Source: Streptococcus sp. S784/96/1
GTDB lineage: Bacteria; Bacillota; Bacilli; Lactobacillales; Streptococcaceae
Assembly (NCBI RefSeq): GCF_902729355.1
Contig: NZ_CACVCC010000001.1
Location: forward strand, 1 to 64,000
DNA: 64,000 nt
Direction: 5' to 3'
In this document: positions 1 through 64,000 of the stretch, in pieces
How the letters are laid out: every line of letters begins with the position of its first letter
How positions within the stretch are numbered: position 1 is the stretch's first letter
Program-made: the position numbers and the translations under genes
The notes under the pieces: generated by a model
Told to the model about the DNA's origin: nothing
Database searches by the model: none
What the model saw: only the letters and a program-made list of their open reading frames with translations

Positions 1-1
1 A

Positions 2-142
2 TCAGATGAGGAGAAAGAGTATTTAAGGTATTTAATGAGTGGGGAATGTTTTAAGGGGAGACGTGCTTTTCAGAGAAAGGTTAAAGCTAAGTTAGGGAGA
101 CTTGGATGGGGGAGCGATTATCGGTGGTTAAAGGGGTATTAA
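2..142 (+). CDS. C-terminal end of an unrecognised protein (partial)
   Basis: An open frame runs in from the window edge and stops with TAA at 140-142, giving 46 residues. The piece is rich in Lys, Arg and Tyr (ending WLKGY) and I do not recognise a family. It is convergent with the minus-strand gene that follows, and a hairpin at 141-162 separates the two. The rest of the gene lies outside the window, so it could equally be a short spurious frame. Confidence 0.4.
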   Translation, partial: SDEEKEYLRYLMSGECFKGRRAFQRKVKAKLGRLGWGSDYRWLKGY

Positions 143-162
143 AAAAGCACTCTTTTGAGTGC
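141..162 (-). terminator. Rho-independent terminator after ntdp
   Basis: Six-base-pair arms GCACTC / GAGTGC with a TTTT loop (147-162). On the minus strand they are followed by six T (complement of the A-run 141-146). It lies just past the stop of the minus-strand ntdp gene and could also serve the partial plus-strand gene. Confidence 0.7.
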
Positions 163-170
163 GGACAACT

Positions 171-704
171 TTAACGATTCTTTAGTTCAAGATAACGTTT
201 GTACCAAATTTTGATATAGGCAGGTGAGAATGGTCCTTTCTCATTATTAATCCAATCTACAAGAATTTTAACATTTTCTTTTAGGATAAAGTCCAGATCG
301 TTTGAATACCCCATTTGTTTTTTATGACTTTCGTATTCATCTACATCAAGGAGTTTTTTTTCTCCGTCTGTAAAAACTTTGACATCTAGGTCATAATCAA
401 TATATTTGAGTGCTTCTTCATCTAAGACATGAGGACTAGCGATGTTACAATAATAAGAAACGCCGTTTTCTCGTATCATTGCAATGATATTAAACCAATA
501 TTTTTTATGAAAATAGACTATAGCAGGTTCACGAGTGACCCAACGTCGTCCATCGTTTTCAGTGACTAATGTGTGATCATTGACTCCAATAACTGCATTT
601 TCAGTTGTCTTTAGTACCATAGTATCGCGCCATGTACGGTGCAAACTACCATCATGCTTATAACTTTGAATTGTAATAAAGTCGCCTTCTTTGGGTAATT
701 TCAT
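171..704 (-). CDS. ntdp: Nucleoside tri-/diphosphatase, DUF402 family (Ntdp)
   Basis: A 177-residue protein with the full-length DUF402 layout. It has a beta-rich N-terminal half including the family-typical HRTWRDT stretch near residues 22-28, then an acidic segment ([12 protein letters not shown]) and a helical C-terminus. Characterised Gram-positive relatives hydrolyse nucleoside tri- and diphosphates with a divalent metal; that activity is family knowledge. The start follows an AGAAAG-type ribosome site. It sits downstream of recX on the same strand with an 80-bp gap, and the two may be cotranscribed. Family assignment is firm, the exact substrate is not. Confidence 0.85.
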
Positions 705-784
705 GGCAATCTTCTTTCTACAATTTGTTATCCTTAATAGAATAGCATATTTTTAATAAAAAAGCACGATTTTGATAATATAAT

Positions 785-1561
785 CTAAAAATATTCTCTT
801 AAAGCCGAACGAATATCATCAAAGTCATATCCTTTTCGAGCTAGTGTCTGTGTTAAACGTTGTCTTAAATCGTAACCTTCATATCGTTTTGAAAGTCGTT
901 GATAAGCTTTTTCGAGTTCTTTTTCTAGAAGGCTTTCTTCGAGTTGAATATCTTTTTCTATACTAAGGCGAGATGTGGCTATTTTAGCTTGTGAGAAGTT
1001 GAAGCCTCTTGTAACTAAATTTTGCTGGATTTTTTCTTTTAATTTTTTTTCAGGGAGTTTGGTTTGGTATTTGCGATAAAGTTTTTTAGCAATTTTTTCA
1101 GCTAAGGAGCTTAAATCGATATTTCCGAGGAGTTCATCGAGTAATGTTGAAGCGATTCCTTTTTGCATGAGTTTTTGTTTAAGGACGTAAGCACCTTTAT
1201 CACCTGTATGTTTATTAGCTTCAATAACTTGTTGGGCATAGGCTTTATCGTCAATCCATTTATCTGCTTTGAGTGATTTGATGATATCAGGGATGATATT
1301 AGGTTCGATATCGTGATGAGATAGATAGTCTCTGACCTCTTTCTCAGTGCGTTTTTTGAAAGAGAGGTGATAAAGAGCGAGGTTTTTACCGTAAGAGAAT
1401 TGTGCAAATGATTGAATAGTTTCTAATTCTTCTGGGGTTAGTACCATTCCTTTTGTCATCATAAACCGGACAATAGTGTCCTCTGTTACATAGAGTTTTT
1501 CAGTGCTATCTATTTCAACGAGATAGAGGCGTTTTTTCTTTTCAATTTTTGTGATTTTCAT
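785..1561 (-). CDS. recX: Regulatory protein RecX
   Basis: A 258-residue protein, the usual streptococcal length, made of three-helix repeats with RecX signatures such as LSFKKRTEKEVRDYL, KADKWIDDKAYA and LARKGYDFDDIRSAL at the C-terminus. RecX binds RecA filaments and limits recombinase activity in the cytoplasm; this is known for the family. The start ATG is 70 bp from the divergent gene at 1632, so the two promoters must share this short interval. Confidence 0.95.
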   Translation of the reverse strand: MKITKIEKKKRLYLVEIDSTEKLYVTEDTIVRFMMTKGMVLTPEELETIQSFAQFSYGKNLALYHLSFKKRTEKEVRDYLSHHDIEPNIIPDIIKSLKADKWIDDKAYAQQVIEANKHTGDKGAYVLKQKLMQKGIASTLLDELLGNIDLSSLAEKIAKKLYRKYQTKLPEKKLKEKIQQNLVTRGFNFSQAKIATSRLSIEKDIQLEESLLEKELEKAYQRLSKRYEGYDLRQRLTQTLARKGYDFDDIRSALREYF

Positions 1562-1631
1562 AGTTTGATTATACCAAAAATGGTAAAATAGGGGTTATAA
1601 AAGATAAGGTATTTTACCAAAAGGGGGAGCT

Positions 1632-2576
1632 ATGGCTGATAAAGATAAGATTGTTGATTTAAACCAATATAGGGAAGAGAAGGAATTTGATGAAGATTTG
1701 TTTGAAAATCTTTTAAATATGTCTGATGAAGAGAGTGATGATTTTTATGACAGCATTGCATTTGGTGATGGGCTAAATGCGGATGGTCCAAGTGGGAAAG
1801 AACTTTTGGCAGAGATAAGGCGCTTAGAAGAGCTGGAAAGTGATGGCTATTTGGCTTGGATGATGTCTCCTGAAAAATCCTGGCTAAATCTAGATGCTCG
1901 TCCATATCTTTCTCTTAAGATGGATTTAGCTGTGCTTTATAAGCAGAATGGTCTCTACCAGAAGGCTCTTGAGCACTTCATGCAAATGTTTCGTGAAGAT
2001 CCCAATGATTCTTTGGGATGTCGTTATGAAATTTTGGCTTTATACATTCTTAAGTCGGATTATACGATGGCTGATGCTTTTTTCAGAAGTCGAAAAGAGC
2101 ATGAAGAGGATGCGATGATGGCCATTCCAATGCTTATTTCTGCCATTTTGTCTGACGCTGATAAGCAAGCGGGTGCTTTAATTGAACAGTTGTGTGATCA
2201 GGTTGATGGCTTTTTTGAATTTTGCCGTTTGGAAGAATTTCCGATGGCTCGTGTGCTGGATGCGGGAGCTGTGGAATTCTACGAAGCAAATAGTAAAGAT
2301 AGCCTTTATATTGCTTTGTATAGCATATTACCATTATTGTTGACGACTTCTGTTTATATCCAGGCTTATCTGAATGATCATTTTTCTGATGGTGAGGTCT
2401 ATTTAGAGGACTTTGGCATTCTAAGTTCGGCTCAATTATTAAGCTTGAATGATTATGATATAAAAACAGCAACAGATATCCAATATTATTCAGAAGAAGA
2501 GCTACTAACTATTCCAAAAATTGGTAAGGTAACGCTTAAAAAACTAAAAGAAATAGGAGTGGTGTTTAGAAAGTGA
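1632..2576 (+). CDS. TPR-like protein with C-terminal helix-hairpin-helix-like domain
   Basis: A 314-residue cytoplasmic protein. The N-terminal 60 residues are very acidic. Residues about 90-190 form helical TPR-like repeats ([20 protein letters not shown]). The last 50 residues (tail [17 protein letters not shown]) resemble the HhH-like C-terminal domain of RNA polymerase alpha. A good ribosome site (AAGGGGGAG) precedes the ATG. Its TGA overlaps the start of the rRNA methyltransferase gene, so the two are translationally coupled, which hints at a role in nucleic-acid metabolism. No specific function is known to me. Confidence 0.75.
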
Positions 2577-3928
2577 TGACTTTACAAGTTAAACAACGTA
2601 TTCCTTTAAAAATCAAACGGATGGGTATCAATGGTGAGGGTATCGGCTTTTATAAGAAAACGTTGGTGTTTGTGCCTGGTGCGCTCAAGGGAGAAGAAGT
2701 ATTTTGCCAAATTGTTTCGGTGAAGCGTAACTTTGTCGAAGCTCGGCTATTGACCATCAACAAAAAATCAAAATTTCGTGTCGAGCCTTCCTGTGCTATC
2801 TACGAGGAATGTGGCGGTTGTCAGTTGATGCACTTGCGTTATGACCAGCAGTTGGAGTTTAAGGATGATATTATCAAGCAGGCTTTGACTAAATTTAAGC
2901 CGTTAGGTTTTGAGAATTATGAGATTCGTCATACCTTGGGGATGGAAAAACCTGAGCACTATCGTGCAAAATTGCAATTTCAGACCCGTTCATTTGGGGG
3001 TTCTGTTAAGGCTGGTTTATATGCTGAGGGGAGTCATCGCTTGGTCTCAATTGATGACTGTCTGGTACAGGATCAGGTGACGCAACAGATTATCAATCGC
3101 GTGGTTGAGTTGTTAGATAAACATAAGGTTCCAATCTATAATGAGCGTAAAATTGCTGGTATTCGGACTGTTATGGTCAGAAAGGCTGAAAAGACTGGAC
3201 AGGTGCAGTTGATTTTTGTGACTAGTCGTGAGGTTCGTTTAATTAAGGTGATTTTGGATTTAGTGGCAGATTTTCCACAAATTAAAACGGTAGCCTTAAA
3301 TCTTAATAGTTCTAAAACGAGTGATATTTATGGTGATAAAACGGAAATTCTTTGGGGAGTAGATACCATTTCTGAAGAAGTTTTAGATTATGGCTTTAGG
3401 TTATCTCCTAGAGCATTTTACCAATTAAACCCTCAACAAACGCAAGTGTTGTATGGGCAAGTGGTGGCGGCCTTGGACGTTTCTGAAACGGATCACGTGA
3501 TTGACGCTTACTGTGGTGTGGGTACGATTGGATTTGCCTTTGCGGATAAGGTAGCTAGTGTTCGAGGGATGGATATTATTCCTGAGGCTATTGCGGATGC
3601 GAAGCAGAACGCGCAAGCTATGGGATTTGAAAATACTCACTATGAGGCTGGGAAGGCAGAGGATATTATTCCCTGCTGGTATCGTGAAGGATATCGTGCA
3701 GATGCTATTATCGTCGATCCTCCTCGTACAGGTTTAGATGAGAAATTATTAAAGACTATTTTAAACTACCAACCGGAGAAGATGGTTTACGTTTCATGTA
3801 ATACATCAACTTTAGCCAGAGATTTAGTTCAGCTGGCTAAGGTCTATGATGTGAAATATATCCAATCTGTTGATATGTTTCCACATACCGCCAGGACCGA
3901 GGCTGTAGTGAAGCTAATCCGCAGATAG
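2576..3928 (+). CDS. rlmD: 23S rRNA (uracil-5-)-methyltransferase, RumA/RlmCD family
   Basis: A 450-residue SAM-dependent methyltransferase that methylates uracil C5 in 23S rRNA. Residues 1-60 form a TRAM RNA-binding domain. Cys73, Cys79, Cys82 and Cys162 fit the 4Fe-4S cluster of this family. The SAM loop is [14 protein letters not shown], the catalytic cysteine is Cys408 in [11 protein letters not shown], and Glu442 lies near the C-terminus. I chose the ATG at 2576, which overlaps the preceding TGA, although a GTG at 2573 is also in frame. Gram-positive members may modify two positions (RlmCD), so specificity cannot be fixed from sequence. Confidence 0.93.
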
Positions 3929-4168
3929 TTTCTGTTACTTGTTGTGTTTTGACAACAGGAGGAGAAATCATGATTTTGAAGTTTTTGTCCTACCCAAGGC
4001 TTCTTTATCAGTGGAAATCTTTTAATAGCAGAGAGTGGGGCAGAAGCCCTGATTTCGAAGTCCTGACTTCCCTTTGCTATCTTATTTCTAGAATCAGGCT
4101 GGAAACAGTCAATAGGTTATTATTTTAGAATAATAAGTGCTTTAATAAGCAAAAATTATCCTATTTAT
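3929..4168. other. Intergenic stretch before the IS element
   Basis: No convincing gene. It holds a small hairpin TGTTGT/ACAACA near 3940-3957 and a GAGAGTGGGGCAGAAG sequence near 4030 that resembles the edge of the streptococcal repeat block seen at 28242. A 52-codon frame (3970-4128) starts after a good GGAGG but has no recognisable product. Confidence 0.5.
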
Positions 4169-4199
4169 ATTAACCCAGCTTGTCAAATTAAGCTAGACA
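4169..4199 (+). repeat. Left terminal inverted repeat of the IS30 element
   Basis: Begins ATTAACCCAG and ends AGCTAGACA. It matches the reverse complement of 5196-5226 at about 27 of 31 positions and overlaps the last codons of the transposase. Confidence 0.8.
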
Positions 4200-5132
4200 T
4201 TTTATGTAACTCAGAAAAACTTGATAAGGTGTTTGATAGTTTAGTGATTTCCTAGGAATGTTATTTCGTCTATCAGCTATAGCTGATAACACTTTTTGAG
4301 ACAAGCCATTAAAATCCATTTGTTTAGGTAGTCCATGACGTCTTAATAACCCATTTGAGTGTTCATTTAATCCAGGTTGCCCTGGGCAACCTGGATTCGC
4401 AAAGAAAATATCAATATCGTGTTGGTTAGAAATCGTCTTTCAATTAGAGAACTCTTTCCCACAATCAAAGGTCATTGATTTAAAGAGATGTTTTGGAAAT
4501 CTTGAGAGCTATCTAGTTAGTGCTTGTTCAATATCACTAGCTTTTCGCCCCTTTGTTCGAAGCGTGATAATAGCTTTAGACTGCTTCTCTACCAATGTGA
4601 TAACAGCACTTTTGTGGTTTTTACCAACAATAGTATCACCTTCAAGATGACCAAACTCGCTATCAAATTCTGGATAGACTTTCGAACGCTCACGAATATC
4701 CCGACGAAAAGCTAGCTTGTCACGTTTTTCGGTCTTACCATTCGGTTTGCGATTTCCCTTCCATGGGAAATCGTCTTTCTTGAAGATGCCACGGTCAGCT
4801 AGGCGATAAAGAGTTCTCATAGAACAAGAGATTTTATCAGGATAAGTTCCTTTAACAACATCCAGACTCCAGTCGCGATCTAAATGCATTTGGATAAATG
4901 TTTGTTCATTTTGAGTGAGTTGGGTTTTACGACGACCACAACGTTGCTTGTTAGCTTTGTAGTGTTCATAGTAATCATAGGCAGTGTGTCCAGCCTTAAA
5001 ATAAGCAATAATCTTATAAATAGTTTGTTTTGATCTTTTGAGTGAGTGACAAATAGCTCTAACTGCCATTCCTTCTTGGTAGTAAGACTCTATCATTAGA
5101 AGCTTGTTTGTGGTAAGATGAGTGTAGGTCAT
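4188..5132 (-). pseudogene. IS30-family transposase, interrupted by two nonsense codons
   Basis: The frame spans 315 codons (314 residues), the family's full length, with a TAG at 4509-4511 and a TGA at 4440-4442. There is no frameshift, as the frame stays continuous to the TAA at 4188. The N-terminal helix-turn-helix (AVRAICHSLKRSKQTIYKII) and the DDE residues are preserved: Asp in HLEGDTIVG, Asp in MTFDCGKEF, Glu in GLNEHSNGLLRR. The second stop sits where relatives carry Trp (EFSNW). An intact 207-residue N-terminal fragment could still be made and might bind the IS ends. Confidence 0.88.
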
Positions 5133-5186
5133 TTATGTTAGTTCCTCTCAGAAAAATGTGGTGTTTATCTGAGACTAACATAAATG
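5130..5186 (-). promoter_or_regulatory. Hairpin burying the transposase ribosome site and start codon
   Basis: Perfect 13-bp arms CATTTATGTTAGT (5130-5142) and ACTAACATAAATG (5174-5186), extended by TCTCAG/CTGAGA. On the minus strand the second arm contains the GAGAGG ribosome site and the ATG. Transcripts entering from outside the IS would fold and hide the start, whereas shorter internal transcripts would not. Such protection is known for several IS elements; here it is inferred from sequence. Confidence 0.6.
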
Positions 5187-5195
5187 GCTTTTTTC

Positions 5196-5226
5196 TGTCT
5201 AGTTTAATTTTACAAATTGGGTTAAT
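5196..5226 (-). repeat. Right terminal inverted repeat of the IS30 element
   Basis: Reverse complement starts ATTAACCCAATTTG and ends AAACTAGACA, mirroring the left end at 4169-4199. Confidence 0.8.
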
Positions 5227-5285
5227 AAAAGGTTAGACATTTTCTGCCATTATGTTTGTTTTGAACTTTAGTCTTATTTGATTTA

Positions 5286-5294
5286 TGATATAAT
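5286..5294 (+). promoter_or_regulatory. Extended -10 promoter element of the dlt operon
   Basis: TGATATAAT is a perfect -10 box (TATAAT, 5289-5294) with the TG extension. No good -35 is seen at 17 bp (CTTTAG), as expected for an extended -10 promoter. It gives a leader of roughly 135 nt before dltX. It is the only strong candidate between the IS border and dltX. Confidence 0.6.
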
Positions 5295-5434
5295 AGTTTA
5301 CGGAATCGTTAATTTGGGATTAGTTTTTGGAATGACAAGACTATCATGCCCCCCCAAAAAAAACGATTTAGTTGGACAACATCAAGCATTGAAACTTTTG
5401 AAATGAGTTTTTCTTTGAGGAATGAGGAGTTGTT

Positions 5435-5557
5435 ATGAGGAATTTGTACCGTTTTATGGTTAGAACCTTTTTTTATGCGGTTATTATATTAATTTTAATT
5501 TATTTATTTAGTTATTTGGGACAAAATCAAGGTAATTTTGTTTACAATGAATTTTAG
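5435..5557 (+). CDS. dltX: DltX, small membrane protein of teichoic acid D-alanylation
   Basis: A 40-residue protein directly upstream of dltA. It has one membrane helix (AVIILILIYLFSYL) and ends FVYNEF, the conserved C-terminal motif of DltX; the RTFFY stretch before the helix is also typical. DltX interacts with DltB/DltD and is needed for D-Ala transfer to teichoic acids in bacteria where it was tested. Ribosome site GAGGAG at 5424-5429. The gap to dltA is only 14 bp. Confidence 0.88.
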   Translation: MRNLYRFMVRTFFYAVIILILIYLFSYLGQNQGNFVYNEF

Positions 5558-5571
5558 AAAGGATGTGACGC

Positions 5572-7110
5572 ATGATTAAGGATATGATTTCTCAGCTAAA
5601 TTATTGGGCTGAGGTTCAAGGAGATTATCCCGTATATGATATTTTAGGAGAGAAACACAGTTACAAAAAGTTAAAAGAAGACTCAGATGCCTTGGCAGCC
5701 TATATTGATTCTTTAAATCTTTTGGAACATTCCCCAATTATGGTATTTGGTGGTCACGAGTATGAGATGTTAGTATGTTTTGTTGCTGCAACAAAGTCAG
5801 GTCATGCTTATATTCCAGTAGATCAGCATTCAGCATTAGAGAGAATTGAAGCTATTTTAGAGATTGCTAAACCAAGTATCGTTCTATCAGTTGGTGATTT
5901 TCCTTTGGCGGAACTATCCGTACCATTGATCAATCTTAATAAAATAAATGAAATATGTACTGAAAAATTGGATTATAAATTGAGTCATTCTGTTAAAGGA
6001 AATGAAACATACTATATTATTTTCACATCTGGAACAACGGGGGCTCCTAAAGGGGTTCAAATTTCTCATAACAATTTACTAAGTTTTACAAACTGGATGA
6101 TTACCTCGGAAGATTTCAAGGTACCTGAGCGTCCACAAATGTTGGCACAACCTCCCTATTCGTTTGATTTATCGGTGATGTACTGGGCGCCAACATTGGC
6201 TAAAGGAGGAACATTGTTTGCCCTACCGAAGACTTTAGTAACAGACTTTAAACGTCTTTTTAGTACTATTTATGAGCTTCCGATAGGTGTCTGGACGTCA
6301 ACACCTTCCTTTGTCGATATGGCCATGGCTTCTCATGATTTTAATGCTGAAACCTTGCCAGATTTATCGCATTTCTATTTTTGTGGTGAAGAGCTGACGC
6401 TTAAAACGGCTCAAAAACTACGCCAACGTTTTCCAAAGGCACGGATTATCAATTCTTACGGCCCAACGGAAGCTACGGTTGCTTTTTCAGCTTTGACCAT
6501 TACCAATGATTTACTTGAATTAGGTGAACGTCTTCCGATTGGTTATGTTAAATCAGATTCTCCAACCTTTATTATTGATGATGAAGGCAAAGTTCTACCC
6601 GCAGGTGAACAGGGAGAAATTGTAGTGACAGGGCCTGCTATTTCTAAGGGTTATCTAAATAATCCAGAGAAGACTGCGGAAGCTTTCTTTGAATTAAACG
6701 GTCAACCAGCTTATCATACAGGTGATTTGGGAATAATGACCCAAGATGGCTTACTGTACTATGGCGGGCGCCTTGATTTTCAAATTAAATTTAACGGTTA
6801 TCGTATCGAATTGGAAGATGTGGCACAAAATCTAAACAAGTCCCAGTTGATTGAAACTGCAGTAGCTGTTCCACGGTATAACAAAGAGCACAAGGTTCAA
6901 AACTTGATTGCTTATGTCGTTCTTAAAGCGGGTATCGCTCAGCAATTTGACAGAGAACTAACTATAACTAAAACCATCCGCGACGAATTAAAAGAAGTGA
7001 TGATGGATTATATGATGCCAACAAAATTCATCTACTGTGACAATTTACCATTGACACCAAATGGGAAAGTTGATCTTAAAGGATTGATTATTGAGGTGAA
7101 CAAGGCATGA
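5572..7110 (+). CDS. dltA: D-alanine--D-alanyl carrier protein ligase DltA
   Basis: A 512-residue adenylate-forming enzyme that activates D-alanine with ATP and loads it onto the DltC phosphopantetheine in the cytoplasm. Seen motifs: the AMP-binding loop [12 protein letters not shown] near residue 152, [19 protein letters not shown], and the C-terminal catalytic Lys499 in PNGKVDLKG. Length matches the family. Ribosome site AGAAAGGATGTG. Its last codons overlap the dltB start (ATGA), indicating coupling. Confidence 0.97.
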
Positions 7111-8360
7111 GTAATTTTTTGTTGAACTTGCCTCGTTTAGAAGTTTATGGGAATCCACAGTATTTTGTTTATCTCATTATGGCTGTACTTCCTATTTTTG
7201 TGGGTCTCTTTTTCAAGAAACGATTTCCAATTTATGAGACCCTTGTAAGTTTGGCTTTTATTGTATTCATGCTGGTTGGTGATGATTTGAGTCAACTCAT
7301 ATCGTTAGTTATCTATGTTGTTTGGCAAGTTTTACTCATCTTAACTTATCAATACTATTGTCAAAAATCTCAATCATCGTGGCTATTTTACCTGTGGGTA
7401 TTTTTAGCTATTTTACCTCTAATCGTTGTCAAAGTTAATCCAATATTATCAGAAGCGCGTGCAACGATGACTTTTGGTTTTTTAGGAATTTCTTACCTAA
7501 CCTTTAAGTCAGTAGGGATGATTATAGAAATGAGGGATGGTGTTTTAAAGGATTTCACAGTCTGGCAATTATTACGCTTTCTTCTTTTCATGCCAACATT
7601 TTCAAGTGGACCGATTGACCGTTTTAGACGTTTTAATGAAGAATACAACTGTATTCCAGAACGAGAAACGTTACTAGAGATGTTAGATCAATCTGTTCGC
7701 TATCTGATGAAAGGGTTCCTTTACAAGTATATTTTAGCTTATACTATAGGACAGTTTTTTCTGATTCCTTTAAAGCAAATGGCTGTGCAGGCAGGCGGTG
7801 TTTTTAATCTAGCTACGTTAGGTGTGATGTATGCTTATGGCCTACATCTATTCTTTGATTTTGCAGGCTATAGTTTATTTGCTTTAAGTGTTTCAAATCT
7901 TTTCGGTATCCGAAGTCCACAGAATTTTGATTCTCCTTTTAAATCACGTGATTTAAAAGAATTTTGGAATCGTTGGCACATGAGTTTATCTTTTTGGTTT
8001 AGAGATTATGTCTTTATGCGATTAGTTAAGGCAATGCTTAAAAATAAAGTCTTTAAAAATCGTAATGTGACTTCAGGAGTTGCCTACCTTATCAATATGA
8101 TACTCATGGGGTTATGGCATGGGTTAACGTGGTATTATGTGCTTTATGGCGTATTTCATGGTTTAGGATTAATCGTCAATGACTGGTGGATTCGTTATAA
8201 AAAGCAACTGAACAAGAAGAGAAAAATCAAAGGACAGTTACCACTTCCTGATAATAGATGGATTCAAGCTTTAGGAATGTTTGTGACATTTCATATCGTG
8301 ATGCTATCTTTCCTAATATTTTCAGGATTTTTAGATCAACTTTGGTTTTCTAATCATTAA
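7107..8360 (+). CDS. dltB: D-alanyl transfer protein DltB (MBOAT family)
   Basis: A 417-residue polytopic membrane O-acyltransferase. It accepts D-Ala from DltC at the inner face and passes it outward for teichoic acid esterification. His291 ([10 protein letters not shown]) and His338 (GLWHGLTWY) match the two active-site histidines known from Streptococcus thermophilus DltB. Many hydrophobic helices span the length. It overlaps dltA by 4 bp. Confidence 0.97.
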
Positions 8361-8393
8361 TTTAGTTAAAAACGATAAAAAAGGAATTTTACA

Positions 8394-8633
8394 ATGGATA
8401 TTAAAACAGAATTATTAGAAATTATTGATGATCTTTTTATGGAAGATGTGTCTGAAATGCTAGACGAGGACCTGTATGATGCGGGAATTCTTGATAGCTT
8501 GGGAACCGTTGAATTGATTGTAGTCCTAGAGGATCGCTTTGATATTATTGTGCCTGTATCTGAACTTGGTAGAGAAGACTGGAATACTGTTAATAAAATC
8601 GTTGCAGGGATAGAGGGGCTTCGTCATGAGTAG
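8394..8633 (+). CDS. dltC: D-alanyl carrier protein DltC
   Basis: A 79-residue acidic acyl-carrier-like protein. Ser35 in LDSLGTVEL is the phosphopantetheine attachment site. It carries D-Ala from DltA to DltB. Ribosome site AAAAAAGGAA precedes the ATG. Its end overlaps dltD by 8 bp. Confidence 0.97.
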
Positions 8634-9891
8634 GCGTCTTTGGCAGATTTTAGGTCCTGTCATTTGCGCCATCTTTTTGGTGGTATGTTTAATAGGATTT
8701 TATCCCAATCGTATCATATATTCTATGAAAAATGAAAAGAAAGATGCTGTTTCTTTAACAAAAACTAATTTCAAGAGTAAGTATAAAAAATTACGTGCTT
8801 TTAATGACAGTAATACACAATTTGTCCCATTTTTTGGTTCAAGTGAGTGGTTACGATTTGATGCAATGCATCCATCTGTAATTGCAGAAGCTTATCATCG
8901 TCCATACACCCCCTATCTTTTAGGGCAAAGAGGGGCTGCCTCATTGACCCATTTTTTTGGAACTCAAGGAATTACGGAAACTTTTAAGAAAAAGAAGGCG
9001 ATTTATTTTGTTTCTCCTCAATGGTTTGTGAAATCTGGTACTAATGCCAATGCCTTCCAGAATTATCTTACTAACGGACAGATAGTTGACTTTTTATGCC
9101 AACAAAAGGGAACAAGCTATGACCAATATGCTGCTAAACGGTTGCTAACACTTTATCCAGAGGTTCCTTTTAATGAGTTTTTGAAAAAGGTTTCTAAAGG
9201 AAAAAGATTAAACAATAAAGACATTAAGCAGTTAGCCTTTCAAAGTTACCTTTTGAAAAAAGAAGATTATTTCTTTGGGCAATTCTCGATTGATTTTGGG
9301 AACTATGCTAAGGTTTTGGAACAAGTTAAAAAGTTGCCTAAAGATTTTTCTTATAGTAGGTTAGAAGCGCTAGCTATTGAAGAGGGAGAGGCAGAAACGA
9401 CTAATAATGAATTTGGAATTCGCAATGAATTTTATCAGACTAAAATTGCTGGTCGAAAAAGACAGTTGAGAGGAAGCCAAAAATCATTTGATTATAGAAT
9501 TTCTCCCGAATATCAAGATTTTCAGCTGATGCTTCATCAATTTGCGGAAACCGAAACGAATGTCCTCTTTATTATTCCACCGGTTAATAGTAAGTGGGCT
9601 GCTTTTACTGGTCTTGACCAAGAAATGTATCAACAGACTGTTGACAAAATTAAATACCAATTACAGAGTCAAGGATTTACGCATATCGCTGATTTTTCAA
9701 GAGACGGTGATAAGGAGTTCTTCATGCAAGATACGATTCACATTGGCTGGAAAGGGTGGCTTGAGATGGATAAGAATGTTAATCCTTTTTTGACGAAAGA
9801 ATCAGAAAAAACTAATTATCAACTCAATCCTAATTTTTTGACTGAAGAGTGGGAAGATTATATCGGTGATCCGAGAGATTTTAGCCGATAA
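8626..9891 (+). CDS. dltD: D-alanyl-lipoteichoic acid biosynthesis protein DltD
   Basis: A 421-residue protein with one N-terminal membrane anchor (residues about 7-25) and a large extracytoplasmic SGNH-hydrolase-like domain. Candidate nucleophile Ser72/Ser73 lies in [10 protein letters not shown], and Asp369/His372 in [10 protein letters not shown] complete the triad. DltD acts at the outer face in transfer of D-Ala onto lipoteichoic acid. It is the last gene of the operon, and a hairpin terminator follows 45 bp later. Confidence 0.96.
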
Positions 9892-9936
9892 GTATTGAGT
9901 GCAATAGGACATTTTAATAGAAAAATAAAAGGATTT

Positions 9937-9967
9937 CATTTTGGAAACATCAAAATGGAGTCTTTTT
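9937..9967 (+). terminator. Terminator of the dlt operon
   Basis: Arms CATTTTG (9937-9943) and CAAAATG (9951-9957), followed by GAGTCTTTTT. Confidence 0.65.
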
Positions 9968-10223
9968 CCTTAGGGGGAATTAACGATTTCAACCAGAAAT
10001 ACTGCTTTTTAGTGCGTTTAGTCGTAATAAGGCCTCATTCTATCGCAAACGTCTCAAACTTAATTCCACTATAAAAATCCGTTTTAGGCTAAGACAATTC
10101 GAAAACTAAAATGGAACTTACTTTTGGAAATTACCCATTGTGATTTTGTAACTTGAAAGTTTGTAAAATAATATACATTATGATAAAATTATAGGGTTGA
10201 ATTTTAGTCAGTGAAAGTTTATT
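9968..10223. other. Intergenic region before murA
   Basis: No gene seen. A CCACTATA end near 10066-10073 and an AGTCGTAATAA near 10018 echo parts of the RUP-like element at 11617, so this may hold a degenerate copy. The murA promoter probably lies around 10147-10184 (TATGAT at 10179), but no clear -35 pair could be fixed. Confidence 0.35.
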
Positions 10224-11483
10224 ATGCAAAAAATTATTATCAATGGTGGTAAGCCACTAACGGGCGAGGTAGCAGTTTCAGGAGCAAAAAACTCTGTTGT
10301 TGCTTTGATTCCTGCAATTATTTTATCAGATGGTGTGGTAACACTTGACGGTGTCCCTGCGATTAGTGACGTGGATGCTCTTGTTGAAATTATTGAGCTC
10401 ATGGGTGGTAGTGTCACACGTGATGGAGACAGTCTTGAAATTGATCCTCGTGGTGTAAAAGATATACCGATGCCTTTTGGCAAAATAAATAGTTTGCGTG
10501 CTTCTTATTATTTTTATGGTAGTCTTCTAGGGCGCTATGGCCAGGCAACAGTAGGATTACCAGGTGGCTGTGATTTAGGACCACGTCCGATAGACTTGCA
10601 TTTAAAAGCTTTTGAAGCAATGGGAGCGACTGTCACTTATGAATTGGAAGCCATGCGTATTGCGACAAATGGTCAGCCTCTTCATGGAGCACATATTTAT
10701 ATGGATACAGTGAGTGTTGGAGCGACGATTAATACTATGATTGCTGCGACTAAAGCCAACGGCCGTACGGTTATTGAAAATGCTGCGCGTGAACCAGAAA
10801 TCATAGATGTGGCAACTCTCCTTAATAATATGGGAGCTCATATTCGTGGTGCAGGTACAGATGTTATCACCATTGAAGGTGTCGAGCAGTTGCACGGCAC
10901 ACGCCATCAAGTGATTCCAGATCGTATTGAGGCAGGTACCTATATTGCTCTGGCAGCAGCTATCGGTCAAGGTATCAAAATCACAAATGTCCTTTACGAG
11001 CATCTAGAAGCTTTTATCTCTAAATTGGAAGAGATGGGTGTCCGTATGACAGTCAATGAAGATAGTATTTTTGTGGAAGCACAAGAGACACTTAAAGCAG
11101 TAAACATTAAGACTGCTCCATATCCAGGTTTTGCTACAGATTTACAACAACCGTTAACTCCATTGTTGTTAAAAGCCAAAGGAAGAGGAAAAATCATTGA
11201 TACTATTTATGAAAAACGTGTCAATCATGTCCCTGAAATGGCTCGTATGGGAGCAGGTATTCAAGTATTAGGTGGCCAAATTGTGTATGAAGGAGGCCGT
11301 GAATTAACAGCCGCTCCAGTTAAAGCATCTGATCTTCGTGCAGGAGCAGCTCTTGTAACAATGGGACTTATGGCACAAGGCACAACTGAGATTACCAATG
11401 TTGAGTTTATTCTACGTGGATATTCTGATATCATTAAAAAATTGACAGCCTTAGGTGCAGACATTACACTGGTGGAGCAATAA
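10224..11483 (+). CDS. murA: UDP-N-acetylglucosamine 1-carboxyvinyltransferase (MurA)
   Basis: A 419-residue enolpyruvyl transferase that adds phosphoenolpyruvate to UDP-GlcNAc, the first committed step of peptidoglycan synthesis. Cys116 in [14 protein letters not shown] is the catalytic, fosfomycin-reactive cysteine. [12 protein letters not shown] near the N-terminus and a C-terminal DLRAGAALV are conserved. Streptococci usually carry two paralogues; the length fits the MurA2/MurZ type, but this cannot be settled without alignment. Monocistronic, with its own terminator. Confidence 0.95.
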
Positions 11484-11520
11484 TTGTTGCTATATCATTC
11501 TATTAAAATAACAAAAATCA

Positions 11521-11563
11521 GGAGGTTGGAACAAAAAATATTTCAACCTTCTCTTTTTATTTT
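11521..11563 (+). terminator. Terminator of murA
   Basis: Arms AGGTTGGAA and TTTCAACCT around a CAAAAATA-type loop, followed by a T-rich run. The sequence closely resembles the terminator on the opposite strand at 28602-28637, so both belong to a dispersed repeat-type terminator. Confidence 0.75.
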
Positions 11564-11616
11564 TACAGACAATGGTAACTAAACTAAGCTTTCTAGATAG
11601 ACTTGAAAGCTATTTT

Positions 11617-11724
11617 TATAGTGGTTTGAATCAATAATAGGATACAAAAGAGTCGTAATAAAGCGGGAATTAGTTCACATGTCTCTGATTCGATGGTGTC
11701 CTGTTTTAGTTTCATTCTACTATA
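11617..11724 (+). repeat. RUP-like miniature element, copy 1
   Basis: A 108-bp segment with imperfect terminal inverted repeats TATAGTGGTTTGA / TCATTCTACTATA. It shares both ends and the AATAATAGGA and GTGTCCTG internal words with the 105-bp element at 24856-24960. Size and ends recall the pneumococcal RUP element, a non-autonomous IS630-derived unit; that identity is from memory. Confidence 0.6.
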
Positions 11725-12180
11725 CAAGAAATTGAAAAAAAGGATAGATCAATCTTGTAAAGTCGGTATCAATAAAGCTATTTCAAGTCTGTTGAACATT
11801 GTAGAGATGAAGCTTAAAATTGAGATAATAAGGAGACGACAAAATGTTGAAATTATGGCTTCTGTTTCACTTTAGTGGATAATGTCGCCCTTTCATACTT
11901 TTAATGTTTTCAACCTTGTGGAAAAGTGTTAGAAATATAGCTGGGAAAACTCAGAAATTTAACAATTTCGAATGCCGTAACTAAAAACCTTAATGCGGTA
12001 TCGTTTAGGGTATCTCTCTGGTTCAAATAAGGATGGAGATGTGATTTTATCTGCTACATTTAATATTGCAGATGTTAGTAACTCTTAGTTTATTATTGAG
12101 CGAAGAAAATGATTAGCGGCTGTGCGGATGGTCATAACTGGATGAAAAATATTTTTAATCATGATTAACTACAAAAATAC
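11725..12180. other. Gene-free stretch before the maltodextrin locus
   Basis: No recognisable gene. Short frames are present (12 codons at about 11844 after an AAGGAG, and 31 codons at 11993-12088), but neither matches a family I know; the latter could be a remnant. A perfect palindrome TTAATCATGATTAA lies at 12155-12168. Confidence 0.4.
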
Positions 12181-12182
12181 AG

Positions 12183-12218
12183 AAACCGCTTGCGTAAAAA
12201 TTGCATATTTGGTACACT
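12183..12218 (+). promoter_or_regulatory. Promoter with MalR-type operator for the GH13 gene
   Basis: TTGCGT (12190-12195) and TACACT (12213-12218) are 17 bp apart. The LacI-type operator AAACCGCTTGCGTAAA (12183-12198) covers the -35 box. It resembles the operators at 13588 and 20882. Confidence 0.65.
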
Positions 12219-12249
12219 AATGAAGAGAATGTATTAAGGAGGAATGGAC

Positions 12250-13533
12250 GTGAAAACGACAGACATCAACTTACGTCAAGCGGTGATTTACTCGCTCTAT
12301 GTACGCAATTTTTCTGAAGAAGGAACCTTTAAAGCAGTTATTCCGGAATTGGATCGTATTAAAGCATTGGGGACAGATATTGTTTGGTTCTTACCATTTT
12401 ATCCAAATGGAGAAGTGGCAAGAAAAGGGACGGTCGGTTCGCCATATGCTATTAAGGATTACCGATCAGTAGATAATCATTTTGGAACTTTAGAGGATTT
12501 TGAAGAATTGGTTTCAGAAATTCATGATCGTGGGATGAAAGTAATGATTGATATTGTTTACAATCACACCTCGCCAGATTCGATTTTAGCTCAGGAACAT
12601 CCAGAATGGTTTTATCACAAACCGGATGGTTCATTTGGAAATCGTGTTGGAGACTGGTCTGACATTATTGATTTAGATTATGAGCATCGTGGCCTGTGGG
12701 ATTATCAAATTGAGACTTTAAAACTTTGGGTTAACCGAGGTGTTGATGGTTTCCGCTGTGATGTCGCTCCGCTGATTCCATTAGAATTTTGGAAAGAAGC
12801 TCGTCAGAAAGTTGAACAGGTTAAATCAGATGTGATTTGGCTTTCAGAAAGCATTGAGCCAGGTTTTATTAAATATATGCGTAGTCAAGGTCTTACAGCA
12901 CTTAGCGATAGTGAGATTTTTCAAGTCTTTGACATGGCTTATGATTACGATGTTCGTGGCCTATGGGTGGACTATCTGGAAGGGAAAATACCATTATCAG
13001 CTTATATTGATCGCCTGAATTTACAAGAGGTTATATTCCCGGCTAATTATATTAAACTTCGTAATCTTGAAAATCATGATAATCGCAGAGCAGCAGACTT
13101 GATTTCGGATAAAGATGAGCTTTTGAGATGGACAGCATTTAATTACCTTCAAAAAGGAGCTGTGCTTATTTATAATGGACAAGAACGACAAGCTTTGACA
13201 ATTCCGAGTCTTTTTGAAAATGATCCGATTAATTGGTCTGGTGAAGATATTTCAGAATATTTGACAAAGATGGCTCACATTAAGAAAATGCTACCAATTC
13301 AGGGCGATTACCAATTAGTTGCTGATGACCAAAACGATTTAGTGATAGTAACTCATAAAACAGATAAACAAGCGATTGTTGTCATTATTTCTTTTAAAGG
13401 GAAAGAAGTTAAAGTTTCATTAGATTTAGCAGACGGTAGTTATGAAAATGTATTTAATGGCGAAAAAGTCAATATTGTCAACCATGAGTTGTTGATATCA
13501 AAAGAAGTAATTGTTTTGTCAATTACTGAGTGA
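12250..13533 (+). CDS. GH13 alpha-amylase-family enzyme, intracellular
   Basis: A 427-residue single-domain GH13 enzyme with all four conserved regions: DIVYNHTS (Asp101-His106), GFRCDVAP with nucleophile Asp171, SESIEP with acid/base Glu200, and ENHDNRR with Asp277. No signal peptide, so it acts on imported maltodextrins. AGGAGG at 12237-12242 is only 1 nt from the ATG at 12244 but 7 nt from the in-frame GTG at 12250, so GTG is the likelier start. Exact specificity (alpha-glucosidase, transferase or amylase) is not clear. Controlled by its own MalR-type promoter. Confidence 0.85.
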   Translation: MKTTDINLRQAVIYSLYVRNFSEEGTFKAVIPELDRIKALGTDIVWFLPFYPNGEVARKGTVGSPYAIKDYRSVDNHFGTLEDFEELVSEIHDRGMKVMIDIVYNHTSPDSILAQEHPEWFYHKPDGSFGNRVGDWSDIIDLDYEHRGLWDYQIETLKLWVNRGVDGFRCDVAPLIPLEFWKEARQKVEQVKSDVIWLSESIEPGFIKYMRSQGLTALSDSEIFQVFDMAYDYDVRGLWVDYLEGKIPLSAYIDRLNLQEVIFPANYIKLRNLENHDNRRAADLISDKDELLRWTAFNYLQKGAVLIYNGQERQALTIPSLFENDPINWSGEDISEYLTKMAHIKKMLPIQGDYQLVADDQNDLVIVTHKTDKQAIVVIISFKGKEVKVSLDLADGSYENVFNGEKVNIVNHELLISKEVIVLSITE

Positions 13534-13587
13534 TATAGAAATTTTTAGGTAGAAAATAAGATTTTTTAGAAAAGTAAAAAAATAACG

Positions 13588-13624
13588 GAAAACGCTTGCA
13601 CAAAAATATAGTGTTTGCTATAAT
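13588..13624 (+). promoter_or_regulatory. malX promoter with MalR-type operator
   Basis: TTGCAC (13596-13601), a 17-bp spacer and an extended -10 TGCTATAAT (box 13619-13624). The operator-like GAAAACGCTTGCACA (13588-13602) overlaps the -35 box. Confidence 0.75.
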
Positions 13625-13663
13625 TAAATTGTTAAAACAAAACCTATTACGGAGGACCCATTT

Positions 13664-14923
13664 ATGGAATGGAATTGGAAAAAATTTGCATTTGGTGCAG
13701 TGACATTGACTTCAGCAGTGACTTTGGCTGCTTGTAGTAGTGGTTCAGGAGATAAAGAAAAGACTGCCTCAGAAGATAAAAAAATAGTGGTATCTGTGGA
13801 TACAGGATATGTTGATTACATTAAATCTATTGAAGCAGATTTTGAAAAAGAAAATGGTGTAGATATTGAAATCAAGGAAGAAGGAATGATTGACACCCTT
13901 GATAAATTATCTACTGACGGTCCAACAGGTGCTGCTCCAGATGTTTTCTTAGCTCCCTATGACCGTGTAGGTGGTCTTGGCGCAGATGGACAAGTTGCAG
14001 AAGTTAAACTTGGAAATGAAGCTGATTATGATGAGACAGCTAAAAAATTAGTAACACTTGATGGTAAAATTTATGGAGCGCCAGCGGTTGTTGAAAGCTT
14101 GATTCTATATTACAATAAAGACCTTATAAAAGAAGCTCCAAAAACATTTGATGAGTTAATGGCTCTTCAAAAAGATGCTAAATATGCCTTTTCAGGTGAA
14201 AATGGCAAAGCTGTTGGTTTCTTAGCTAACTGGACAAACTTCTATTATGCTTACGGCTTGACAGCAGGTTATGGTGGTTATGTCTTTGGTGAAAATGGCA
14301 CAAAAGCTTCAGACCTTGGTTTGGCTAATAAGGGTGCTGTTGAAGGGTTGACTTATGCGAAATCTTGGTACGATACTTGGCCACAAGGTATGCAAGATGC
14401 AACTAAAGCTGGTGATTTCATCACTGAACAATTTACAACTGGTAAAACAGCAGCAATCATTGACGGTCCATGGGCAGCTGCCTCACTAACAGAGGCTGGT
14501 GTCAACTGGGGTGCTGCACAAATCCCTACACTTGCTAACGGTGGTAAATACGAAGCCTTCGGTGGTGGTAAAGCATGGGTTGTTTCAAACTACAGCAAAA
14601 ATATGGAAGTTGCACAAAAATTCTTAGATTATGTTACAAATGAAGCAAATCAATCTAGCTTCTATGACGCAACTCAAGAAATCCCAGCAAATATTAAAGC
14701 TCGCGAGTACGCTACTGCTAAAGGTAATGAGTTGACAAGCGCTGTTATCGCACAGTTTGCTAACGCTCAACCTATGCCAAATATTCCACAAATGGCAGAA
14801 GTTTGGGAACCAGCAGCAACACTCTTCTTCGATGTGGCATCTGGTAATAAAAAACCAGAAGAAGCAGCAAAAGAAGCTGTATCTACGATTAAAGAAGCTA
14901 TCGAACAAAAATATTCTGAATAA
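13664..14923 (+). CDS. malX: Maltodextrin ABC transporter substrate-binding lipoprotein
   Basis: A 419-residue extracellular solute-binding protein (family 1). Signal sequence with lipobox TLAAC, so Cys24 is lipidated and the protein is anchored outside the membrane. It delivers maltodextrins to the MalC/MalD permease. No ATPase gene is present here; streptococcal maltodextrin transporters usually borrow a shared MsmK-type ATPase encoded elsewhere. A hairpin terminator after the gene probably raises its level over the permease genes. Ribosome site GGAGGA. Confidence 0.93.
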   Translation: MEWNWKKFAFGAVTLTSAVTLAACSSGSGDKEKTASEDKKIVVSVDTGYVDYIKSIEADFEKENGVDIEIKEEGMIDTLDKLSTDGPTGAAPDVFLAPYDRVGGLGADGQVAEVKLGNEADYDETAKKLVTLDGKIYGAPAVVESLILYYNKDLIKEAPKTFDELMALQKDAKYAFSGENGKAVGFLANWTNFYYAYGLTAGYGGYVFGENGTKASDLGLANKGAVEGLTYAKSWYDTWPQGMQDATKAGDFITEQFTTGKTAAIIDGPWAAASLTEAGVNWGAAQIPTLANGGKYEAFGGGKAWVVSNYSKNMEVAQKFLDYVTNEANQSSFYDATQEIPANIKAREYATAKGNELTSAVIAQFANAQPMPNIPQMAEVWEPAATLFFDVASGNKKPEEAAKEAVSTIKEAIEQKYSE

Positions 14924-14932
14924 TGAACATGT

Positions 14933-14968
14933 AAAAAGCTGATTCAGAACATTTCTGTTCAGCTTTTT
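14933..14968 (+). terminator. Leaky terminator between malX and the downstream operon
   Basis: Long stem AAAAAGCTGA / TCAGCTTTTT with further inner pairing. No separate promoter is obvious before the next gene, so partial readthrough is expected. Confidence 0.75.
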
Positions 14969-15037
14969 ATCTCTTTGTCTCAGTTGTTGTGGCAGAGAGA
15001 TAAGAAGCTCTCGCTTGAGATTAGAAAAGGATAAATC

Positions 15038-16750
15038 ATGAATAGAGCGGCGATTTACCATGAGCCAGATTCTCGCTATTGTTTTGCGATTTCAGATAAA
15101 ATGTTAGTGATTCGATTACGACTTGCTAAGGAAGATAAAGATGCTCAGGTTACCTTAGTTTATGGGATGAAATATGAATATTATAAGCGTCAACAACGCA
15201 TTCCTCTGCCTTTTGTTGGCTGTGATCATCTACATGCATATTATGAAATTTGCCTTCCTCTTGAAGATGTACGGCTTGCTTACATTTTTCATGTGAAACA
15301 GGGTGAGGAAGAATTTTATTATAGCGAAGGAGGTTTCTTTGATGTCTATGATTTTGACTTGAGTTACCAAACTTATTTCCAAATGCCTTATGTCAATGCG
15401 GTAGATATTCATCGCCCAGTAGAATGGATGGGGAAAGGAACCTTTTATCAGATTTTCATTGATCGCTTTGCGCGTGGGGATTTTGAGAAAGATGACAGCT
15501 ACATTGATATGGCTTGGTCCGATAAACCCACACCGCGTAGTTTTGCGGGTGGTGATTTGACGGGGATAACGCAAAAAATGGATTACCTAGAAGATTTAGG
15601 TATCACAGCTCTGTACCTTACGCCAATCTTCCAATCACTTAGCAATCATAAATACGATATCAGTGATTACTATGCCATTGACCCACAATTTGGAACATCT
15701 ATGGCCTTGAAAGAATTGATTGCGGAAGCACATTATCGAGGGATTAAAGTGGTCCTAGATGCTGTCTTTAACCATTCCAGTCATCTCTTGCCAGAATTTC
15801 AAGATGTGGTGGTACATGGTAGAGAGTCGAAATATTATGATTGGTTTATGATTGATGGCGATTACCCAACTATGAAACCGCTGAATTATGAAACTTTTGC
15901 AACGGTAGCAGAGATGCCTAAATGGAACACCTCAAATCCAGAGGTGCAGGCATATTTACTAGATATTGCTAAATATTGGATTGAAGAATACCATATTGAT
16001 GGCTGGCGTTTGGATGTCTCGGATGAGATTTCGCATGAATTTTGGCGACAGTTCCGAAAAGTGGTAAAAAATGCTAACCCAGAAGCTGTAATTATCGGTG
16101 AGAATTGGCACGATGCTTACCCTTATCTTCAAGGAGATCAATTTGATAGTATTATGAACTATGCCTTCAGTAAGGCTATCTTAGACTATGTCACCAAAAA
16201 GGCATACGATGGCAAATGGCTTGCAGAAGCCTTGACAAATTTGAGAATGCGAAATACTTGGCAGGTCAATCAGATGAATTTGAATTTGCTAGATTCACAT
16301 GACACGCATCGTTTTCTCAATCAATTAGGAGGCGATAGAGATGATTTGTTACTCTCTTTGGCTATCTTGTTAACTTTTGAGGGAAGTCCATGTCTTTATT
16401 ATGGAACAGAGATTGCGATGGCAGGAGGCTATGACCCCGATTGTCGCCGAGGATTTGATTGGGAAAAAGTTGGCACTACCAATCCGTTCTGGGTGACGGT
16501 GCGTGATATCCTCAGATTGCGAAAAACAGAGAAATGTCTTCAAGAGGGAGTTACTGAAATGGTAGCAGATAATGGTGTCTTTATGCTCAAACGTCATACA
16601 GCCGGTGTTACTATTGAGTTAAGGGTAAATGGTGGTAACGAAAACCACCCACTTCCTCAAGTAGAGTGTTTATTAAACCATTTGAAAAAAGGTCAAGAAC
16701 TATTGCCAAAAGGCTTTGCTTTATTGAAATATGAAACGGAAAGGAGTTGA
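15038..16750 (+). CDS. GH13 cyclomaltodextrinase / neopullulanase-type enzyme
   Basis: A 570-residue cytoplasmic enzyme. Residues 1-120 resemble the CBM34-type N-terminal domain of maltogenic amylases and cyclomaltodextrinases. The catalytic barrel shows DAVFNHS (Asp241), GWRLDVSD with nucleophile Asp326, IIGENW with acid/base Glu355 and DSHD with Asp422. It likely opens cyclodextrins or cuts imported branched maltodextrins. It is 3 bp from malC. The S. pyogenes mal locus carries a similar enzyme, from memory. Confidence 0.87.
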   Translation: MNRAAIYHEPDSRYCFAISDKMLVIRLRLAKEDKDAQVTLVYGMKYEYYKRQQRIPLPFVGCDHLHAYYEICLPLEDVRLAYIFHVKQGEEEFYYSEGGFFDVYDFDLSYQTYFQMPYVNAVDIHRPVEWMGKGTFYQIFIDRFARGDFEKDDSYIDMAWSDKPTPRSFAGGDLTGITQKMDYLEDLGITALYLTPIFQSLSNHKYDISDYYAIDPQFGTSMALKELIAEAHYRGIKVVLDAVFNHSSHLLPEFQDVVVHGRESKYYDWFMIDGDYPTMKPLNYETFATVAEMPKWNTSNPEVQAYLLDIAKYWIEEYHIDGWRLDVSDEISHEFWRQFRKVVKNANPEAVIIGENWHDAYPYLQGDQFDSIMNYAFSKAILDYVTKKAYDGKWLAEALTNLRMRNTWQVNQMNLNLLDSHDTHRFLNQLGGDRDDLLLSLAILLTFEGSPCLYYGTEIAMAGGYDPDCRRGFDWEKVGTTNPFWVTVRDILRLRKTEKCLQEGVTEMVADNGVFMLKRHTAGVTIELRVNGGNENHPLPQVECLLNHLKKGQELLPKGFALLKYETERS

Positions 16751-16753
16751 ACT

Positions 16754-18058
16754 ATGATTAAGTCAACCACAAAACAAAATCCAAATGTAGCTATGCTTTT
16801 AGGAGCTGTTCCAGGGCTAGGACAGTTATATAATAAGCAAACTGCCAAAGGGCTGATGTTATTAGCTGTTTTTGGGCTAGAGCTTGTCGAGTGGCTCGTC
16901 TTTGGTATTCCAGCACTGATTGGCTTGATTACTCTAGGAGATAGGCCCGTTGTTGATCATTCGCTATTTCTTTTAATTAAGGGGTCAATGCAACTCATTT
17001 TGACGATTGTAATGGTGCTTATCCATGCGGCAAGTATACGTGATGCTAAGTTAACAGCAGAGCGACTCAATCGTGGCGAGAAGGTACCATTGAGTCTAAA
17101 AGAGACGATGGATGGGGTTTATGAAAATGGATTCCCTTATCTTTTAATCATCCCAGCGTATCTTGCAATGGCTTTTGCGATTGTTTTTCCAGTAGTGGTA
17201 ACTCTCTTTATTGCTTTTACCAATTATGATTTTCGCCATATTCCACCACAGAAATTATTGGATTGGGTGGGCGGTAAAAACTTTATGAATATGGTACAAT
17301 TAAGCACTTTCCGTAAAGCTTTTGGTTCAGTATTAAGTTGGACATTTATTTGGACGTTTGCTGCTTCAACACTGCAAATTGTGATTGGCGTAGCAACAGC
17401 TATTATTGCTAATCAATCCTTTATTAAGTTTAGACGTCTATTCGGAGTGATTTTCCTACTCCCTTGGGCTGTACCAGCATTTATTTCAATCATGACTTTT
17501 GGAAATTTCTTCAATGACTCAATCGGTGCCATGAATGTTCAAGTTTTACCATTTATTGAAAAATTATTACCATTCTTAGATTTTGGGATTATCCCATGGA
17601 AAACCGATGCAACCTTTACAAAAATTGCTGTAATCATGGTACAGGGCTGGTTAGGGTTCCCTTATATCTATGTTTTAGTATCAGGGATTTTACAATCTAT
17701 TCCAGCCGATCTGTATGAAGCTGCTACTGTTGACGGTGCTAGTGCTTGGCAAAAGTTCCGTCAAATTACCTTGCCAATGATTTTGGCAGTTGCTGCTCCA
17801 ACCTTCATCTCACAATACACCTTTAACTTTAATAACTTCTCAATTATCTACCTCTTCAATAACGGTGGACCTGGGTCTGTAGGTGGTGGTGCTGGTGCAA
17901 CAGATATTTTGATTTCATGGATTTACAAATTGACAACTCAGACCTCACCACAATTCTCAATGGCATCAGCCGTTACTTTGGTTATTTCATTGATTGTCAT
18001 TTCAGTATCTTTGATTAGCTTTAAGAAATTTAATGCATTTGACATGGGGGACAAGTAA
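16754..18058 (+). CDS. malC: Maltodextrin ABC transporter permease MalC (MalF-like)
   Basis: A 434-residue polytopic permease with an extended N-terminus (first membrane helices about 25-100) and the EAA loop EAATVDGASAWQKFRQITLP that contacts the ATPase. It abuts malD with no gap, and together they form the membrane channel fed by MalX. Equivalent to MalF in other naming. Confidence 0.94.
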   Translation: MIKSTTKQNPNVAMLLGAVPGLGQLYNKQTAKGLMLLAVFGLELVEWLVFGIPALIGLITLGDRPVVDHSLFLLIKGSMQLILTIVMVLIHAASIRDAKLTAERLNRGEKVPLSLKETMDGVYENGFPYLLIIPAYLAMAFAIVFPVVVTLFIAFTNYDFRHIPPQKLLDWVGGKNFMNMVQLSTFRKAFGSVLSWTFIWTFAASTLQIVIGVATAIIANQSFIKFRRLFGVIFLLPWAVPAFISIMTFGNFFNDSIGAMNVQVLPFIEKLLPFLDFGIIPWKTDATFTKIAVIMVQGWLGFPYIYVLVSGILQSIPADLYEAATVDGASAWQKFRQITLPMILAVAAPTFISQYTFNFNNFSIIYLFNNGGPGSVGGGAGATDILISWIYKLTTQTSPQFSMASAVTLVISLIVISVSLISFKKFNAFDMGDK

Positions 18059-18916
18059 ATGGCTAAAACTCGTGTAAACAGTTCACTTAAAATGAAACGC
18101 TTTTGGATGCAATTTTGGACGTATGCCTACTTGCTTCTGTTAGCAGTGATTATTCTTTTCCCACTGATGGTAACGGTTAGTTCAGCCTTTCGGGCAGGAA
18201 ATGTCACAGCCTTTACCCTTAATTTTGATACTGAGTGGTCTCTGATTAACTTTCAAAGACTTTTTAACGAAACCTTGTATGGTACCTGGTATTTCAATAC
18301 CTTGATAGTTGCCTTCTTTACGATGCTGATTCAGGTGACGGTTATTACCTTGACAGGTTATGCTTACAGCCGTTATAATTTTATTGGACGCAAAAAGAGC
18401 TTGATGTTCTTCTTAATTATCCAAATGGTACCAACAATGGCAGCCTTGACCGCTTACTTTGTTATGGCATGGCTCTTTAATGCCTTAAATCAATACTGGT
18501 TCTTGATTTTAATTTATGTCGGTGGCGGTATCCCGATGAATGCCTGGTTGATGAAAGGCTATTTTGATACGGTGCCTTATGACTTGGATGAGTCAGCTAA
18601 ATTAGATGGCGCAGGGCACTTACGTATCTTTGCTCAAATCGTCTTACCACTAGTAAGGCCAATGATTGCCGTGCAAGCCCTCTGGGCATTTATGGGACCA
18701 TTTGGTGATTACATGCTTGCTAAATTCTTGCTTCGTTCTCAAGAAAACTATACTGTAGCTGTCGGGTTACAAACCTTTATTTCTGATGCTAAAAACCAAA
18801 AAGTAACCTTATTTGCTGCAGGAGCCATCTTAATTGCCGTCCCTATCTCAGTATTATTCTTCTTCCTGCAAAAGAATTTCGTGTCAGGTTTGACAAACGG
18901 AGGTACAAAAGGTTAG
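18059..18916 (+). CDS. malD: Maltodextrin ABC transporter permease MalD (MalG-like)
   Basis: A 285-residue permease with six predicted helices and the EAA-type loop [20 protein letters not shown]. It starts immediately after the malC stop, indicating coupled translation. Confidence 0.94.
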
Positions 18917-18937
18917 GGAGAAGTCAAGGAGTTTACC

Positions 18938-19768
18938 ATGTTATCTCAGAAATTTCCCTTTTCTTATGTGACCAATATGCTGACGCCTCGCAACATGTTT
19001 GCGGGGCGAACGGCTTATTCTTGGTGGCAATTACTTGTGATTGTCATCTTTCTAAATGCCCTCATCTTAATGCCTGTCAGCTTTCATTATGCTGGTATGG
19101 AGACGTATCAGATTGACCGAATTGTTGACAATGGTTTAGCTGCGGTGACCGAAAAGACCTATCCGGCTCTGCGAGGTGGAAGTATTCAAGAAGGCCGTTT
19201 TTCAGGAGTATCTCAGTTGATTGAGACAGAAGAAGCTGTTATAGCGGTTCTTCCTGATGCTAAAACACAGGAAGCCTTAGCCCAATCACAGAAGTATGGT
19301 ATCGTGTTAACGACTGATAAATGGTATTTTTACTACCCGAATGGTTCAGTTATTGAGAGCTTTCTTTCAGGGCAATACAATTTGTCACAATTAACGAGCC
19401 GGAACGCTGTTTTAGACTTCCTAAACCAACAATGGTACAATAGTCATAGAGCAGAAGTTTTCGTCTTTGTTATGCTTGTCTATGCAGCACTACTTTATCT
19501 TGGAAGTGGTTTAGTTGTCATTGCAGGAGGAGTTACGCTTTATTTAACACGTAAAGCAGGCATCTTTGATTTGAAAACTTTTAAAGGCTGTGTAGGCTTG
19601 TTGGCCAACTGTCTAGGTCTTCCAAGTCTGTTAGCAGTGTTAGCCAATTTGACAGGTTTAGTAGAAAATCCTATCATGGTTATGAACACGCAAGTATTTG
19701 GTAGTATTTTAATGCTAATGGTAGTATTATATCGCACGGGATTTCGTGATAAACAATTGAGGAAATAA
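18938..19768 (+). CDS. malA: Maltodextrin utilisation membrane protein MalA (DUF1189)
   Basis: A 276-residue membrane protein with one N-terminal helix (about 28-47), an extracytoplasmic segment and three or four C-terminal helices. Conserved in streptococcal mal operons directly before malR, as here (2 bp gap). Its biochemical role is not established. Confidence 0.85.
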   Translation: MLSQKFPFSYVTNMLTPRNMFAGRTAYSWWQLLVIVIFLNALILMPVSFHYAGMETYQIDRIVDNGLAAVTEKTYPALRGGSIQEGRFSGVSQLIETEEAVIAVLPDAKTQEALAQSQKYGIVLTTDKWYFYYPNGSVIESFLSGQYNLSQLTSRNAVLDFLNQQWYNSHRAEVFVFVMLVYAALLYLGSGLVVIAGGVTLYLTRKAGIFDLKTFKGCVGLLANCLGLPSLLAVLANLTGLVENPIMVMNTQVFGSILMLMVVLYRTGFRDKQLRK

Positions 19769-19770
19769 GT

Positions 19771-20790
19771 ATGGTTACGATTAAAGATGTTGCAGAGCGG
19801 GCTGGCGTTAATGCCTCGACAGTGAGTCGGGCGTTAAAAGACAGTTCGACTATTTCACAAAAAACAAAAGAAAAAGTGAAGAAGGCAATGGCAGAGCTTG
19901 GCTATGTGCCAAATGTGGCTGCGAAGATGCTAGCTAGTGGTCTAACACATGCTGTTGGTGTGATTTTTCCGCCTCTTTCTAATGAAGAGCGCGTGACGCA
20001 CCCCTTCTTTATGGAGATTTTGACCGTTATCAATGATGAGGCGAAAAAACGCGATTTTACTGTGTCAATAGCAACTGGAAGTACTGTTGATGAATTGAAA
20101 GAGCAAGTTCAGTTGATGTATCGCCAACGTTTGGTAGATGGTTTTATTGTTCTTTATTCTTCAACGGACGATCCTGTTCGGCGCTATCTGATGGAAAATA
20201 AAATTCCCTTTGTTATTGTTGGGCAGCCAGAAGAATTTGAAAATGAGGTCACATATGTTGATAATGATAACCAACTTATGTCAAAAACAGCAGTTGATTA
20301 CATGAATCAACGAGGTCATGAAAAAATGCTGTTTATTACCGATGACCTACAAAGTGAAATCTTTTCCGAGCGCTACATCGGTTACCTCAAGGGATTGAAT
20401 AAGTTGCAGCTAGAAAATCATTCCGCTGTCTTGTTTAATCGTAAAGATCCTGAAGGGTTAGAGAAATTTATTGAAACCATTCACCACCATCATATAACAG
20501 CATTGATTGTTATCGATGACATGTTGGCCTTACGAGTGATGCAGTTCCTTTCTTTCTATGATTTAAAAGTCCCAGATGATATATCAATTATTTCCTTCAA
20601 TAACTCTGTCTATGCTAAAATCATGCATCCGTATTTAACCAGTTTTGATATCAATGTCAAAAGATTAGGGCGTTCAAGCCTTGTGCGCTTACTTGATATG
20701 GTTGAAAAACGCATGCCTCATACAGAACGTGTCATCATCCCGTTCTTATTGAAAGAAAGAGAAACCGTGAGGAATTTATTAAAAGGTTAA
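19771..20790 (+). CDS. malR: LacI-family maltose operon repressor MalR
   Basis: A 339-residue regulator with the N-terminal LacI helix-turn-helix (MVTIKDVAERAGVNASTVSRAL) and a periplasmic-binding-protein-like sensor domain. It should bind the operators found at three promoters in this locus and release them when maltose or maltodextrin is present. It is the last gene of the malX operon and is followed by a strong terminator. Confidence 0.94.
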   Translation: MVTIKDVAERAGVNASTVSRALKDSSTISQKTKEKVKKAMAELGYVPNVAAKMLASGLTHAVGVIFPPLSNEERVTHPFFMEILTVINDEAKKRDFTVSIATGSTVDELKEQVQLMYRQRLVDGFIVLYSSTDDPVRRYLMENKIPFVIVGQPEEFENEVTYVDNDNQLMSKTAVDYMNQRGHEKMLFITDDLQSEIFSERYIGYLKGLNKLQLENHSAVLFNRKDPEGLEKFIETIHHHHITALIVIDDMLALRVMQFLSFYDLKVPDDISIISFNNSVYAKIMHPYLTSFDINVKRLGRSSLVRLLDMVEKRMPHTERVIIPFLLKERETVRNLLKG

Positions 20791-20825
20791 ACTAGGAAGA
20801 GTTATAGTTTAGTAAGTTTTTTCTG

Positions 20826-20853
20826 AAAAATCTGAGTTATCTCAGATTTTTTT
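20826..20853 (+). terminator. Terminator after malR
   Basis: Perfect stem AAAAATCTGAG / CTCAGATTTTT with a TTAT loop and trailing T-run. Confidence 0.9.
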
Positions 20854-20873
20854 GTAAATTTACAAGAATTTGC

Positions 20874-20902
20874 TTGACTTGCGCAAACGCTTGCGTTATG
20901 AT
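20874..20902 (+). promoter_or_regulatory. malQ promoter with central MalR operator
   Basis: TTGACT (20874-20879), 17-bp spacer, TATGAT (20897-20902). The near-palindromic operator CGCAAACGCTTGCG (20882-20895) sits between the two boxes, where repressor binding would block polymerase. Confidence 0.85.
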
Positions 20903-20932
20903 AGTTATAGAATATCGCAGGAGGAATTCCGT

Positions 20933-22435
20933 ATGAAGAAACGTTTAAGTGGTGTCTTGATGTCAGTAACATCTCTTCCAGGACTACAGGGAGTTGGTAC
21001 TTTTGGTCAAGCGGCTTATCAATTTGTAGATTTTTTAAAAGAAACAAAACAAACTTACTGGCAGATTTTACCCCTAACAACAACAAGTTATGGAGACTCA
21101 CCCTATCAATCTTTTTCTGCCATTGCAGGAAATACCCATCTGATTGATTTGGATTTATTATCTCAAGCGGGTTATTTGGATACGACAATTTATGAAAATA
21201 TCAATTTTGGTGATAATCCAGAGGAAGTTGATTACGCACGTATCTATGAACTCCGTCGTCCAATTTTAGAACAAGCGGTTGCTGGATTTTTAGCCAGTGA
21301 GGATGGGCCTGCTCAGTTAGCAGAATTTGAACAGGCAGAGCAGTCATGGTTAGCTGATTTTGCTGAGTTTATGGCTATCAAAGAACACTTTGGCAATCGA
21401 GCGCTTCAAGAGTGGGACGACTTGTCTATTGTGGAACGCCAACCAGAAGCTCTAGAAAAATATCGCCAGCAATTAGCAGATAAAATCACTTATTTCAAGG
21501 TGACGCAATATTTCTTCTTCCAACAATGGAAAGCCTTAAAAACGTATGCCAATGAGCAAGGTATTCAAATTATTGGTGACATGCCAATCTATGTATCAGC
21601 TGACAGTGTGGAAGTTTGGACCATGCCTGAGCTCTTTAAAGTAAGTGCTGATAAGAAACCAATCTTCATTGCAGGGTGTCCACCGGATGAATTTTCAGAT
21701 GTAGGTCAACTTTGGGGTAACCCAATCTACGCATGGGATAAACATGCTGAAACAGACTTTGCATGGTGGGTTTACCGTATCAAAGAAAGTTTTAAAATTT
21801 ATGACCTGCTTCGCATTGACCACTTCAAAGGTTTTTCAGATTATTGGGAAATTCCAGCAGGATCTGACACTGCCCGACCAGGGAAGTGGGTGTCTGGACC
21901 AGGTGTTGCATTGTTTGATGCAGTGAAAAGAGAACTTGGTGACTTACCAATTATTGCTGAAAACCTTGGGTATATTGATGAGAAAGCTGAAAAATTATTG
22001 GCAGACACAGCTTTTCCAGGCATGAAAATTATGGAATTTGGTCTCTTTGATACAACTGGTCAAAGCTTTGATCTTCCACATTTTTACACGTCAAACACAA
22101 TTGCCTATACTGGTACTCATGATAATGAAGTGGTCAATGGTTGGTATGACAATTTATCAGAAGAACAACAGAACTTTGTTGACAAATATTTGCACCGCTC
22201 AGTAGATGAGCCAATTACGCAAGCAATGTTGCGTACGCTTTATGCTACTGTTAGTGATGTGGCAATTGCATGTATGCAGGACATTTTGGATAAGGGTGCT
22301 GAATCTCGTATCAATATGCCAAATACTGTCGGTGGTAACTGGCAATGGCGTATGCTTGCAGAAGATTTAACGCCTGAACGCAAAGCATTTTTAACAGATA
22401 TTACTGAGCTTTACGCTCGTACTCCAGAGAAATAA
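20933..22435 (+). CDS. malQ: 4-alpha-glucanotransferase (amylomaltase, GH77)
   Basis: A 500-residue disproportionating enzyme that transfers glucan segments between maltodextrins, producing glucose and longer chains for phosphorolysis. Seen: RIDHFKGF with the nucleophilic Asp, IIAENLG with the acid/base Glu, and TGTHDNEVVNGW. I chose the ATG at 20933 after the AGGAGG-like site; an in-frame TTG/ATG region upstream overlaps the promoter and is not a start. Forms an operon with glgP. Confidence 0.96.
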   Translation: MKKRLSGVLMSVTSLPGLQGVGTFGQAAYQFVDFLKETKQTYWQILPLTTTSYGDSPYQSFSAIAGNTHLIDLDLLSQAGYLDTTIYENINFGDNPEEVDYARIYELRRPILEQAVAGFLASEDGPAQLAEFEQAEQSWLADFAEFMAIKEHFGNRALQEWDDLSIVERQPEALEKYRQQLADKITYFKVTQYFFFQQWKALKTYANEQGIQIIGDMPIYVSADSVEVWTMPELFKVSADKKPIFIAGCPPDEFSDVGQLWGNPIYAWDKHAETDFAWWVYRIKESFKIYDLLRIDHFKGFSDYWEIPAGSDTARPGKWVSGPGVALFDAVKRELGDLPIIAENLGYIDEKAEKLLADTAFPGMKIMEFGLFDTTGQSFDLPHFYTSNTIAYTGTHDNEVVNGWYDNLSEEQQNFVDKYLHRSVDEPITQAMLRTLYATVSDVAIACMQDILDKGAESRINMPNTVGGNWQWRMLAEDLTPERKAFLTDITELYARTPEK

Positions 22436-22490
22436 AGAAAGGATTGAGTGTTAGCATTTAAACGGAGCTAACATTATCAAAATAGGAATT

Positions 22491-24761
22491 ATGTCTGGTA
22501 CATTTACGAATTATCTTGAAACAAAAGGATACGTTTTGGCTCAAATGAGCAACGAGGAAATCTATGTAGCGCTTTTGAATTTTGTCAAAGAAGCTGCTGC
22601 AAGCAAAGGAAAAAACACAGCAAAACGTAAAGTTTACTACATTTCAGCTGAATTTTTGATTGGTAAACTTTTATCAAATAATTTGATTAACCTAGGTATC
22701 TACAAAGACATCAAAGAAGAATTGGCACAAGCTGGAAAATCAATTGCAGAAATTGAGGATGTAGAGCCAGAACCATCACTTGGTAACGGTGGTCTTGGAC
22801 GTTTAGCATCATGCTTTATTGACTCTATCTCTAGCTTAGCAATAAATGGTGAAGGTGTGGGTCTTAACTACCACTGTGGTTTGTTCAAGCAAGTCTTTAA
22901 ACAAAACCAACAAGAAGCAGAAGCAAACTTCTGGATTGAGAATGATTCATGGTTGGTTCCAACAGATATTTCTTACGAGGTGCCTTTCAAAGATTTCACA
23001 TTAAAATCTCGTTTGGATCGCATTGATGTTCTTGGCTACAAAAAAGAGACTAAGAACTACCTTAACCTGTTTGACATTGATGGACTAGATTACGGTCTCA
23101 TTAAAGATGGAATTTCATTTGATAAGACAGAGATTCAGAAAAACCTTACCCTTTTCCTTTACCCAGATGACTCTGACAAAAATGGTGAATTGCTTCGCAT
23201 TTACCAACAATATTTTATGGTGTCAAACGCTGCACAGCTCTTGATTGATGAAGCGATTGAGCGTGGTTCAAACCTTCACGACCTTCACGAGTATGCTTAT
23301 GTACAAATCAACGACACTCACCCATCAATGGTTATCCCTGAGTTGATTCGTCTCTTGACTGAAAAGCATGGCTTTGACTTTGAAGAAGCAGTAGCAGTTG
23401 TCTCAAAAATGGTTGGTTACACTAACCACACCATCCTTGCAGAAGCTTTGGAAAAATGGCCACTTGACTACCTCAATGAAGTGGTGCCACATTTAGTGAC
23501 CATCATTGAAAAGTTGGATGCAATGATTGCCCAAAAAGTGCCAGACGTAGCCCTTCACATCATTGATGAGAATTACCGCGTTCACATGGCGCACATGGAT
23601 ATTCATTTTGCAACATCCGTTAACGGTGTAGCAGCCCTCCACACAGAAATCCTTAAAAACTCAGAACTTAAAGGATTTTACGAGTTATACCCTGAAAAAT
23701 TCAACAACAAAACGAACGGAATCACTTTCCGTCGTTGGTTAGAATTTGCCAACCAAGATTTGGCTGATTACATTAAAGTTTTGATTAGTGATGATTACTT
23801 AACGGATGCGACAAAACTTGAAAAACTGTTAGCTTTTGCTGATGATCAAGCGGTGCATGCGAAATTAGCAGAAATCAAGCATAATAACAAATTAACTCTT
23901 AAACGTTATTTGAAAGAAAATAAAGGCATTGAATTTGACGAAAACTCTATTGTTGACACTCAAATTAAACGTTTCCACGAGTACAAGCGCCAACAAATGA
24001 ATGCCCTTTACGTGATTCATAAATACTTGGAAATCAAGCGTGGCAATCTTCCAAAACGCAAAATTACCGTTATTTTTGGTGGTAAAGCTGCACCAGCTTA
24101 TATCATTGCTCAGGACATTATCCACCTTATCCTATGCTTGTCTGAATTGATTAACAATGACCCGGAAGTAAGCCCATATCTCAATGTTCACCTTGTAGAA
24201 AACTACAATGTAACAGTAGCTGAGCATTTGATTCCTGCGACAGACATTTCAGAGCAAATTTCGCTCGCCTCAAAAGAAGCATCCGGAACTGGGAATATGA
24301 AATTCATGCTAAATGGTGCTTTGACTCTAGGTACCATGGATGGTGCCAATGTGGAAATAGCAGAGTTAGCAGGTGCTGAAAACATCTATACATTTGGTAA
24401 AGATTCCGATACCATTATTGACCTTTATGCAACAAGTGGTTACGTTTCTAAAAAATATTATGACGAGCATCCAGTCATCAAAGAAGCAGTGAACTTTATT
24501 ATTAATCCGCTTCTTCTGAACTTAGGCAATGAGGAACGCTTGGAACGTCTCTACCTGGAATTGCTTAACAAAGACTGGTTCATGACCTTGATTGACTTAG
24601 AAGAATATATCGGAGTCAAGGAACAAATGTTGTCTGATTATGAAGATCAAACCGCTTGGATGACAAAAGTCATTAAAAACATTGCTAAAGCAGGTTTCTT
24701 CTCATCTGACCGTACCATAGAACAGTACAACAAAGACATTTGGCACTCAAACTCATTGTAA
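22491..24761 (+). CDS. glgP: Glycogen/maltodextrin phosphorylase
   Basis: A 756-residue GT35 phosphorylase releasing alpha-glucose 1-phosphate from maltodextrins. The PLP-binding lysine is Lys604 in [14 protein letters not shown], and ISAEFLIG and [16 protein letters not shown] are conserved near the N-terminus. Shorter than glycogen-regulated homologues, as usual for bacterial maltodextrin phosphorylases. 55 bp downstream of malQ and followed by a terminator. Confidence 0.96.
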
Positions 24762-24790
24762 AAATAATCATTTGGATGTATTACTATCAG

Positions 24791-24831
24791 AAAAAAGCTC
24801 TTTTCCAATAATTTTGGAAAGGAGCTTTTTG
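24791..24831 (+). terminator. Terminator after glgP
   Basis: Long stem AAAAAGCTCTTTTCCA / TGGAAAGGAGCTTTTT with an AATTT-type loop and a T-run. Confidence 0.88.
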
Positions 24832-24855
24832 TGATAACTCGGGAGAAGAAAAAAT

Positions 24856-24960
24856 TATAGTGGATTGAGAAAATAATAGGACAAGGCTAGGAGCTGCCGA
24901 TAGAACTAGAGTTCATCAAAGCTACTTAATGATGTCCTGACCTTTATTCAATCCACTATA
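24856..24960 (+). repeat. RUP-like miniature element, copy 2
   Basis: A 105-bp segment with perfect 13-bp terminal inverted repeats TATAGTGGATTGA / TCAATCCACTATA, related to the copy at 11617-11724. The two copies flank the whole maltodextrin locus. Confidence 0.7.
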
Positions 24961-25077
24961 GTACGACGATAAAGGATAATCATAGTTGGAAATTGAAATG
25001 AGACTTCATTAATATTAAGGAGGTTGCTTTAAAACAATAGGAATTACAAATGTTTAAAAATATAGCGTAATGGAACC

Positions 25078-26634
25078 TTACCTTTCGTTGTCTAAGAGAA
25101 CCTTCCTACTTGCATGAACTACAACTAGCTTAGCATCGTCTAAGACGTACATACCTTGGAAATCTCCTGTATTTAGAGCTGCAATGGCCTCATTGGAGAA
25201 GTGCTGAGCATGGAGGTCAAATGTTATCGTTTTGTGGTCAAGGAGTGCGGAGAAACGCTTATAATCTTTGCCATGTTCTAGTACCAATTGTTCAGGGAGT
25301 TGCTCAATAGTAGCAATACGTTCTTTGATTTCTAAATCAAGAACTTTTGCTACTTTAAAGATATGGTAAGTACCTTCGGTATCTCCTTTTTCGATTAAGA
25401 GGGCACCATAGTGATCAGTGTTTATGGTTACTGCGATACCAATAGCTCCAGTATTGATTTTAGTTTCTTTAGTATCAATATCAATGGTAAATTTTTCCTG
25501 ATGTTCGGTTTGTCTGAGTGCTAGAAAACTTGGTGTTCCTACATTGGATAATGTGAGAGAAGAGCCAGACAGGATTAGTGTTCCATTTGTAAGACTCAAT
25601 CTGGCTGTTAGAGAATCTCTAAGGCTAACCCATTCGGGATGTAATTTATCTTCTGAAAAATCATCAACAAAGTCAGTTAAGTCTTGATTTTTGAGTGTTT
25701 TAGCATGTTCTGGGAAATCTGTTAAATCAACTGTAAGTGTTGGAGTACCATTGTAAATACTTGGCCACTCCGTTGACCAATCAACGGGGTATAATAATGT
25801 TTCACGGCCAATATTGGTAATTTGGATGTGATCAATGGCAGTAGGACGAGTTCCCAAGCAAGTCAACCACCAATTACCCGAAGCGTCTTGGAAGAGATCG
25901 GCATGACCAATATTTTGCAAAGGTTCATCCGCACGATCTCGATTAGTGAAAAGCGGATTTTGTGGTGCTTCTTCGTAAGGCCCCCATAAGGACTTGCTAC
26001 GGAACATGGTAATCATATGCCCTAATCCAGTTCCACCTTCTGCGGCTAAGAGATAGTACCAGTCGTTTCGTTTAATGATATGTGGCCCTTCGACATCACG
26101 TCCACCAGTTCCTAGACTTAGGACTTTTGGGCCTTTAAGAATAGTACCACTAGTAATATCAATTTCAACTTGCTGAATGGCTTTAGTGCCTTTATTATCA
26201 ATATAACCCGTAAACTGGACATAGGCTCTGCCATTTTCAAAAAAGAGATCAGGATCAATACCAAAAATATCGACAACGACACGGTTTCGCTCCCAGATAA
26301 TATGTCTACCATCGTCACTTAAAGTGCCACGGATAATAAAGTTTTTAAACTCAGCGAAGTTAGTTGTAATAACATAGAAATGACCGTCGTGATAGCGAAT
26401 GCAGACTGCAAAAATACCTTCATTAGATTTGGAAGAACGTAAATCAGCCTGGCTGACTTCTGTTACGATTGATGGTAATTTCGTCCAATTGAGAAGGTCA
26501 GTTGATTTAGAGAGTGCAATACCAGGATAATATTCAAAGGTTGAGTTAACAAGGTAAAAAGTATCCTCTACACGAACGATGGATGGGTCGGGATACATAC
26601 CACGTAGGATGGGGTTTTGATAAGAAAATGCCAT
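25078..26634 (-). CDS. GH43 glycosidase, beta-xylosidase-type
   Basis: A 518-residue enzyme of the XynB type. An N-terminal five-bladed propeller (to about residue 300) carries the GH43 triad: Asp16 in MYPDPSIV, Asp in FGIDPDLFF and Glu in DVEGPHII. A C-terminal beta-sandwich domain (about 320-518) closes the active site in this group. No signal peptide, so it works on imported xylo- or arabino-oligosaccharides or glycosides. One bp separates it from a second GH43 gene; both follow pgmB in one minus-strand operon. Xylosidase versus arabinofuranosidase specificity is open. Confidence 0.88.
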   Translation of the reverse strand: MAFSYQNPILRGMYPDPSIVRVEDTFYLVNSTFEYYPGIALSKSTDLLNWTKLPSIVTEVSQADLRSSKSNEGIFAVCIRYHDGHFYVITTNFAEFKNFIIRGTLSDDGRHIIWERNRVVVDIFGIDPDLFFENGRAYVQFTGYIDNKGTKAIQQVEIDITSGTILKGPKVLSLGTGGRDVEGPHIIKRNDWYYLLAAEGGTGLGHMITMFRSKSLWGPYEEAPQNPLFTNRDRADEPLQNIGHADLFQDASGNWWLTCLGTRPTAIDHIQITNIGRETLLYPVDWSTEWPSIYNGTPTLTVDLTDFPEHAKTLKNQDLTDFVDDFSEDKLHPEWVSLRDSLTARLSLTNGTLILSGSSLTLSNVGTPSFLALRQTEHQEKFTIDIDTKETKINTGAIGIAVTINTDHYGALLIEKGDTEGTYHIFKVAKVLDLEIKERIATIEQLPEQLVLEHGKDYKRFSALLDHKTITFDLHAQHFSNEAIAALNTGDFQGMYVLDDAKLVVVHASRKVLLDNER

Positions 26635-26635
26635 T

Positions 26636-27538
26636 TTAATCCTCCAAAAGATCAGTGCGATTGATTAGCTTGTAAGAGTTGTGTTTTTGGATAAGTTCAG
26701 CAAATTGAGGTTTTTCTCTGTAATGGTCATTTGGGAAATGGTATGCAAATCGTAATGTTTGATTTAGGTCTTTGAAAACCATAGCATGACCTCCGTTTTC
26801 ACCAAATAACAAATCAGGGAGCTGTTGCCATGGACCAATCACCGAACCAGTCTCAGATTGTGCTAATCCTACTGCATATCCTGTAGTACTCCAAGAAGAC
26901 CAAATCATGTATAGGTTATTTTGTTCATCCTTAAACAGAGAAGGACCATCTGTGAAATACACATCTTCATCCATGCCAAATTCTTCCTTGGCAAAAGGAA
27001 CTGGCTTGGCCCAGCTAGCTTCCTTGGCAGAAAAAAGTGTTAATGGATGTTCCTCTCTTACTGAGGTTAAATCCTTGTTCAGAGGTAATAGGCACATGTC
27101 ACCATCAGGGGAAGTCTCAAAAGAATGAGAAAAAATAAGATAAGGAGTCTCCTTTTCAAAGTATAAGGTGCCATCTATTGCAGCCCAATTTTCAGGCGTT
27201 AGACGATCACTGATGAGTTCAAATGGTCCGATTGGTTGATCTGCTTTTAGGACATAAATGCCCTTGGTTTGATTTTTAGCTCCTAGAGTTGTTACCATAT
27301 AAAACGCATTCTGATAGGCATAAACTTCAGGAGCCCAAAAATTTTGGGTAGCAAAAAAATCATCTGTAGGTTTAAAAACCTCTATTGGTCCTTCCCAATC
27401 GGTAAGATTTTGGGAAACATAGCAGTCAAAGCCATCAGCGTCTGACCATGTTGTTTGACTTCTTGTTCCATAGAGATAGTAGGTCTCATTATGCACTAAT
27501 ATGTATGGATCTCGAATATTAATTTCTTGACGCTTCAT
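26636..27538 (-). CDS. GH43-like glycosidase, short form
   Basis: A 300-residue single-propeller protein. INIRDPYILVHNETYYLYGT at the N-terminus carries the base Asp, and AAIDGTLYFE carries the pKa-modulating Asp. At the usual general-acid position the reading is FTDGPSLF, where many GH43 enzymes show E-G/A-P, so the acid may be Asp or supplied elsewhere. No signal peptide. Lies 4 bp after pgmB. Substrate unknown, arabinose- or xylose-linked by family. Confidence 0.8.
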   Translation of the reverse strand: MKRQEINIRDPYILVHNETYYLYGTRSQTTWSDADGFDCYVSQNLTDWEGPIEVFKPTDDFFATQNFWAPEVYAYQNAFYMVTTLGAKNQTKGIYVLKADQPIGPFELISDRLTPENWAAIDGTLYFEKETPYLIFSHSFETSPDGDMCLLPLNKDLTSVREEHPLTLFSAKEASWAKPVPFAKEEFGMDEDVYFTDGPSLFKDEQNNLYMIWSSWSTTGYAVGLAQSETGSVIGPWQQLPDLLFGENGGHAMVFKDLNQTLRFAYHFPNDHYREKPQFAELIQKHNSYKLINRTDLLED

Positions 27539-27542
27539 AGAA

Positions 27543-28214
27543 CTATCTTTCTAATGCCATATTAGATTGCCAAGCTGATAAGACTTCTTTAAAATTAAGT
27601 TCAGATGTATTGTTAAAGCGCTTGGTAGCCTGACTTAATTCAACTCCTCCGACAGCGATCGAAGTGGCTCCAGAAGCATTGATAGCAGATACACCAGCAA
27701 CTGCATCTTCAACCCCAATACAGTCTTTAGGATTGAGATTAAGAGATTTAGCTGCTGCCAAAAAAATGTCTGGTGCAGGTTTTCCAGCAGCGACTTTAGC
27801 AGGATCAGCAATGGCGTCAAAAGCGTCTGAAAGGCCTAATTTTTTTAAGATTAATGGTCCATTTTTAGAAGCTGATGCTAGGGCGATTTTGACATGATTT
27901 GATTTGAGGTCGCTGATAAATGATGTGATGCCAGGTAGGATGTAATTTGGATTTAAAACATTTAATGCTTCTACATAGGCTTCATTTTTTTCAGCTGCTA
28001 GAGCTCTGAACTCTTCATCTGAGACTTGGATATTAAGATAATTTAAAATAACATGGAGTGAATCCTCGCGGCTAATCCCTTTGGTTTTTTCTTCTAATTC
28101 ATCTGGTAAATCAGCGTTAAAGTGTTTTTTTACCAAATTTTTCCAAGCAGCAAAGTGAAAGACGGCAGTATCTGCAATCACACCGTCAAGGTCGAAAAGT
28201 GCACCTTTAAACAT
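27543..28214 (-). CDS. pgmB: Beta-phosphoglucomutase (HAD superfamily)
   Basis: A 223-residue HAD enzyme interconverting beta-glucose 1-phosphate and glucose 6-phosphate. FDLDGVIADT holds Asp8 and Asp10, KGISREDSL is the beta-PGM signature, ASASKNG and GVEDAVAG follow. The start at 28214 is set by GAAAGG; longer upstream frames run into the repeat block and are not credible. No inverting disaccharide phosphorylase (GH65 or GH94) that would make its substrate is present in the window. Confidence 0.9.
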   Translation of the reverse strand: MFKGALFDLDGVIADTAVFHFAAWKNLVKKHFNADLPDELEEKTKGISREDSLHVILNYLNIQVSDEEFRALAAEKNEAYVEALNVLNPNYILPGITSFISDLKSNHVKIALASASKNGPLILKKLGLSDAFDAIADPAKVAAGKPAPDIFLAAAKSLNLNPKDCIGVEDAVAGVSAINASGATSIAVGGVELSQATKRFNNTSELNFKEVLSAWQSNMALER

Positions 28215-28241
28215 AGATATTTCCTTTCTAAAAAATGAGAA

Positions 28242-28637
28242 GAGAGTGGGACAACAATCGTTAAATCGCCAACAAATGACTCTCGCTCTCTGGTTTATAA
28301 ACTTAGGCTGAAACTGTCCAGTGGACAGTTTCACTCTCACATCCGTATAGTTCAAAAGGTTTGGGAAACCTTTTAAGGTGGGGAATAAGGCGAACGAAGT
28401 TCGTCTCAATCGTTAAGGTCTGGGAGATCTTTGGAGGTTGGAAATAAGATGAACGATGTTCATCACATTCGTATAGGATGGCCGCTAACGATTGTGTGGT
28501 ATTCAAATAGTCCAGTAGACTATTTGAGGTGGACACTTGAAAATGAAGAACTGTCCAGTTGCAGACCTCCAATCAACCACTGCGTCGATCTGTTATTACT
28601 ATCAAAAAGAGAAGGTTGAGATATTTTGTCCCAACCT
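28242..28637. repeat. Dispersed-repeat block with an array of stem-loops
   Basis: About 400 bp between pgmB and the GH78 gene. The edges are inverted (GAGAGTGGGACAA near 28242 and TTGTCCCAACCTC near 28627). Inside are at least five near-perfect hairpins: 28311-28331 (AAACTGTCCA arms), 28354-28374 (AAAAGGTTT arms, GGG loop), 28391-28403, 28448-28464 (GATGAAC arms) and 28504-28526 (CAAATAGTC arms). No coding sequence is convincing. Similar blocks are scattered in streptococcal genomes, from memory. Confidence 0.65.
28602..28637 (-). terminator. Terminator after the first GH78 gene
   Basis: On the minus strand AGGTTGGGA / TCTCAACCT arms (28637-28629 and 28621-28613) are followed by TCTCTTTTTG. 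Near-identical in design to the murA terminator. Confidence 0.75.
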
Positions 28638-28652
28638 CGTTTCTCATATAAA

Positions 28653-31454
28653 CTAGCGTTGTGCCAAAATGACAGTTGATTCTAATACTTGATTCACCAT
28701 TTCGAGATTTTCCTCTGAAATGGTGATGAATGGCAAAATAGCATTTACTTTGGCTAGTGACATTTTACCAAGACCACCATTTACAGCTTCGGTATCATTT
28801 TTAAAGAAGCCTAGTATTGGATTTTCAGTATTAATGGCATCAATTTGCTCCACAAGATATGGGTCAGCCATGATTTCAGCAACCGTCGTCTCAGCAGAAT
28901 AGTGCTCGATGTAATTTTCGGTTGGAATATAGCTAATAGAATAGTTACCAGCAGTCAGATTAAACTGTCCTCCTATGTGGTTAGCACCATTAATGGTCAC
29001 AACGACGTTTTTAGAACGTGGAAGAGTCACTTGTGCAGTACTACCAAATGGAACACTTAGATTGAGTTTAATGGTGTGCTTGTCATCACTTTCAATCTGA
29101 TAAGCGACAGCAATTTTCCCATAAGGAGAATCAAAGTGAGCGTCAATAGTATCAAGGCGATAGTCAAATTCAGGAGCAAAATCAAAGACTTTGTAGCCGT
29201 TTTGAGGGTTACGGATACCAACAATATATTTGTAAGCCCACTCCATGATAGCACCGATAGAATAATGGTTGAGAGAGTTCATTCCCTCAGGGTTCATATG
29301 ACCATCCGGTTCTACGGAATTCCAACGTTCCCAGACGGTTGTTGCTCCCATATTAACAGCATATAGCCAGCTTGGTAAATCTTCCAAAAGGAAAATTTTT
29401 GTGGCTAATTTATGTTGCCCATATTTTGATAGCATTTGGTTGATGTATGGTGTTCCGATGAAACCAGTCTTAAGATGATCATCATCTTTGCTTAAACGTT
29501 TGATCAAGTCAGCAGTAACCCGTTGGCGTTGCTCTGTAGGAACCAGTTCGAATTGAAGAGCTAATGCATAAGCTGTTTGTGTATCAATAGTTAATTTACC
29601 GTTAGCTGAAATATATTCATCACGAATGGCTTTGAGAATGTTTTTAGAAAGAGTTTCATAAGCTAAGGCATCATTAGTATCGCCAATCAATTTAGCGGTT
29701 TCGGCAACAATATGTGCAGAATAGTGATAGTAAATAGATGCGATAAAATCTTCGTCTGTTTTACCTGTTGGCATAGCAGGATTTTCACCGTCTAGAGCCA
29801 ACCAGTCCCCAAATTGGAAGCAGCCTGTCCAGAGATTTTCAGTTTTAGTATTGCGACCAATCCAATCAACCCAAGCCTTCATATTGTCATAATGTTCTGT
29901 TAAGATGCTAGAATCTCCCGTAGCTTGGTAACTGTTCCAAGGGACAAAGGTAGTGACATCTCCCCAAATAGCACCACCACCATCAGGATTACCAAATGAT
30001 GGTGCATACATTGGGGAACGACCATCATTAAGTTTTTGTTCAATGGCAACATCTCGTAAAAATTTGCGGAAGAAGGCATAGGCATCCATGTTGAAGAGGG
30101 CTGTATTTGAGAAGACATTTGTATCTCCTGTCCAACCTAGACGTTCGTCGCGTTGCGGACAATCGGTTGGAACATCAAAGAAATTGCTCTTTTGCCCCCA
30201 GATAACATTTTGGAAAAGGCGGTTAACCTTTGGATTGTTGGTTGTAATGCTGCCTGTTGAAGGCATGTCTGAATAAACAACATCAGCCTTAAAGTCATCG
30301 GCAACGATATCGGTGAGGCCTTCCACCTTCATGTATCGGAAACCATAGTAAGTGAACTTAGGTTGTACCCATTTTTCCACACCATCTGAGATGTATTCAA
30401 AACCAGCACGGGCAGAACGAAGATTACCATTATAAAAATTATTTTCTTGTAAAATTTCGCCGACTTGTAAGAAGATACGAGTTCCTTTTGGAGAACGATT
30501 GTAGAAGCGGAAAATACCAGCGTGATTTTGTCCAAAGTCAAGAACCGTTTCACCAGCAGGTGTCTGAAGTACCTCCTGAACATCAAGGGTTTCTTTGACA
30601 ATGAGAGGTAGGCTAAGACGGTCTGTTAAAACACTATTGTCAGCTTCTGCCAGAATAACAGGCTGCCAGTCTGAAATCATATTTGTATCATCACGGTCTT
30701 CTCCATAGTAAATCGAAGATTTAGTGACTTGCCCAGAGGTTGTTTCCCAACCTTCATCCGTGACAAAAACATCGTTTGTGCCATCTTCGTAAACAATATG
30801 GTATTCAGCAAGCGCGCGGTGCTGATCCCCATAGATACAATCCACGCCTTCAATAAAACCATAAGCCCCTTTAAACCAACCATCAGCAGTTGAGATAAGG
30901 AGTTCATGTTGCCCAGAAGAAAAAGCTTCTGTAACGTCGTAGGTTTGAATTTGTACCCACTCATCGTAAGCCGTTTGCCCAGGAGCTAGGAATTCTTTCC
31001 CGATTTTCTTGCCATCAATATAGGTTTCATAAACCCCAAGAGCGGTCATATAAAGACGAGCTTGTTTCACGGGTTTATCAATGGAAATAGCAGAGCGAAA
31101 AAGGGTATTTTGTACAGACTTATCCTTGTTCGCAATCCATTTGGCGCTGAAAGGTTCAGACATTTTCCCGGTTTCAAAAAAGGTTTGAGCAGTAATAATG
31201 TCTTCTGAGGATTTAATCATAACCTCAACATCATAATGCGTCCGAGGAGTGAGTTTTATAGGAACCTCAAAATGATTATTGTCATAGGCCATAAAGTCCG
31301 TTTCATAAACGACTGCTTCAGCAGTTGAGATGACTAATTTTTTTTGAACAGCTATGTCTGTATCAGCTTCGATTTTAAAATCAACGCGTAAGCTTTTTAA
31401 TTCAAAACCAATAGGTTCGGTCATATGATTGATAAGAATACTTGAAATGTTCAT
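28653..31454 (-). CDS. GH78 alpha-L-rhamnosidase, copy 1
   Basis: A 933-residue intracellular rhamnosidase that removes terminal alpha-L-rhamnose. Beta-sandwich N-terminal domains carry GKKIGKEFLAPGQT. The (alpha/alpha)6 domain holds DCPQRDERLGWTGD (acidic active-site cluster) and GATTVWERWNS (catalytic Glu). The last about 75 residues form an extra helical tail (TVAEIMADPYLVEQI) that copies 2 and 4 lack. Ribosome site GAGGAGG. It is 15 bp behind a GH3 gene, in the same transcript. Confidence 0.92.
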   Translation of the reverse strand: MNISSILINHMTEPIGFELKSLRVDFKIEADTDIAVQKKLVISTAEAVVYETDFMAYDNNHFEVPIKLTPRTHYDVEVMIKSSEDIITAQTFFETGKMSEPFSAKWIANKDKSVQNTLFRSAISIDKPVKQARLYMTALGVYETYIDGKKIGKEFLAPGQTAYDEWVQIQTYDVTEAFSSGQHELLISTADGWFKGAYGFIEGVDCIYGDQHRALAEYHIVYEDGTNDVFVTDEGWETTSGQVTKSSIYYGEDRDDTNMISDWQPVILAEADNSVLTDRLSLPLIVKETLDVQEVLQTPAGETVLDFGQNHAGIFRFYNRSPKGTRIFLQVGEILQENNFYNGNLRSARAGFEYISDGVEKWVQPKFTYYGFRYMKVEGLTDIVADDFKADVVYSDMPSTGSITTNNPKVNRLFQNVIWGQKSNFFDVPTDCPQRDERLGWTGDTNVFSNTALFNMDAYAFFRKFLRDVAIEQKLNDGRSPMYAPSFGNPDGGGAIWGDVTTFVPWNSYQATGDSSILTEHYDNMKAWVDWIGRNTKTENLWTGCFQFGDWLALDGENPAMPTGKTDEDFIASIYYHYSAHIVAETAKLIGDTNDALAYETLSKNILKAIRDEYISANGKLTIDTQTAYALALQFELVPTEQRQRVTADLIKRLSKDDDHLKTGFIGTPYINQMLSKYGQHKLATKIFLLEDLPSWLYAVNMGATTVWERWNSVEPDGHMNPEGMNSLNHYSIGAIMEWAYKYIVGIRNPQNGYKVFDFAPEFDYRLDTIDAHFDSPYGKIAVAYQIESDDKHTIKLNLSVPFGSTAQVTLPRSKNVVVTINGANHIGGQFNLTAGNYSISYIPTENYIEHYSAETTVAEIMADPYLVEQIDAINTENPILGFFKNDTEAVNGGLGKMSLAKVNAILPFITISEENLEMVNQVLESTVILAQR

Positions 31455-31469
31455 TTATTCCTCCTCTAG

Positions 31470-33155
31470 TTATAATTTAGCAACGAAGTCACCGCAGAAT
31501 GGGTCAACAGGATTGATACCTTCAAAGGCCTCATTACCAACAATTTTGCGAAGTACAGCTTTGACAGTCTCAGGTGTACCGGTATAGGCATTAATAAATG
31601 TTGATAGGTACGGCACGTCAAAAAGGTGGTAGGGGTTTGCAGTAGAAACAAAAACAGTTGGTAAACTTGAAGCAAACCATGGTGCGTTAGCTGCCATAAG
31701 TTGGATCCAATTTAAGCGTGTAGTGGTTTGGTTAGAGGCTGTTTCGACATTAGCAACATAAAAGGCCAAATCACATTTTTCTTTCAAATCTTCAACGCCT
31801 TCTTCAAACATTTCATGAAAATCCATCTGATAAGGGGTAACCTCAAAACCAAGTTCTGTTAAACCATCCTTGAAAAGATCAGTTACTTTCCCACCTTCTT
31901 TAAAGCCCCCTTCGTCAGAATCGCCAAGGACGACAAGACGAATTCGAGGTGTTTTATCTGGTGAAAGTGGTAATAGGTTATCACGATCTTTAACCAGTGT
32001 TACTGATTTTTGAGCAATTTTTGATGTGATAGTACCGTGTTCTTCTGTTTTTAAGGTAAGCGTTTCAGGAATAGTAATACCTAGCTTGTTATCCACGGTC
32101 AACAGTTGTTGGGACACTTTTGTTGCGATAATGCGTGTGACAGCTTCGTCAAGACGTTCTTTTGAAATGACACCGGTCTCAACTGCCTTACGGATGGCAA
32201 CGTAATCTTCATCAATATTTTTATTGAACAAAATCATATCAATACCAGCATTGATGGTTTCTGCAAGAAGTTGTTCACGTGGCATAATAACGTTGTAGCC
32301 TACCATAGCTGTTGCATCAGTAATGGCTAGTCCGTTAAAACCAAGTTCTGTTCGTAAAAGTCCGTTGATCAACAGTCTTGAAGCAGAAGCTGGGCGGAGG
32401 TCCTTATCTGCAATGCTAGGACACAATTTTCTTTCCCAAGCTGGTTGATAGATATGACCAATCATGACACTTGGGGCACCTTTGTCAATTAATGTTTTGT
32501 AAATATGACCATAGGTTTTTGACCAATCTTCAGCAGATAAACTGTTAATGCTTGAGAGGAGATGTTGGTCACGTTCGTCCACACCGTCTCCAGGGAAATG
32601 TTTGATCACGGGAATGACATGATTTTCTTCTAGTCCTTTTGCCTGAGCCTGAGCCATGTGGAGTACTCGTCTGGGGTCTGAACCAAAGGTGCGCGTGTTG
32701 GTGATTGGATTTCTGAAGTTGTAATCAATATCAACGATTGGTGAGAAGCTCATGTTGCAACCGACCTGATTAGCTTCGTAGCTAGCTACTTTTCCCAGTT
32801 GATAAGCAGACTCTGTGTCATCAGTCGCCGCCATTTGCAGAGGATTTCCGAGCCAAGTTCCCTCTGAAATAATACCGTTACCACCAGATTCTAAATTAGC
32901 TGCAAAAAAGAGAGGAATATTAGCGTGATTCTGAATCGTTTGGATATTCTTTTTGATGGTTGCTGCAGAGCCAGGACGGTACATCATGCCACCAGGTTTA
33001 TAAGTTTCAATAAAGGTCTCTAGATTGTCATCCTGACCGATAACAAAGAAAAGTTGACCAATTTTTTCGTCTAGGGTAAGATTATTGACGGTTTGAGCAA
33101 CAAAATCGCTTTGCTCTTGTGTCAAATGAAAGGGAGATTGTGATAAGTCTACCAT
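31470..33155 (-). CDS. GH3 glycosidase (BglX/NagZ-like, short), copy 1
   Basis: A 561-residue protein with an N-terminal barrel and C-terminal alpha/beta domain. The motif KHFPGDGVDERDQH recalls the NagZ-type acid/base loop. The nucleophile Asp is expected in LAITDATAMVG. Cytoplasmic (no signal peptide). It could be a beta-glucosidase or beta-N-acetylhexosaminidase; pairing with a rhamnosidase favours a hexoside exposed after rhamnose removal. First gene of its operon, preceded by a cre-like site. Confidence 0.85.
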   Translation of the reverse strand: MVDLSQSPFHLTQEQSDFVAQTVNNLTLDEKIGQLFFVIGQDDNLETFIETYKPGGMMYRPGSAATIKKNIQTIQNHANIPLFFAANLESGGNGIISEGTWLGNPLQMAATDDTESAYQLGKVASYEANQVGCNMSFSPIVDIDYNFRNPITNTRTFGSDPRRVLHMAQAQAKGLEENHVIPVIKHFPGDGVDERDQHLLSSINSLSAEDWSKTYGHIYKTLIDKGAPSVMIGHIYQPAWERKLCPSIADKDLRPASASRLLINGLLRTELGFNGLAITDATAMVGYNVIMPREQLLAETINAGIDMILFNKNIDEDYVAIRKAVETGVISKERLDEAVTRIIATKVSQQLLTVDNKLGITIPETLTLKTEEHGTITSKIAQKSVTLVKDRDNLLPLSPDKTPRIRLVVLGDSDEGGFKEGGKVTDLFKDGLTELGFEVTPYQMDFHEMFEEGVEDLKEKCDLAFYVANVETASNQTTTRLNWIQLMAANAPWFASSLPTVFVSTANPYHLFDVPYLSTFINAYTGTPETVKAVLRKIVGNEAFEGINPVDPFCGDFVAKL

Positions 33156-33198
33156 AGCTGTCCTCCAAATAAATCATTTTCTTCAGTTTATCAATAAT

Positions 33199-33212
33199 TG
33201 TTAACGGAAACA
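33199..33212. promoter_or_regulatory. Candidate cre (CcpA) site upstream of GH3-GH78 operon 1
   Basis: TGTTAACGGAAACA matches the catabolite-responsive consensus at about 13 of 14 positions. It lies 44 bp before the GH3 start, consistent with glucose repression. Confidence 0.5.
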
Positions 33213-33403
33213 ATAGCTTAAAATAACCTCTATTGTGTTCATTTCACAGATTTTTGGCGAGGTGTCTATTTTATAGGAAACGCATTCAAAAAATTTGATT
33301 AATAACAAATAATAGTATATCCTTTAGGAAAAGATTGAAAGAGTAAGTCTAATGTATAGCTCTGGTCTCATATACGGATTTGAAACGAAGAATGGAGGGC
33401 TTT

Positions 33404-33592
33404 ATGAAATATATCGTTTATGGCATCAGTATCCTATTGGGTGGAATAGGTCTTTATCTGCTGTTAGTGACTGTCTTGTCAGATGTAGGTCATTCGAAAG
33501 ATAGTATGAGACTTTGGGGAATGCTTAGCATTTTACTCAGTGCAGCAATCAGAAGTATCTACAAAAGATATAACCAGCGTCGGCAACAATGA
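33404..33592 (+). CDS. Small membrane protein, unknown
   Basis: A 62-residue protein with two hydrophobic helices (YIVYGISILLGGIGLYLLLV and MLSILLSAAIRSI) and a basic C-terminus. ATG 33404 follows TGGAGGGC; an earlier ATG at 33380 has no ribosome site. A hairpin terminator 34 bp after the stop supports a genuine short transcript. No function recognised. Confidence 0.6.
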   Translation: MKYIVYGISILLGGIGLYLLLVTVLSDVGHSKDSMRLWGMLSILLSAAIRSIYKRYNQRRQQ

Positions 33593-33625
33593 CAATACTC
33601 CCCAACTGTTTTTCATGCATTTTAG

Positions 33626-33646
33626 ACCAGCTAAGTCTGGTTTTTT
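33626..33646 (+). terminator. Terminator of the small membrane protein gene
   Basis: ACCAG / CTGGT arms with a CTAAGT loop, then six T. Confidence 0.7.
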
Positions 33647-33657
33647 GACATCATACA

Positions 33658-33688
33658 CCAAAACCAGCCATTTGTGATGAGGCTGGTT
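33658..33688 (-). terminator. Probable terminator of the copy-2 GH78 operon
   Basis: AACCAGCC / GGCTGGTT arms (33681-33688 and 33662-33669). On the minus strand the stem is followed by TTTTGG, a short T-run. Confidence 0.5.
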
Positions 33689-33736
33689 AGTAGTGATGAG
33701 TCAACTATTTTTACGAAAAAATCTAGCATATCATGA

Positions 33737-36337
33737 TTATGCGATGAAGGACAAATGATTTTCTCCTGCTTGTAACCATTGATAATCACCATTAGGTGTG
33801 ATGAAAATAGCTTTTGTTCTAACGGGTAAGTTCACTGAAATAGAGACTCTTGTGCCATTTTTTTCCCAACGAACCGTTAAATCACCATTAGGAGTTTTTA
33901 AACGCCCCTCCACCCAATCTAAATGATCTGTGTAATGGGGAAATATGGTATAAGTTGCGGTGTTGTCAATAACATCTGGAAGGTTTATTCCAAGTAATTT
34001 TTCAACAATAAAATCTTCAATTGCACCATAAGCATAATGGTTGAGAGAGTTCATATCTGTACCACTGATCGTTCCATCTGGCAAAAGAGAATCCCAACGT
34101 TCCCAAGTGGTTGTAGCCCCCATATTGACTTCAAATAGCCAACTAGGAGCAGCTTCTTTGAATAATAGATTAAAAGCTTCTTGTTTTAGCCCATTATCTA
34201 GTAGGGCATGTGGTAATGCAGGAGTTCCGGCAAATCCTGTGGTTAAAAATCCATCGTGCTCAGTTAAGTTATTTTTCAAACGGTCAATCAAGTCTTTTTG
34301 CGCCATTTCATTTGGGTAAAGACCGTATCGAAGGAGGAGTGATAAACCTGTTTGTGTGTCAATTCGAGTTGGGATACTTTGCCCAGCAAAAGTATTAGCC
34401 ATATTTTGGCGAATATGCTCAACCTCAGATTGGAGTGTTTTAGGATTCAGGTTTAGTTTATTTTCAATAAAGTAAGTCTTTAGTATTGCTTGACGAATGT
34501 CCTCGGTTAATTGTTGGTAAAACTTAGTACGTTTGTCGTTTAAAATGTGGAGTGCTTGTGCCGTATAATTAGCAGAGAGGTAGTAGTAGACAGAAGCTAC
34601 CAAAGCAGAATCTGTAGCACCAAATACAGAGCCCTTGATACCAGAGTCAAGAGCTAGCCAGTCTCCCAACTGCCAACCAAAATCCCATAGCCTGTTTCCG
34701 CCTCTGGCTTCATCTTGTTGATAAATAAAATCAACCCAATCCACCATACTATCTATATGTTTTGCTAGTAACCCCTTGTCTCGGAAATGTTTATAGAGCG
34801 TGTAAGGCAGAACAGTAGCAGCGTCTCCCCAAACAGCCGCGCCAGCACTTGTCAAGAAGGGATTTAGCCCTTCTTTATTATCAACTTTAGGAAGAGGGGC
34901 AAAGAAAGGTATAGCTCCATTAAGATGTTTTTGTTCTAGACTAAGCATTTGCATAAAATGTCCCAAGAAAGCTCTAGTTTCCATATTATAGCAGGCAGTA
35001 TTAGCAAAAACAGTGATATCCCCTGTCCATCCCATACGTTCATCTCGCTGTGGACAATCTGTTGGGATACTTAGAAAATTATCTTTTTGACTCCAGCGAA
35101 TATTGCTCATCAGTTGGTTCAATTTACCATGAGAAGATGAGAAAGAAAATCTCTCATCCATCAAGCTATGAATAGCTTGAGCTTTAAATGTTTTTGCTTC
35201 ATGTTCGGTTAGTCCTTCAACTTTTACATATCGAAAACCAAAGAAAGTGAAGTGAGGTCTGATAAAGCGCTGGATATCATTATTAAGAATGGTAAAGGTT
35301 TGTTTAGCAGTCCGTAAATTATCCGTGTAGAAAGTATCATTTTGCAAGATTTCTGCAAATTGAAAGGTCACTCTTTTTTTATTAGCAGGTAATGTACCAC
35401 TAATCCATCCTGTTATTTCTTGCCCAAAGTCTAAAATAAGTTGCCCGGCAGCGTCATAAAAAACACAAGGAGTGAAAGATTCCACAATTCCTATTGGTGG
35501 GTCGATTCGCCCTTGTAAATTCTGCTTAGTATCGTTGACTTCCACTGTGGTTAAAAGTTTAATAGTATGGCCAAAATTAATAGTTTCGCCATCGTAAATA
35601 GAATTATCCTGAATTGCTGTGCTCGTCGTTTTCCAAGAATTGTCGGTAACAATTAATTCAGTGCTACCGTCTTGATAAGTAATATGAAGTTCAGCAATTA
35701 GTTTTTGCTTATCCCCGTAAAGGTTTTCAAAACCACCTTCGAAGACAAAACGGCCACGGTACCAGCCGTTTCCTAAAATAAAAGAGAGTTCCATTTCTGG
35801 AGTGAGTAAATCAGTCACATCATAGGTCTGATATTGCTCAATGAAATCATAGCTATGATAACCTGGGGTGAAATATTCTTGACCAACCTTTTGACCGTTG
35901 AGCTCAACTTCGTAAAGTCCTAAACCAAGGCTGTATAGTCTTGCAGATTGAACTGGTTTGTCCACAGAGATGTGTTTTGAAAAGCGGACGCTTGGTAAAC
36001 TTTTTTCGTTATAAGTGATCCAATCAGCACTCCAAAGTTCATCCATCTTTGAGGTTTCAAAATGGCTAACTGCTTGACTATTTTCTGTGGAAACTCGCCA
36101 AAAATAGTGTTGTCTAGGTTCTAAAAAATCAGCCGTAGTGCTTATGGTATTAAAGGTGTCAATTGTTTCATCTTTCCAAACAATGTCTAAAAATGTACTG
36201 TCTTTAGCTACTTCAATGGTGAAAGAGAGATTATCTGGGACGTGTTGAGTAGCCAATTCCCAAGAAAACGTTAAATAATCAAAATGGTACCCAAGGGGCT
36301 CATTGATACCATTTACCTTTAAATTATGGATTTTCAT
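33737..36337 (-). CDS. GH78 alpha-L-rhamnosidase, copy 2
   Basis: An 866-residue intracellular rhamnosidase, similar in layout to the gene at 28653 (GQKVGQEYFTPGYHSYDF; DCPQRDERMGWTGD; GATTTWERWDS) but ending at the C-terminal beta-sandwich without the helical tail. Its start overlaps the end of the GH3 gene by 14 bp and is preceded by AAAGGAG, so the two are coupled. Confidence 0.92.
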   Translation of the reverse strand: MKIHNLKVNGINEPLGYHFDYLTFSWELATQHVPDNLSFTIEVAKDSTFLDIVWKDETIDTFNTISTTADFLEPRQHYFWRVSTENSQAVSHFETSKMDELWSADWITYNEKSLPSVRFSKHISVDKPVQSARLYSLGLGLYEVELNGQKVGQEYFTPGYHSYDFIEQYQTYDVTDLLTPEMELSFILGNGWYRGRFVFEGGFENLYGDKQKLIAELHITYQDGSTELIVTDNSWKTTSTAIQDNSIYDGETINFGHTIKLLTTVEVNDTKQNLQGRIDPPIGIVESFTPCVFYDAAGQLILDFGQEITGWISGTLPANKKRVTFQFAEILQNDTFYTDNLRTAKQTFTILNNDIQRFIRPHFTFFGFRYVKVEGLTEHEAKTFKAQAIHSLMDERFSFSSSHGKLNQLMSNIRWSQKDNFLSIPTDCPQRDERMGWTGDITVFANTACYNMETRAFLGHFMQMLSLEQKHLNGAIPFFAPLPKVDNKEGLNPFLTSAGAAVWGDAATVLPYTLYKHFRDKGLLAKHIDSMVDWVDFIYQQDEARGGNRLWDFGWQLGDWLALDSGIKGSVFGATDSALVASVYYYLSANYTAQALHILNDKRTKFYQQLTEDIRQAILKTYFIENKLNLNPKTLQSEVEHIRQNMANTFAGQSIPTRIDTQTGLSLLLRYGLYPNEMAQKDLIDRLKNNLTEHDGFLTTGFAGTPALPHALLDNGLKQEAFNLLFKEAAPSWLFEVNMGATTTWERWDSLLPDGTISGTDMNSLNHYAYGAIEDFIVEKLLGINLPDVIDNTATYTIFPHYTDHLDWVEGRLKTPNGDLTVRWEKNGTRVSISVNLPVRTKAIFITPNGDYQWLQAGENHLSFIA

Positions 36338-37970
36338 GTCTTAGCTCCTTTAAAATATGATTATCGCAGAATGGGTTAATTGGACTAATTCCCTTGAATG
36401 AAGTTTCACCAGTTAGTTTAGTAATAGTTGCTTTGATGAAATGCTCATAGTTACAATAAGCATTGATGACGGTGTCGACCATAGGTAAGTCAAAAATATG
36501 ATAAGGATTTCCAAAGCTAATTAAAGCAGTTGGAATTTCTTTGACAAACCAAGGGAGATTATTTCCTAAACCAAATAAAGTATGCCAGTTGATACGAGCC
36601 ACGGTTTGATTGCTTGCATTTTCAACGTTAGCAATGTAGAGGACAGCATCATATTTGTTGGTAAAGTCTTGGACGGTATCTAATTCCCAAAAATTAGTTT
36701 CAGGTTCATAGATAGTTACATCAAAACCACGTGATTTTAACTCGGAGGTAACTTGCTTAGTTACTCTAGAATTGGATTCAAAACCACCCAAAATTTGAAT
36801 AAGTAAACGTTTATGATATCTTGGAGTGAGAGGCAGTAGGTTTTGATCGTCTTTGACAAGAGTAATAGAGCGGTCTGCCAGCTCATTTTGCTCTTGTTCG
36901 TAGTTTTCAAATTGTCCTGAACCGTGTTCGATGTGTAAGTGTAATCCAAGTGAAGCTTTAGTAGCTAGAATTCTTGTAACAGCTTCATCTAGACGTTCCA
37001 GTGTCAAAATGCCATTGGTGATACCGTCTTTCATGAATTGAATATCTTCTTCTAAAACACGATTAAAGAGTAACATGTCACAACCTGCCTGAATGGCATA
37101 AGGAACAGCCTCACGACGTTTCATTGCTGATCCAAATCCTACCATAGGACTGGCATCTGTTATGGTTAAGCCGTTAAAACCAAGTTCCTTTCGGAGTAAA
37201 TTTTGCAAAATCTTAGGATTAAGTGTTGCAGGCATCTCATCATCTGTGTAGGCTGGTAGGGCGATATGGCCAATCATAACTGCTTTAGACCCGTAATCAA
37301 TCAGTTCTTGGTAGACACGGCCAAATGTTTTGCGCCAAGCAGGCATTGACAAGCTATTAATAGAGGTCAACAGGTGTTGGTCACGTTCATCCACCCCATC
37401 TCCTGGGAAATGTTTGATTGATGTCATTAAACCATTATCATGGAAAGCTTGTGTATAGGCCTTGGCATTTTCAATAACATGGTTAACTTGACTACCATAG
37501 GTACGGACATTTGTGATAGGATTTCTAAAATTGAAGTCTAGATCAATGACTGGAGAAAATCCCCAGTTTACACCGACTGCCTTACCATCACGAGCAGCTA
37601 TTTTTCCTAAAGTGTAAGCATCTCGAGAGTCACCTGTAGCAGCAACGGCCATTTGGCGACCGTAGGCAGTTGCTTCAAACGCAGCTCCGTTACCACCATC
37701 TTCAAGATTGGCTGCTGTTAATAGTGGAATTTTGCTATTTTCTTGCATGTACTGATAAGTTTTCTGAACCTCTGTAGCTTCTCCAGGGCGGAAAAATAGC
37801 CCACCAATACCGAGAGAAATTAAATGGTCGAGGTATTCGGAATCTGTTGAGTAACCGATAGGAAGAAAGAGTTGACCTATTTTTTCATCTAAGCTCAAGT
37901 GACTTAGTGTTTCTTGAACCCACTGGATGGCATCATCATCAAGATAGAATGGTTTCTGTTTTAAATTCAT
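36324..37970 (-). CDS. GH3 glycosidase (BglX/NagZ-like, short), copy 2
   Basis: A 548-residue paralogue of the protein at 31470, sharing KHFPGDGVDERDQHLL and the ITDASPMVG nucleophile motif. It likely cleaves a beta-glycosidic bond in an imported rhamnoside. Second gene of a GPH transporter-GH3-GH78 operon. Confidence 0.86.
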   Translation of the reverse strand: MNLKQKPFYLDDDAIQWVQETLSHLSLDEKIGQLFLPIGYSTDSEYLDHLISLGIGGLFFRPGEATEVQKTYQYMQENSKIPLLTAANLEDGGNGAAFEATAYGRQMAVAATGDSRDAYTLGKIAARDGKAVGVNWGFSPVIDLDFNFRNPITNVRTYGSQVNHVIENAKAYTQAFHDNGLMTSIKHFPGDGVDERDQHLLTSINSLSMPAWRKTFGRVYQELIDYGSKAVMIGHIALPAYTDDEMPATLNPKILQNLLRKELGFNGLTITDASPMVGFGSAMKRREAVPYAIQAGCDMLLFNRVLEEDIQFMKDGITNGILTLERLDEAVTRILATKASLGLHLHIEHGSGQFENYEQEQNELADRSITLVKDDQNLLPLTPRYHKRLLIQILGGFESNSRVTKQVTSELKSRGFDVTIYEPETNFWELDTVQDFTNKYDAVLYIANVENASNQTVARINWHTLFGLGNNLPWFVKEIPTALISFGNPYHIFDLPMVDTVINAYCNYEHFIKATITKLTGETSFKGISPINPFCDNHILKELRHENP

Positions 37971-38030
37971 GGTATTTTCCTTTCACATAAGACTAAGGAG
38001 GGAGCAATGCTCCTCTCCCTAGAGTAAGTA

Positions 38031-39416
38031 TTAATTTTCGTTAACACCTTTAGCGCGTGCTTGAATATCTTTGACAATTTGAGGGAGTTTCTTATCCAAA
38101 TCATAGAAGAACAATAGGATAATTGAAATAACGGCTAAAAGTATCGGAATATAAGCAAAGACGGCTTTAATAGCAAAGAGTGTTGTTGCTGATTGAGTTG
38201 CTGCTCCTGCGACATAGCCACCAGATGCCATGACCAGTCCAAGGATAAGCCCACCAAGTCCTGAACCAACTTTTTCACCAAATGTTGCTGCTGAGAAAAT
38301 GAGGCCGTCAGAACGGATACCTGTTTTCCATTCACCATAGTCGGCTACATCCCCAAGCATGGCAAATCCAGCCACGGCACCAGGGGCGATACCTAAACCA
38401 CGAATGACAAGTCCTACAATAACTAAAGTGAAATCGGTAGGGAAAAGTGCAAGGAGAATAGTACCAATTAGCATGATAATATTTCCCAAAATCATCACAG
38501 ATCTCTTAGATAGTTTGGCCATCAAGAATGGGACAACTAAACTACCTACAAGAATCGGTGCAAAGGAGAGCATACCAAGCAAGGCAACCTTGCTAACATC
38601 ACCAAGAACATATTGAGTGTAGTAGATATTGATGCCTCCAAGTCCAGAGCTGATAAAGCTAATTAACATTGTTAAAATTAAGATAATCCAATATTTATTT
38701 TGGAAAAGGGCTTTAATGTTATCAGCTGTGGAGACCTTTTGTGCCTGATCGGCACTGAGAGCTTCACTATTTTCAAGGACACGTTCCTTAGAATTTTGAT
38801 GCAGAATAAAGAGCAGAATCACTGAAAAGAGAGCGAATACTGCAGCCATTTTAGTCCAAGATGAAGCGGAAGTTACTTCACCAAAGAAGTTTACAATTTG
38901 TAGGACAGCTCCGTTAACTAAGAAGGCTCCAGCGAAACCAAAAATGGTTCGAGAAGTTGAAAGATAGCCACGCTCTTTTGAATCAGATGAAGTCGTTCCA
39001 AGCAATGTGTTATAAGGAACCATTGTCATCGTATAAACTCCTGCTAGAGAAATAACGTAAGTTGCAAAAGCATAAATGGCTTTCATACTTTCTGGGAGAA
39101 AAGAAGGAGATGTAAATAGTAAAATAAGAGCTAGTGCATAAGGAAGAATCATTCGTTTAATCCATGGTCTCGCTTTACCAGTTACTGTTGACGTTCTATC
39201 TACAACGGCCCCCATGATTAAGTCGGATACCCCGTCAAAAACACGAGCAAATAGGAGTATGGAACCTACTACAGTCATTGTTAATCCAATGACATCAGTA
39301 TAGAAATAGGTAATAAAACCATTGGCGGTTGTAATCATTAGGTTAGCAGCAAGATTACCAAAACCAAATGTAATCTTTTCGCTTAAAGGTACTTTAGTTG
39401 CATTTTGTTGAGACAT
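38031..39416 (-). CDS. GPH-family sugar:cation symporter
   Basis: A 461-residue, 12-helix transporter of the glycoside-pentoside-hexuronide family, with the DGVSDLIMGAVVDRT and GKARPWIKRM loops. It imports oligosaccharides or glycosides with H+ or Na+. Start 39416 follows GAAAGGAATT; a longer frame from 39470 lacks a ribosome site and covers the operator. First gene of the operon and divergent from an AraC gene. Confidence 0.9.
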   Translation of the reverse strand: MSQQNATKVPLSEKITFGFGNLAANLMITTANGFITYFYTDVIGLTMTVVGSILLFARVFDGVSDLIMGAVVDRTSTVTGKARPWIKRMILPYALALILLFTSPSFLPESMKAIYAFATYVISLAGVYTMTMVPYNTLLGTTSSDSKERGYLSTSRTIFGFAGAFLVNGAVLQIVNFFGEVTSASSWTKMAAVFALFSVILLFILHQNSKERVLENSEALSADQAQKVSTADNIKALFQNKYWIILILTMLISFISSGLGGINIYYTQYVLGDVSKVALLGMLSFAPILVGSLVVPFLMAKLSKRSVMILGNIIMLIGTILLALFPTDFTLVIVGLVIRGLGIAPGAVAGFAMLGDVADYGEWKTGIRSDGLIFSAATFGEKVGSGLGGLILGLVMASGGYVAGAATQSATTLFAIKAVFAYIPILLAVISIILLFFYDLDKKLPQIVKDIQARAKGVNEN

Positions 39417-39429
39417 ATAATTCCTTTCT

Positions 39430-39460
39430 AGATATCTATAGATATCTGTAAGCGTTTTAT
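39430..39460. promoter_or_regulatory. Operator region of the GPH operon: palindrome and cre-like site
   Basis: A perfect 18-bp palindrome (arms AGATATC, 39430-39447) overlaps TGTAAGCGTTTTAT (39447-39460), a cre-like match of about 12/14. Located in the 129-bp divergent interval. Confidence 0.45.
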
Positions 39461-39490
39461 TTCTTTTCATTTTAGTATCTTCCTCAAAAA

Positions 39491-39519
39491 TTTACAATGC
39501 ACAAAAATTAGTTTATAAT
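39491..39519 (+). promoter_or_regulatory. Promoter of the first AraC gene
   Basis: TTTACA (39491-39496), a 17-bp spacer and TATAAT (39514-39519), followed by AGGAGG and the ATG at 39546. Confidence 0.75.
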
Positions 39520-39545
39520 GAACTATCTACATATAGGAGGTTGTT

Positions 39546-40544
39546 ATGAATCTCAGAGAGTTAGAAACTTATTTACACCATATTAATGTTATTGAACAAA
39601 AACAAAAGGAATCTGGGAAATCTATAAATGATTTTCCTATGTTGAATGAAACAGAAAAACTGTATTTAGATCCCTTGTTTAATATTATACGCTTCCCTAA
39701 AAATGCTTTTTTCAAGGAGGGGCAAAATGTATTCATCAGCCGTCATAACAGATTTGCTCCAATGATTGAACACTTACATGACTTTATTGAGATCATTTAT
39801 GTTTATGCTGGACAGTGTAGGCAAAAAATCAACGGAGAAGAAATAGATTTGCCTCAAGGTAGCCTTTGTGTTCTAGATAGGGATGTCCCACACTCGATTG
39901 AACCACTGGGTGAGGAGGATATTCTTATTAATGTTTTGATTAATGAAGAGACATTTTCTTCACTATTTCTTCTACGCTTGCAAAATGATACGAGTCTAGC
40001 TACCTCTTTTTTGATGACAGCTTTTGATAAGCAGGCTAGACATGATAGATACATGATTTTTGATACAAGTAGCAATAGTCGCATTCACTTGCAAATGCAG
40101 ATGCTTTTATCTGAATATTGGTCATATCAAAGTCAACGAGAAACCTTCTTATCTCATTATTTGCAATTAATTTTTATGGAGTTATTTCGTATCTACCGTG
40201 ATGAAACGTTTGCTCACCATACGTCACAGCGATTTGATTATGCTAAAGTTTTAGATTATATTGATTCTCACTATCAAGGGTTAAAAATTTCGGATTTAGC
40301 TCAGTATTTTGGCTATAATAGTAACTATATGAGCAATATGTTAAAAAAGCATACGGGTAAGAATTTTCAAGAAATCTTGTTAGAAAAACGGCTGTTAATC
40401 GCATGTGATTTACTATCGAATACGGAACTTTCTATTGATAATATTGCACTTGAATCAGGATTTAACACGACTAGTTATTTTTTTCGGCAGTTTAAAAAAC
40501 GATACGGTTGCACCCCAAGTGCTTATCGGAAAAATAATGTTTAA
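39546..40544 (+). CDS. AraC-family transcriptional regulator 1
   Basis: A 332-residue regulator. An N-terminal cupin sensor (MIEHLHDFIEIIYVYAG near residue 75) and a C-terminal double helix-turn-helix (KISDLAQYFGYNSNYMSNML and SIDNIALESGFNTTSYFFRQFK). Divergent from the GPH-GH3-GH78 operon, so it likely activates it in response to the imported sugar. First of three tandem AraC genes. Confidence 0.9.
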   Translation: MNLRELETYLHHINVIEQKQKESGKSINDFPMLNETEKLYLDPLFNIIRFPKNAFFKEGQNVFISRHNRFAPMIEHLHDFIEIIYVYAGQCRQKINGEEIDLPQGSLCVLDRDVPHSIEPLGEEDILINVLINEETFSSLFLLRLQNDTSLATSFLMTAFDKQARHDRYMIFDTSSNSRIHLQMQMLLSEYWSYQSQRETFLSHYLQLIFMELFRIYRDETFAHHTSQRFDYAKVLDYIDSHYQGLKISDLAQYFGYNSNYMSNMLKKHTGKNFQEILLEKRLLIACDLLSNTELSIDNIALESGFNTTSYFFRQFKKRYGCTPSAYRKNNV

Positions 40545-40598
40545 TCTAGACAGGAAAATTTTTATTATAAATGAAGGATAAGAATAAGGAAGTTAATA

Positions 40599-41600
40599 AT
40601 GTTTGATATATTTGATCTTTTAGTTAAATATCGGGAAAAAAGAGATTGGGAAACTATTGTTTCAACAATGCATCCTATTCCAGCAAAAACCTTTGAAGGA
40701 CAACCTGTTTATGAGTTTTTTCATAACTTAGATGATTCCTTAGATGTTAATCCGCAACCAATTGCTTTATCAGTAAATCCTGTAGACTCCTTTGTTCCGT
40801 TTCATTATCATAATCATGTAGAGATGATTATTCCTATTAGAGGAAACTTAGAGATTATAACGGAAAAAGAGCACATCCACCTAACCAAAGGAGATATTTT
40901 TATTGTTGGTCCTAATACTATTCACCAAAATTTAAAAACTGGAGCAGATGATTTAGCATTAAATATTGCACTGAAACCTACTGCATTTTCACATACAGAT
41001 TTAGATTTTTTGAGAAGAAGTGGCGCCAGTAGCTACTTAGCAGATCTTCTTTTTTTTACACCGCAAGAAACGAGTGATGATGAGGGAATCTATACTGTTT
41101 TTCATACCAAACCCGAGGACGGTGTTTTACATACGATTAATAATATTGTTTATGAATATTATCGAATTACAGATGGTCAATCAAGTTCTATTATTCGATA
41201 CGAACTCCTTGTCTTATTTGCAAAATTATTACGCTTATCTATAAAAGAAGAAACAGCAATGGTCAGCAGTCGTAAAAATGAATCAACCTTAATGTCATTG
41301 CTTCTCTATATTGAAAAACACTATGCTTCTACTACCTTAGATGAGATGGGAGAATATTTTGGTTTTAACCCGAATTATTTGTCCTCCTACTTGAAAAAAC
41401 ATACAGGTAAGTCTTTTATTAAATTACTTCACTTACAGCGTGTCAATGCTGCTGCGGATTATCTCTTATATACCAATGCACCAATTGAAAAAATTGCAGC
41501 TAAAGTTGGCTATGAAAACCCATCTTATTTTTACAAAATATTTAAGAAAATCTTAGGCATGTCGCCAGCTGAGTATCGTAATAGCGGTAAAGGGAAATGA
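40599..41600 (+). CDS. AraC-family transcriptional regulator 2
   Basis: A 333-residue regulator with a cupin sensor (HYHNHVEMIIPIRG) and an AraC DNA-binding domain (TLDEMGEYFGFNPNYLSSYL; PIEKIAAKVGYENPSYFYK). 54 bp after regulator 1 with a weak ribosome site. It may control one of the GH3-GH78 operons or the downstream GPH-GH78 operon. Confidence 0.9.
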   Translation: MFDIFDLLVKYREKRDWETIVSTMHPIPAKTFEGQPVYEFFHNLDDSLDVNPQPIALSVNPVDSFVPFHYHNHVEMIIPIRGNLEIITEKEHIHLTKGDIFIVGPNTIHQNLKTGADDLALNIALKPTAFSHTDLDFLRRSGASSYLADLLFFTPQETSDDEGIYTVFHTKPEDGVLHTINNIVYEYYRITDGQSSSIIRYELLVLFAKLLRLSIKEETAMVSSRKNESTLMSLLLYIEKHYASTTLDEMGEYFGFNPNYLSSYLKKHTGKSFIKLLHLQRVNAAADYLLYTNAPIEKIAAKVGYENPSYFYKIFKKILGMSPAEYRNSGKGK

Positions 41601-41655
41601 CGGTGATCAAATCAAAAGATGGTGTAAAGATTAGATTAACATTATGGGAGAAGTC

Positions 41656-42828
41656 ATGGAGCATCAAGAAATAAAAAGTTTATTGCAGGTTTTGCAAATT
41701 GATTTATTGGTAGTAGAGGAATATAAAACATGGTCCTATAATCGATTCCCAGGGACTGAGTTATTGATGAGTAGTCAGGTCCAAGGAGCGTTAAAAGAGA
41801 TTGTAAGTAAATCTTCTTGTCAATCACCTATTATTTATCAAGATGAATTTGGAGTTTATTATGTAATGTTTTTTGATAAGAATGTTTGTTATTTGCTGGG
41901 GCCCATCAGTCTTACTAATTTTTCAGAAGATACCTTAAAAGCTTATTTCTCTTTTTATGGCTTACCAGTTACAGAATTTTACACGAGATATTTTAACTTA
42001 GAAGATGTCTTAAATATTACAGGATTGATTGTTAAAATGATTACAGGAAAATTTTTTGAAAAACATTACTTGTTACAAAAGAATCCACATCTTTCAGGTA
42101 TGCTTGGTAAGTCTTTGGAAATTCCGATTGATAATATCCGTGAAGAGGAGCTCATTCAAGCTCATCATACCTATCAGGAGGAGCGACGTTTGTTAGAGTA
42201 TGTTAAAAGGGGAGCTGTTGGAGAGGCTCTTGCCTATCAAGAAGCTATGGATAAATCAATTGGTCGACTATCTCATCGAGAAGTTACGCATTGGCGAAAT
42301 TTAACAATTGTCGCCATCACTTTATCTACCCGTGCTGCTATTGATGGTGGTTTATCTCCAGCAGTAGCTTACAAAATAAGTGATACTTATATTCAACAAT
42401 GTGATAATAAACAAACAACTGCTCAGTTGATTGCTATTCGAAATCGTGCGGTTACTGATTTGGTTGAAAATGTTCATGAAAACCAAAGAATTCAAACACA
42501 ATCGAGTTATGTTAGGGCAAGTACAGCTTACATTGATAAACATTATCGAGAGAAAATATATTTGGAGGATGTAGCAGATTATGTAGGACTTAGTCCCTCT
42601 TATTTTTCAAAACTCTTTAAAAAAGAAGTTGGTCTATCTTTCCAGAATTATGTGACACAAGTTCGATTGGAGTATGCAGCAAATTTACTTCGCTATTCAA
42701 CGGAAAGTTTGTCTGCTATTTCTGAATATGTTAATTTTCCATCGCAGAGCTATTTTGGAAGGTATTTCAAATCGTATTACCATATGACACCAAAAGAATA
42801 TCGACATTTATATCAGGTAGTGGATTAA
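41656..42828 (+). CDS. AraC-family transcriptional regulator 3 (two-domain, YesN-like)
   Basis: A 390-residue regulator. The N-terminal 280 residues are not a simple cupin, and the C-terminal AraC domain is clear (YLEDVADYVGLSPSYFSKLF; SLSAISEYVNFPSQSYFGRYF). ATG 41656 follows GGGAGA; the earlier in-frame ATG at 41644 lacks spacing. It directly precedes the GPH-GH78 operon and likely controls it. Confidence 0.88.
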   Translation: MEHQEIKSLLQVLQIDLLVVEEYKTWSYNRFPGTELLMSSQVQGALKEIVSKSSCQSPIIYQDEFGVYYVMFFDKNVCYLLGPISLTNFSEDTLKAYFSFYGLPVTEFYTRYFNLEDVLNITGLIVKMITGKFFEKHYLLQKNPHLSGMLGKSLEIPIDNIREEELIQAHHTYQEERRLLEYVKRGAVGEALAYQEAMDKSIGRLSHREVTHWRNLTIVAITLSTRAAIDGGLSPAVAYKISDTYIQQCDNKQTTAQLIAIRNRAVTDLVENVHENQRIQTQSSYVRASTAYIDKHYREKIYLEDVADYVGLSPSYFSKLFKKEVGLSFQNYVTQVRLEYAANLLRYSTESLSAISEYVNFPSQSYFGRYFKSYYHMTPKEYRHLYQVVD

Positions 42829-42837
42829 CGACTGAAT

Positions 42838-42890
42838 AAGGATAAAAAAAACGTAAAAAGGATACAAAAATAAAGTTGTAAACGCTATTA
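42838..42890 (+). promoter_or_regulatory. Candidate AraC direct repeats and cre-like site before GPH gene 2
   Basis: Two AAGGATA(A/C)AAAA words begin at 42838 and 42858, 20 bp apart (two helical turns, as AraC monomers prefer). TGTAAACGCTATTA (42877-42890) matches the cre consensus at about 13/14. Confidence 0.45.
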
Positions 42891-42929
42891 TATAACCATA
42901 ACTAAACTAAATGGATGTGAGGAAGAAAT

Positions 42930-44345
42930 ATGTTTTCTTTTGCAACAAAGCATAATGACCCTGATAAGGTTCTTGGATGGGGAGAACGAATTGGTTACGC
43001 CTCTGGTGCTTTTGGCTGGAATATGGTTAATGGTATCATTGGAACGTTTTTGACCGTATATTTTACCAATGTAGCCCTATTAGATGCTGCAGTTATTTCA
43101 ACGTTAATTGCAGTCTCAAAGTTATTTGATGGTGTGTCAGATTTGATTGTTGGACGGATGGTGGACAATACTAAGTCTAAATTAGGGAAAGCTCGTCCTT
43201 GGTTACTTCGGATGACAATTCCATTTGCTATTTCGACAATTTTGCTGTTTTTTGTTCCCTCTGGCTTCCCCACAGTAATGAAATATGTCTATGTCTTTGT
43301 GATGTATAATTTGGTAAATACGGTATTTTTAACAGCGATTCAGGTGCCGTATTACTCATTAATTTCACTCTTGACTAGAAATGCCTATGAACGTGGATTT
43401 TTAGGAAATATTCAGCAGATTTTTCAAACTTTAGGAAATGTCTTTATCAATTCTATATTTACAATTTTATTAACACGATTTTCTAGTAGCGCTGAGACGT
43501 ACATGACACAACAATCATTTACTTTAGCAATAGCTAGTATTATGGTTTTGATGGTCATTGCGAACTTTATTACGGTAGTGGCAACAAAAGAACGTATTAC
43601 AGATAACCCATCAGAAGTTGCTGATAAGGAAGAGGATAAGGTTCCTATTAAAGATGCTATACGAGCACTTTTGAGGAATAAATATTGGGTAATGATGTTC
43701 TTTACCATGCTAGTAGTTTTCTTTGTCATTATCTTTTATTCAATTGGCGGTGTCTACTATGCTATCTATGTCTTTGGTGATATGGGACAAATTAGTTGGA
43801 TGAATAATGCTATTTCTATTGCTCAATTTGCGATTATGTTTGCAACACCATTCTTTATGAAGAAGTTTGGGAAACGACCAATTTTTGCTATTGGTATGCT
43901 CCTATTGACACTTGGCTTCTTTGGGTTTAGCCTTGTTGAATCAAATAAGTCTCTCATGATTTTCTTCAATGCCCTTAAAGGTATGGGCTTAGGAATGTCT
44001 GGCGGAATGGCTATGGGACTTGTTGCAGATACTATTCTTTATGGTCAATTGAAGTCTGGAATTAACACTGTCGGACTTGGAAATGCAGGAGTATCTGCTG
44101 CGCAGAAAATTGGCCTAGGTCTTGGACAAGCTATTTTTGGATGGGTTATGTCCGGTGCAGGATTTAATCCAGCACTAGATACTCAAGGTATTGCTCAGCC
44201 TGAAACAGTCATCACAGCCATTCGTATGATGTATAACTATATTCCAATGGCAATGACAGCAGTAGTATTTGTTATGATGGCGGTTTTCTTCAATCTTGAA
44301 AAAGACTTGAGAGCTCTTAAAGAAGAAAAAGGTCTAGTCAATTAA
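42930..44345 (+). CDS. GPH-family sugar:cation symporter 2
   Basis: A 471-residue, 12-helix GPH transporter with DGVSDLIVGRMVDNTKSKLGKARPW. It probably imports the rhamnoside acted on by the adjacent GH78. Heads an operon with GH78, MBL-fold and ROK genes. Ribosome site GTGAGGAAG. Confidence 0.9.
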   Translation: MFSFATKHNDPDKVLGWGERIGYASGAFGWNMVNGIIGTFLTVYFTNVALLDAAVISTLIAVSKLFDGVSDLIVGRMVDNTKSKLGKARPWLLRMTIPFAISTILLFFVPSGFPTVMKYVYVFVMYNLVNTVFLTAIQVPYYSLISLLTRNAYERGFLGNIQQIFQTLGNVFINSIFTILLTRFSSSAETYMTQQSFTLAIASIMVLMVIANFITVVATKERITDNPSEVADKEEDKVPIKDAIRALLRNKYWVMMFFTMLVVFFVIIFYSIGGVYYAIYVFGDMGQISWMNNAISIAQFAIMFATPFFMKKFGKRPIFAIGMLLLTLGFFGFSLVESNKSLMIFFNALKGMGLGMSGGMAMGLVADTILYGQLKSGINTVGLGNAGVSAAQKIGLGLGQAIFGWVMSGAGFNPALDTQGIAQPETVITAIRMMYNYIPMAMTAVVFVMMAVFFNLEKDLRALKEEKGLVN

Positions 44346-44411
44346 GATGGGAAGTGACAGATGTTCAATCTGTCACTTCATTGGTTTAGAAATAGGAGAA
44401 AAGAGTTTACA

Positions 44412-47159
44412 ATGGAAGTAGTAGAAGTCAAGGTTAACGGGATGTATAATCCGATTGGATTTGATTTTTCGACAATTCGTGTTGCTTGGAAAGTCATAGA
44501 GAGTGTCGGCACAAAACAGGCACATGTAAAGATTGAGATTGCCCTGTCAAAAGATTTTTCAGAAATTCTCTATAAAAAAAGCGGAACTGAGCTATTGCAA
44601 ACGGGGACAACATTAGCTTTTAGTGCACAGCCAGAAACACGCTATTTTGTCCGTGTCACGGTAACAGATAACTGTGGAAATACAACCATGTCAGCACCAG
44701 CATTTTTTGAAACTCCTAAAAACAATAAATGGCAAGGGCAATGGATTACGGGTCGGGAGGACAAGGAGACTCACATTTCCCTGCAAAAGTCGTTTGATTT
44801 AAATGGTGAAGTCAAATCGGCACGTCTCTATATATCTGGACTTGGGCTTTTTGAAGCCAGTCTTAACGGCCAAAAGATTGGGGATGAAGTCCTAACACCT
44901 TACTATAGTCGCTATCCTGATGAGGTACAGTTTCTTACTTTCGATGTTACCAAAGCTATTGAACAGTCAAATCTTTTGGAAATTGCCCTAGGGAATGGTT
45001 GGTACAAAGGACGCTTTGGGCTTAATGGCCAAAAAGAAAACTTTGGTTCGGAGTTTAAGGCAATAGCAGAGCTCCATATAGAACTAGCAGATGGATCTAA
45101 GCAAGTTTTGGTTACAGATGAGAGCTGGAATTATCGTATTAGTGAGACTAAACTAAGTGATATTTACGATGGGGAAGAAATTGATTTCACAAATGATGAT
45201 TATCATTTAAAACCCGTGAAGCTCACAAGGCAAGAAGGAAAGTTATTGCCGCGTTATAGTTTACCAGTGAAAGAGATGGAGCGTTTAACTGTCAAAGAAG
45301 TCATTATGACATCAACTGGTGAAACGGTGCTTGATTTTGGTCAAAATTTTGCGGGATATGTTGAAGTAAAGTCTGCACAGCCTTTAAATAATCGTATTCT
45401 TTTGGAATTTTGTGAGATTCTACAAGATGGTCAATTCAATAGAGATAACTACCGATCAGCACGTTCTGAATTTAGTTTTATTTCAGATGGTAAAGAGCGC
45501 ATCATCAAACCGCGATTTACTTATTTTGGTTTTAGATATGTTCGTCTTACGGGGTGGAGTGGCAAAGTGAACCCCAGTGATTTTACAGGAGTTGCTCTTT
45601 ATTCTGAAATGAAGCAAACAGGATCTATCAGAACTGGCCATACAGGTGTTAATCAGCTTTTTTCGAATACCCTTTGGGGACAAAAATCTAATTTTATTGA
45701 TTTTCCAACAGATTGTCCGCAGCGAGATGAACGCTTAGGCTGGACTGGAGACGCACAAGTCTTTGCTGCTACGGCTAGTTATAATATGGATACTGCGGCT
45801 TTTTATCAAAAATTTATTCACGATTTGCGGACAGAACAAGTCAAATATGATGGGATTCTTCCTGGTGTGATTCCTGTTTTTGAACCAGGAAGGGAGATTT
45901 TCTCAAGTGTTTGGGGAGATTTTGCAACGATTGTACCAACTGTCATGATGGAATATTTTGGCGATATTGAAGCGTTGAAGGCTAACTATCCTATGATGAA
46001 AGATTGGGTTGATAAAATAACACGTGAAGACATCAAACGTGGTCAGCGTTATCTTTATGATTTTGGAAATCAATTGGGAGATTGGCTGGCTCTAGATGGT
46101 CGTACTCCGCAGAGTATGGAAGGTGGGACAGACGCTTATTTTATTGGATCTTGTTATTATGCTAACTCTGTTAAAATGACCGCAAAAGCTGCTGAGTTTT
46201 TGGGATACAAAGATGATGCTAAAATTTATGAAGATTTGTACGATAAGATTTTTCAAGCGATATTATCCGAATACTTTTCATCTAGTGGACGTTTGGTTTT
46301 TGATACTCAAACAGCCTATATTGTGGCTCTTCATACAGGAATTTATAAAAATAAAAATCGCTTGGTTGAAGACTTGAAAACTCGACTTTACAAAGACTGT
46401 TACAAATTGACTGGTGGCTTTGTAGGTGCCCCGTTGATGTGTAAGGTCTTTGCCGAGAATGGTATGGAAGATGAAGCGTTTTACTTCCTTACCCAGTCGG
46501 AATTTCCAGGATGGATGCATTGCATTGACCTTGGTGCAACGACAATTTGGGAGCGATGGAACTCGGTTCTTGATAATGGTAGGTTGAGTGGTAAAATGAT
46601 GAATTCGTTGAATCATTATGCTTACGGAGCTGTTGTGGAATTTTTATATCGAAATGTAGCAGGTTTTAAATCTGTAAAACCGGGTTTTAAAGTAATTGAT
46701 TTTGCTCCTCAGGTAAGTTCTAAACTAGGATATATTATAGCTGATTTTGACTCACCATATGGGCCATATCATTCGAGCTGGGAAATTTTAGCAGATGGTA
46801 GGCTTCAAGTGACCCTTGATATACCATTTAATGCTCAAGCAAAGGTCACACTGCCATTTTACCAAGGTAAAGAGATAGGGATTCTTGAAACCGGTCATTA
46901 CGAATGGATTTATGAACCTAAACAAAATCTCCGCAGAGTCTTTACAACATCAAGTATTGTTAAGGATTGGTTAAAAAATCCTCAAGGTAAGACGGCTGTT
47001 GAAACGGTCTCACCACTACTTGATTATTATTTACGTACAGGGAATACGGACTTTTTATATGAAACCTTGGAGACCCTTCCAAGTAAAGACTACATGGGCT
47101 TTACCTTTGAAGAAGTTAAACATTTAAGTGATGCTATTTTAGCGATTGAAGTAGAATAG
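44412..47159 (+). CDS. GH78 alpha-L-rhamnosidase, copy 3
   Basis: A 915-residue intracellular rhamnosidase (GQKIGDEVLTPYYSRY; DCPQRDERLGWTGD; GATTIWERWNS), with a C-terminal helical tail as in copy 1 (SSIVKDWLKNP). ATG 44412 is chosen after TAGGAGA; a frame from 44361 lacks a ribosome site. Followed 9 bp later by the MBL-fold gene. Confidence 0.92.
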   Translation: MEVVEVKVNGMYNPIGFDFSTIRVAWKVIESVGTKQAHVKIEIALSKDFSEILYKKSGTELLQTGTTLAFSAQPETRYFVRVTVTDNCGNTTMSAPAFFETPKNNKWQGQWITGREDKETHISLQKSFDLNGEVKSARLYISGLGLFEASLNGQKIGDEVLTPYYSRYPDEVQFLTFDVTKAIEQSNLLEIALGNGWYKGRFGLNGQKENFGSEFKAIAELHIELADGSKQVLVTDESWNYRISETKLSDIYDGEEIDFTNDDYHLKPVKLTRQEGKLLPRYSLPVKEMERLTVKEVIMTSTGETVLDFGQNFAGYVEVKSAQPLNNRILLEFCEILQDGQFNRDNYRSARSEFSFISDGKERIIKPRFTYFGFRYVRLTGWSGKVNPSDFTGVALYSEMKQTGSIRTGHTGVNQLFSNTLWGQKSNFIDFPTDCPQRDERLGWTGDAQVFAATASYNMDTAAFYQKFIHDLRTEQVKYDGILPGVIPVFEPGREIFSSVWGDFATIVPTVMMEYFGDIEALKANYPMMKDWVDKITREDIKRGQRYLYDFGNQLGDWLALDGRTPQSMEGGTDAYFIGSCYYANSVKMTAKAAEFLGYKDDAKIYEDLYDKIFQAILSEYFSSSGRLVFDTQTAYIVALHTGIYKNKNRLVEDLKTRLYKDCYKLTGGFVGAPLMCKVFAENGMEDEAFYFLTQSEFPGWMHCIDLGATTIWERWNSVLDNGRLSGKMMNSLNHYAYGAVVEFLYRNVAGFKSVKPGFKVIDFAPQVSSKLGYIIADFDSPYGPYHSSWEILADGRLQVTLDIPFNAQAKVTLPFYQGKEIGILETGHYEWIYEPKQNLRRVFTTSSIVKDWLKNPQGKTAVETVSPLLDYYLRTGNTDFLYETLETLPSKDYMGFTFEEVKHLSDAILAIEVE

Positions 47160-47168
47160 GAGACTATT

Positions 47169-48017
47169 ATGGAAGCATTCTACCATGTTGAGCCAGTTAG
47201 TGAGCGACTTTTAGCCATCAAAAGTCTTAATGGAGAGTTTGTTTATCTTATATTGGGAGATAGTTGCGCTCTCTTAATAGATACTTGTGTTGGTGTTGGA
47301 AACCTGCGGAAGTTTGTCGAAAATCTCACTGATTTACCTATTACTGTTGCTTTAACTCATGGGCATATTGATCATGCTATGGGGGCGCCCGAGTTTGAAA
47401 ATGTCTATCTGAATCCAACGGACATTCCGATTTATCAGCGCCAATGTTCAAAAGAGGAACGCATGGGTTATTTAATAGCAGGATTAGGTGACGAGTTAGC
47501 ACAAATGTTTGAGCATACACTAGTGGATGCTGCTCCAGATTATTTGTTTAAGGACTTGGAAGATGGTCAAACTTTTGATTTAGGAGGAATTAGGGTTTCT
47601 GCTTATGCTTTTCCAGGTCATACGCCAGGAATGATGGCTTTCTTAATTGAGGAAGAAGAGATACTCATTTTAGGCGATGCCTGTAACAATTCTACTTTTC
47701 TTTTTGATGACGATACTGTGCCTGTTGAAACTTACCAAAAGGCTGTTTGTAAAGCGCAGCTATTATTCAAAGGACGCTTCAAAAAAATATTTATCAGTCA
47801 TCATGAAATGCAGGTGGACATCAATATTATGTCCAATATGATCGATGTTTGCCAAGATATCATGGATGATACTGCTGATGATCTCCCCTTTCACTTCATG
47901 GGGATGGATGCTGTTATTGCAAAAGAATGTGACAAAACCTTTCACCGCACGGATGGAAAAGATGGGAATCTAATTTATCGTAAAGATAAAATCTTTGCTA
48001 AGGAGGATTTTAAATGA
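47169..48017 (+). CDS. MBL-fold metallohydrolase linked to GH78
   Basis: A 282-residue metallo-beta-lactamase-fold protein with the metal site THGHIDH near residues 60-66, a later His in FPGHTPGMM, Asp in LGDACN and His in ISHHEMQ. No signal peptide. Substrate unknown: members act as lactonases, esterases, glyoxalases or phosphodiesterases. Placement between a rhamnosidase and a sugar kinase suggests it acts on a glycoside aglycone, lactone or acyl ester. It overlaps the ROK gene by 4 bp (ATGA). Confidence 0.85.
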   Translation: MEAFYHVEPVSERLLAIKSLNGEFVYLILGDSCALLIDTCVGVGNLRKFVENLTDLPITVALTHGHIDHAMGAPEFENVYLNPTDIPIYQRQCSKEERMGYLIAGLGDELAQMFEHTLVDAAPDYLFKDLEDGQTFDLGGIRVSAYAFPGHTPGMMAFLIEEEEILILGDACNNSTFLFDDDTVPVETYQKAVCKAQLLFKGRFKKIFISHHEMQVDINIMSNMIDVCQDIMDDTADDLPFHFMGMDAVIAKECDKTFHRTDGKDGNLIYRKDKIFAKEDFK

Positions 48018-48931
48018 CCTATCTTGTTATTGATGTTGGTGGCACTTTTACTAAATATGCCATAATGGATGCGGCAGGGAACTTTATTGACAAAGGTAAG
48101 ATTACAACTGTCAAGGAAGGTAGCTCAGCGTTTGTTAGCAGTCTATATAACTTATATCTCAACTATCCTAATATAGATGGGATTGCTATTGCTAGTGCAG
48201 GTGTTATTGATAGTGATCGCGGGGTTATGTACAATGGTGGCTCTCTGGACTTTATCAAAAATCTACCAATAGTAGCTCTTTTAAGTGAGTGCTGTCAAGT
48301 ACCCGTAACGATAGAAAATGATGCTAAATGTGCTGCTTTAGCTGAATTATGGAAAGGAAGTTTTAGCGATTGTCAAAATGCTATTGCTATGATTATTGGA
48401 ACGGCAGTTGGTGGGGCAATCATTATAGATAGAAAAATAGTCAAAGGAAAGAACTTGCTTGCAGGAGAATTTTCTTATATTTTAACAGACAGTTCTGACA
48501 GTTTAAATTTGGAAAAAAACTTTGCTATAAATGGTGGTTTACCTGCACTAATTGAGGCTTGTGCAAAACGAAAAAATTTAGTCCCTGAGCAGGTAACCGG
48601 AGAACTTATTTTTAAGTGGGCTAATAAAGGTGACGAGAATATCTTAGACTGTTTACGAGATTATGCCCATTTATTGGCTACCCAAATCGTCAATTTACAT
48701 TTTGTTATTAATCCAGAACGCATTGCCATTGGAGGGGGTGTCAGTGAACAGCCACTTTTACTTGATTTTATCAATGAAGAAGTTAGTAAATTGATAAAAA
48801 ACTACCCGTTTTCTGTTGCTAAACCTGAAATTGTTAATTGTCAATTTCATAACGATGCTAATTTAATTGGAGCTTTATTTCATTATCAAAGGTTAACGGG
48901 AAATTATAACAATGATGAAGCTAGAAAGTAA
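48014..48931 (+). CDS. ROK-family sugar kinase
   Basis: A 305-residue kinase with the phosphate loop VIDVGGTFTKYAI at the N-terminus, catalytic Asp in ENDAKCAALAE and the GTAVGGAIIID loop. The zinc Cys cluster of many glucokinase-like ROK proteins is absent. Probably phosphorylates a hexose freed by the neighbouring glycosidases. The 3' end carries half of the terminator hairpin. Confidence 0.88.
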   Translation: MTYLVIDVGGTFTKYAIMDAAGNFIDKGKITTVKEGSSAFVSSLYNLYLNYPNIDGIAIASAGVIDSDRGVMYNGGSLDFIKNLPIVALLSECCQVPVTIENDAKCAALAELWKGSFSDCQNAIAMIIGTAVGGAIIIDRKIVKGKNLLAGEFSYILTDSSDSLNLEKNFAINGGLPALIEACAKRKNLVPEQVTGELIFKWANKGDENILDCLRDYAHLLATQIVNLHFVINPERIAIGGGVSEQPLLLDFINEEVSKLIKNYPFSVAKPEIVNCQFHNDANLIGALFHYQRLTGNYNNDEARK

Positions 48932-48952
48932 ATATTTCGGCTTCATTTTTTT
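48915..48952 (+). terminator. Terminator of the GPH-GH78-MBL-ROK operon
   Basis: ATGAAGC / GCTTCAT arms (48915-48921, 48940-48946) then T-run to 48952. It overlaps the ROK stop region. Confidence 0.7.
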
Positions 48953-49137
48953 ACGGTTTGACTGTTAAATATTAGGTCAAGTTAGCGATTAAAATTAAAA
49001 TATCACTAAGCAGCTAATATTAGACTTTTATAAACTTCTCTTAAAATTTTTCTGTGAAAAAGACAGTATATTTCTGTAAAATAGCCATAGAGAAAAGGCT
49101 TACAAAGTTTTATAATTTAGAGAAAGGAGGTGTCACA

Positions 49138-50076
49138 ATGCTTGTTAAAAAAATTCAATTAGATGACAATAACCCTAATGTTACACTAACCACCTATATC
49201 TTGGATGATTCTGTGGAATTGTTGAATGGGAAGAAACGTCCAGCGATTATCATTTGTCCAGGAGGTGCTTACCTCAATTGTTCTGATCGTGAAGGGGAGC
49301 CAGTAGCTCTTCGTTTTGCTGCAATGGGGTACCATGCTTTTGTTCTTCGTTACAATGTTTTCATGACAGAATCAGATGATTTTAGCGTGGTATTTGAAGG
49401 GAAACACTTAGAAAAACGTGATTATTCTATTTATCCCGCGGCGATTAGAGATATCGCCAAAGCTTTTGTAACGATTCATGACCATGCCGATGAATGGCTG
49501 GTTGATACTGATAAAATTGCTATCTGTGGTTTTTCTGCAGGTGGGCACAATGTCCTAAATTATGCTGTGCATTATGATAAAGCAGTCATTACAGATGTAT
49601 TTGACTCAGAAAAAGTTAAGCCAGCAGCAGTCATTGCAGGTTATCCGCTGTCAGACTACGTTTATATGAAAGAATTCTTAAAGACACAAGATGATATGGC
49701 TAAAAATCTATTTAGGATTGGGAATTTGTCCCTTTTTGGAAAGGAAGAGCCGACAGAAGAGGAGTTGGCTAATCTGAGCCCAAATCGTCTCGTTACTCAA
49801 ACAACCCCACCGACCTTTCTTTGGGCAACGGCAGGAGATCGTTTGGTGCCAGTAGGACATACGACTCGTATGGCAACTGCCTTAGCTGATGCCGGTGTCC
49901 CGTTTGAGGTTCATATTTATGAGGAAGGGAACCATGGCTTAGCCTTAGCAACTCAGGCAACTGCTAAAGCAAAGACAGAGCTCAATTCGATAGCAGCAGA
50001 ATGGATTACTTCAGCCGATATCTGGCTCCAAAAACGTTTTGCTTTACCGTTAGAAGAAAAAAGTAGATGGGCATAG
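49138..50076 (+). CDS. Alpha/beta hydrolase, acetylesterase/lipase-like
   Basis: A 312-residue cytoplasmic esterase with oxyanion motif CPGGAYLNCSDREGEP, nucleophile Ser in GFSAGGH, Asp in AGDRLVPVGH and His in EGNHGLAL. Related enzymes deacetylate xylo-oligosaccharides or cleave feruloyl esters. ATG 49138 follows AGAAAGGAGG; the upstream extension from 49054 is not credible. It likely removes acyl groups that block the glycosidases. Confidence 0.88.
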   Translation: MLVKKIQLDDNNPNVTLTTYILDDSVELLNGKKRPAIIICPGGAYLNCSDREGEPVALRFAAMGYHAFVLRYNVFMTESDDFSVVFEGKHLEKRDYSIYPAAIRDIAKAFVTIHDHADEWLVDTDKIAICGFSAGGHNVLNYAVHYDKAVITDVFDSEKVKPAAVIAGYPLSDYVYMKEFLKTQDDMAKNLFRIGNLSLFGKEEPTEEELANLSPNRLVTQTTPPTFLWATAGDRLVPVGHTTRMATALADAGVPFEVHIYEEGNHGLALATQATAKAKTELNSIAAEWITSADIWLQKRFALPLEEKSRWA

Positions 50077-50143
50077 GAATCCTCAAAAATAGGGTAGTAA
50101 GAGACTTAGATTTCAACTATTCTTAAAAAATAGAACAAATATA

Positions 50144-50202
50144 AAATGGCTTAGAATCAACGTTTCTTAACGACGTTAATCTAAGCCATTTACTGTTTTA
50201 AG
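50144..50202 (+). terminator. Terminator after the esterase gene
   Basis: Perfect 12-bp outer arms AAATGGCTTAGA / TCTAAGCCATTT (50144-50155, 50180-50191) with an inner ACGT stem, followed by a T-rich run. Confidence 0.75.
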
Positions 50203-50238
50203 TTTTTTTGCCTAGTCTCCTAGATTCCTTGTTAAGGC

Positions 50239-50340
50239 TCAAAAATTATTTTTGCTTTCTTGATGCTTTAATCGATACTGTTTTGGGGAGAAACCTGTTT
50301 CTTTTTTGAAAAAGTTATAGAAGTAGTGTTCCGTTGAAAA
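50239..50340 (-). pseudogene. C-terminal remnant of an AraC-family regulator
   Basis: 33 codons plus TGA in frame, matching the end of an AraC DNA-binding domain (HYFYNFFKKETGFSPKQYR). The 5' part of the gene is missing. It joins directly, at about 50341, to a plus-strand GH43 remnant. Confidence 0.8.
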
Positions 50341-50440
50341 TACAGCGATTGCAGATTACGTCTGGCTACCAATTCGTTTTGAAGGAGAATGTGTCTATAT
50401 TGATTGGCGCGATGAATGGACGTTGGATGAGTTTGAGTAG
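50341..50440 (+). pseudogene. C-terminal remnant of a GH43-type glycosidase
   Basis: 33 codons ending in TAG, reading DYVWLPIRFEGECVYIDW and a DEW-x-L-x-x-F ending, typical of the end of many GH43/GH117-like propeller glycosidases. No start or body remains. Together with the AraC remnant it marks a deletion across a divergent regulator-glycosidase pair. Confidence 0.65.
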
Positions 50441-50448
50441 AGAATATG

Positions 50449-50487
50449 AAAAAGCATCAAGCATATATGACTCGCTTGATGCTTTTT
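50449..50487. terminator. Bidirectional terminator
   Basis: Perfect 14-bp arms AAAAAGCATCAAGC / GCTTGATGCTTTTT (50449-50462, 50474-50487). Runs of A and T on both sides let it serve the GH43 remnant and the minus-strand AraC gene, whose stop lies inside it. Confidence 0.9.
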
Positions 50488-51436
50488 AGACATCTTGTTG
50501 CATCAAATTTCGGTAATGTTTTGGGGTGATGAGATACTTTTCCTTGAATCGTTGATAGAAATGACTGGAACTTTCATATCCAATAAGGGTGGCGATATCA
50601 TTGATAGGTATCGTTGTATTGGCAAGGTAGTCTTGGGATAGGGCAAGCTTGCTGTCAACGATATGCTCGGCGATGGTTTTTCCGGTTTCATTTTTGATGG
50701 TTCTGGATAAATAGCTGGCGCTGTAATTGAGTTGCTTAGCCAAGTTTTTTTGACTGATTAGTTGAGGGTTTTCTTGGATAAGTTTCAGACATTTTTCAGT
50801 TAAAGAGCTCAGCTTTTTCTTTAAAACAAAGGATTTCTGAAGAGAAAAAGAGTGAATGACTTGTAAAAATTGGCCGATAATAGCTAAATCAGTCTTGTGA
50901 AGATGGCTGATAAAAGCTGATAAAAAGGTCTCTAGTTGTTTTAGCTGAGAAGAAGTTAGGTTGAGAATTCGGATTTCCGTTAGGAGATGCTGATTTGGAT
51001 TGTAATCCAGTATCAGTTTAGCGAGATTGGAATGAATGAGGATGTCTATAATTTCAGGTTTTTCCTCTTCAATAGGGGCAAGTAGGTGCCTTGTCTCTTC
51101 AGGAATGATTGCCATCTGACCTGGAGTTAGGACAAAAGGTTGTTTGTTGATAATGTGAACCAGACGTCCTGAGACCAAGAAGCTCAGTTCAACATAATCA
51201 TGGTAGTGTAGGCGAGTAGGAAAATCCAGTTTGTTGTAGACCATACCGATGTGCTGATTAGCATCAAGGTTGATACCGTCTAGGATTTCTGCCATGGTGA
51301 TTTTATTTGCCCGTTCATTTATCTTGCTAAAGGGCATAAAATCATCTTCATGATAGGTATAGAGTTCAGATTTTGTAATAGCTTCTAAGGTATTTCCAAA
51401 AGATGGCAGCTTATTGAGAAGATTTTTTGAGAGCAT
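50486..51436 (-). CDS. AraC-family transcriptional regulator 4
   Basis: A 316-residue regulator with cupin sensor (LHYHDYVELSFLVSGRLVH) and AraC domain (ISQKNLAKQLNYSASYLSRT; PINDIATLIGYESSSHFYQRF). Divergent from the MFS-GH78 genes at 51573-55054 and the likely activator of that pair. Confidence 0.9.
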   Translation of the reverse strand: MLSKNLLNKLPSFGNTLEAITKSELYTYHEDDFMPFSKINERANKITMAEILDGINLDANQHIGMVYNKLDFPTRLHYHDYVELSFLVSGRLVHIINKQPFVLTPGQMAIIPEETRHLLAPIEEEKPEIIDILIHSNLAKLILDYNPNQHLLTEIRILNLTSSQLKQLETFLSAFISHLHKTDLAIIGQFLQVIHSFSLQKSFVLKKKLSSLTEKCLKLIQENPQLISQKNLAKQLNYSASYLSRTIKNETGKTIAEHIVDSKLALSQDYLANTTIPINDIATLIGYESSSHFYQRFKEKYLITPKHYRNLMQQDV

Positions 51437-51485
51437 ATTTTCTCCTTTAGGTCATATTATCACAGTTTTTAGTCAAATACAAGCA

Positions 51486-51545
51486 TTGGATAGGGCAGGG
51501 ATTTTGGATAGAATAACAGTATGGAATAAGGCCTTTATCTATAAT
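51486..51545 (+). promoter_or_regulatory. Candidate AraC-binding direct repeats and -10 box
   Basis: TTGGATAG occurs at 51486-51493 and 51504-51511 (18-bp step), upstream of TATAAT at 51540-51545, which lacks a good -35. This arrangement fits an activator-dependent promoter for the MFS gene. Confidence 0.5.
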
Positions 51546-51572
51546 GATTAATTTTTAATAGGAGAATAAAAG

Positions 51573-52760
51573 ATGAATCTCAAAACAAAAATTGGTGTTG
51601 TCAGCATGGTATCAATGAACCTATCTGGGGTCGTTGTTGGCTCTGCAATTGCTGCCATTGGACAGTCTTTTCCAGATCTTCCCATTTCTACGGTACAATT
51701 ACTGACGACTTTACCTGGACTTGGGTCTCTTCTTATTACGCTTATTGCAGGTCAATTGGCGCTGAAAATTTCTAAAAAGACTTTGTCCTTACTAGGGATA
51801 GCTTTGATTACCCTTGGCGGTTTATTGTCTTCTTTTTCTAATAGTTCTATTACTGTTATGATGCTTTGATCTATAATATTAGGGGCAGGGCTTGGTTTTG
51901 TCACAACAATTAATCCCATGTTGGTTTCAGAATACTTTGACGGTGAGGAACGTTCAAGTGTATTAGGAATGAGTACTGGCGTCACTTCTTTAGGAGGGAT
52001 GGTTTTAATGGCGTTGGGAGGACTACTTGGCATGTCCGACTGGCGAAAACTTTATTGGGTTTATGGTATGGGTATAATAGTTTTTTTCATCATCCTTATT
52101 TGCCTACCAATGGATAAGGTAGAAGAAAATCAAAAACAGTTTGCAAAGAAACAGAGCTCTTTTGTGATAATGATCAGAGAAATAAATCCTTATACTGTAA
52201 TTGTTTATTTAGCAATTTTTGCAATGGTTTTAGCTATTAATGCCTACATGATAAATTTATCCTTAGTAATTTATAGTCAAGGTATCGGAGATACAGCTGT
52301 GACAGGTCTAGTGAACGCCATTGGAAGTGTGGGAGGAATCATAGCTGGATTTGGATTTTCTTTTATTCGTAAATGGACAAAACCAAATACCCTTGCTTTT
52401 GGCTTTATATGTGAATCTTTAGCTTTGGGGTTAACTTATGTTTCAAATAATATGTTTCTCTTAATTTTAGTAGCTATTCTTTCAGGCATTGGTATGGTAG
52501 CGGTTATGGAAAGCTCACCATTTCTTTTATCAATGTTGTCTAAGCCTCAAGATATTCCTATTGTTATGACAATTTTTGCTTTTATTAATGGGCTAGCAGG
52601 TGTTTTAGCTCCTAAAATTATTAGTGGTTTAGGGGTACTTACGGGTTTACCAAGTTTATTATTTGGTTCAATGCTCACGTTAATTGTAGGAATTGTATTA
52701 TTTACGATAAAGTTTGGAAAAAAAGCTGAGAGCGGTGCTCTTTTACAGAATAATAAATAA
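51573..52760 (+). pseudogene. MFS transporter interrupted by a stop codon
   Basis: A 396-codon frame encoding a 12-helix major facilitator protein, broken by one TGA at 51867-51869 (codon 99). Reading is in the same frame on both sides (TVMML stop SIILGAGLG). The stop stands where MFS proteins usually have an Arg at the start of helix 4, so a CGA-to-TGA change is likely. A downstream restart at 51918 would give 280 residues without the first helices. Transport function is probably lost unless the stop is read through. Confidence 0.88.
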
Positions 52761-52769
52761 GGTGGAAAA

Positions 52770-55054
52770 ATGAAAAATCAAGAGTCAAAATGGACAGGTC
52801 ATTGGATTTCAGCAGAACATGCGCGTGTATCAGAAGAACCAGAATTTACATTAGAGGAGATGTTTTCTGGGAAGTTACGTCCACAGGAGCCTGTTGAAAA
52901 AAGGTTACATCCGACAGTTTATTTTAAAAAGAGATTTCAACTTAATAAAAAAATAAAAAATGCAAAGTTAGTGATAACAAGTCAAGGAATCTATCAAGCC
53001 TATCTTAATGGTCATAAGGTAACAGAGGCTATTTTTACACCAGATTATACGGAGTATCAGGATTTTCTGATGTACCAAACTTATGAAGTAAGAGACTTAT
53101 TACAAGTAGGGGAAAATATATTAGCTATTGAAGTGGCTGATGGTTGGTATGCTGGCGCATCAGTGTTCAGGGAGGAAGTGCTCAATTTGGCAATCAATTA
53201 GCGCTATTAGCTGACTTAGAGGTGACCTATCAGGATGGAGAGAGGTTGACTATAGGCACGGATGAATCCTTTAGCTCAGGAACTGGTAAACATGTTTATG
53301 CTGATATTCAAATCGGAGAGAAACAGGATTTGCGTTTGGACAATAATTGGAAGACGAATTTTCAAGATTTAGATGAAACGGTTTTTGAAATTAGAGCTGA
53401 CTATGCTCGATTAACTGAACAAGAAGGTCCTGTAGTCTTTCGTAAAGAAAGTCTTTCAGCGCAAAAAATCTGGAGAGAAGGAAATCATTTAATCGTTGAT
53501 TTTGGTCAAGTCATTGCTGGTCGTGTCCGATTGAAAACTTACTTGGCAGAAGGTCAAGAAATTAGCCTTGAGCACGCAGAAGCTTTGAATGAAAGCGGAC
53601 TATTCTTTAAAAATATTGTGGGCAGAAATAAGGATGCCACAGACATTTTTATAGGGCGTGGGCAGGTAGAGTGTTTAGAGCCTGATTTCACTTTCCACGG
53701 TTTTCGTTATGTGAAAATTTCAGGGATAAATGAGCTGGACTTAGCTGATATAGTCGCAGTTGCTATTTACTCAGATATGCCAGTAACAGGAAAGCTAATG
53801 ACCAGTGATGATAGGGTTAACCAACTTCTTTCTAATATCCTGTGGAGTCAAAAGGGCAATATGTTGTCCATTCCGACAGATTGTCCTCAGCGGGAGCGGG
53901 TCGGATGGACTGGTGACATGCAGGTTTTTGCGCCAGCTTCAACTTTTTATTTAAACACTAATGCCTTTATCCAACGCTGGTTGAAAAATGTTCGGATTGG
54001 TCAACATGAGAATGGTGAAGTTGTGGACTATTCACCGACACCAAAAGATGCCAAAGATTCGTCCTTCACGGGCTCTTATTCATCCGCAGGTTGGGGGGAT
54101 GCTATTATCATGGTGCCTTGGACACTTTACGAGCGCTTCGGAGATAAAAAGGTCCTTGAAGACAATTATGAAGCTATGCTCAAATGGTTTACCTATGCGC
54201 AGAAAAGTGCGGCTGGTGATAAAAAAGGCGATGCTCGCTACATTTGGGATACCAAGTTCCACTATGGTGACTGGATGTTTCCGAGTTTCATGATGACCGA
54301 TCCTGCCCCCATGCGAACAGCGGAGGTTACAAAGGATTTGGTGGCGACAGCTTTTCTTGCCCATTCGGCAGAGCTTTTGGCAGATATTTCTGAGGTTTTG
54401 GGAAAAAGCGGAGCAGATTGTCGTGATTATGCGAAAAAAGTCAAGTCAGCCTTCACCCAATATTTTGTGACCAGAGAAGGAAAATTGATTGCAGATTATC
54501 AAGGTTGCTACGTCCTAGCGCTAGCTTTCACGATGGTTCCTAAAGTTCTGGAAAATCAGCTACTAGCCCAGCTTGTACAAAAGATTAAAGATAATGATAA
54601 TCGCTTGGACACAGGATTTTTATCGGTTCCCTACCTATTGGATGTCTTGTGTGAGTATGGTCAAGAAGAATTAGCAAAAACAGTCTTCTTCCAAGATGCT
54701 TGTCCATCCTGGTTCTATGAAATTAACCAAGGTGCTACAACGATCTGGGAGTCTTGGGCAGGCATTCAACCTGATGGGACAGTAGGCACCTTCTCTTTTA
54801 AGCATTATGCTTTCGGTTGTGTTCTGGATTGGATTATTCGTGAAACGGTTGGACTCAAAATCCTAGAACCAGGCTACAAAGCTATCCAAATCAAGCCATC
54901 GTTGGAAATTGTTGAGGATTTTGAGATGACTTATCAATCAGTTTCGGGCCAAATTTGTATTTCAAAAAGGAAAAGAGAGTGGGTAGTGACAGTTCCGAAA
55001 GAAATTGATGTGGAAATTGATTTGAGTCGAGTAGGTGGCTTTTTAAAGGGGTAA
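52770..55054 (+). pseudogene. GH78 alpha-L-rhamnosidase, copy 4, frameshifted
   Basis: Two overlapping frames (52770-53201 and 53144-55054) together give a 761-residue rhamnosidase (GHKVTEAIFTPDYTEY; DCPQRERVGWTGD; GATTIWESWAG). The shift falls near 53154-53158 (GGCGC), best explained by loss of one C from GGCCGC (Ala-Gly-Arg). The active-site loop lacks one Asp seen in copies 1-3. Shortest of the four copies, without helical tail. It lies 10 bp after the broken MFS gene, so the module appears to be decaying. Confidence 0.88.
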
Positions 55055-55110
55055 TCAATTTTGGTTTATATCTACGAAATGAACACACAAGATGTGTTAT
55101 TAGGACATGG

Positions 55111-55136
55111 AGGAAGCGTTTTCTAATTGATATACT
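55111..55136 (+). promoter_or_regulatory. Promoter of GPH gene 3 with cre-like site
   Basis: AGGAAGCGTTTTCT (55111-55124) resembles a cre site (about 10/14) and occupies the -35 region. An extended -10 TGATATACT follows (box 55131-55136). AACACA/TGTGTT inverted words lie just upstream (55082-55098). Confidence 0.45.
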
Positions 55137-55181
55137 TATTCTTGTAAAAACCAAAAGAAAATAAATTAAGGAGATATTCTT

Positions 55182-56570
55182 ATGGAAAATAAACAGCCAA
55201 AAGAAAAATTAGATGGTAAATTTGCCTTCTTCCATGCCACATCGGTTAGTGGTACTGCCATGATGATTGCAGCTATTTTGGGAAGTTACTTTAGTATTCA
55301 TTTAACTGACACAGTTGGCTTAACTGCGACATCGGTAGCTTTGCTGATGACAATTTCAACATTTTGGGATGCCGTTAATGATCCAATGATGGGATTGATT
55401 GCTGACCGTACTAAGACCAAATGGGGTCGTTATCGCCCGTACTTCGTTCCAGCGCCAATTTTCTTGACTATTTTTGCTGTTATGCTTTGGCAAAATCCTG
55501 GCCTTGGTCAAAATGGTAACTGGTGGTACTTCTTGATTGCTTACATCGGCTATCAAATGACAGTAACCATGTACACCATGCCTCAAATGTCAGTATTACC
55601 AGCACATGTTAAAAGTGACGCTCTTCGTAATAAGGTTATCGGCTATGGTGCAAGTGCAACAGCCATTATGTTTACAGTAGGTTCTTCCTATGCAAATTCT
55701 ATTAAAGGATTTTTAGGAAATCTTTTTGGAGTATCAAATGGTTGGGTACCGCTTATGCTTATCCTCGGTGCTCTATCATGCGTATCCTTCTGGGGACTAT
55801 TTGCAACAGCTAAAGAAAAATTTATTGAACCACTGCCAGACCGTCCAATGTCTCAGGACTTGAAACGCATTTTGAAGCACAAAGAGTTATCTCCATTCAT
55901 CATTGTGTGGATTATGGCTTCTATGGGATATGGCTTAATGTTTGCGACTTCAGTTTTTTATGTGATGTACTATCTTGCCCGTCCTGATCTTATTGAAACT
56001 TACATGCTTGTAGTATCTATGGGTGCTTTGGTGTCAATGGTTGTTCTACTTCCAATTTTCTTGCGTGTCTTTAAAACTGGTCAACGTGCTTTGACAGTGT
56101 CAGTGATTAGCTCATCAATTTGCTATGCTTTACTATTCTTCTTTGGAAATAGTAACTTTATTTTCCTATGTGTTGTTACCTTTATCGCTACAGCACTTGC
56201 TTCTATGCAAAATGCTCTGGTTAACGTTCTTGTTAATGATGCGATTGACTATGTTCAATTTACAGAAGGTATTTCAGCAAACGGCGTGATTTCTTCTATT
56301 AAAGGTTTTGCTCAAAAAATGGGTAACACTGTATCAAACTCATTGCCACTTTTCCTTCTTGGTCTTGTTGGTTATGTAGCCGGTGCTGTTGGGCAACAAA
56401 ATGAAGCAACACTATTTGTTCTGAACTTTATGAGATTTGGAGCACCAATTATTACAGGACTAATCATGTTGTTCTGTTTGCGATTTAACCCAGTTGAAAA
56501 ACATTATGATGATATTCAAACAATGAAATCAATGATTCGTGACCATTCAGATGATAATCACGAAGCGTAA
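55182..56570 (+). CDS. GPH-family sugar:cation symporter 3
   Basis: A 462-residue, 12-helix GPH symporter with FWDAVNDPMMGLIADRTKTKWGRYRPYF. Codon use looks close to that of highly expressed genes (mal-like), unlike the AT-richer neighbours. It precedes the GH2 gene with a terminator-like hairpin between, and probably imports the galactoside or glucuronide for that module. Ribosome site AAGGAG. Confidence 0.9.
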   Translation: MENKQPKEKLDGKFAFFHATSVSGTAMMIAAILGSYFSIHLTDTVGLTATSVALLMTISTFWDAVNDPMMGLIADRTKTKWGRYRPYFVPAPIFLTIFAVMLWQNPGLGQNGNWWYFLIAYIGYQMTVTMYTMPQMSVLPAHVKSDALRNKVIGYGASATAIMFTVGSSYANSIKGFLGNLFGVSNGWVPLMLILGALSCVSFWGLFATAKEKFIEPLPDRPMSQDLKRILKHKELSPFIIVWIMASMGYGLMFATSVFYVMYYLARPDLIETYMLVVSMGALVSMVVLLPIFLRVFKTGQRALTVSVISSSICYALLFFFGNSNFIFLCVVTFIATALASMQNALVNVLVNDAIDYVQFTEGISANGVISSIKGFAQKMGNTVSNSLPLFLLGLVGYVAGAVGQQNEATLFVLNFMRFGAPIITGLIMLFCLRFNPVEKHYDDIQTMKSMIRDHSDDNHEA

Positions 56571-56590
56571 CACCAACTGAATATAGCGGC

Positions 56591-56630
56591 AACGACACGG
56601 TTGGTTTGTATCAGCGGTGTCGTTTGTTTG
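56591..56630 (+). terminator. Terminator after GPH gene 3
   Basis: AACGACAC / GTGTCGTT arms (56591-56598, 56617-56624) followed by TGTTTGTT, a weak T-run. Confidence 0.6.
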
Positions 56631-56713
56631 TTAAAAAGATATAATAGAACAGAAAGGAAACGATGTGAACATTTGGGTGTCCAAGTGATGTTGACATCAG
56701 GTAATAACATAAC

Positions 56714-59128
56714 ATGAAACAAGAACTTTATAACGACAATTGGTTATTTTGGAATGACGGAGATTCTTTTGCTTTAGTTTGGAATGTTCCTGAAAAAGCT
56801 AAGTCAGTGACACTTCCACATGATGCGATGCTAGAAGAGAAACCTTACGCAGAGAGTAACAATGGTGGGAATACTGGTTTTCGAGATGGTGGCAATTATG
56901 TCTATGTCAAAACCTTTAAAGCTACTGAAGCTGATTTGGAGCAACGCCTTGTGTTAAAATTTGAAGGTTCTTATATGAATACCTTTGTCTATGTCAATGG
57001 GCAATTGGCTGGTAAACATCACAATGGTTATACAACTTTCTATGTTCCTATCCATGATTTTTTACAAGTTGGGGACAATGAAATCCGTGTTCAAGTCCGT
57101 AATGGTGCTATGAGCAATAGCCGTTGGTATTCTGGAAGTGGGATTTACCGTGATGTTTACCTCTTGCGCAGTCAGGAACTTCATGTGGCTGCCAGCGGTA
57201 GCCGTGTTGAAACGATGGATGTGAGTGATGATTTAGCAACGGTTAAAATGACGGTTCCTCTGGTGAATGAGAGCAGTCGAGCAAGAACTTTCAATCTTGT
57301 TTTACGTATTAAAGATGATCAAGGGCAATTGGTTCAGCAAGATTCTCGTCCATACTTTATCAAAGCTGGTGAATCTTCTGATTTGGTTACCTCACTTGTT
57401 ATTGAAAAAGCTCAGCTATGGTCAGCTGACTCTCCTTATCGTTATCAGCTAGAAGTTGATGTGACAGAAAATGATCAATTGATTGACTGTGATAAACAAA
57501 CCTTTGGTATTAGGACAATTACTGTTGATAGTAAGCGTGGTTTGCGTATCAATGGAAAGACTGTTAAGTTGCGTGGTGCTTGCATTCACCATGACAGTGG
57601 CCTTTTAGGAGCAGCAACTTACTTAACTGCTGAGAAACGTCGTGTTCGTCTCCTCAAAGAAGCAGGATTCAATGCGATTCGTATGGCTCACCATCCAGCA
57701 GCCCCAGCTTTACTAGAAGCTTGTGACGAGTTGGGACTTTATGTGATGGATGAAACATTTGACATGTGGACGCGATTTAAGGGAGATTTTGATTATAGTC
57801 TTGTTTTTGAAGAAAATTGGCGTAAAGATGTATCAGCTATGGTTTTAACGGATTTTAATCACCCAAGCGTGATTCTTTACTCAATTGGTAATGAAATTCC
57901 TGAAATCGCTACCAAACACGGAGCTCATCTAGCTAAGGATATTCATGACCATATCAAGTCTCTTGATTCTACACGACCAACTCTTGCAGGGATTAACGGA
58001 GTCTTTGCTTCTAGTGATGGCATTCCTCAAATCTTGAGAGATGTGGTTGCTGAAAAAGAAGCTAAAGGTGAGGAAGTGGTCGGAAATGTCAACGACTTCA
58101 TGTCCATGATGGATACCAGTATGGATCAAATCGTTGTCCATCCTATTGTTTCTGAAAATCTGGAGAGGGCTACAGCAGCAACCGACATTGCAGGTTATAA
58201 CTACATGACTGCCCGTTATGCCTTGGATGCGGTTAACTACCCTAATCGCGTGATGGTTGGTAGTGAAACTTATCCGCCAGAGATTGCTCGAAACTGGGAG
58301 GTTATTCAGCAACTACCAAGTGTTATCGGTGACTTTACATGGACAGGCTGGGATTATATCGGAGAAGCTGGTGTCGGAGTTCCTGCTTATAATTGGGGAG
58401 AAGGAGGTTTTGGAGCTCAGTTCCCTTGTCAATTAGCCTACTGTGGAGACATTGATATCACAGGTGAACGCCGTCCGCTCTCTTACTATCGTGAGATTGT
58501 GTTTGGTTTGCGAAAAGAACCTTATATTGCGGTGCAAAAACCCGAGCACTATGGTAAAAAGCTTATCAAGACACCATGGGTTTTATCAGATGCGGTTCAT
58601 TCATGGACTTGGTCTGGTCACGAAGGACAACCTATTGTCGTCGAAGTTTATGCGGCTGGTGATGAAGTAGCTCTATACCTAAATGATGAATTACTTGCTA
58701 AACAATCTGTTGGTCAAGATCTTGGATGTTTGACCACGTTTGAAACGATTTATCAGGCCGGAGAATTGAAAGCCGTCAACTACCTCAATGGTGAAATCAT
58801 TGCAGAGCATGTTTTAGGCACAGCAGATGAGAGCAGTGCTCATTTAGTGGCAGAAGTTGAGGAAAATGCTGATTTAACTTATGTGCGTTTTTCTGTAGTT
58901 GATGCCAGTGGTATGGTTATCCCGTCAGTTGAACAAGACCTGCATATTGAACTTGAAGGCGCTAAATTACTTGGATTTGGTACAGGAAACCCTAAACCAG
59001 AAGAACACTACCTAGAGTCAAATACAACAACTTATTATGGTCAAGCTCTAGCGATTCTTCAAAAAACAGAAGATTTAGCCAAAATGACAGTTTCGGGTGA
59101 GAACCTTAACCTTGATGTTAATATTTAG
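56714..59128 (+). CDS. GH2 glycosidase (beta-galactosidase type)
   Basis: An 804-residue cytoplasmic GH2 enzyme: sugar-binding domain (1-155), immunoglobulin-like domain (about 160-270), catalytic barrel (275-600), then a DUF4982-like domain and a C-terminal beta domain. Acid/base Glu394 in YSIGNEIPE and nucleophile Glu518 in VGSETYPPE. Beta-galactosidase is most likely, though this subgroup also includes other beta-glycosidases. The ribosome site is weak (CAGGT, 12 nt away). Heads a module with MBL, DUF1593 and nucleoside-hydrolase-like genes. Confidence 0.9.
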   Translation: MKQELYNDNWLFWNDGDSFALVWNVPEKAKSVTLPHDAMLEEKPYAESNNGGNTGFRDGGNYVYVKTFKATEADLEQRLVLKFEGSYMNTFVYVNGQLAGKHHNGYTTFYVPIHDFLQVGDNEIRVQVRNGAMSNSRWYSGSGIYRDVYLLRSQELHVAASGSRVETMDVSDDLATVKMTVPLVNESSRARTFNLVLRIKDDQGQLVQQDSRPYFIKAGESSDLVTSLVIEKAQLWSADSPYRYQLEVDVTENDQLIDCDKQTFGIRTITVDSKRGLRINGKTVKLRGACIHHDSGLLGAATYLTAEKRRVRLLKEAGFNAIRMAHHPAAPALLEACDELGLYVMDETFDMWTRFKGDFDYSLVFEENWRKDVSAMVLTDFNHPSVILYSIGNEIPEIATKHGAHLAKDIHDHIKSLDSTRPTLAGINGVFASSDGIPQILRDVVAEKEAKGEEVVGNVNDFMSMMDTSMDQIVVHPIVSENLERATAATDIAGYNYMTARYALDAVNYPNRVMVGSETYPPEIARNWEVIQQLPSVIGDFTWTGWDYIGEAGVGVPAYNWGEGGFGAQFPCQLAYCGDIDITGERRPLSYYREIVFGLRKEPYIAVQKPEHYGKKLIKTPWVLSDAVHSWTWSGHEGQPIVVEVYAAGDEVALYLNDELLAKQSVGQDLGCLTTFETIYQAGELKAVNYLNGEIIAEHVLGTADESSAHLVAEVEENADLTYVRFSVVDASGMVIPSVEQDLHIELEGAKLLGFGTGNPKPEEHYLESNTTTYYGQALAILQKTEDLAKMTVSGENLNLDVNI

Positions 59129-59212
59129 AGACATTTAAAAAGGTCAGTATTAAATTAAACAATATAAATAGTAACGAAACTGTGATTTTTTATTGAATTG
59201 AAAGGAGTTAAT

Positions 59213-60079
59213 ATGAATCCGTTAGAAGTATTTGCATCCTATACAGCATACCAATTGAAAGAACGAACTTGGGTGATTCAATTCATGGGAGGGAGTCAAC
59301 ACATTTACCTTCTAGAAGGGGATGAACAAGCTCTACTTCTAGATACTGGTTATGGTTCAGGGACTTTACGAGCTTTTGCTCAAACTTTAACCACTAAGCC
59401 TTTGATTTGTGCTAATACGCATTTTCATCCTGATCATTCGTCTGGAAACGGGGAATTTGAGGAAGTTTTGGTAAACTCTGGCTATGTTGATGATGAACCT
59501 TCTGTAATGAATAATACAGGTCCGTTTGATATTACAAGGTTACCCTTTCCTCACTATCGCAAAAAGTTGATTGAGGCAGGTGATGTTATTGATTTAGGAA
59601 ATCGTCAGTTGAAGTTGCTGGAAGTTAAACCTGCGCATTGTAATTCATCGCTCTTTTTCTTTGATGAGGGAGAGCGGATGATGTTTTGTGGAGATGAGAT
59701 GGAATCAGCTCAGGTATTGTTACTGGAAAATTCGCGTAATCCTAAAATGGCTGATTCTTATGACATTAAAGAGCGTCTGTTGAATTTTAAGGCTAATACG
59801 GAACTACTACTATCCTACCAAGACCAGTATGATTACCTCCTTCCAAATCACAATGGAGGGCCGATTGCGAAAAGTTATTTACAAGATTACCTTGATTTAG
59901 TGGACGGTATTTTTGCAGGAACGGTTACGATTGAAGATAGGCTGAACCACCGTTTTATTGAAATGGATCCTCGTTCAGCGACCTTTTGCCGTATTCGTTA
60001 CGGTAAGGGAAGCATTATCTTGGTCAAAGATGACGTGTTAAAAGTATTTGGTACTGGTTTGGAGAATGGTGATGAATGA
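59213..60079 (+). CDS. MBL-fold metallohydrolase linked to GH2
   Basis: A 289-residue metallo-beta-lactamase-fold protein with NTHFHPDHSSG (HxHxDH metal site near residue 70), a later His in VKPAHCNSS, Asp in FCGDEMES and His in LPNHNG. A different subgroup from the MBL gene at 47169. ATG 59213 follows AAAGGAG. Cytoplasmic, substrate unknown. Its end overlaps the DUF1593 start by 8 bp, so the two are coupled. Confidence 0.85.
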   Translation: MNPLEVFASYTAYQLKERTWVIQFMGGSQHIYLLEGDEQALLLDTGYGSGTLRAFAQTLTTKPLICANTHFHPDHSSGNGEFEEVLVNSGYVDDEPSVMNNTGPFDITRLPFPHYRKKLIEAGDVIDLGNRQLKLLEVKPAHCNSSLFFFDEGERMMFCGDEMESAQVLLLENSRNPKMADSYDIKERLLNFKANTELLLSYQDQYDYLLPNHNGGPIAKSYLQDYLDLVDGIFAGTVTIEDRLNHRFIEMDPRSATFCRIRYGKGSIILVKDDVLKVFGTGLENGDE

Positions 60080-61547
60080 CATGAAAAAACTAAAATTACG
60101 TACGGTAGTGACAACAGACGGTGAAATCGACGATATGGATTCGTTTATTCGATTCCTGCTTTACAGCAATGATGTTGATGTTGCTGGTATCATTTTAACG
60201 TCGTCGATGTTTCATTACCGAGGAACAGCAGAGAAACCCGCTTATCGTTGGACTGGGGAGACTTGGATTCCAGAGTTGATTGCTAAATACGATCACGTTT
60301 ATCCAAACCTTATGAAACACGATCCAACTTTTCCAACTCCGGAGTCCCTATTATCGGTTTATCGCATTGGGAATGTTGATGATGTGAGTGATATGACTGA
60401 GGAGACAGAAGGTTCTAACTTTTTAGCAGATCTTATACTGGACGATGATGATAGGCCCTTATACATTCAAACATGGGGTGGGACAAATACAACTGCCAGA
60501 GCCCTGAAATCTATTCAAGAACGTTATGAAGGAACCGCAGATTGGGACACGATAAAGAAAAAGGTTGAGGATAAAGTCGTTCTCTACATTATTCTTGATC
60601 AAGATGGGACCTATGGCGACTATATTTCAAAGAATTGGAATATTAAGACACTTAATGATAGTTTGAATTTTGGGTATTTTGCTTATGGTTGGAAAGGATT
60701 GCCAGAGGCTTTTCGGGCAAGTCTTAATGCTGACTGGCATCTGACTCATTTGAAAAATAAGGGACCGCTGCTAGACCAGTATGCTCTTATCGGTGATGGC
60801 TATTACCTGGAAGGAGAAGTTGAGTCTGAGCAGTTTGGGCAACAGGCCTGGTTAAATCAACATCCAGATTATGAGGCCTATGACTTTATTTCTGAAGGCG
60901 ATTCGCCGTCATATTTTTACCTTTTGCAGACTAGTTTGAGGGGATTTGAAAACCCAGGTTTTGGTGGCTGGGGAGGTCGTTTTAGGGAGATTAGTCCAAA
61001 TACATTTACGACGAATCAGACGATTGACTACAATCCTTATACCAAACGTTTTGAGCAAGAGTACAGTCTTTACCGCTGGATTCCCGATATCCAAGCAGAC
61101 TTAGCCGCAAGAGCGCAGTGGTGTATTACGGATGATTTTAAGTCAGTGACCCATTATCCGCAGGTAAAAGTAGCAAAAAAAGATATCCAAGCTGAACCTG
61201 GCCAAATCATAACCTTGCAAGCAAAAGCAAGTGATCTCAATGGGTATAGTCTTAATTATCATTGGTGGTGTTACCATGAAGCCTCTTCCTACTGGGATTT
61301 TAGTAACCTTGAGTTAGAATCAGATGTTTTTCGCTTAGGAGATATGGATCATGTGTCCTCGTGGCATTCTAAAGAAATGGAAATAGATTGGGCATTGCCT
61401 TTGACTGGAGAAGATACGCCAGTTGTGCAATTTACGGTACCAGAAGATGCGAAACCTGGTCAAACATTGCACATGATTTTGGAGGTATCAAATGTAGCAG
61501 ATTTACCCTTGAAAACCTATGAGCGTGTGATTGTGACGGTGAAATAG
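60072..61547 (+). CDS. DUF1593 protein (nucleoside-hydrolase-like, Sde182 type)
   Basis: A 491-residue protein. Residues 1-330 form a nucleoside-hydrolase-like domain with VTTDGEIDDMDSF as the Asp-rich metal loop. Residues about 365-490 form a beta-sandwich of the type seen at the end of Sde182-like proteins. Members occur in polysaccharide-using bacteria and are often secreted; this one has no signal peptide. Biochemical function is not established to my knowledge. The start at 60072 is set by GGAG at 60061. Confidence 0.85.
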   Translation: MNDMKKLKLRTVVTTDGEIDDMDSFIRFLLYSNDVDVAGIILTSSMFHYRGTAEKPAYRWTGETWIPELIAKYDHVYPNLMKHDPTFPTPESLLSVYRIGNVDDVSDMTEETEGSNFLADLILDDDDRPLYIQTWGGTNTTARALKSIQERYEGTADWDTIKKKVEDKVVLYIILDQDGTYGDYISKNWNIKTLNDSLNFGYFAYGWKGLPEAFRASLNADWHLTHLKNKGPLLDQYALIGDGYYLEGEVESEQFGQQAWLNQHPDYEAYDFISEGDSPSYFYLLQTSLRGFENPGFGGWGGRFREISPNTFTTNQTIDYNPYTKRFEQEYSLYRWIPDIQADLAARAQWCITDDFKSVTHYPQVKVAKKDIQAEPGQIITLQAKASDLNGYSLNYHWWCYHEASSYWDFSNLELESDVFRLGDMDHVSSWHSKEMEIDWALPLTGEDTPVVQFTVPEDAKPGQTLHMILEVSNVADLPLKTYERVIVTVK

Positions 61548-61562
61548 AAAGGATGTGTTGTC

Positions 61563-62495
61563 ATGTTTGAAAAATTAAGTTATCAAGTCCCTGAAAGTCG
61601 TAAAGTGCGTTATATTATCCATTCAGATTGTAAAAATGAGGCAGATGATCAGTTTACAGTAGCGCATTGCCTATTGACACCAAGATTTGAGGTAAAAGGA
61701 CTTATTGCTGCTCATTTTGATAAAAATTATGGACGTTATCCAGCAGGCACGTCTGCTAAAGCTAGTTATGATGAGCTAGTTAAAGTGTTAGAGGTAATGG
61801 AACTAATTAGTCATTATCCCGTTTTACTAGGGGCAGAGCAGGCAATGGTAGATGAACAGACGCCAATTTTATCTGAAGGGGCACAGTTCATTATTGATGA
61901 AGCGATGAAGGATGATGACCGTCCTCTTTATATCGGGATGCAGGGATCTTTGACAGATTTAGCGTCAGCTATTTTATTAAAACCTGAAATTTGCCAAAAA
62001 ATGACAGCGATTTGGATTGGTGGAGGGAGTTACCCAGACGGTGGCTCTGAATTTAACCTGATGCAGGATGTCCATGCGGCCAATGTTGTTTTCCAATCTG
62101 ATATGCCCTTATGGCAGGTTCCAGCTAATGTTTATAAGCGTTTTGCAGTGTCAATGGCAGAGCTGGAATACAAGGTAAAACCTTATGGTAAATTAGGGAA
62201 TTATCTTTTTGAAGAATTAACAGAACTCAATATGGCTTTAGGAAAACAAATGCCAGATTTTGATTGGCCACATGGTGAGATTTGGGGGCTAGGAGATGAA
62301 GGTGTCGTAGCTGCCCTTATGCAGGAAAATCAACGTACAGATCTTTATACCAAGGTACCTGCTCCCAAAATTAATTTAGAGACGATGAACTATGAACCGA
62401 ATCCTGATAATCGCCTTATAAGAATCTATAAAGATATGGATACTCGATTGACGCTTGAAGATCTCTTCTGTAAAATAGCCCTATTTGCAAAATAA
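61563..62495 (+). CDS. Divergent nucleoside-hydrolase-fold protein
   Basis: A 310-residue protein with the inosine-uridine hydrolase fold: IIHSDCKNEADDQFTVAH replaces the usual DTDPGIDDA loop but keeps the Asp-Asp pair, and QGSLTDLASA and NLMQDVHAANVV match later active-site positions. It starts 15 bp after DUF1593 with AGAAAGGATG. It may cleave an unusual glycoside rather than nucleosides, as inferred from context and loop divergence. Confidence 0.8.
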   Translation: MFEKLSYQVPESRKVRYIIHSDCKNEADDQFTVAHCLLTPRFEVKGLIAAHFDKNYGRYPAGTSAKASYDELVKVLEVMELISHYPVLLGAEQAMVDEQTPILSEGAQFIIDEAMKDDDRPLYIGMQGSLTDLASAILLKPEICQKMTAIWIGGGSYPDGGSEFNLMQDVHAANVVFQSDMPLWQVPANVYKRFAVSMAELEYKVKPYGKLGNYLFEELTELNMALGKQMPDFDWPHGEIWGLGDEGVVAALMQENQRTDLYTKVPAPKINLETMNYEPNPDNRLIRIYKDMDTRLTLEDLFCKIALFAK

Positions 62496-62629
62496 TGGAT
62501 GGTTGATGAAAGTTGAATCAGTATAGCGTTGGAATAGATGGGGAATAGTTACATTAGTCTAATGTTTGCTAATAACCATCTATATCCATTTTAATAATCA
62601 TGATTAGAAAGAAGTTTAAGGAAGGTATC

Positions 62630-64000
62630 ATGAGAAATATTAAAGAAATCGTCTCCCAATTAACATTGGAGGAAAAGGCAGGTCTTTGTTCAGGACAGGA
62701 TTTTTGGCATACTAAAGCAATTGAGCGTTTAGGAATTCCTAGTTTAATGCTGAGTGATGGTCCTCATGGCTTACGTAAACAAGATCAATCAGCAGATCAC
62801 TTAGGAATCAACGATAGTATCAAGGCTGTTTGTTTCCCAGCGGCTTGTGCTACGTCAGGGTCGTTTGATCGAAATCTATTGCAACAAATGGGAGAAACTT
62901 TAGGCAATGAATGCCAGGCAGAAGATGTTTCGGTTATTTTGGGACCAGGTGTTAATATTAAGCGTTCGCCATTGTGTGGTCGTAATTTTGAATATTTTTC
63001 AGAAGATCCTTACCTAACAGGAGAATTAGCAACGGCTTTTGTTAAAGGTGTGCAATCTCAAGGAATTGGAACAAGCCCTAAACATTTTGCTGCTAACAAT
63101 CAAGAGTATCGTCGCATGAGCATTTCTTCCCAAGTAGGGCAACAAGCTTTACGTGAAATCTACCTTTCTGCTTTTGAGACAATCGTAAAAGAGGCTCAAC
63201 CTAAGACTATCATGTCTTCATATAATCGCTTAAATGGTGTCTATACCTCTCAAAATGAGTGGTTGTTAACAGATATCTTGCGAAAGGAATGGGGATTTGA
63301 AGGCTATGTTGTTTCTGACTGGGGTGCTGTTGACGATCGCGTAAAAAGTCTTGAAGCTGGTTTGGAGTTAGAAATGCCTAGCTCAAATGGCATCAATGAT
63401 ACAAAGTTAGTAGAAGCTGTGCGAGCAGGTCTTTTAGAGGAGAGTGTCTTAGATTTAGCGGTAGAACGTCTATTAACTGTGACTTTTGATTATATTGATC
63501 ATCGCAGAGCAGTCACTTGGGATAAAGAAGCGGATCATGCAGTTGCTAGACAGATTGCAGAGGAATCAGCAGTGCTACTTAAAAATAGTGGCATTTTACC
63601 ACTTTCAGCTAGTCAAAAAATTGCTTTTATTGGTGAGTTTGCTAAAAAACCACGTTTCCAGGGTGGTGGTAGTTCTCATATTAACAGTTTCAAAGTGACA
63701 AATGCCTTAGATGAAGCAAACAAGGAAACTAAAATTATCTATGCTCAAGGTTACGATGTGACGGAGCAAACAGATGATGTCAAATTAAGAACCGAGGCTG
63801 TTGAAGTGGCTCAGAACGTTGATGTTGCTGTACTTTTTATTGGACTACCAGACAGTTACGAGTCAGAAGGTTATGACCGTACTCACATGAGCTTACCACA
63901 AAATCAAACGGACTTAGTAGAAGCTGTTACCGCAGTACAGCCTCATACCATTGTCGTTCTTTATAATGGTTCTGCGGTGGAGCTTCCGTGGGCTGATAAA
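62630..64000 (+). CDS. GH3 beta-glucosidase (partial, cut by window end)
   Basis: At least 457 residues of a classical GH3 beta-glucosidase, open to the window edge. EEKAGLCSGQDFW and LMLSDGPHGLRKQ at the N-terminus, KHFAANNQEYRR, and nucleophile Asp in VVSDWGAVDDR. No signal peptide. ATG follows GGAAGG. Different architecture from the two short GH3 enzymes at 31-38 kb. It continues the GH2 module. Confidence 0.92.
   Translation, partial: MRNIKEIVSQLTLEEKAGLCSGQDFWHTKAIERLGIPSLMLSDGPHGLRKQDQSADHLGINDSIKAVCFPAACATSGSFDRNLLQQMGETLGNECQAEDVSVILGPGVNIKRSPLCGRNFEYFSEDPYLTGELATAFVKGVQSQGIGTSPKHFAANNQEYRRMSISSQVGQQALREIYLSAFETIVKEAQPKTIMSSYNRLNGVYTSQNEWLLTDILRKEWGFEGYVVSDWGAVDDRVKSLEAGLELEMPSSNGINDTKLVEAVRAGLLEESVLDLAVERLLTVTFDYIDHRRAVTWDKEADHAVARQIAEESAVLLKNSGILPLSASQKIAFIGEFAKKPRFQGGGSSHINSFKVTNALDEANKETKIIYAQGYDVTEQTDDVKLRTEAVEVAQNVDVAVLFIGLPDSYESEGYDRTHMSLPQNQTDLVEAVTAVQPHTIVVLYNGSAVELPWADK

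Follow-up and report, generated by a model that had tools for sequence, protein, structure and literature searches.

What do two proteins of the nucleoside hydrolase superfamily do among the glycosidase genes of Streptococcus sp. S784/96/1 (contig NZ_CACVCC010000001.1)? The stretch analysed, called here the window, comprises the first 64,000 nucleotides of this contig. A preliminary description had placed at 56714-64000 a module of unknown chemistry, in which a DUF1593 protein and a divergent IU_nuc_hydro protein accompany GH2, MBL-fold and GH3 enzymes, and had suggested that the nucleoside hydrolase folds were recruited to cleave an unusual glycoside.

Gene content of the locus

The five genes of the module are all open, lie on the plus strand in the order described, and each has a Pfam match. 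The bounds assigned to the module proved too narrow, as they omit a GPH-type symporter, a split GH78 gene and an AraC-family regulator, as well as everything past position 64000. The genes are as follows:

50486..51436, minus strand: AraC-family regulator, divergent from the cluster (PF12833 2.8e-17, PF02311 1e-4)
51573..52760, plus strand: MFS transporter gene in two ORFs, 51573-51869 and 51918-52760, owing to an in-frame stop (the second ORF matches PF07690)
52770..55054, plus strand: GH78 alpha-L-rhamnosidase gene in two frames (52770-53201, 53144-55054; PF08531/PF05592/PF17389)
55182..56570, plus strand: GPH-type sugar symporter (PF13347 1e-55; TIGR00792 206 bits, below the cut-off of 231)
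56714..59128, plus strand: GH2 glycosidase with DUF4982 and GH2_C5 domains (PF02836 8e-25)
59198..60079, plus strand: MBL-fold hydrolase (PF00753 1e-14)
60072..61547, plus strand: DUF1593 / Sde182_NH-like protein, candidate beta-D-apiofuranosidase (PF07632 6e-62, PF21027 6e-17)
61563..62495, plus strand: divergent IU_nuc_hydro protein, candidate furanosidase of the same locus (PF01156 1e-18)
62600..64000, plus strand: GH3 glycosidase, running past the window to C1:64891 (PF00933 2e-41, PF01915)

The DUF1593 ORF is open from 60048, and its in-frame ATG at 60072 gives an 8 bp overlap with the MBL gene. The GH78 gene is unsplit elsewhere, with one ORF each in S. moroccensis and S. suis (762 and 770 aa), and a 400 aa relative of the MFS transporter adjoins GH78 in S. 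suis (L087). For GH2 the closest NCBIfam model is GalB (460 bits against a cut-off of 900), which gives no subtype, while the full-length GH3 protein is closest to NF041610, an exo-alpha-(1->6)-L-arabinopyranosidase (864 bits against a cut-off of 1300). Scans for promoters and terminators found no excess of sites over shuffled sequences (32 versus 36.3, and 9 versus 9.9, respectively).

As described before, no nucleoside transporter, phosphorylase or deaminase is found among the neighbours, i.e. the ten Pfam-scanned proteins encoded at 50.4-64 kb. The gene-neighbourhood search also bore out a conservation of the locus outside this strain: GPH, GH2 and DUF1593 genes occur together in 6 streptococcal genomes, in 5 of them with the MBL gene, and the full five-gene set was seen only in the strain itself (G000) and in S. 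moroccensis (G139), whose GH3 gene is split into two ORFs.

Two divergent proteins with a nucleoside hydrolase fold

The DUF1593 protein matches PF07632 (210 bits, cut-off 26.8) and PF21027 (Sde0182_C; 62.4 bits, cut-off 27) and no other Pfam family, PF13204 included; it is a two-domain protein with no evident signal peptide. Its AlphaFold2 model (pLDDT 89.2) is predicted to combine a nucleoside hydrolase fold with a beta-sandwich, as in the structure 2yhg of Sde_0182 from Saccharophagus degradans (VIA-align Z 35.6, rmsd 2.3 over 379 residues, within residues 6-490; Z 17.6 for 1mas). Among the 50 Foldseek matches listed there was no nucleoside hydrolase except 2yhg; these were found by VIA-align. 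In the DUF1593 alignment D15, D19 and D20 are kept in 75 of the 76 rows (the remaining one has a gap), and W134, N138, D177, D241 and D276 are invariant in all 76. Alignment A3 holds 32 of 41 sequences, leaving out L037 (stop in the translation), L056, L066, L072, L073, L076, L078, L084 and L085. The DxDxxxDD fingerprint appears as TxDxxxDD (TTDGEIDD), devoid of the first Asp, and a Gly-Asp pair stands where group I nucleoside hydrolases have His-Asp.

Sde_0182 shares with the DUF1593 protein both domains, the whole-chain structural match and the metal-motif aspartates of the HMMER alignment, in which its loop is two residues longer. It differs in carrying carbohydrate-binding domains in front and has no activity assigned (PMC8910321). 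According to the 2011 structure paper, as cited in that review, it retains Ca2+ and is inactive on nucleosides, and a possible furanose-interacting module has been suggested (PMC8910321). Unlike Sde_0182, the protein of the window lacks an evident signal peptide and adjoins a D-apiose-type operon (see below).

The IU_nuc_hydro protein belongs to PF01156 (68.5 bits, cut-off 34.2), its AlphaFold2 model (pLDDT 80.5) has the nucleoside hydrolase fold, and all 50 Foldseek matches listed are nucleoside or riboside hydrolases. The divergent loop noticed in the preliminary description indeed reads HSDCKNEADDQ, so that the fingerprint becomes DCKNEADD, with Lys at the second Asp in an ungapped alignment with 3g5i; an alternative placing, in which the loop is two residues longer, derives from a profile alignment to DUF1593 that is weak (probability 10.7%). 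Here too Gly-Asp is aligned to the His-Asp of 1mas and 1ezr, although some active non-standard nucleoside hydrolases also lack this His before the last Ca-binding Asp (PMC8910321). The EFN motif is retained and aligns with known nucleoside hydrolases. In all, the PF01156 nucleoside hydrolases (1mas, 1yoe, 6ba0) have the fold and the last Ca-binding Asp in common with both window proteins, which differ from them in Gly for His, in the altered fingerprint and in the lack of nucleoside genes among the scanned neighbours.

Matches to the IU_nuc_hydro protein occur in 7 of 284 Streptococcus genomes: its own, S. moroccensis (69% identity) and five others at 26-34%. Outside the genus, tandem relatives lie beside apiose-type operons in three Bacillaceae, and in G396 a relative (43% identity) is accompanied by a PfkB kinase, RpiA, a sugar-binding protein and LacI, a ribose-like context. 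A weak isomerase match near the latter was rejected, as the protein belongs to Fucose_iso_C, adjoins an FGGY kinase and lies beyond other genes.

An apiose-type operon and its link with DUF1593

The chemistry of the locus is hidden if the view is confined to the window, as the telling genes are located about 2-11 kb past its end. The order on the same contig is: LacI, TK-N, TK-C, isomerase, FGGY kinase, esterase, AraC, PF13204, PTS EIIBC and a GH106-like gene. The split transketolase is nearer to AptA and AptB of E. coli (46.6% identity for TK-N, 35.6% for TK-C) than the housekeeping transketolase of the strain is (30.4% over 253 residues and 31.1% over 119 residues, respectively). The FGGY kinase shares 37.3% identity with AplK over 488 aa, and their TIGR01311 scores are nearly equal (502 bits, and 495 bits for AplK); it matches glycerol kinases too, FGGY kinases being hard to separate by sequence. 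The isomerase, 6.7 kb from DUF1593, is fucose-isomerase-like (PF02952 0.0002, under the cut-off) and weakly similar to named enzymes (88 bits with a sulfoquinovose isomerase model, cut-off 700); for its relative in E. pallens, nothing in the PDB matches at E 0.01. The PF13204 'Apiosidase-like' gene (1.8e-88) is located about 12 kb from DUF1593.

Judged by sequence, the downstream cluster looks like a D-apiose operon of the AptAB/AplK type. Such a cluster of aptA, aptB and aplK was reportedly described by Carter et al. in 2018. The E. coli SE15 cluster (PMC13001218), as annotated, likewise has the split transketolase and the FGGY kinase; two SDR oxidoreductases and an ABC importer set it apart, and it is devoid of the isomerase, a glycosidase and DUF1593. 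The chemistry is therefore not wholly unknown, as the module is adjoined by an operon of AptAB/AplK-like type and by an apiosidase-like gene.

The isomerase is present in 4 of the 284 Streptococcus genomes, and all four carry both DUF1593 and a PF13204-type protein. The association with DUF1593 gives Fisher values, with ancestry ignored, of 4.7e-7 for the nine streptococci with an intact DUF1593 gene and 1.9e-6 for all 12 matching ones (G078, G084 and G102 were set aside as fragments). Five of the nine lack the isomerase (S. porci G188, and G115, G163, G020 and G243).

DUF1593 also adjoins apiose-type operons in Enterococcus, three Bacillaceae, Lucifera and Kluyvera; in E. pallens the order is isomerase-TK-TK-FGGY-DUF1593-MFS-ROK-GH1. 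Among the best 80 of 375 confirmed DUF1593 relatives, a sample biased to close ones and including three loci with no DUF1593 ORF called (L071, L081, L083), a transketolase pair lies within 10 kb in 8 cases and the isomerase in 7, where about 0.013 isomerase cases are expected by chance under simple assumptions (isomerase in 10/398 genomes, 3 Mb genomes). No transketolase pair lies that close at the other 72 loci, many of which encode Paenibacillus proteins with a lipobox-like start. In a tree of 75 rows (430-720 aa, >300 bits, duplicates removed), apiose-linked DUF1593 proteins occupy four places, with 6 label changes forced; two of these places (L090 and L040) are long branches. For the window, L013, L087 and L215, the apiose label rests on an isomerase in the genome and not on the 10 kb distance; in the last three genomes it lies farther from DUF1593 than 6.7 kb, or on another contig.

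On the other hand, DUF1593 is not obligatory for an apiose operon: PF07632 is absent from all 11 other Bacillota genomes tested that carry a related isomerase (35-59% identity; the best 11 of 83 with any match). PF13204 is found in 3 of these 11. In five (G625, G366, G567, G510, G629) the isomerase is flanked by transketolase and FGGY genes; in the remaining six it is not, and may serve another role.

Proposed apioside utilisation

Based on these observations, we lean towards reading the locus as an island for the intracellular use of apiosides, in which DUF1593 removes beta-D-apiofuranosyl residues and the IU_nuc_hydro protein acts as a further furanosidase. The GPH symporter would import small plant glycosides, which GH2, GH3, GH78 (where intact) and esterases may trim in the cell; the enzyme families are evident, and the substrates are those we presume. 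The D-apiose pathway proceeds through apulose, apulose 4-phosphate and xylulose 5-phosphate. Free D-apiose would be converted by the isomerase to apulose, which the FGGY kinase, by similarity to E. coli AplK, would phosphorylate to apulose 4-phosphate, and the split transketolase, by similarity to AptAB, would yield xylulose 5-phosphate. Apiofuranose, like ribofuranose, carries a 2,3-diol. The Ca2+ of the fold binds the 2,3-diol of ribofuranose and could also bind that of apiofuranose; in nucleoside hydrolases it contacts ribose O2' and O3' (PMC8910321). Going by the conserved residues and by the chemistry of nucleoside hydrolases given in that review, DUF1593 may cut terminal beta-D-apiofuranosyl residues, with Ca2+ holding the furanose 2,3-diol and an activated water attacking. 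A fold serving apiofuranosides would explain why Sde_0182 retains Ca2+ yet does not cleave nucleosides.

From gene context, DUF1593 is thus probably a new kind of apiose-releasing enzyme. The earlier idea of recruitment for an unusual glycoside is supported by this context, the sugar probably being D-apiose, and holds less surely for the IU_nuc_hydro protein. The latter may be a second case of a furanosidase, acting on apiose or ribose; apiose release by it appears doubtful to us, the more so with Lys in place of the second Asp of the fingerprint.

Another apiosidase candidate is the PF13204 protein encoded nearby. PF13204 apiosidases (5msy/3kzs, and 8t9w, 'Apiosidase'), presumably GH140, resemble the proposed DUF1593 enzyme in releasing apiose, while the families are unrelated. 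With such a protein already in the genome, the target of DUF1593 may be a different sugar in these glycosides. It is conceivable, then, that PF13204 alone frees apiose on the island, as its presence in 4/4 isomerase-bearing streptococci would allow, and that DUF1593 and the IU_nuc_hydro protein cut other furanosides (beta-ribofuranosides, arabinofuranosides), with which the G396 context and the retained EFN motif of the latter agree. We consider this unlikely, though not to be neglected, given that the three Enterococcus loci (the E. pallens operon included) have DUF1593 while the stretches retrieved contain no relative of PF13204, and that DUF1593 lies beside apiose-type operons at four tree places. 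It is improbable that the downstream operon serves another sugar and that apiose is wrong for the whole island: the weak similarity of the isomerase to named enzymes would permit it, but the AptAB/AplK-like transketolase and kinase, the PF13204 gene nearby, and the presence in L040, L059 and L090 of proteins related to the ATPase, permease and binding protein from the E. coli apiose cluster argue against it.

Glycosidases as a rule have their binding modules secreted, whereas the DUF1593 protein, with its two domains and no evident signal peptide, is encoded within catabolic operons. These features and its five fully invariant residues leave little room for a furanose-binding or accessory module in place of an enzyme, a role to which the nucleoside-inactive, possibly furanose-interacting Sde_0182 would point (PMC8910321). 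Ordinary salvage by two nucleoside hydrolases, which the PF01156 match and the fold might imply, is very improbable, as nucleoside genes are absent from the scanned neighbours in the window and downstream, both proteins have Gly for His (as do some active non-standard enzymes) and Sde_0182 does not act on nucleosides (PMC8910321).

Returning to apioside utilisation, a broader and more tentative proposal, which we put forward at somewhat less than even chances, is that PF07632 is a new beta-D-apiofuranosidase family derived from the nucleoside hydrolase fold by way of the 2,3-diol that ribo- and apiofuranose have in common. Its intracellular members would feed apiose operons, and the secreted ones would strip apiose extracellularly, ahead of the uptake of beta-glucosides. 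The DCKNEADDQ proteins would be a second, independent recruitment of this fold for the same purpose. PF07632 has no reaction assigned in the literature searched, which excluded most subscription papers and all preprints; no paper there names DUF1593, and none joins apiose with nucleoside hydrolases or the latter with a new glycoside hydrolase family. The titles and abstract openings listed mention no apiosidase of this fold, an absence that weighs little for the same reason.

If true, the apiofuranosidase role would give a simple answer for PF07632, and a fold known for N-ribosides would join the O-glycosidases. It would also identify enzymes able to remove apiose from saponins and flavonoid apiosides such as apiin, the licorice apiosides and the platycosides; apiosidases of narrow specificity are called for in a platycoside review (PMC9952785). 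Finally, it would suggest a route by which some streptococci, enterococci and bacilli use the rare plant sugar apiose.

Organization of the five-gene module

ORF and Pfam analyses confirmed that the five genes named in the preliminary description (GH2, MBL hydrolase, DUF1593, IU_nuc_hydro, GH3) are present. They are preceded on the same strand by a GPH symporter gene, a split GH78 and an MFS gene; a nearby AraC regulator lies on the opposite strand. The DUF1593 gene, if it starts at 60072, overlaps the MBL gene by 8 bp and is separated from the IU_nuc_hydro gene by 15 bp, and this tight packing suggests that the three form one transcript. The DUF1593 protein is 90% identical to the S. porci counterpart.

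At 51573-55054, a stop codon interrupts the MFS reading frame and the GH78 coding sequence is divided between two frames (GH78 is a single ORF in S. moroccensis and S. suis, 762 and 770 aa), which reflects either decay or sequencing error. A second plant-glycoside gene set occupies 25078-50076: three further GH78 copies, two GH43, two GH3 N-domain proteins, two GPH symporters, three AraC regulators, a ROK kinase, a BD-FAE esterase and a second MBL protein, which clusters with that of 59198-60079.

Apiose-type operon past base 64000

Genes past base 64000 in the same genome
to 64891, GH3 (end of gene)
65211-66245, minus strand, LacI
66437-67270, transketolase N part
67260-68207, transketolase C part
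68209-69645, fucose-isomerase-like protein
to 71104, FGGY kinase (end of gene)
71285-72535, esterase
72608-73612, minus strand, AraC
73753-75045, PF13204 'Apiosidase-like' protein (1.8e-88; PDB relatives 8t9w 'Apiosidase' and 3kzs/5msy)
between the PF13204 and GH106-like genes, PTS EIIBC, nearest to beta-glucoside transporters
76488-79010, GH106-like protein

AptA and AptB of the E. coli SE15 D-apiose cluster, whose genes are named in PMC13001218, share 46.6% and 35.6% identity with the N and C parts of the transketolase, respectively; the genome's other transketolase reaches 30.4% with AptA. The FGGY kinase shares 37.3% identity with AplK, and the leading NCBIfam models of the two are the same. 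Since each of them also falls close to glycerol kinases, little can be concluded from the kinase by itself. According to the same paper, D-apiose supported growth of E. coli and E. fergusonii strains bearing the cluster, in which, as described there, no isomerase is included. A candidate for the D-apiose isomerase is the fucose-isomerase-like protein encoded in operons of the AptAB/AplK type (L018 5355-6761; L113 6210-7646).

Distribution and gene neighbourhoods of DUF1593

Among 284 Streptococcus genomes, the isomerase was found in 4, a DUF1593 match in 12 and a PF13204-type protein in 6, and all four isomerase-bearing streptococci carry both of the others. Ancestry ignored, the isomerase-DUF1593 association gives Fisher values of 4.7e-7 (nine intact DUF1593 genes) and 1.9e-6 (all 12); within these 284 genomes, the isomerase is absent from five of the nine streptococci with intact DUF1593. 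One genome (G021, locus L223) has the GPH-MBL-GH2 core and a PF13204-type gene with neither a DUF1593 nor an isomerase match, therefore DUF1593 is an accessory of this core. In S. moroccensis (L213 9498-10259), a shortened DUF1593 copy, with ERD replacing the EGD motif, lies directly 3' of FGGY in an apiose-type operon, the same place as in Enterococcus operons.

Scanning the genome collection with a DUF1593 alignment confirmed 375 relatives, the best 80 of which were kept as loci. Eight of them (L016, L018, L024, L040, L046, L053, L059, L090) have a split transketolase pair no more than 10 kb from DUF1593, and seven (the same loci minus L040) have the isomerase in that range. Chance would give 0.013 loci with the isomerase, assuming the isomerase (at least 45% identity) in 10 others among 398 Bacillota genomes and a genome size of 3 Mb. 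Two results speak against the link. The remaining 72 loci, among them those of Paenibacillus proteins with a lipobox-like start, have no transketolase pair within that distance, and in the reverse test PF07632 was found in none of 11 isomerase-bearing genomes from the phylum sample, and PF13204 in three.

Gene order differs among the apiose-type loci. Three Enterococcus loci read isomerase-TK-TK-FGGY-DUF1593-MFS-ROK, followed in two (L018, L024) by a GH1, that of E. pallens scoring above a 6-phospho-beta-glucosidase cut-off. In Lucifera, DUF1593 lies between the transketolase and FGGY genes, after which come relatives of the binding protein, ATPase and permease of the E. coli apiose cluster; in Kluyvera, such relatives are followed by DUF1593 and then a PF13204 gene. 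Sediminibacillus, Aquibacillus and Gracilibacillus have two tandem IU_nuc_hydro relatives in the DUF1593 cluster. In a tree of 75 DUF1593 proteins, the apiose-linked ones occupy four places, forcing six label changes, with Lucifera and Kluyvera on long branches.

At four loci (L017, L055, L063, L068), DUF1593 has a secretion-signal-like start and follows PTS genes related to that of the Streptococcus locus, with a GH1 in two and, upstream in three, what is presumably an antiterminator-like gene; these proteins perhaps trim substrates outside the cell before PTS uptake. ORF lengths around DUF1593 are equal in Limosilactobacillus gorillae and a Phoenicibacter MAG (L014, L015), owing to either transfer or contamination. 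In Erysipelatoclostridium An173 (L037 10001-11449), a stop codon within the DUF1593 stretch marks either a broken gene or a sequence error.

Proposed activity on apiosides

The AF2 model of DUF1593 is closest to Sde_0182 of Saccharophagus degradans (2yhg, Z 35.6), followed by nucleoside hydrolases (1mas, Z 17.6). In a numbering that starts at window base 60075, D15, D19 and D20 align with the 2yhg motif; they occur in 75 of 76 alignment rows (the other is gapped there), and D276 occurs in every one of the 76. Compared with DxDxxxDD, the motif (TTDGEIDD) is missing the leading Asp.

Beta-D-apiofuranose and ribofuranose have their cis-2,3-diol in common; in the former, the hydroxymethyl is on C3 rather than C4. 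Because of this shared diol, a nucleoside hydrolase dispensing with base protonation and the 5'-hydroxyl contact could become an apiofuranosidase. In nucleoside hydrolases, as outlined in PMC8910321, Ca2+ binds the ribose O2' and O3' hydroxyls and a remaining water attacks; Sde_0182, in the same account, keeps Ca2+, showed no activity with either purine or pyrimidine nucleosides and is regarded as a probable furanose-interacting module. Such inactivity is what we would expect of DUF1593 as an apiofuranosidase. We take the sugar from gene context and the chemistry from the fold, and on this basis consider that the island very probably serves apiose-bearing glycosides and that DUF1593 is a reasonably likely candidate for releasing the apiose.

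The IU_nuc_hydro protein is a more doubtful candidate for this role. Its AF2 model falls among nucleoside hydrolases, and D22, D28, D29, D245 and the EFN motif are conserved in 8/8 sequences. An ungapped alignment with 3g5i places Lys at the second fingerprint Asp, a weak profile alignment with DUF1593 makes the loop two residues longer instead, and Gly replaces His before the last Asp; judged from sequence, its catalytic competence is therefore less sure. A 43% identical relative with a DAKNEADDQ loop (G396, L208 12745-19827) adjoins genes for a sugar-binding protein, PfkB kinase, LacI, RpiA and a ureidoglycolate-lyase-like product, a ribose-like context and perhaps a ribofuranoside operon.

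Saponins or acylated flavonoid apiosides would be fitting substrates for the accompanying rhamnosidase (its gene broken in this strain), the arabinopyranosidase-like GH3 and the esterases. In platycosides, C-28 bears a chain of apiose-xylose-(acetyl)rhamnose-arabinopyranose, as depicted in PMC9952785; that the island's enzymes match a platycoside-like chain is our guess.

Apiose catabolism, PF13204 apiosidases and the nucleoside hydrolase fold are already known. The literature searched, which covered few subscription papers and no preprints, contained no link between PF07632 and apiose. If DUF1593 does release apiose, it would represent a new glycoside hydrolase family.
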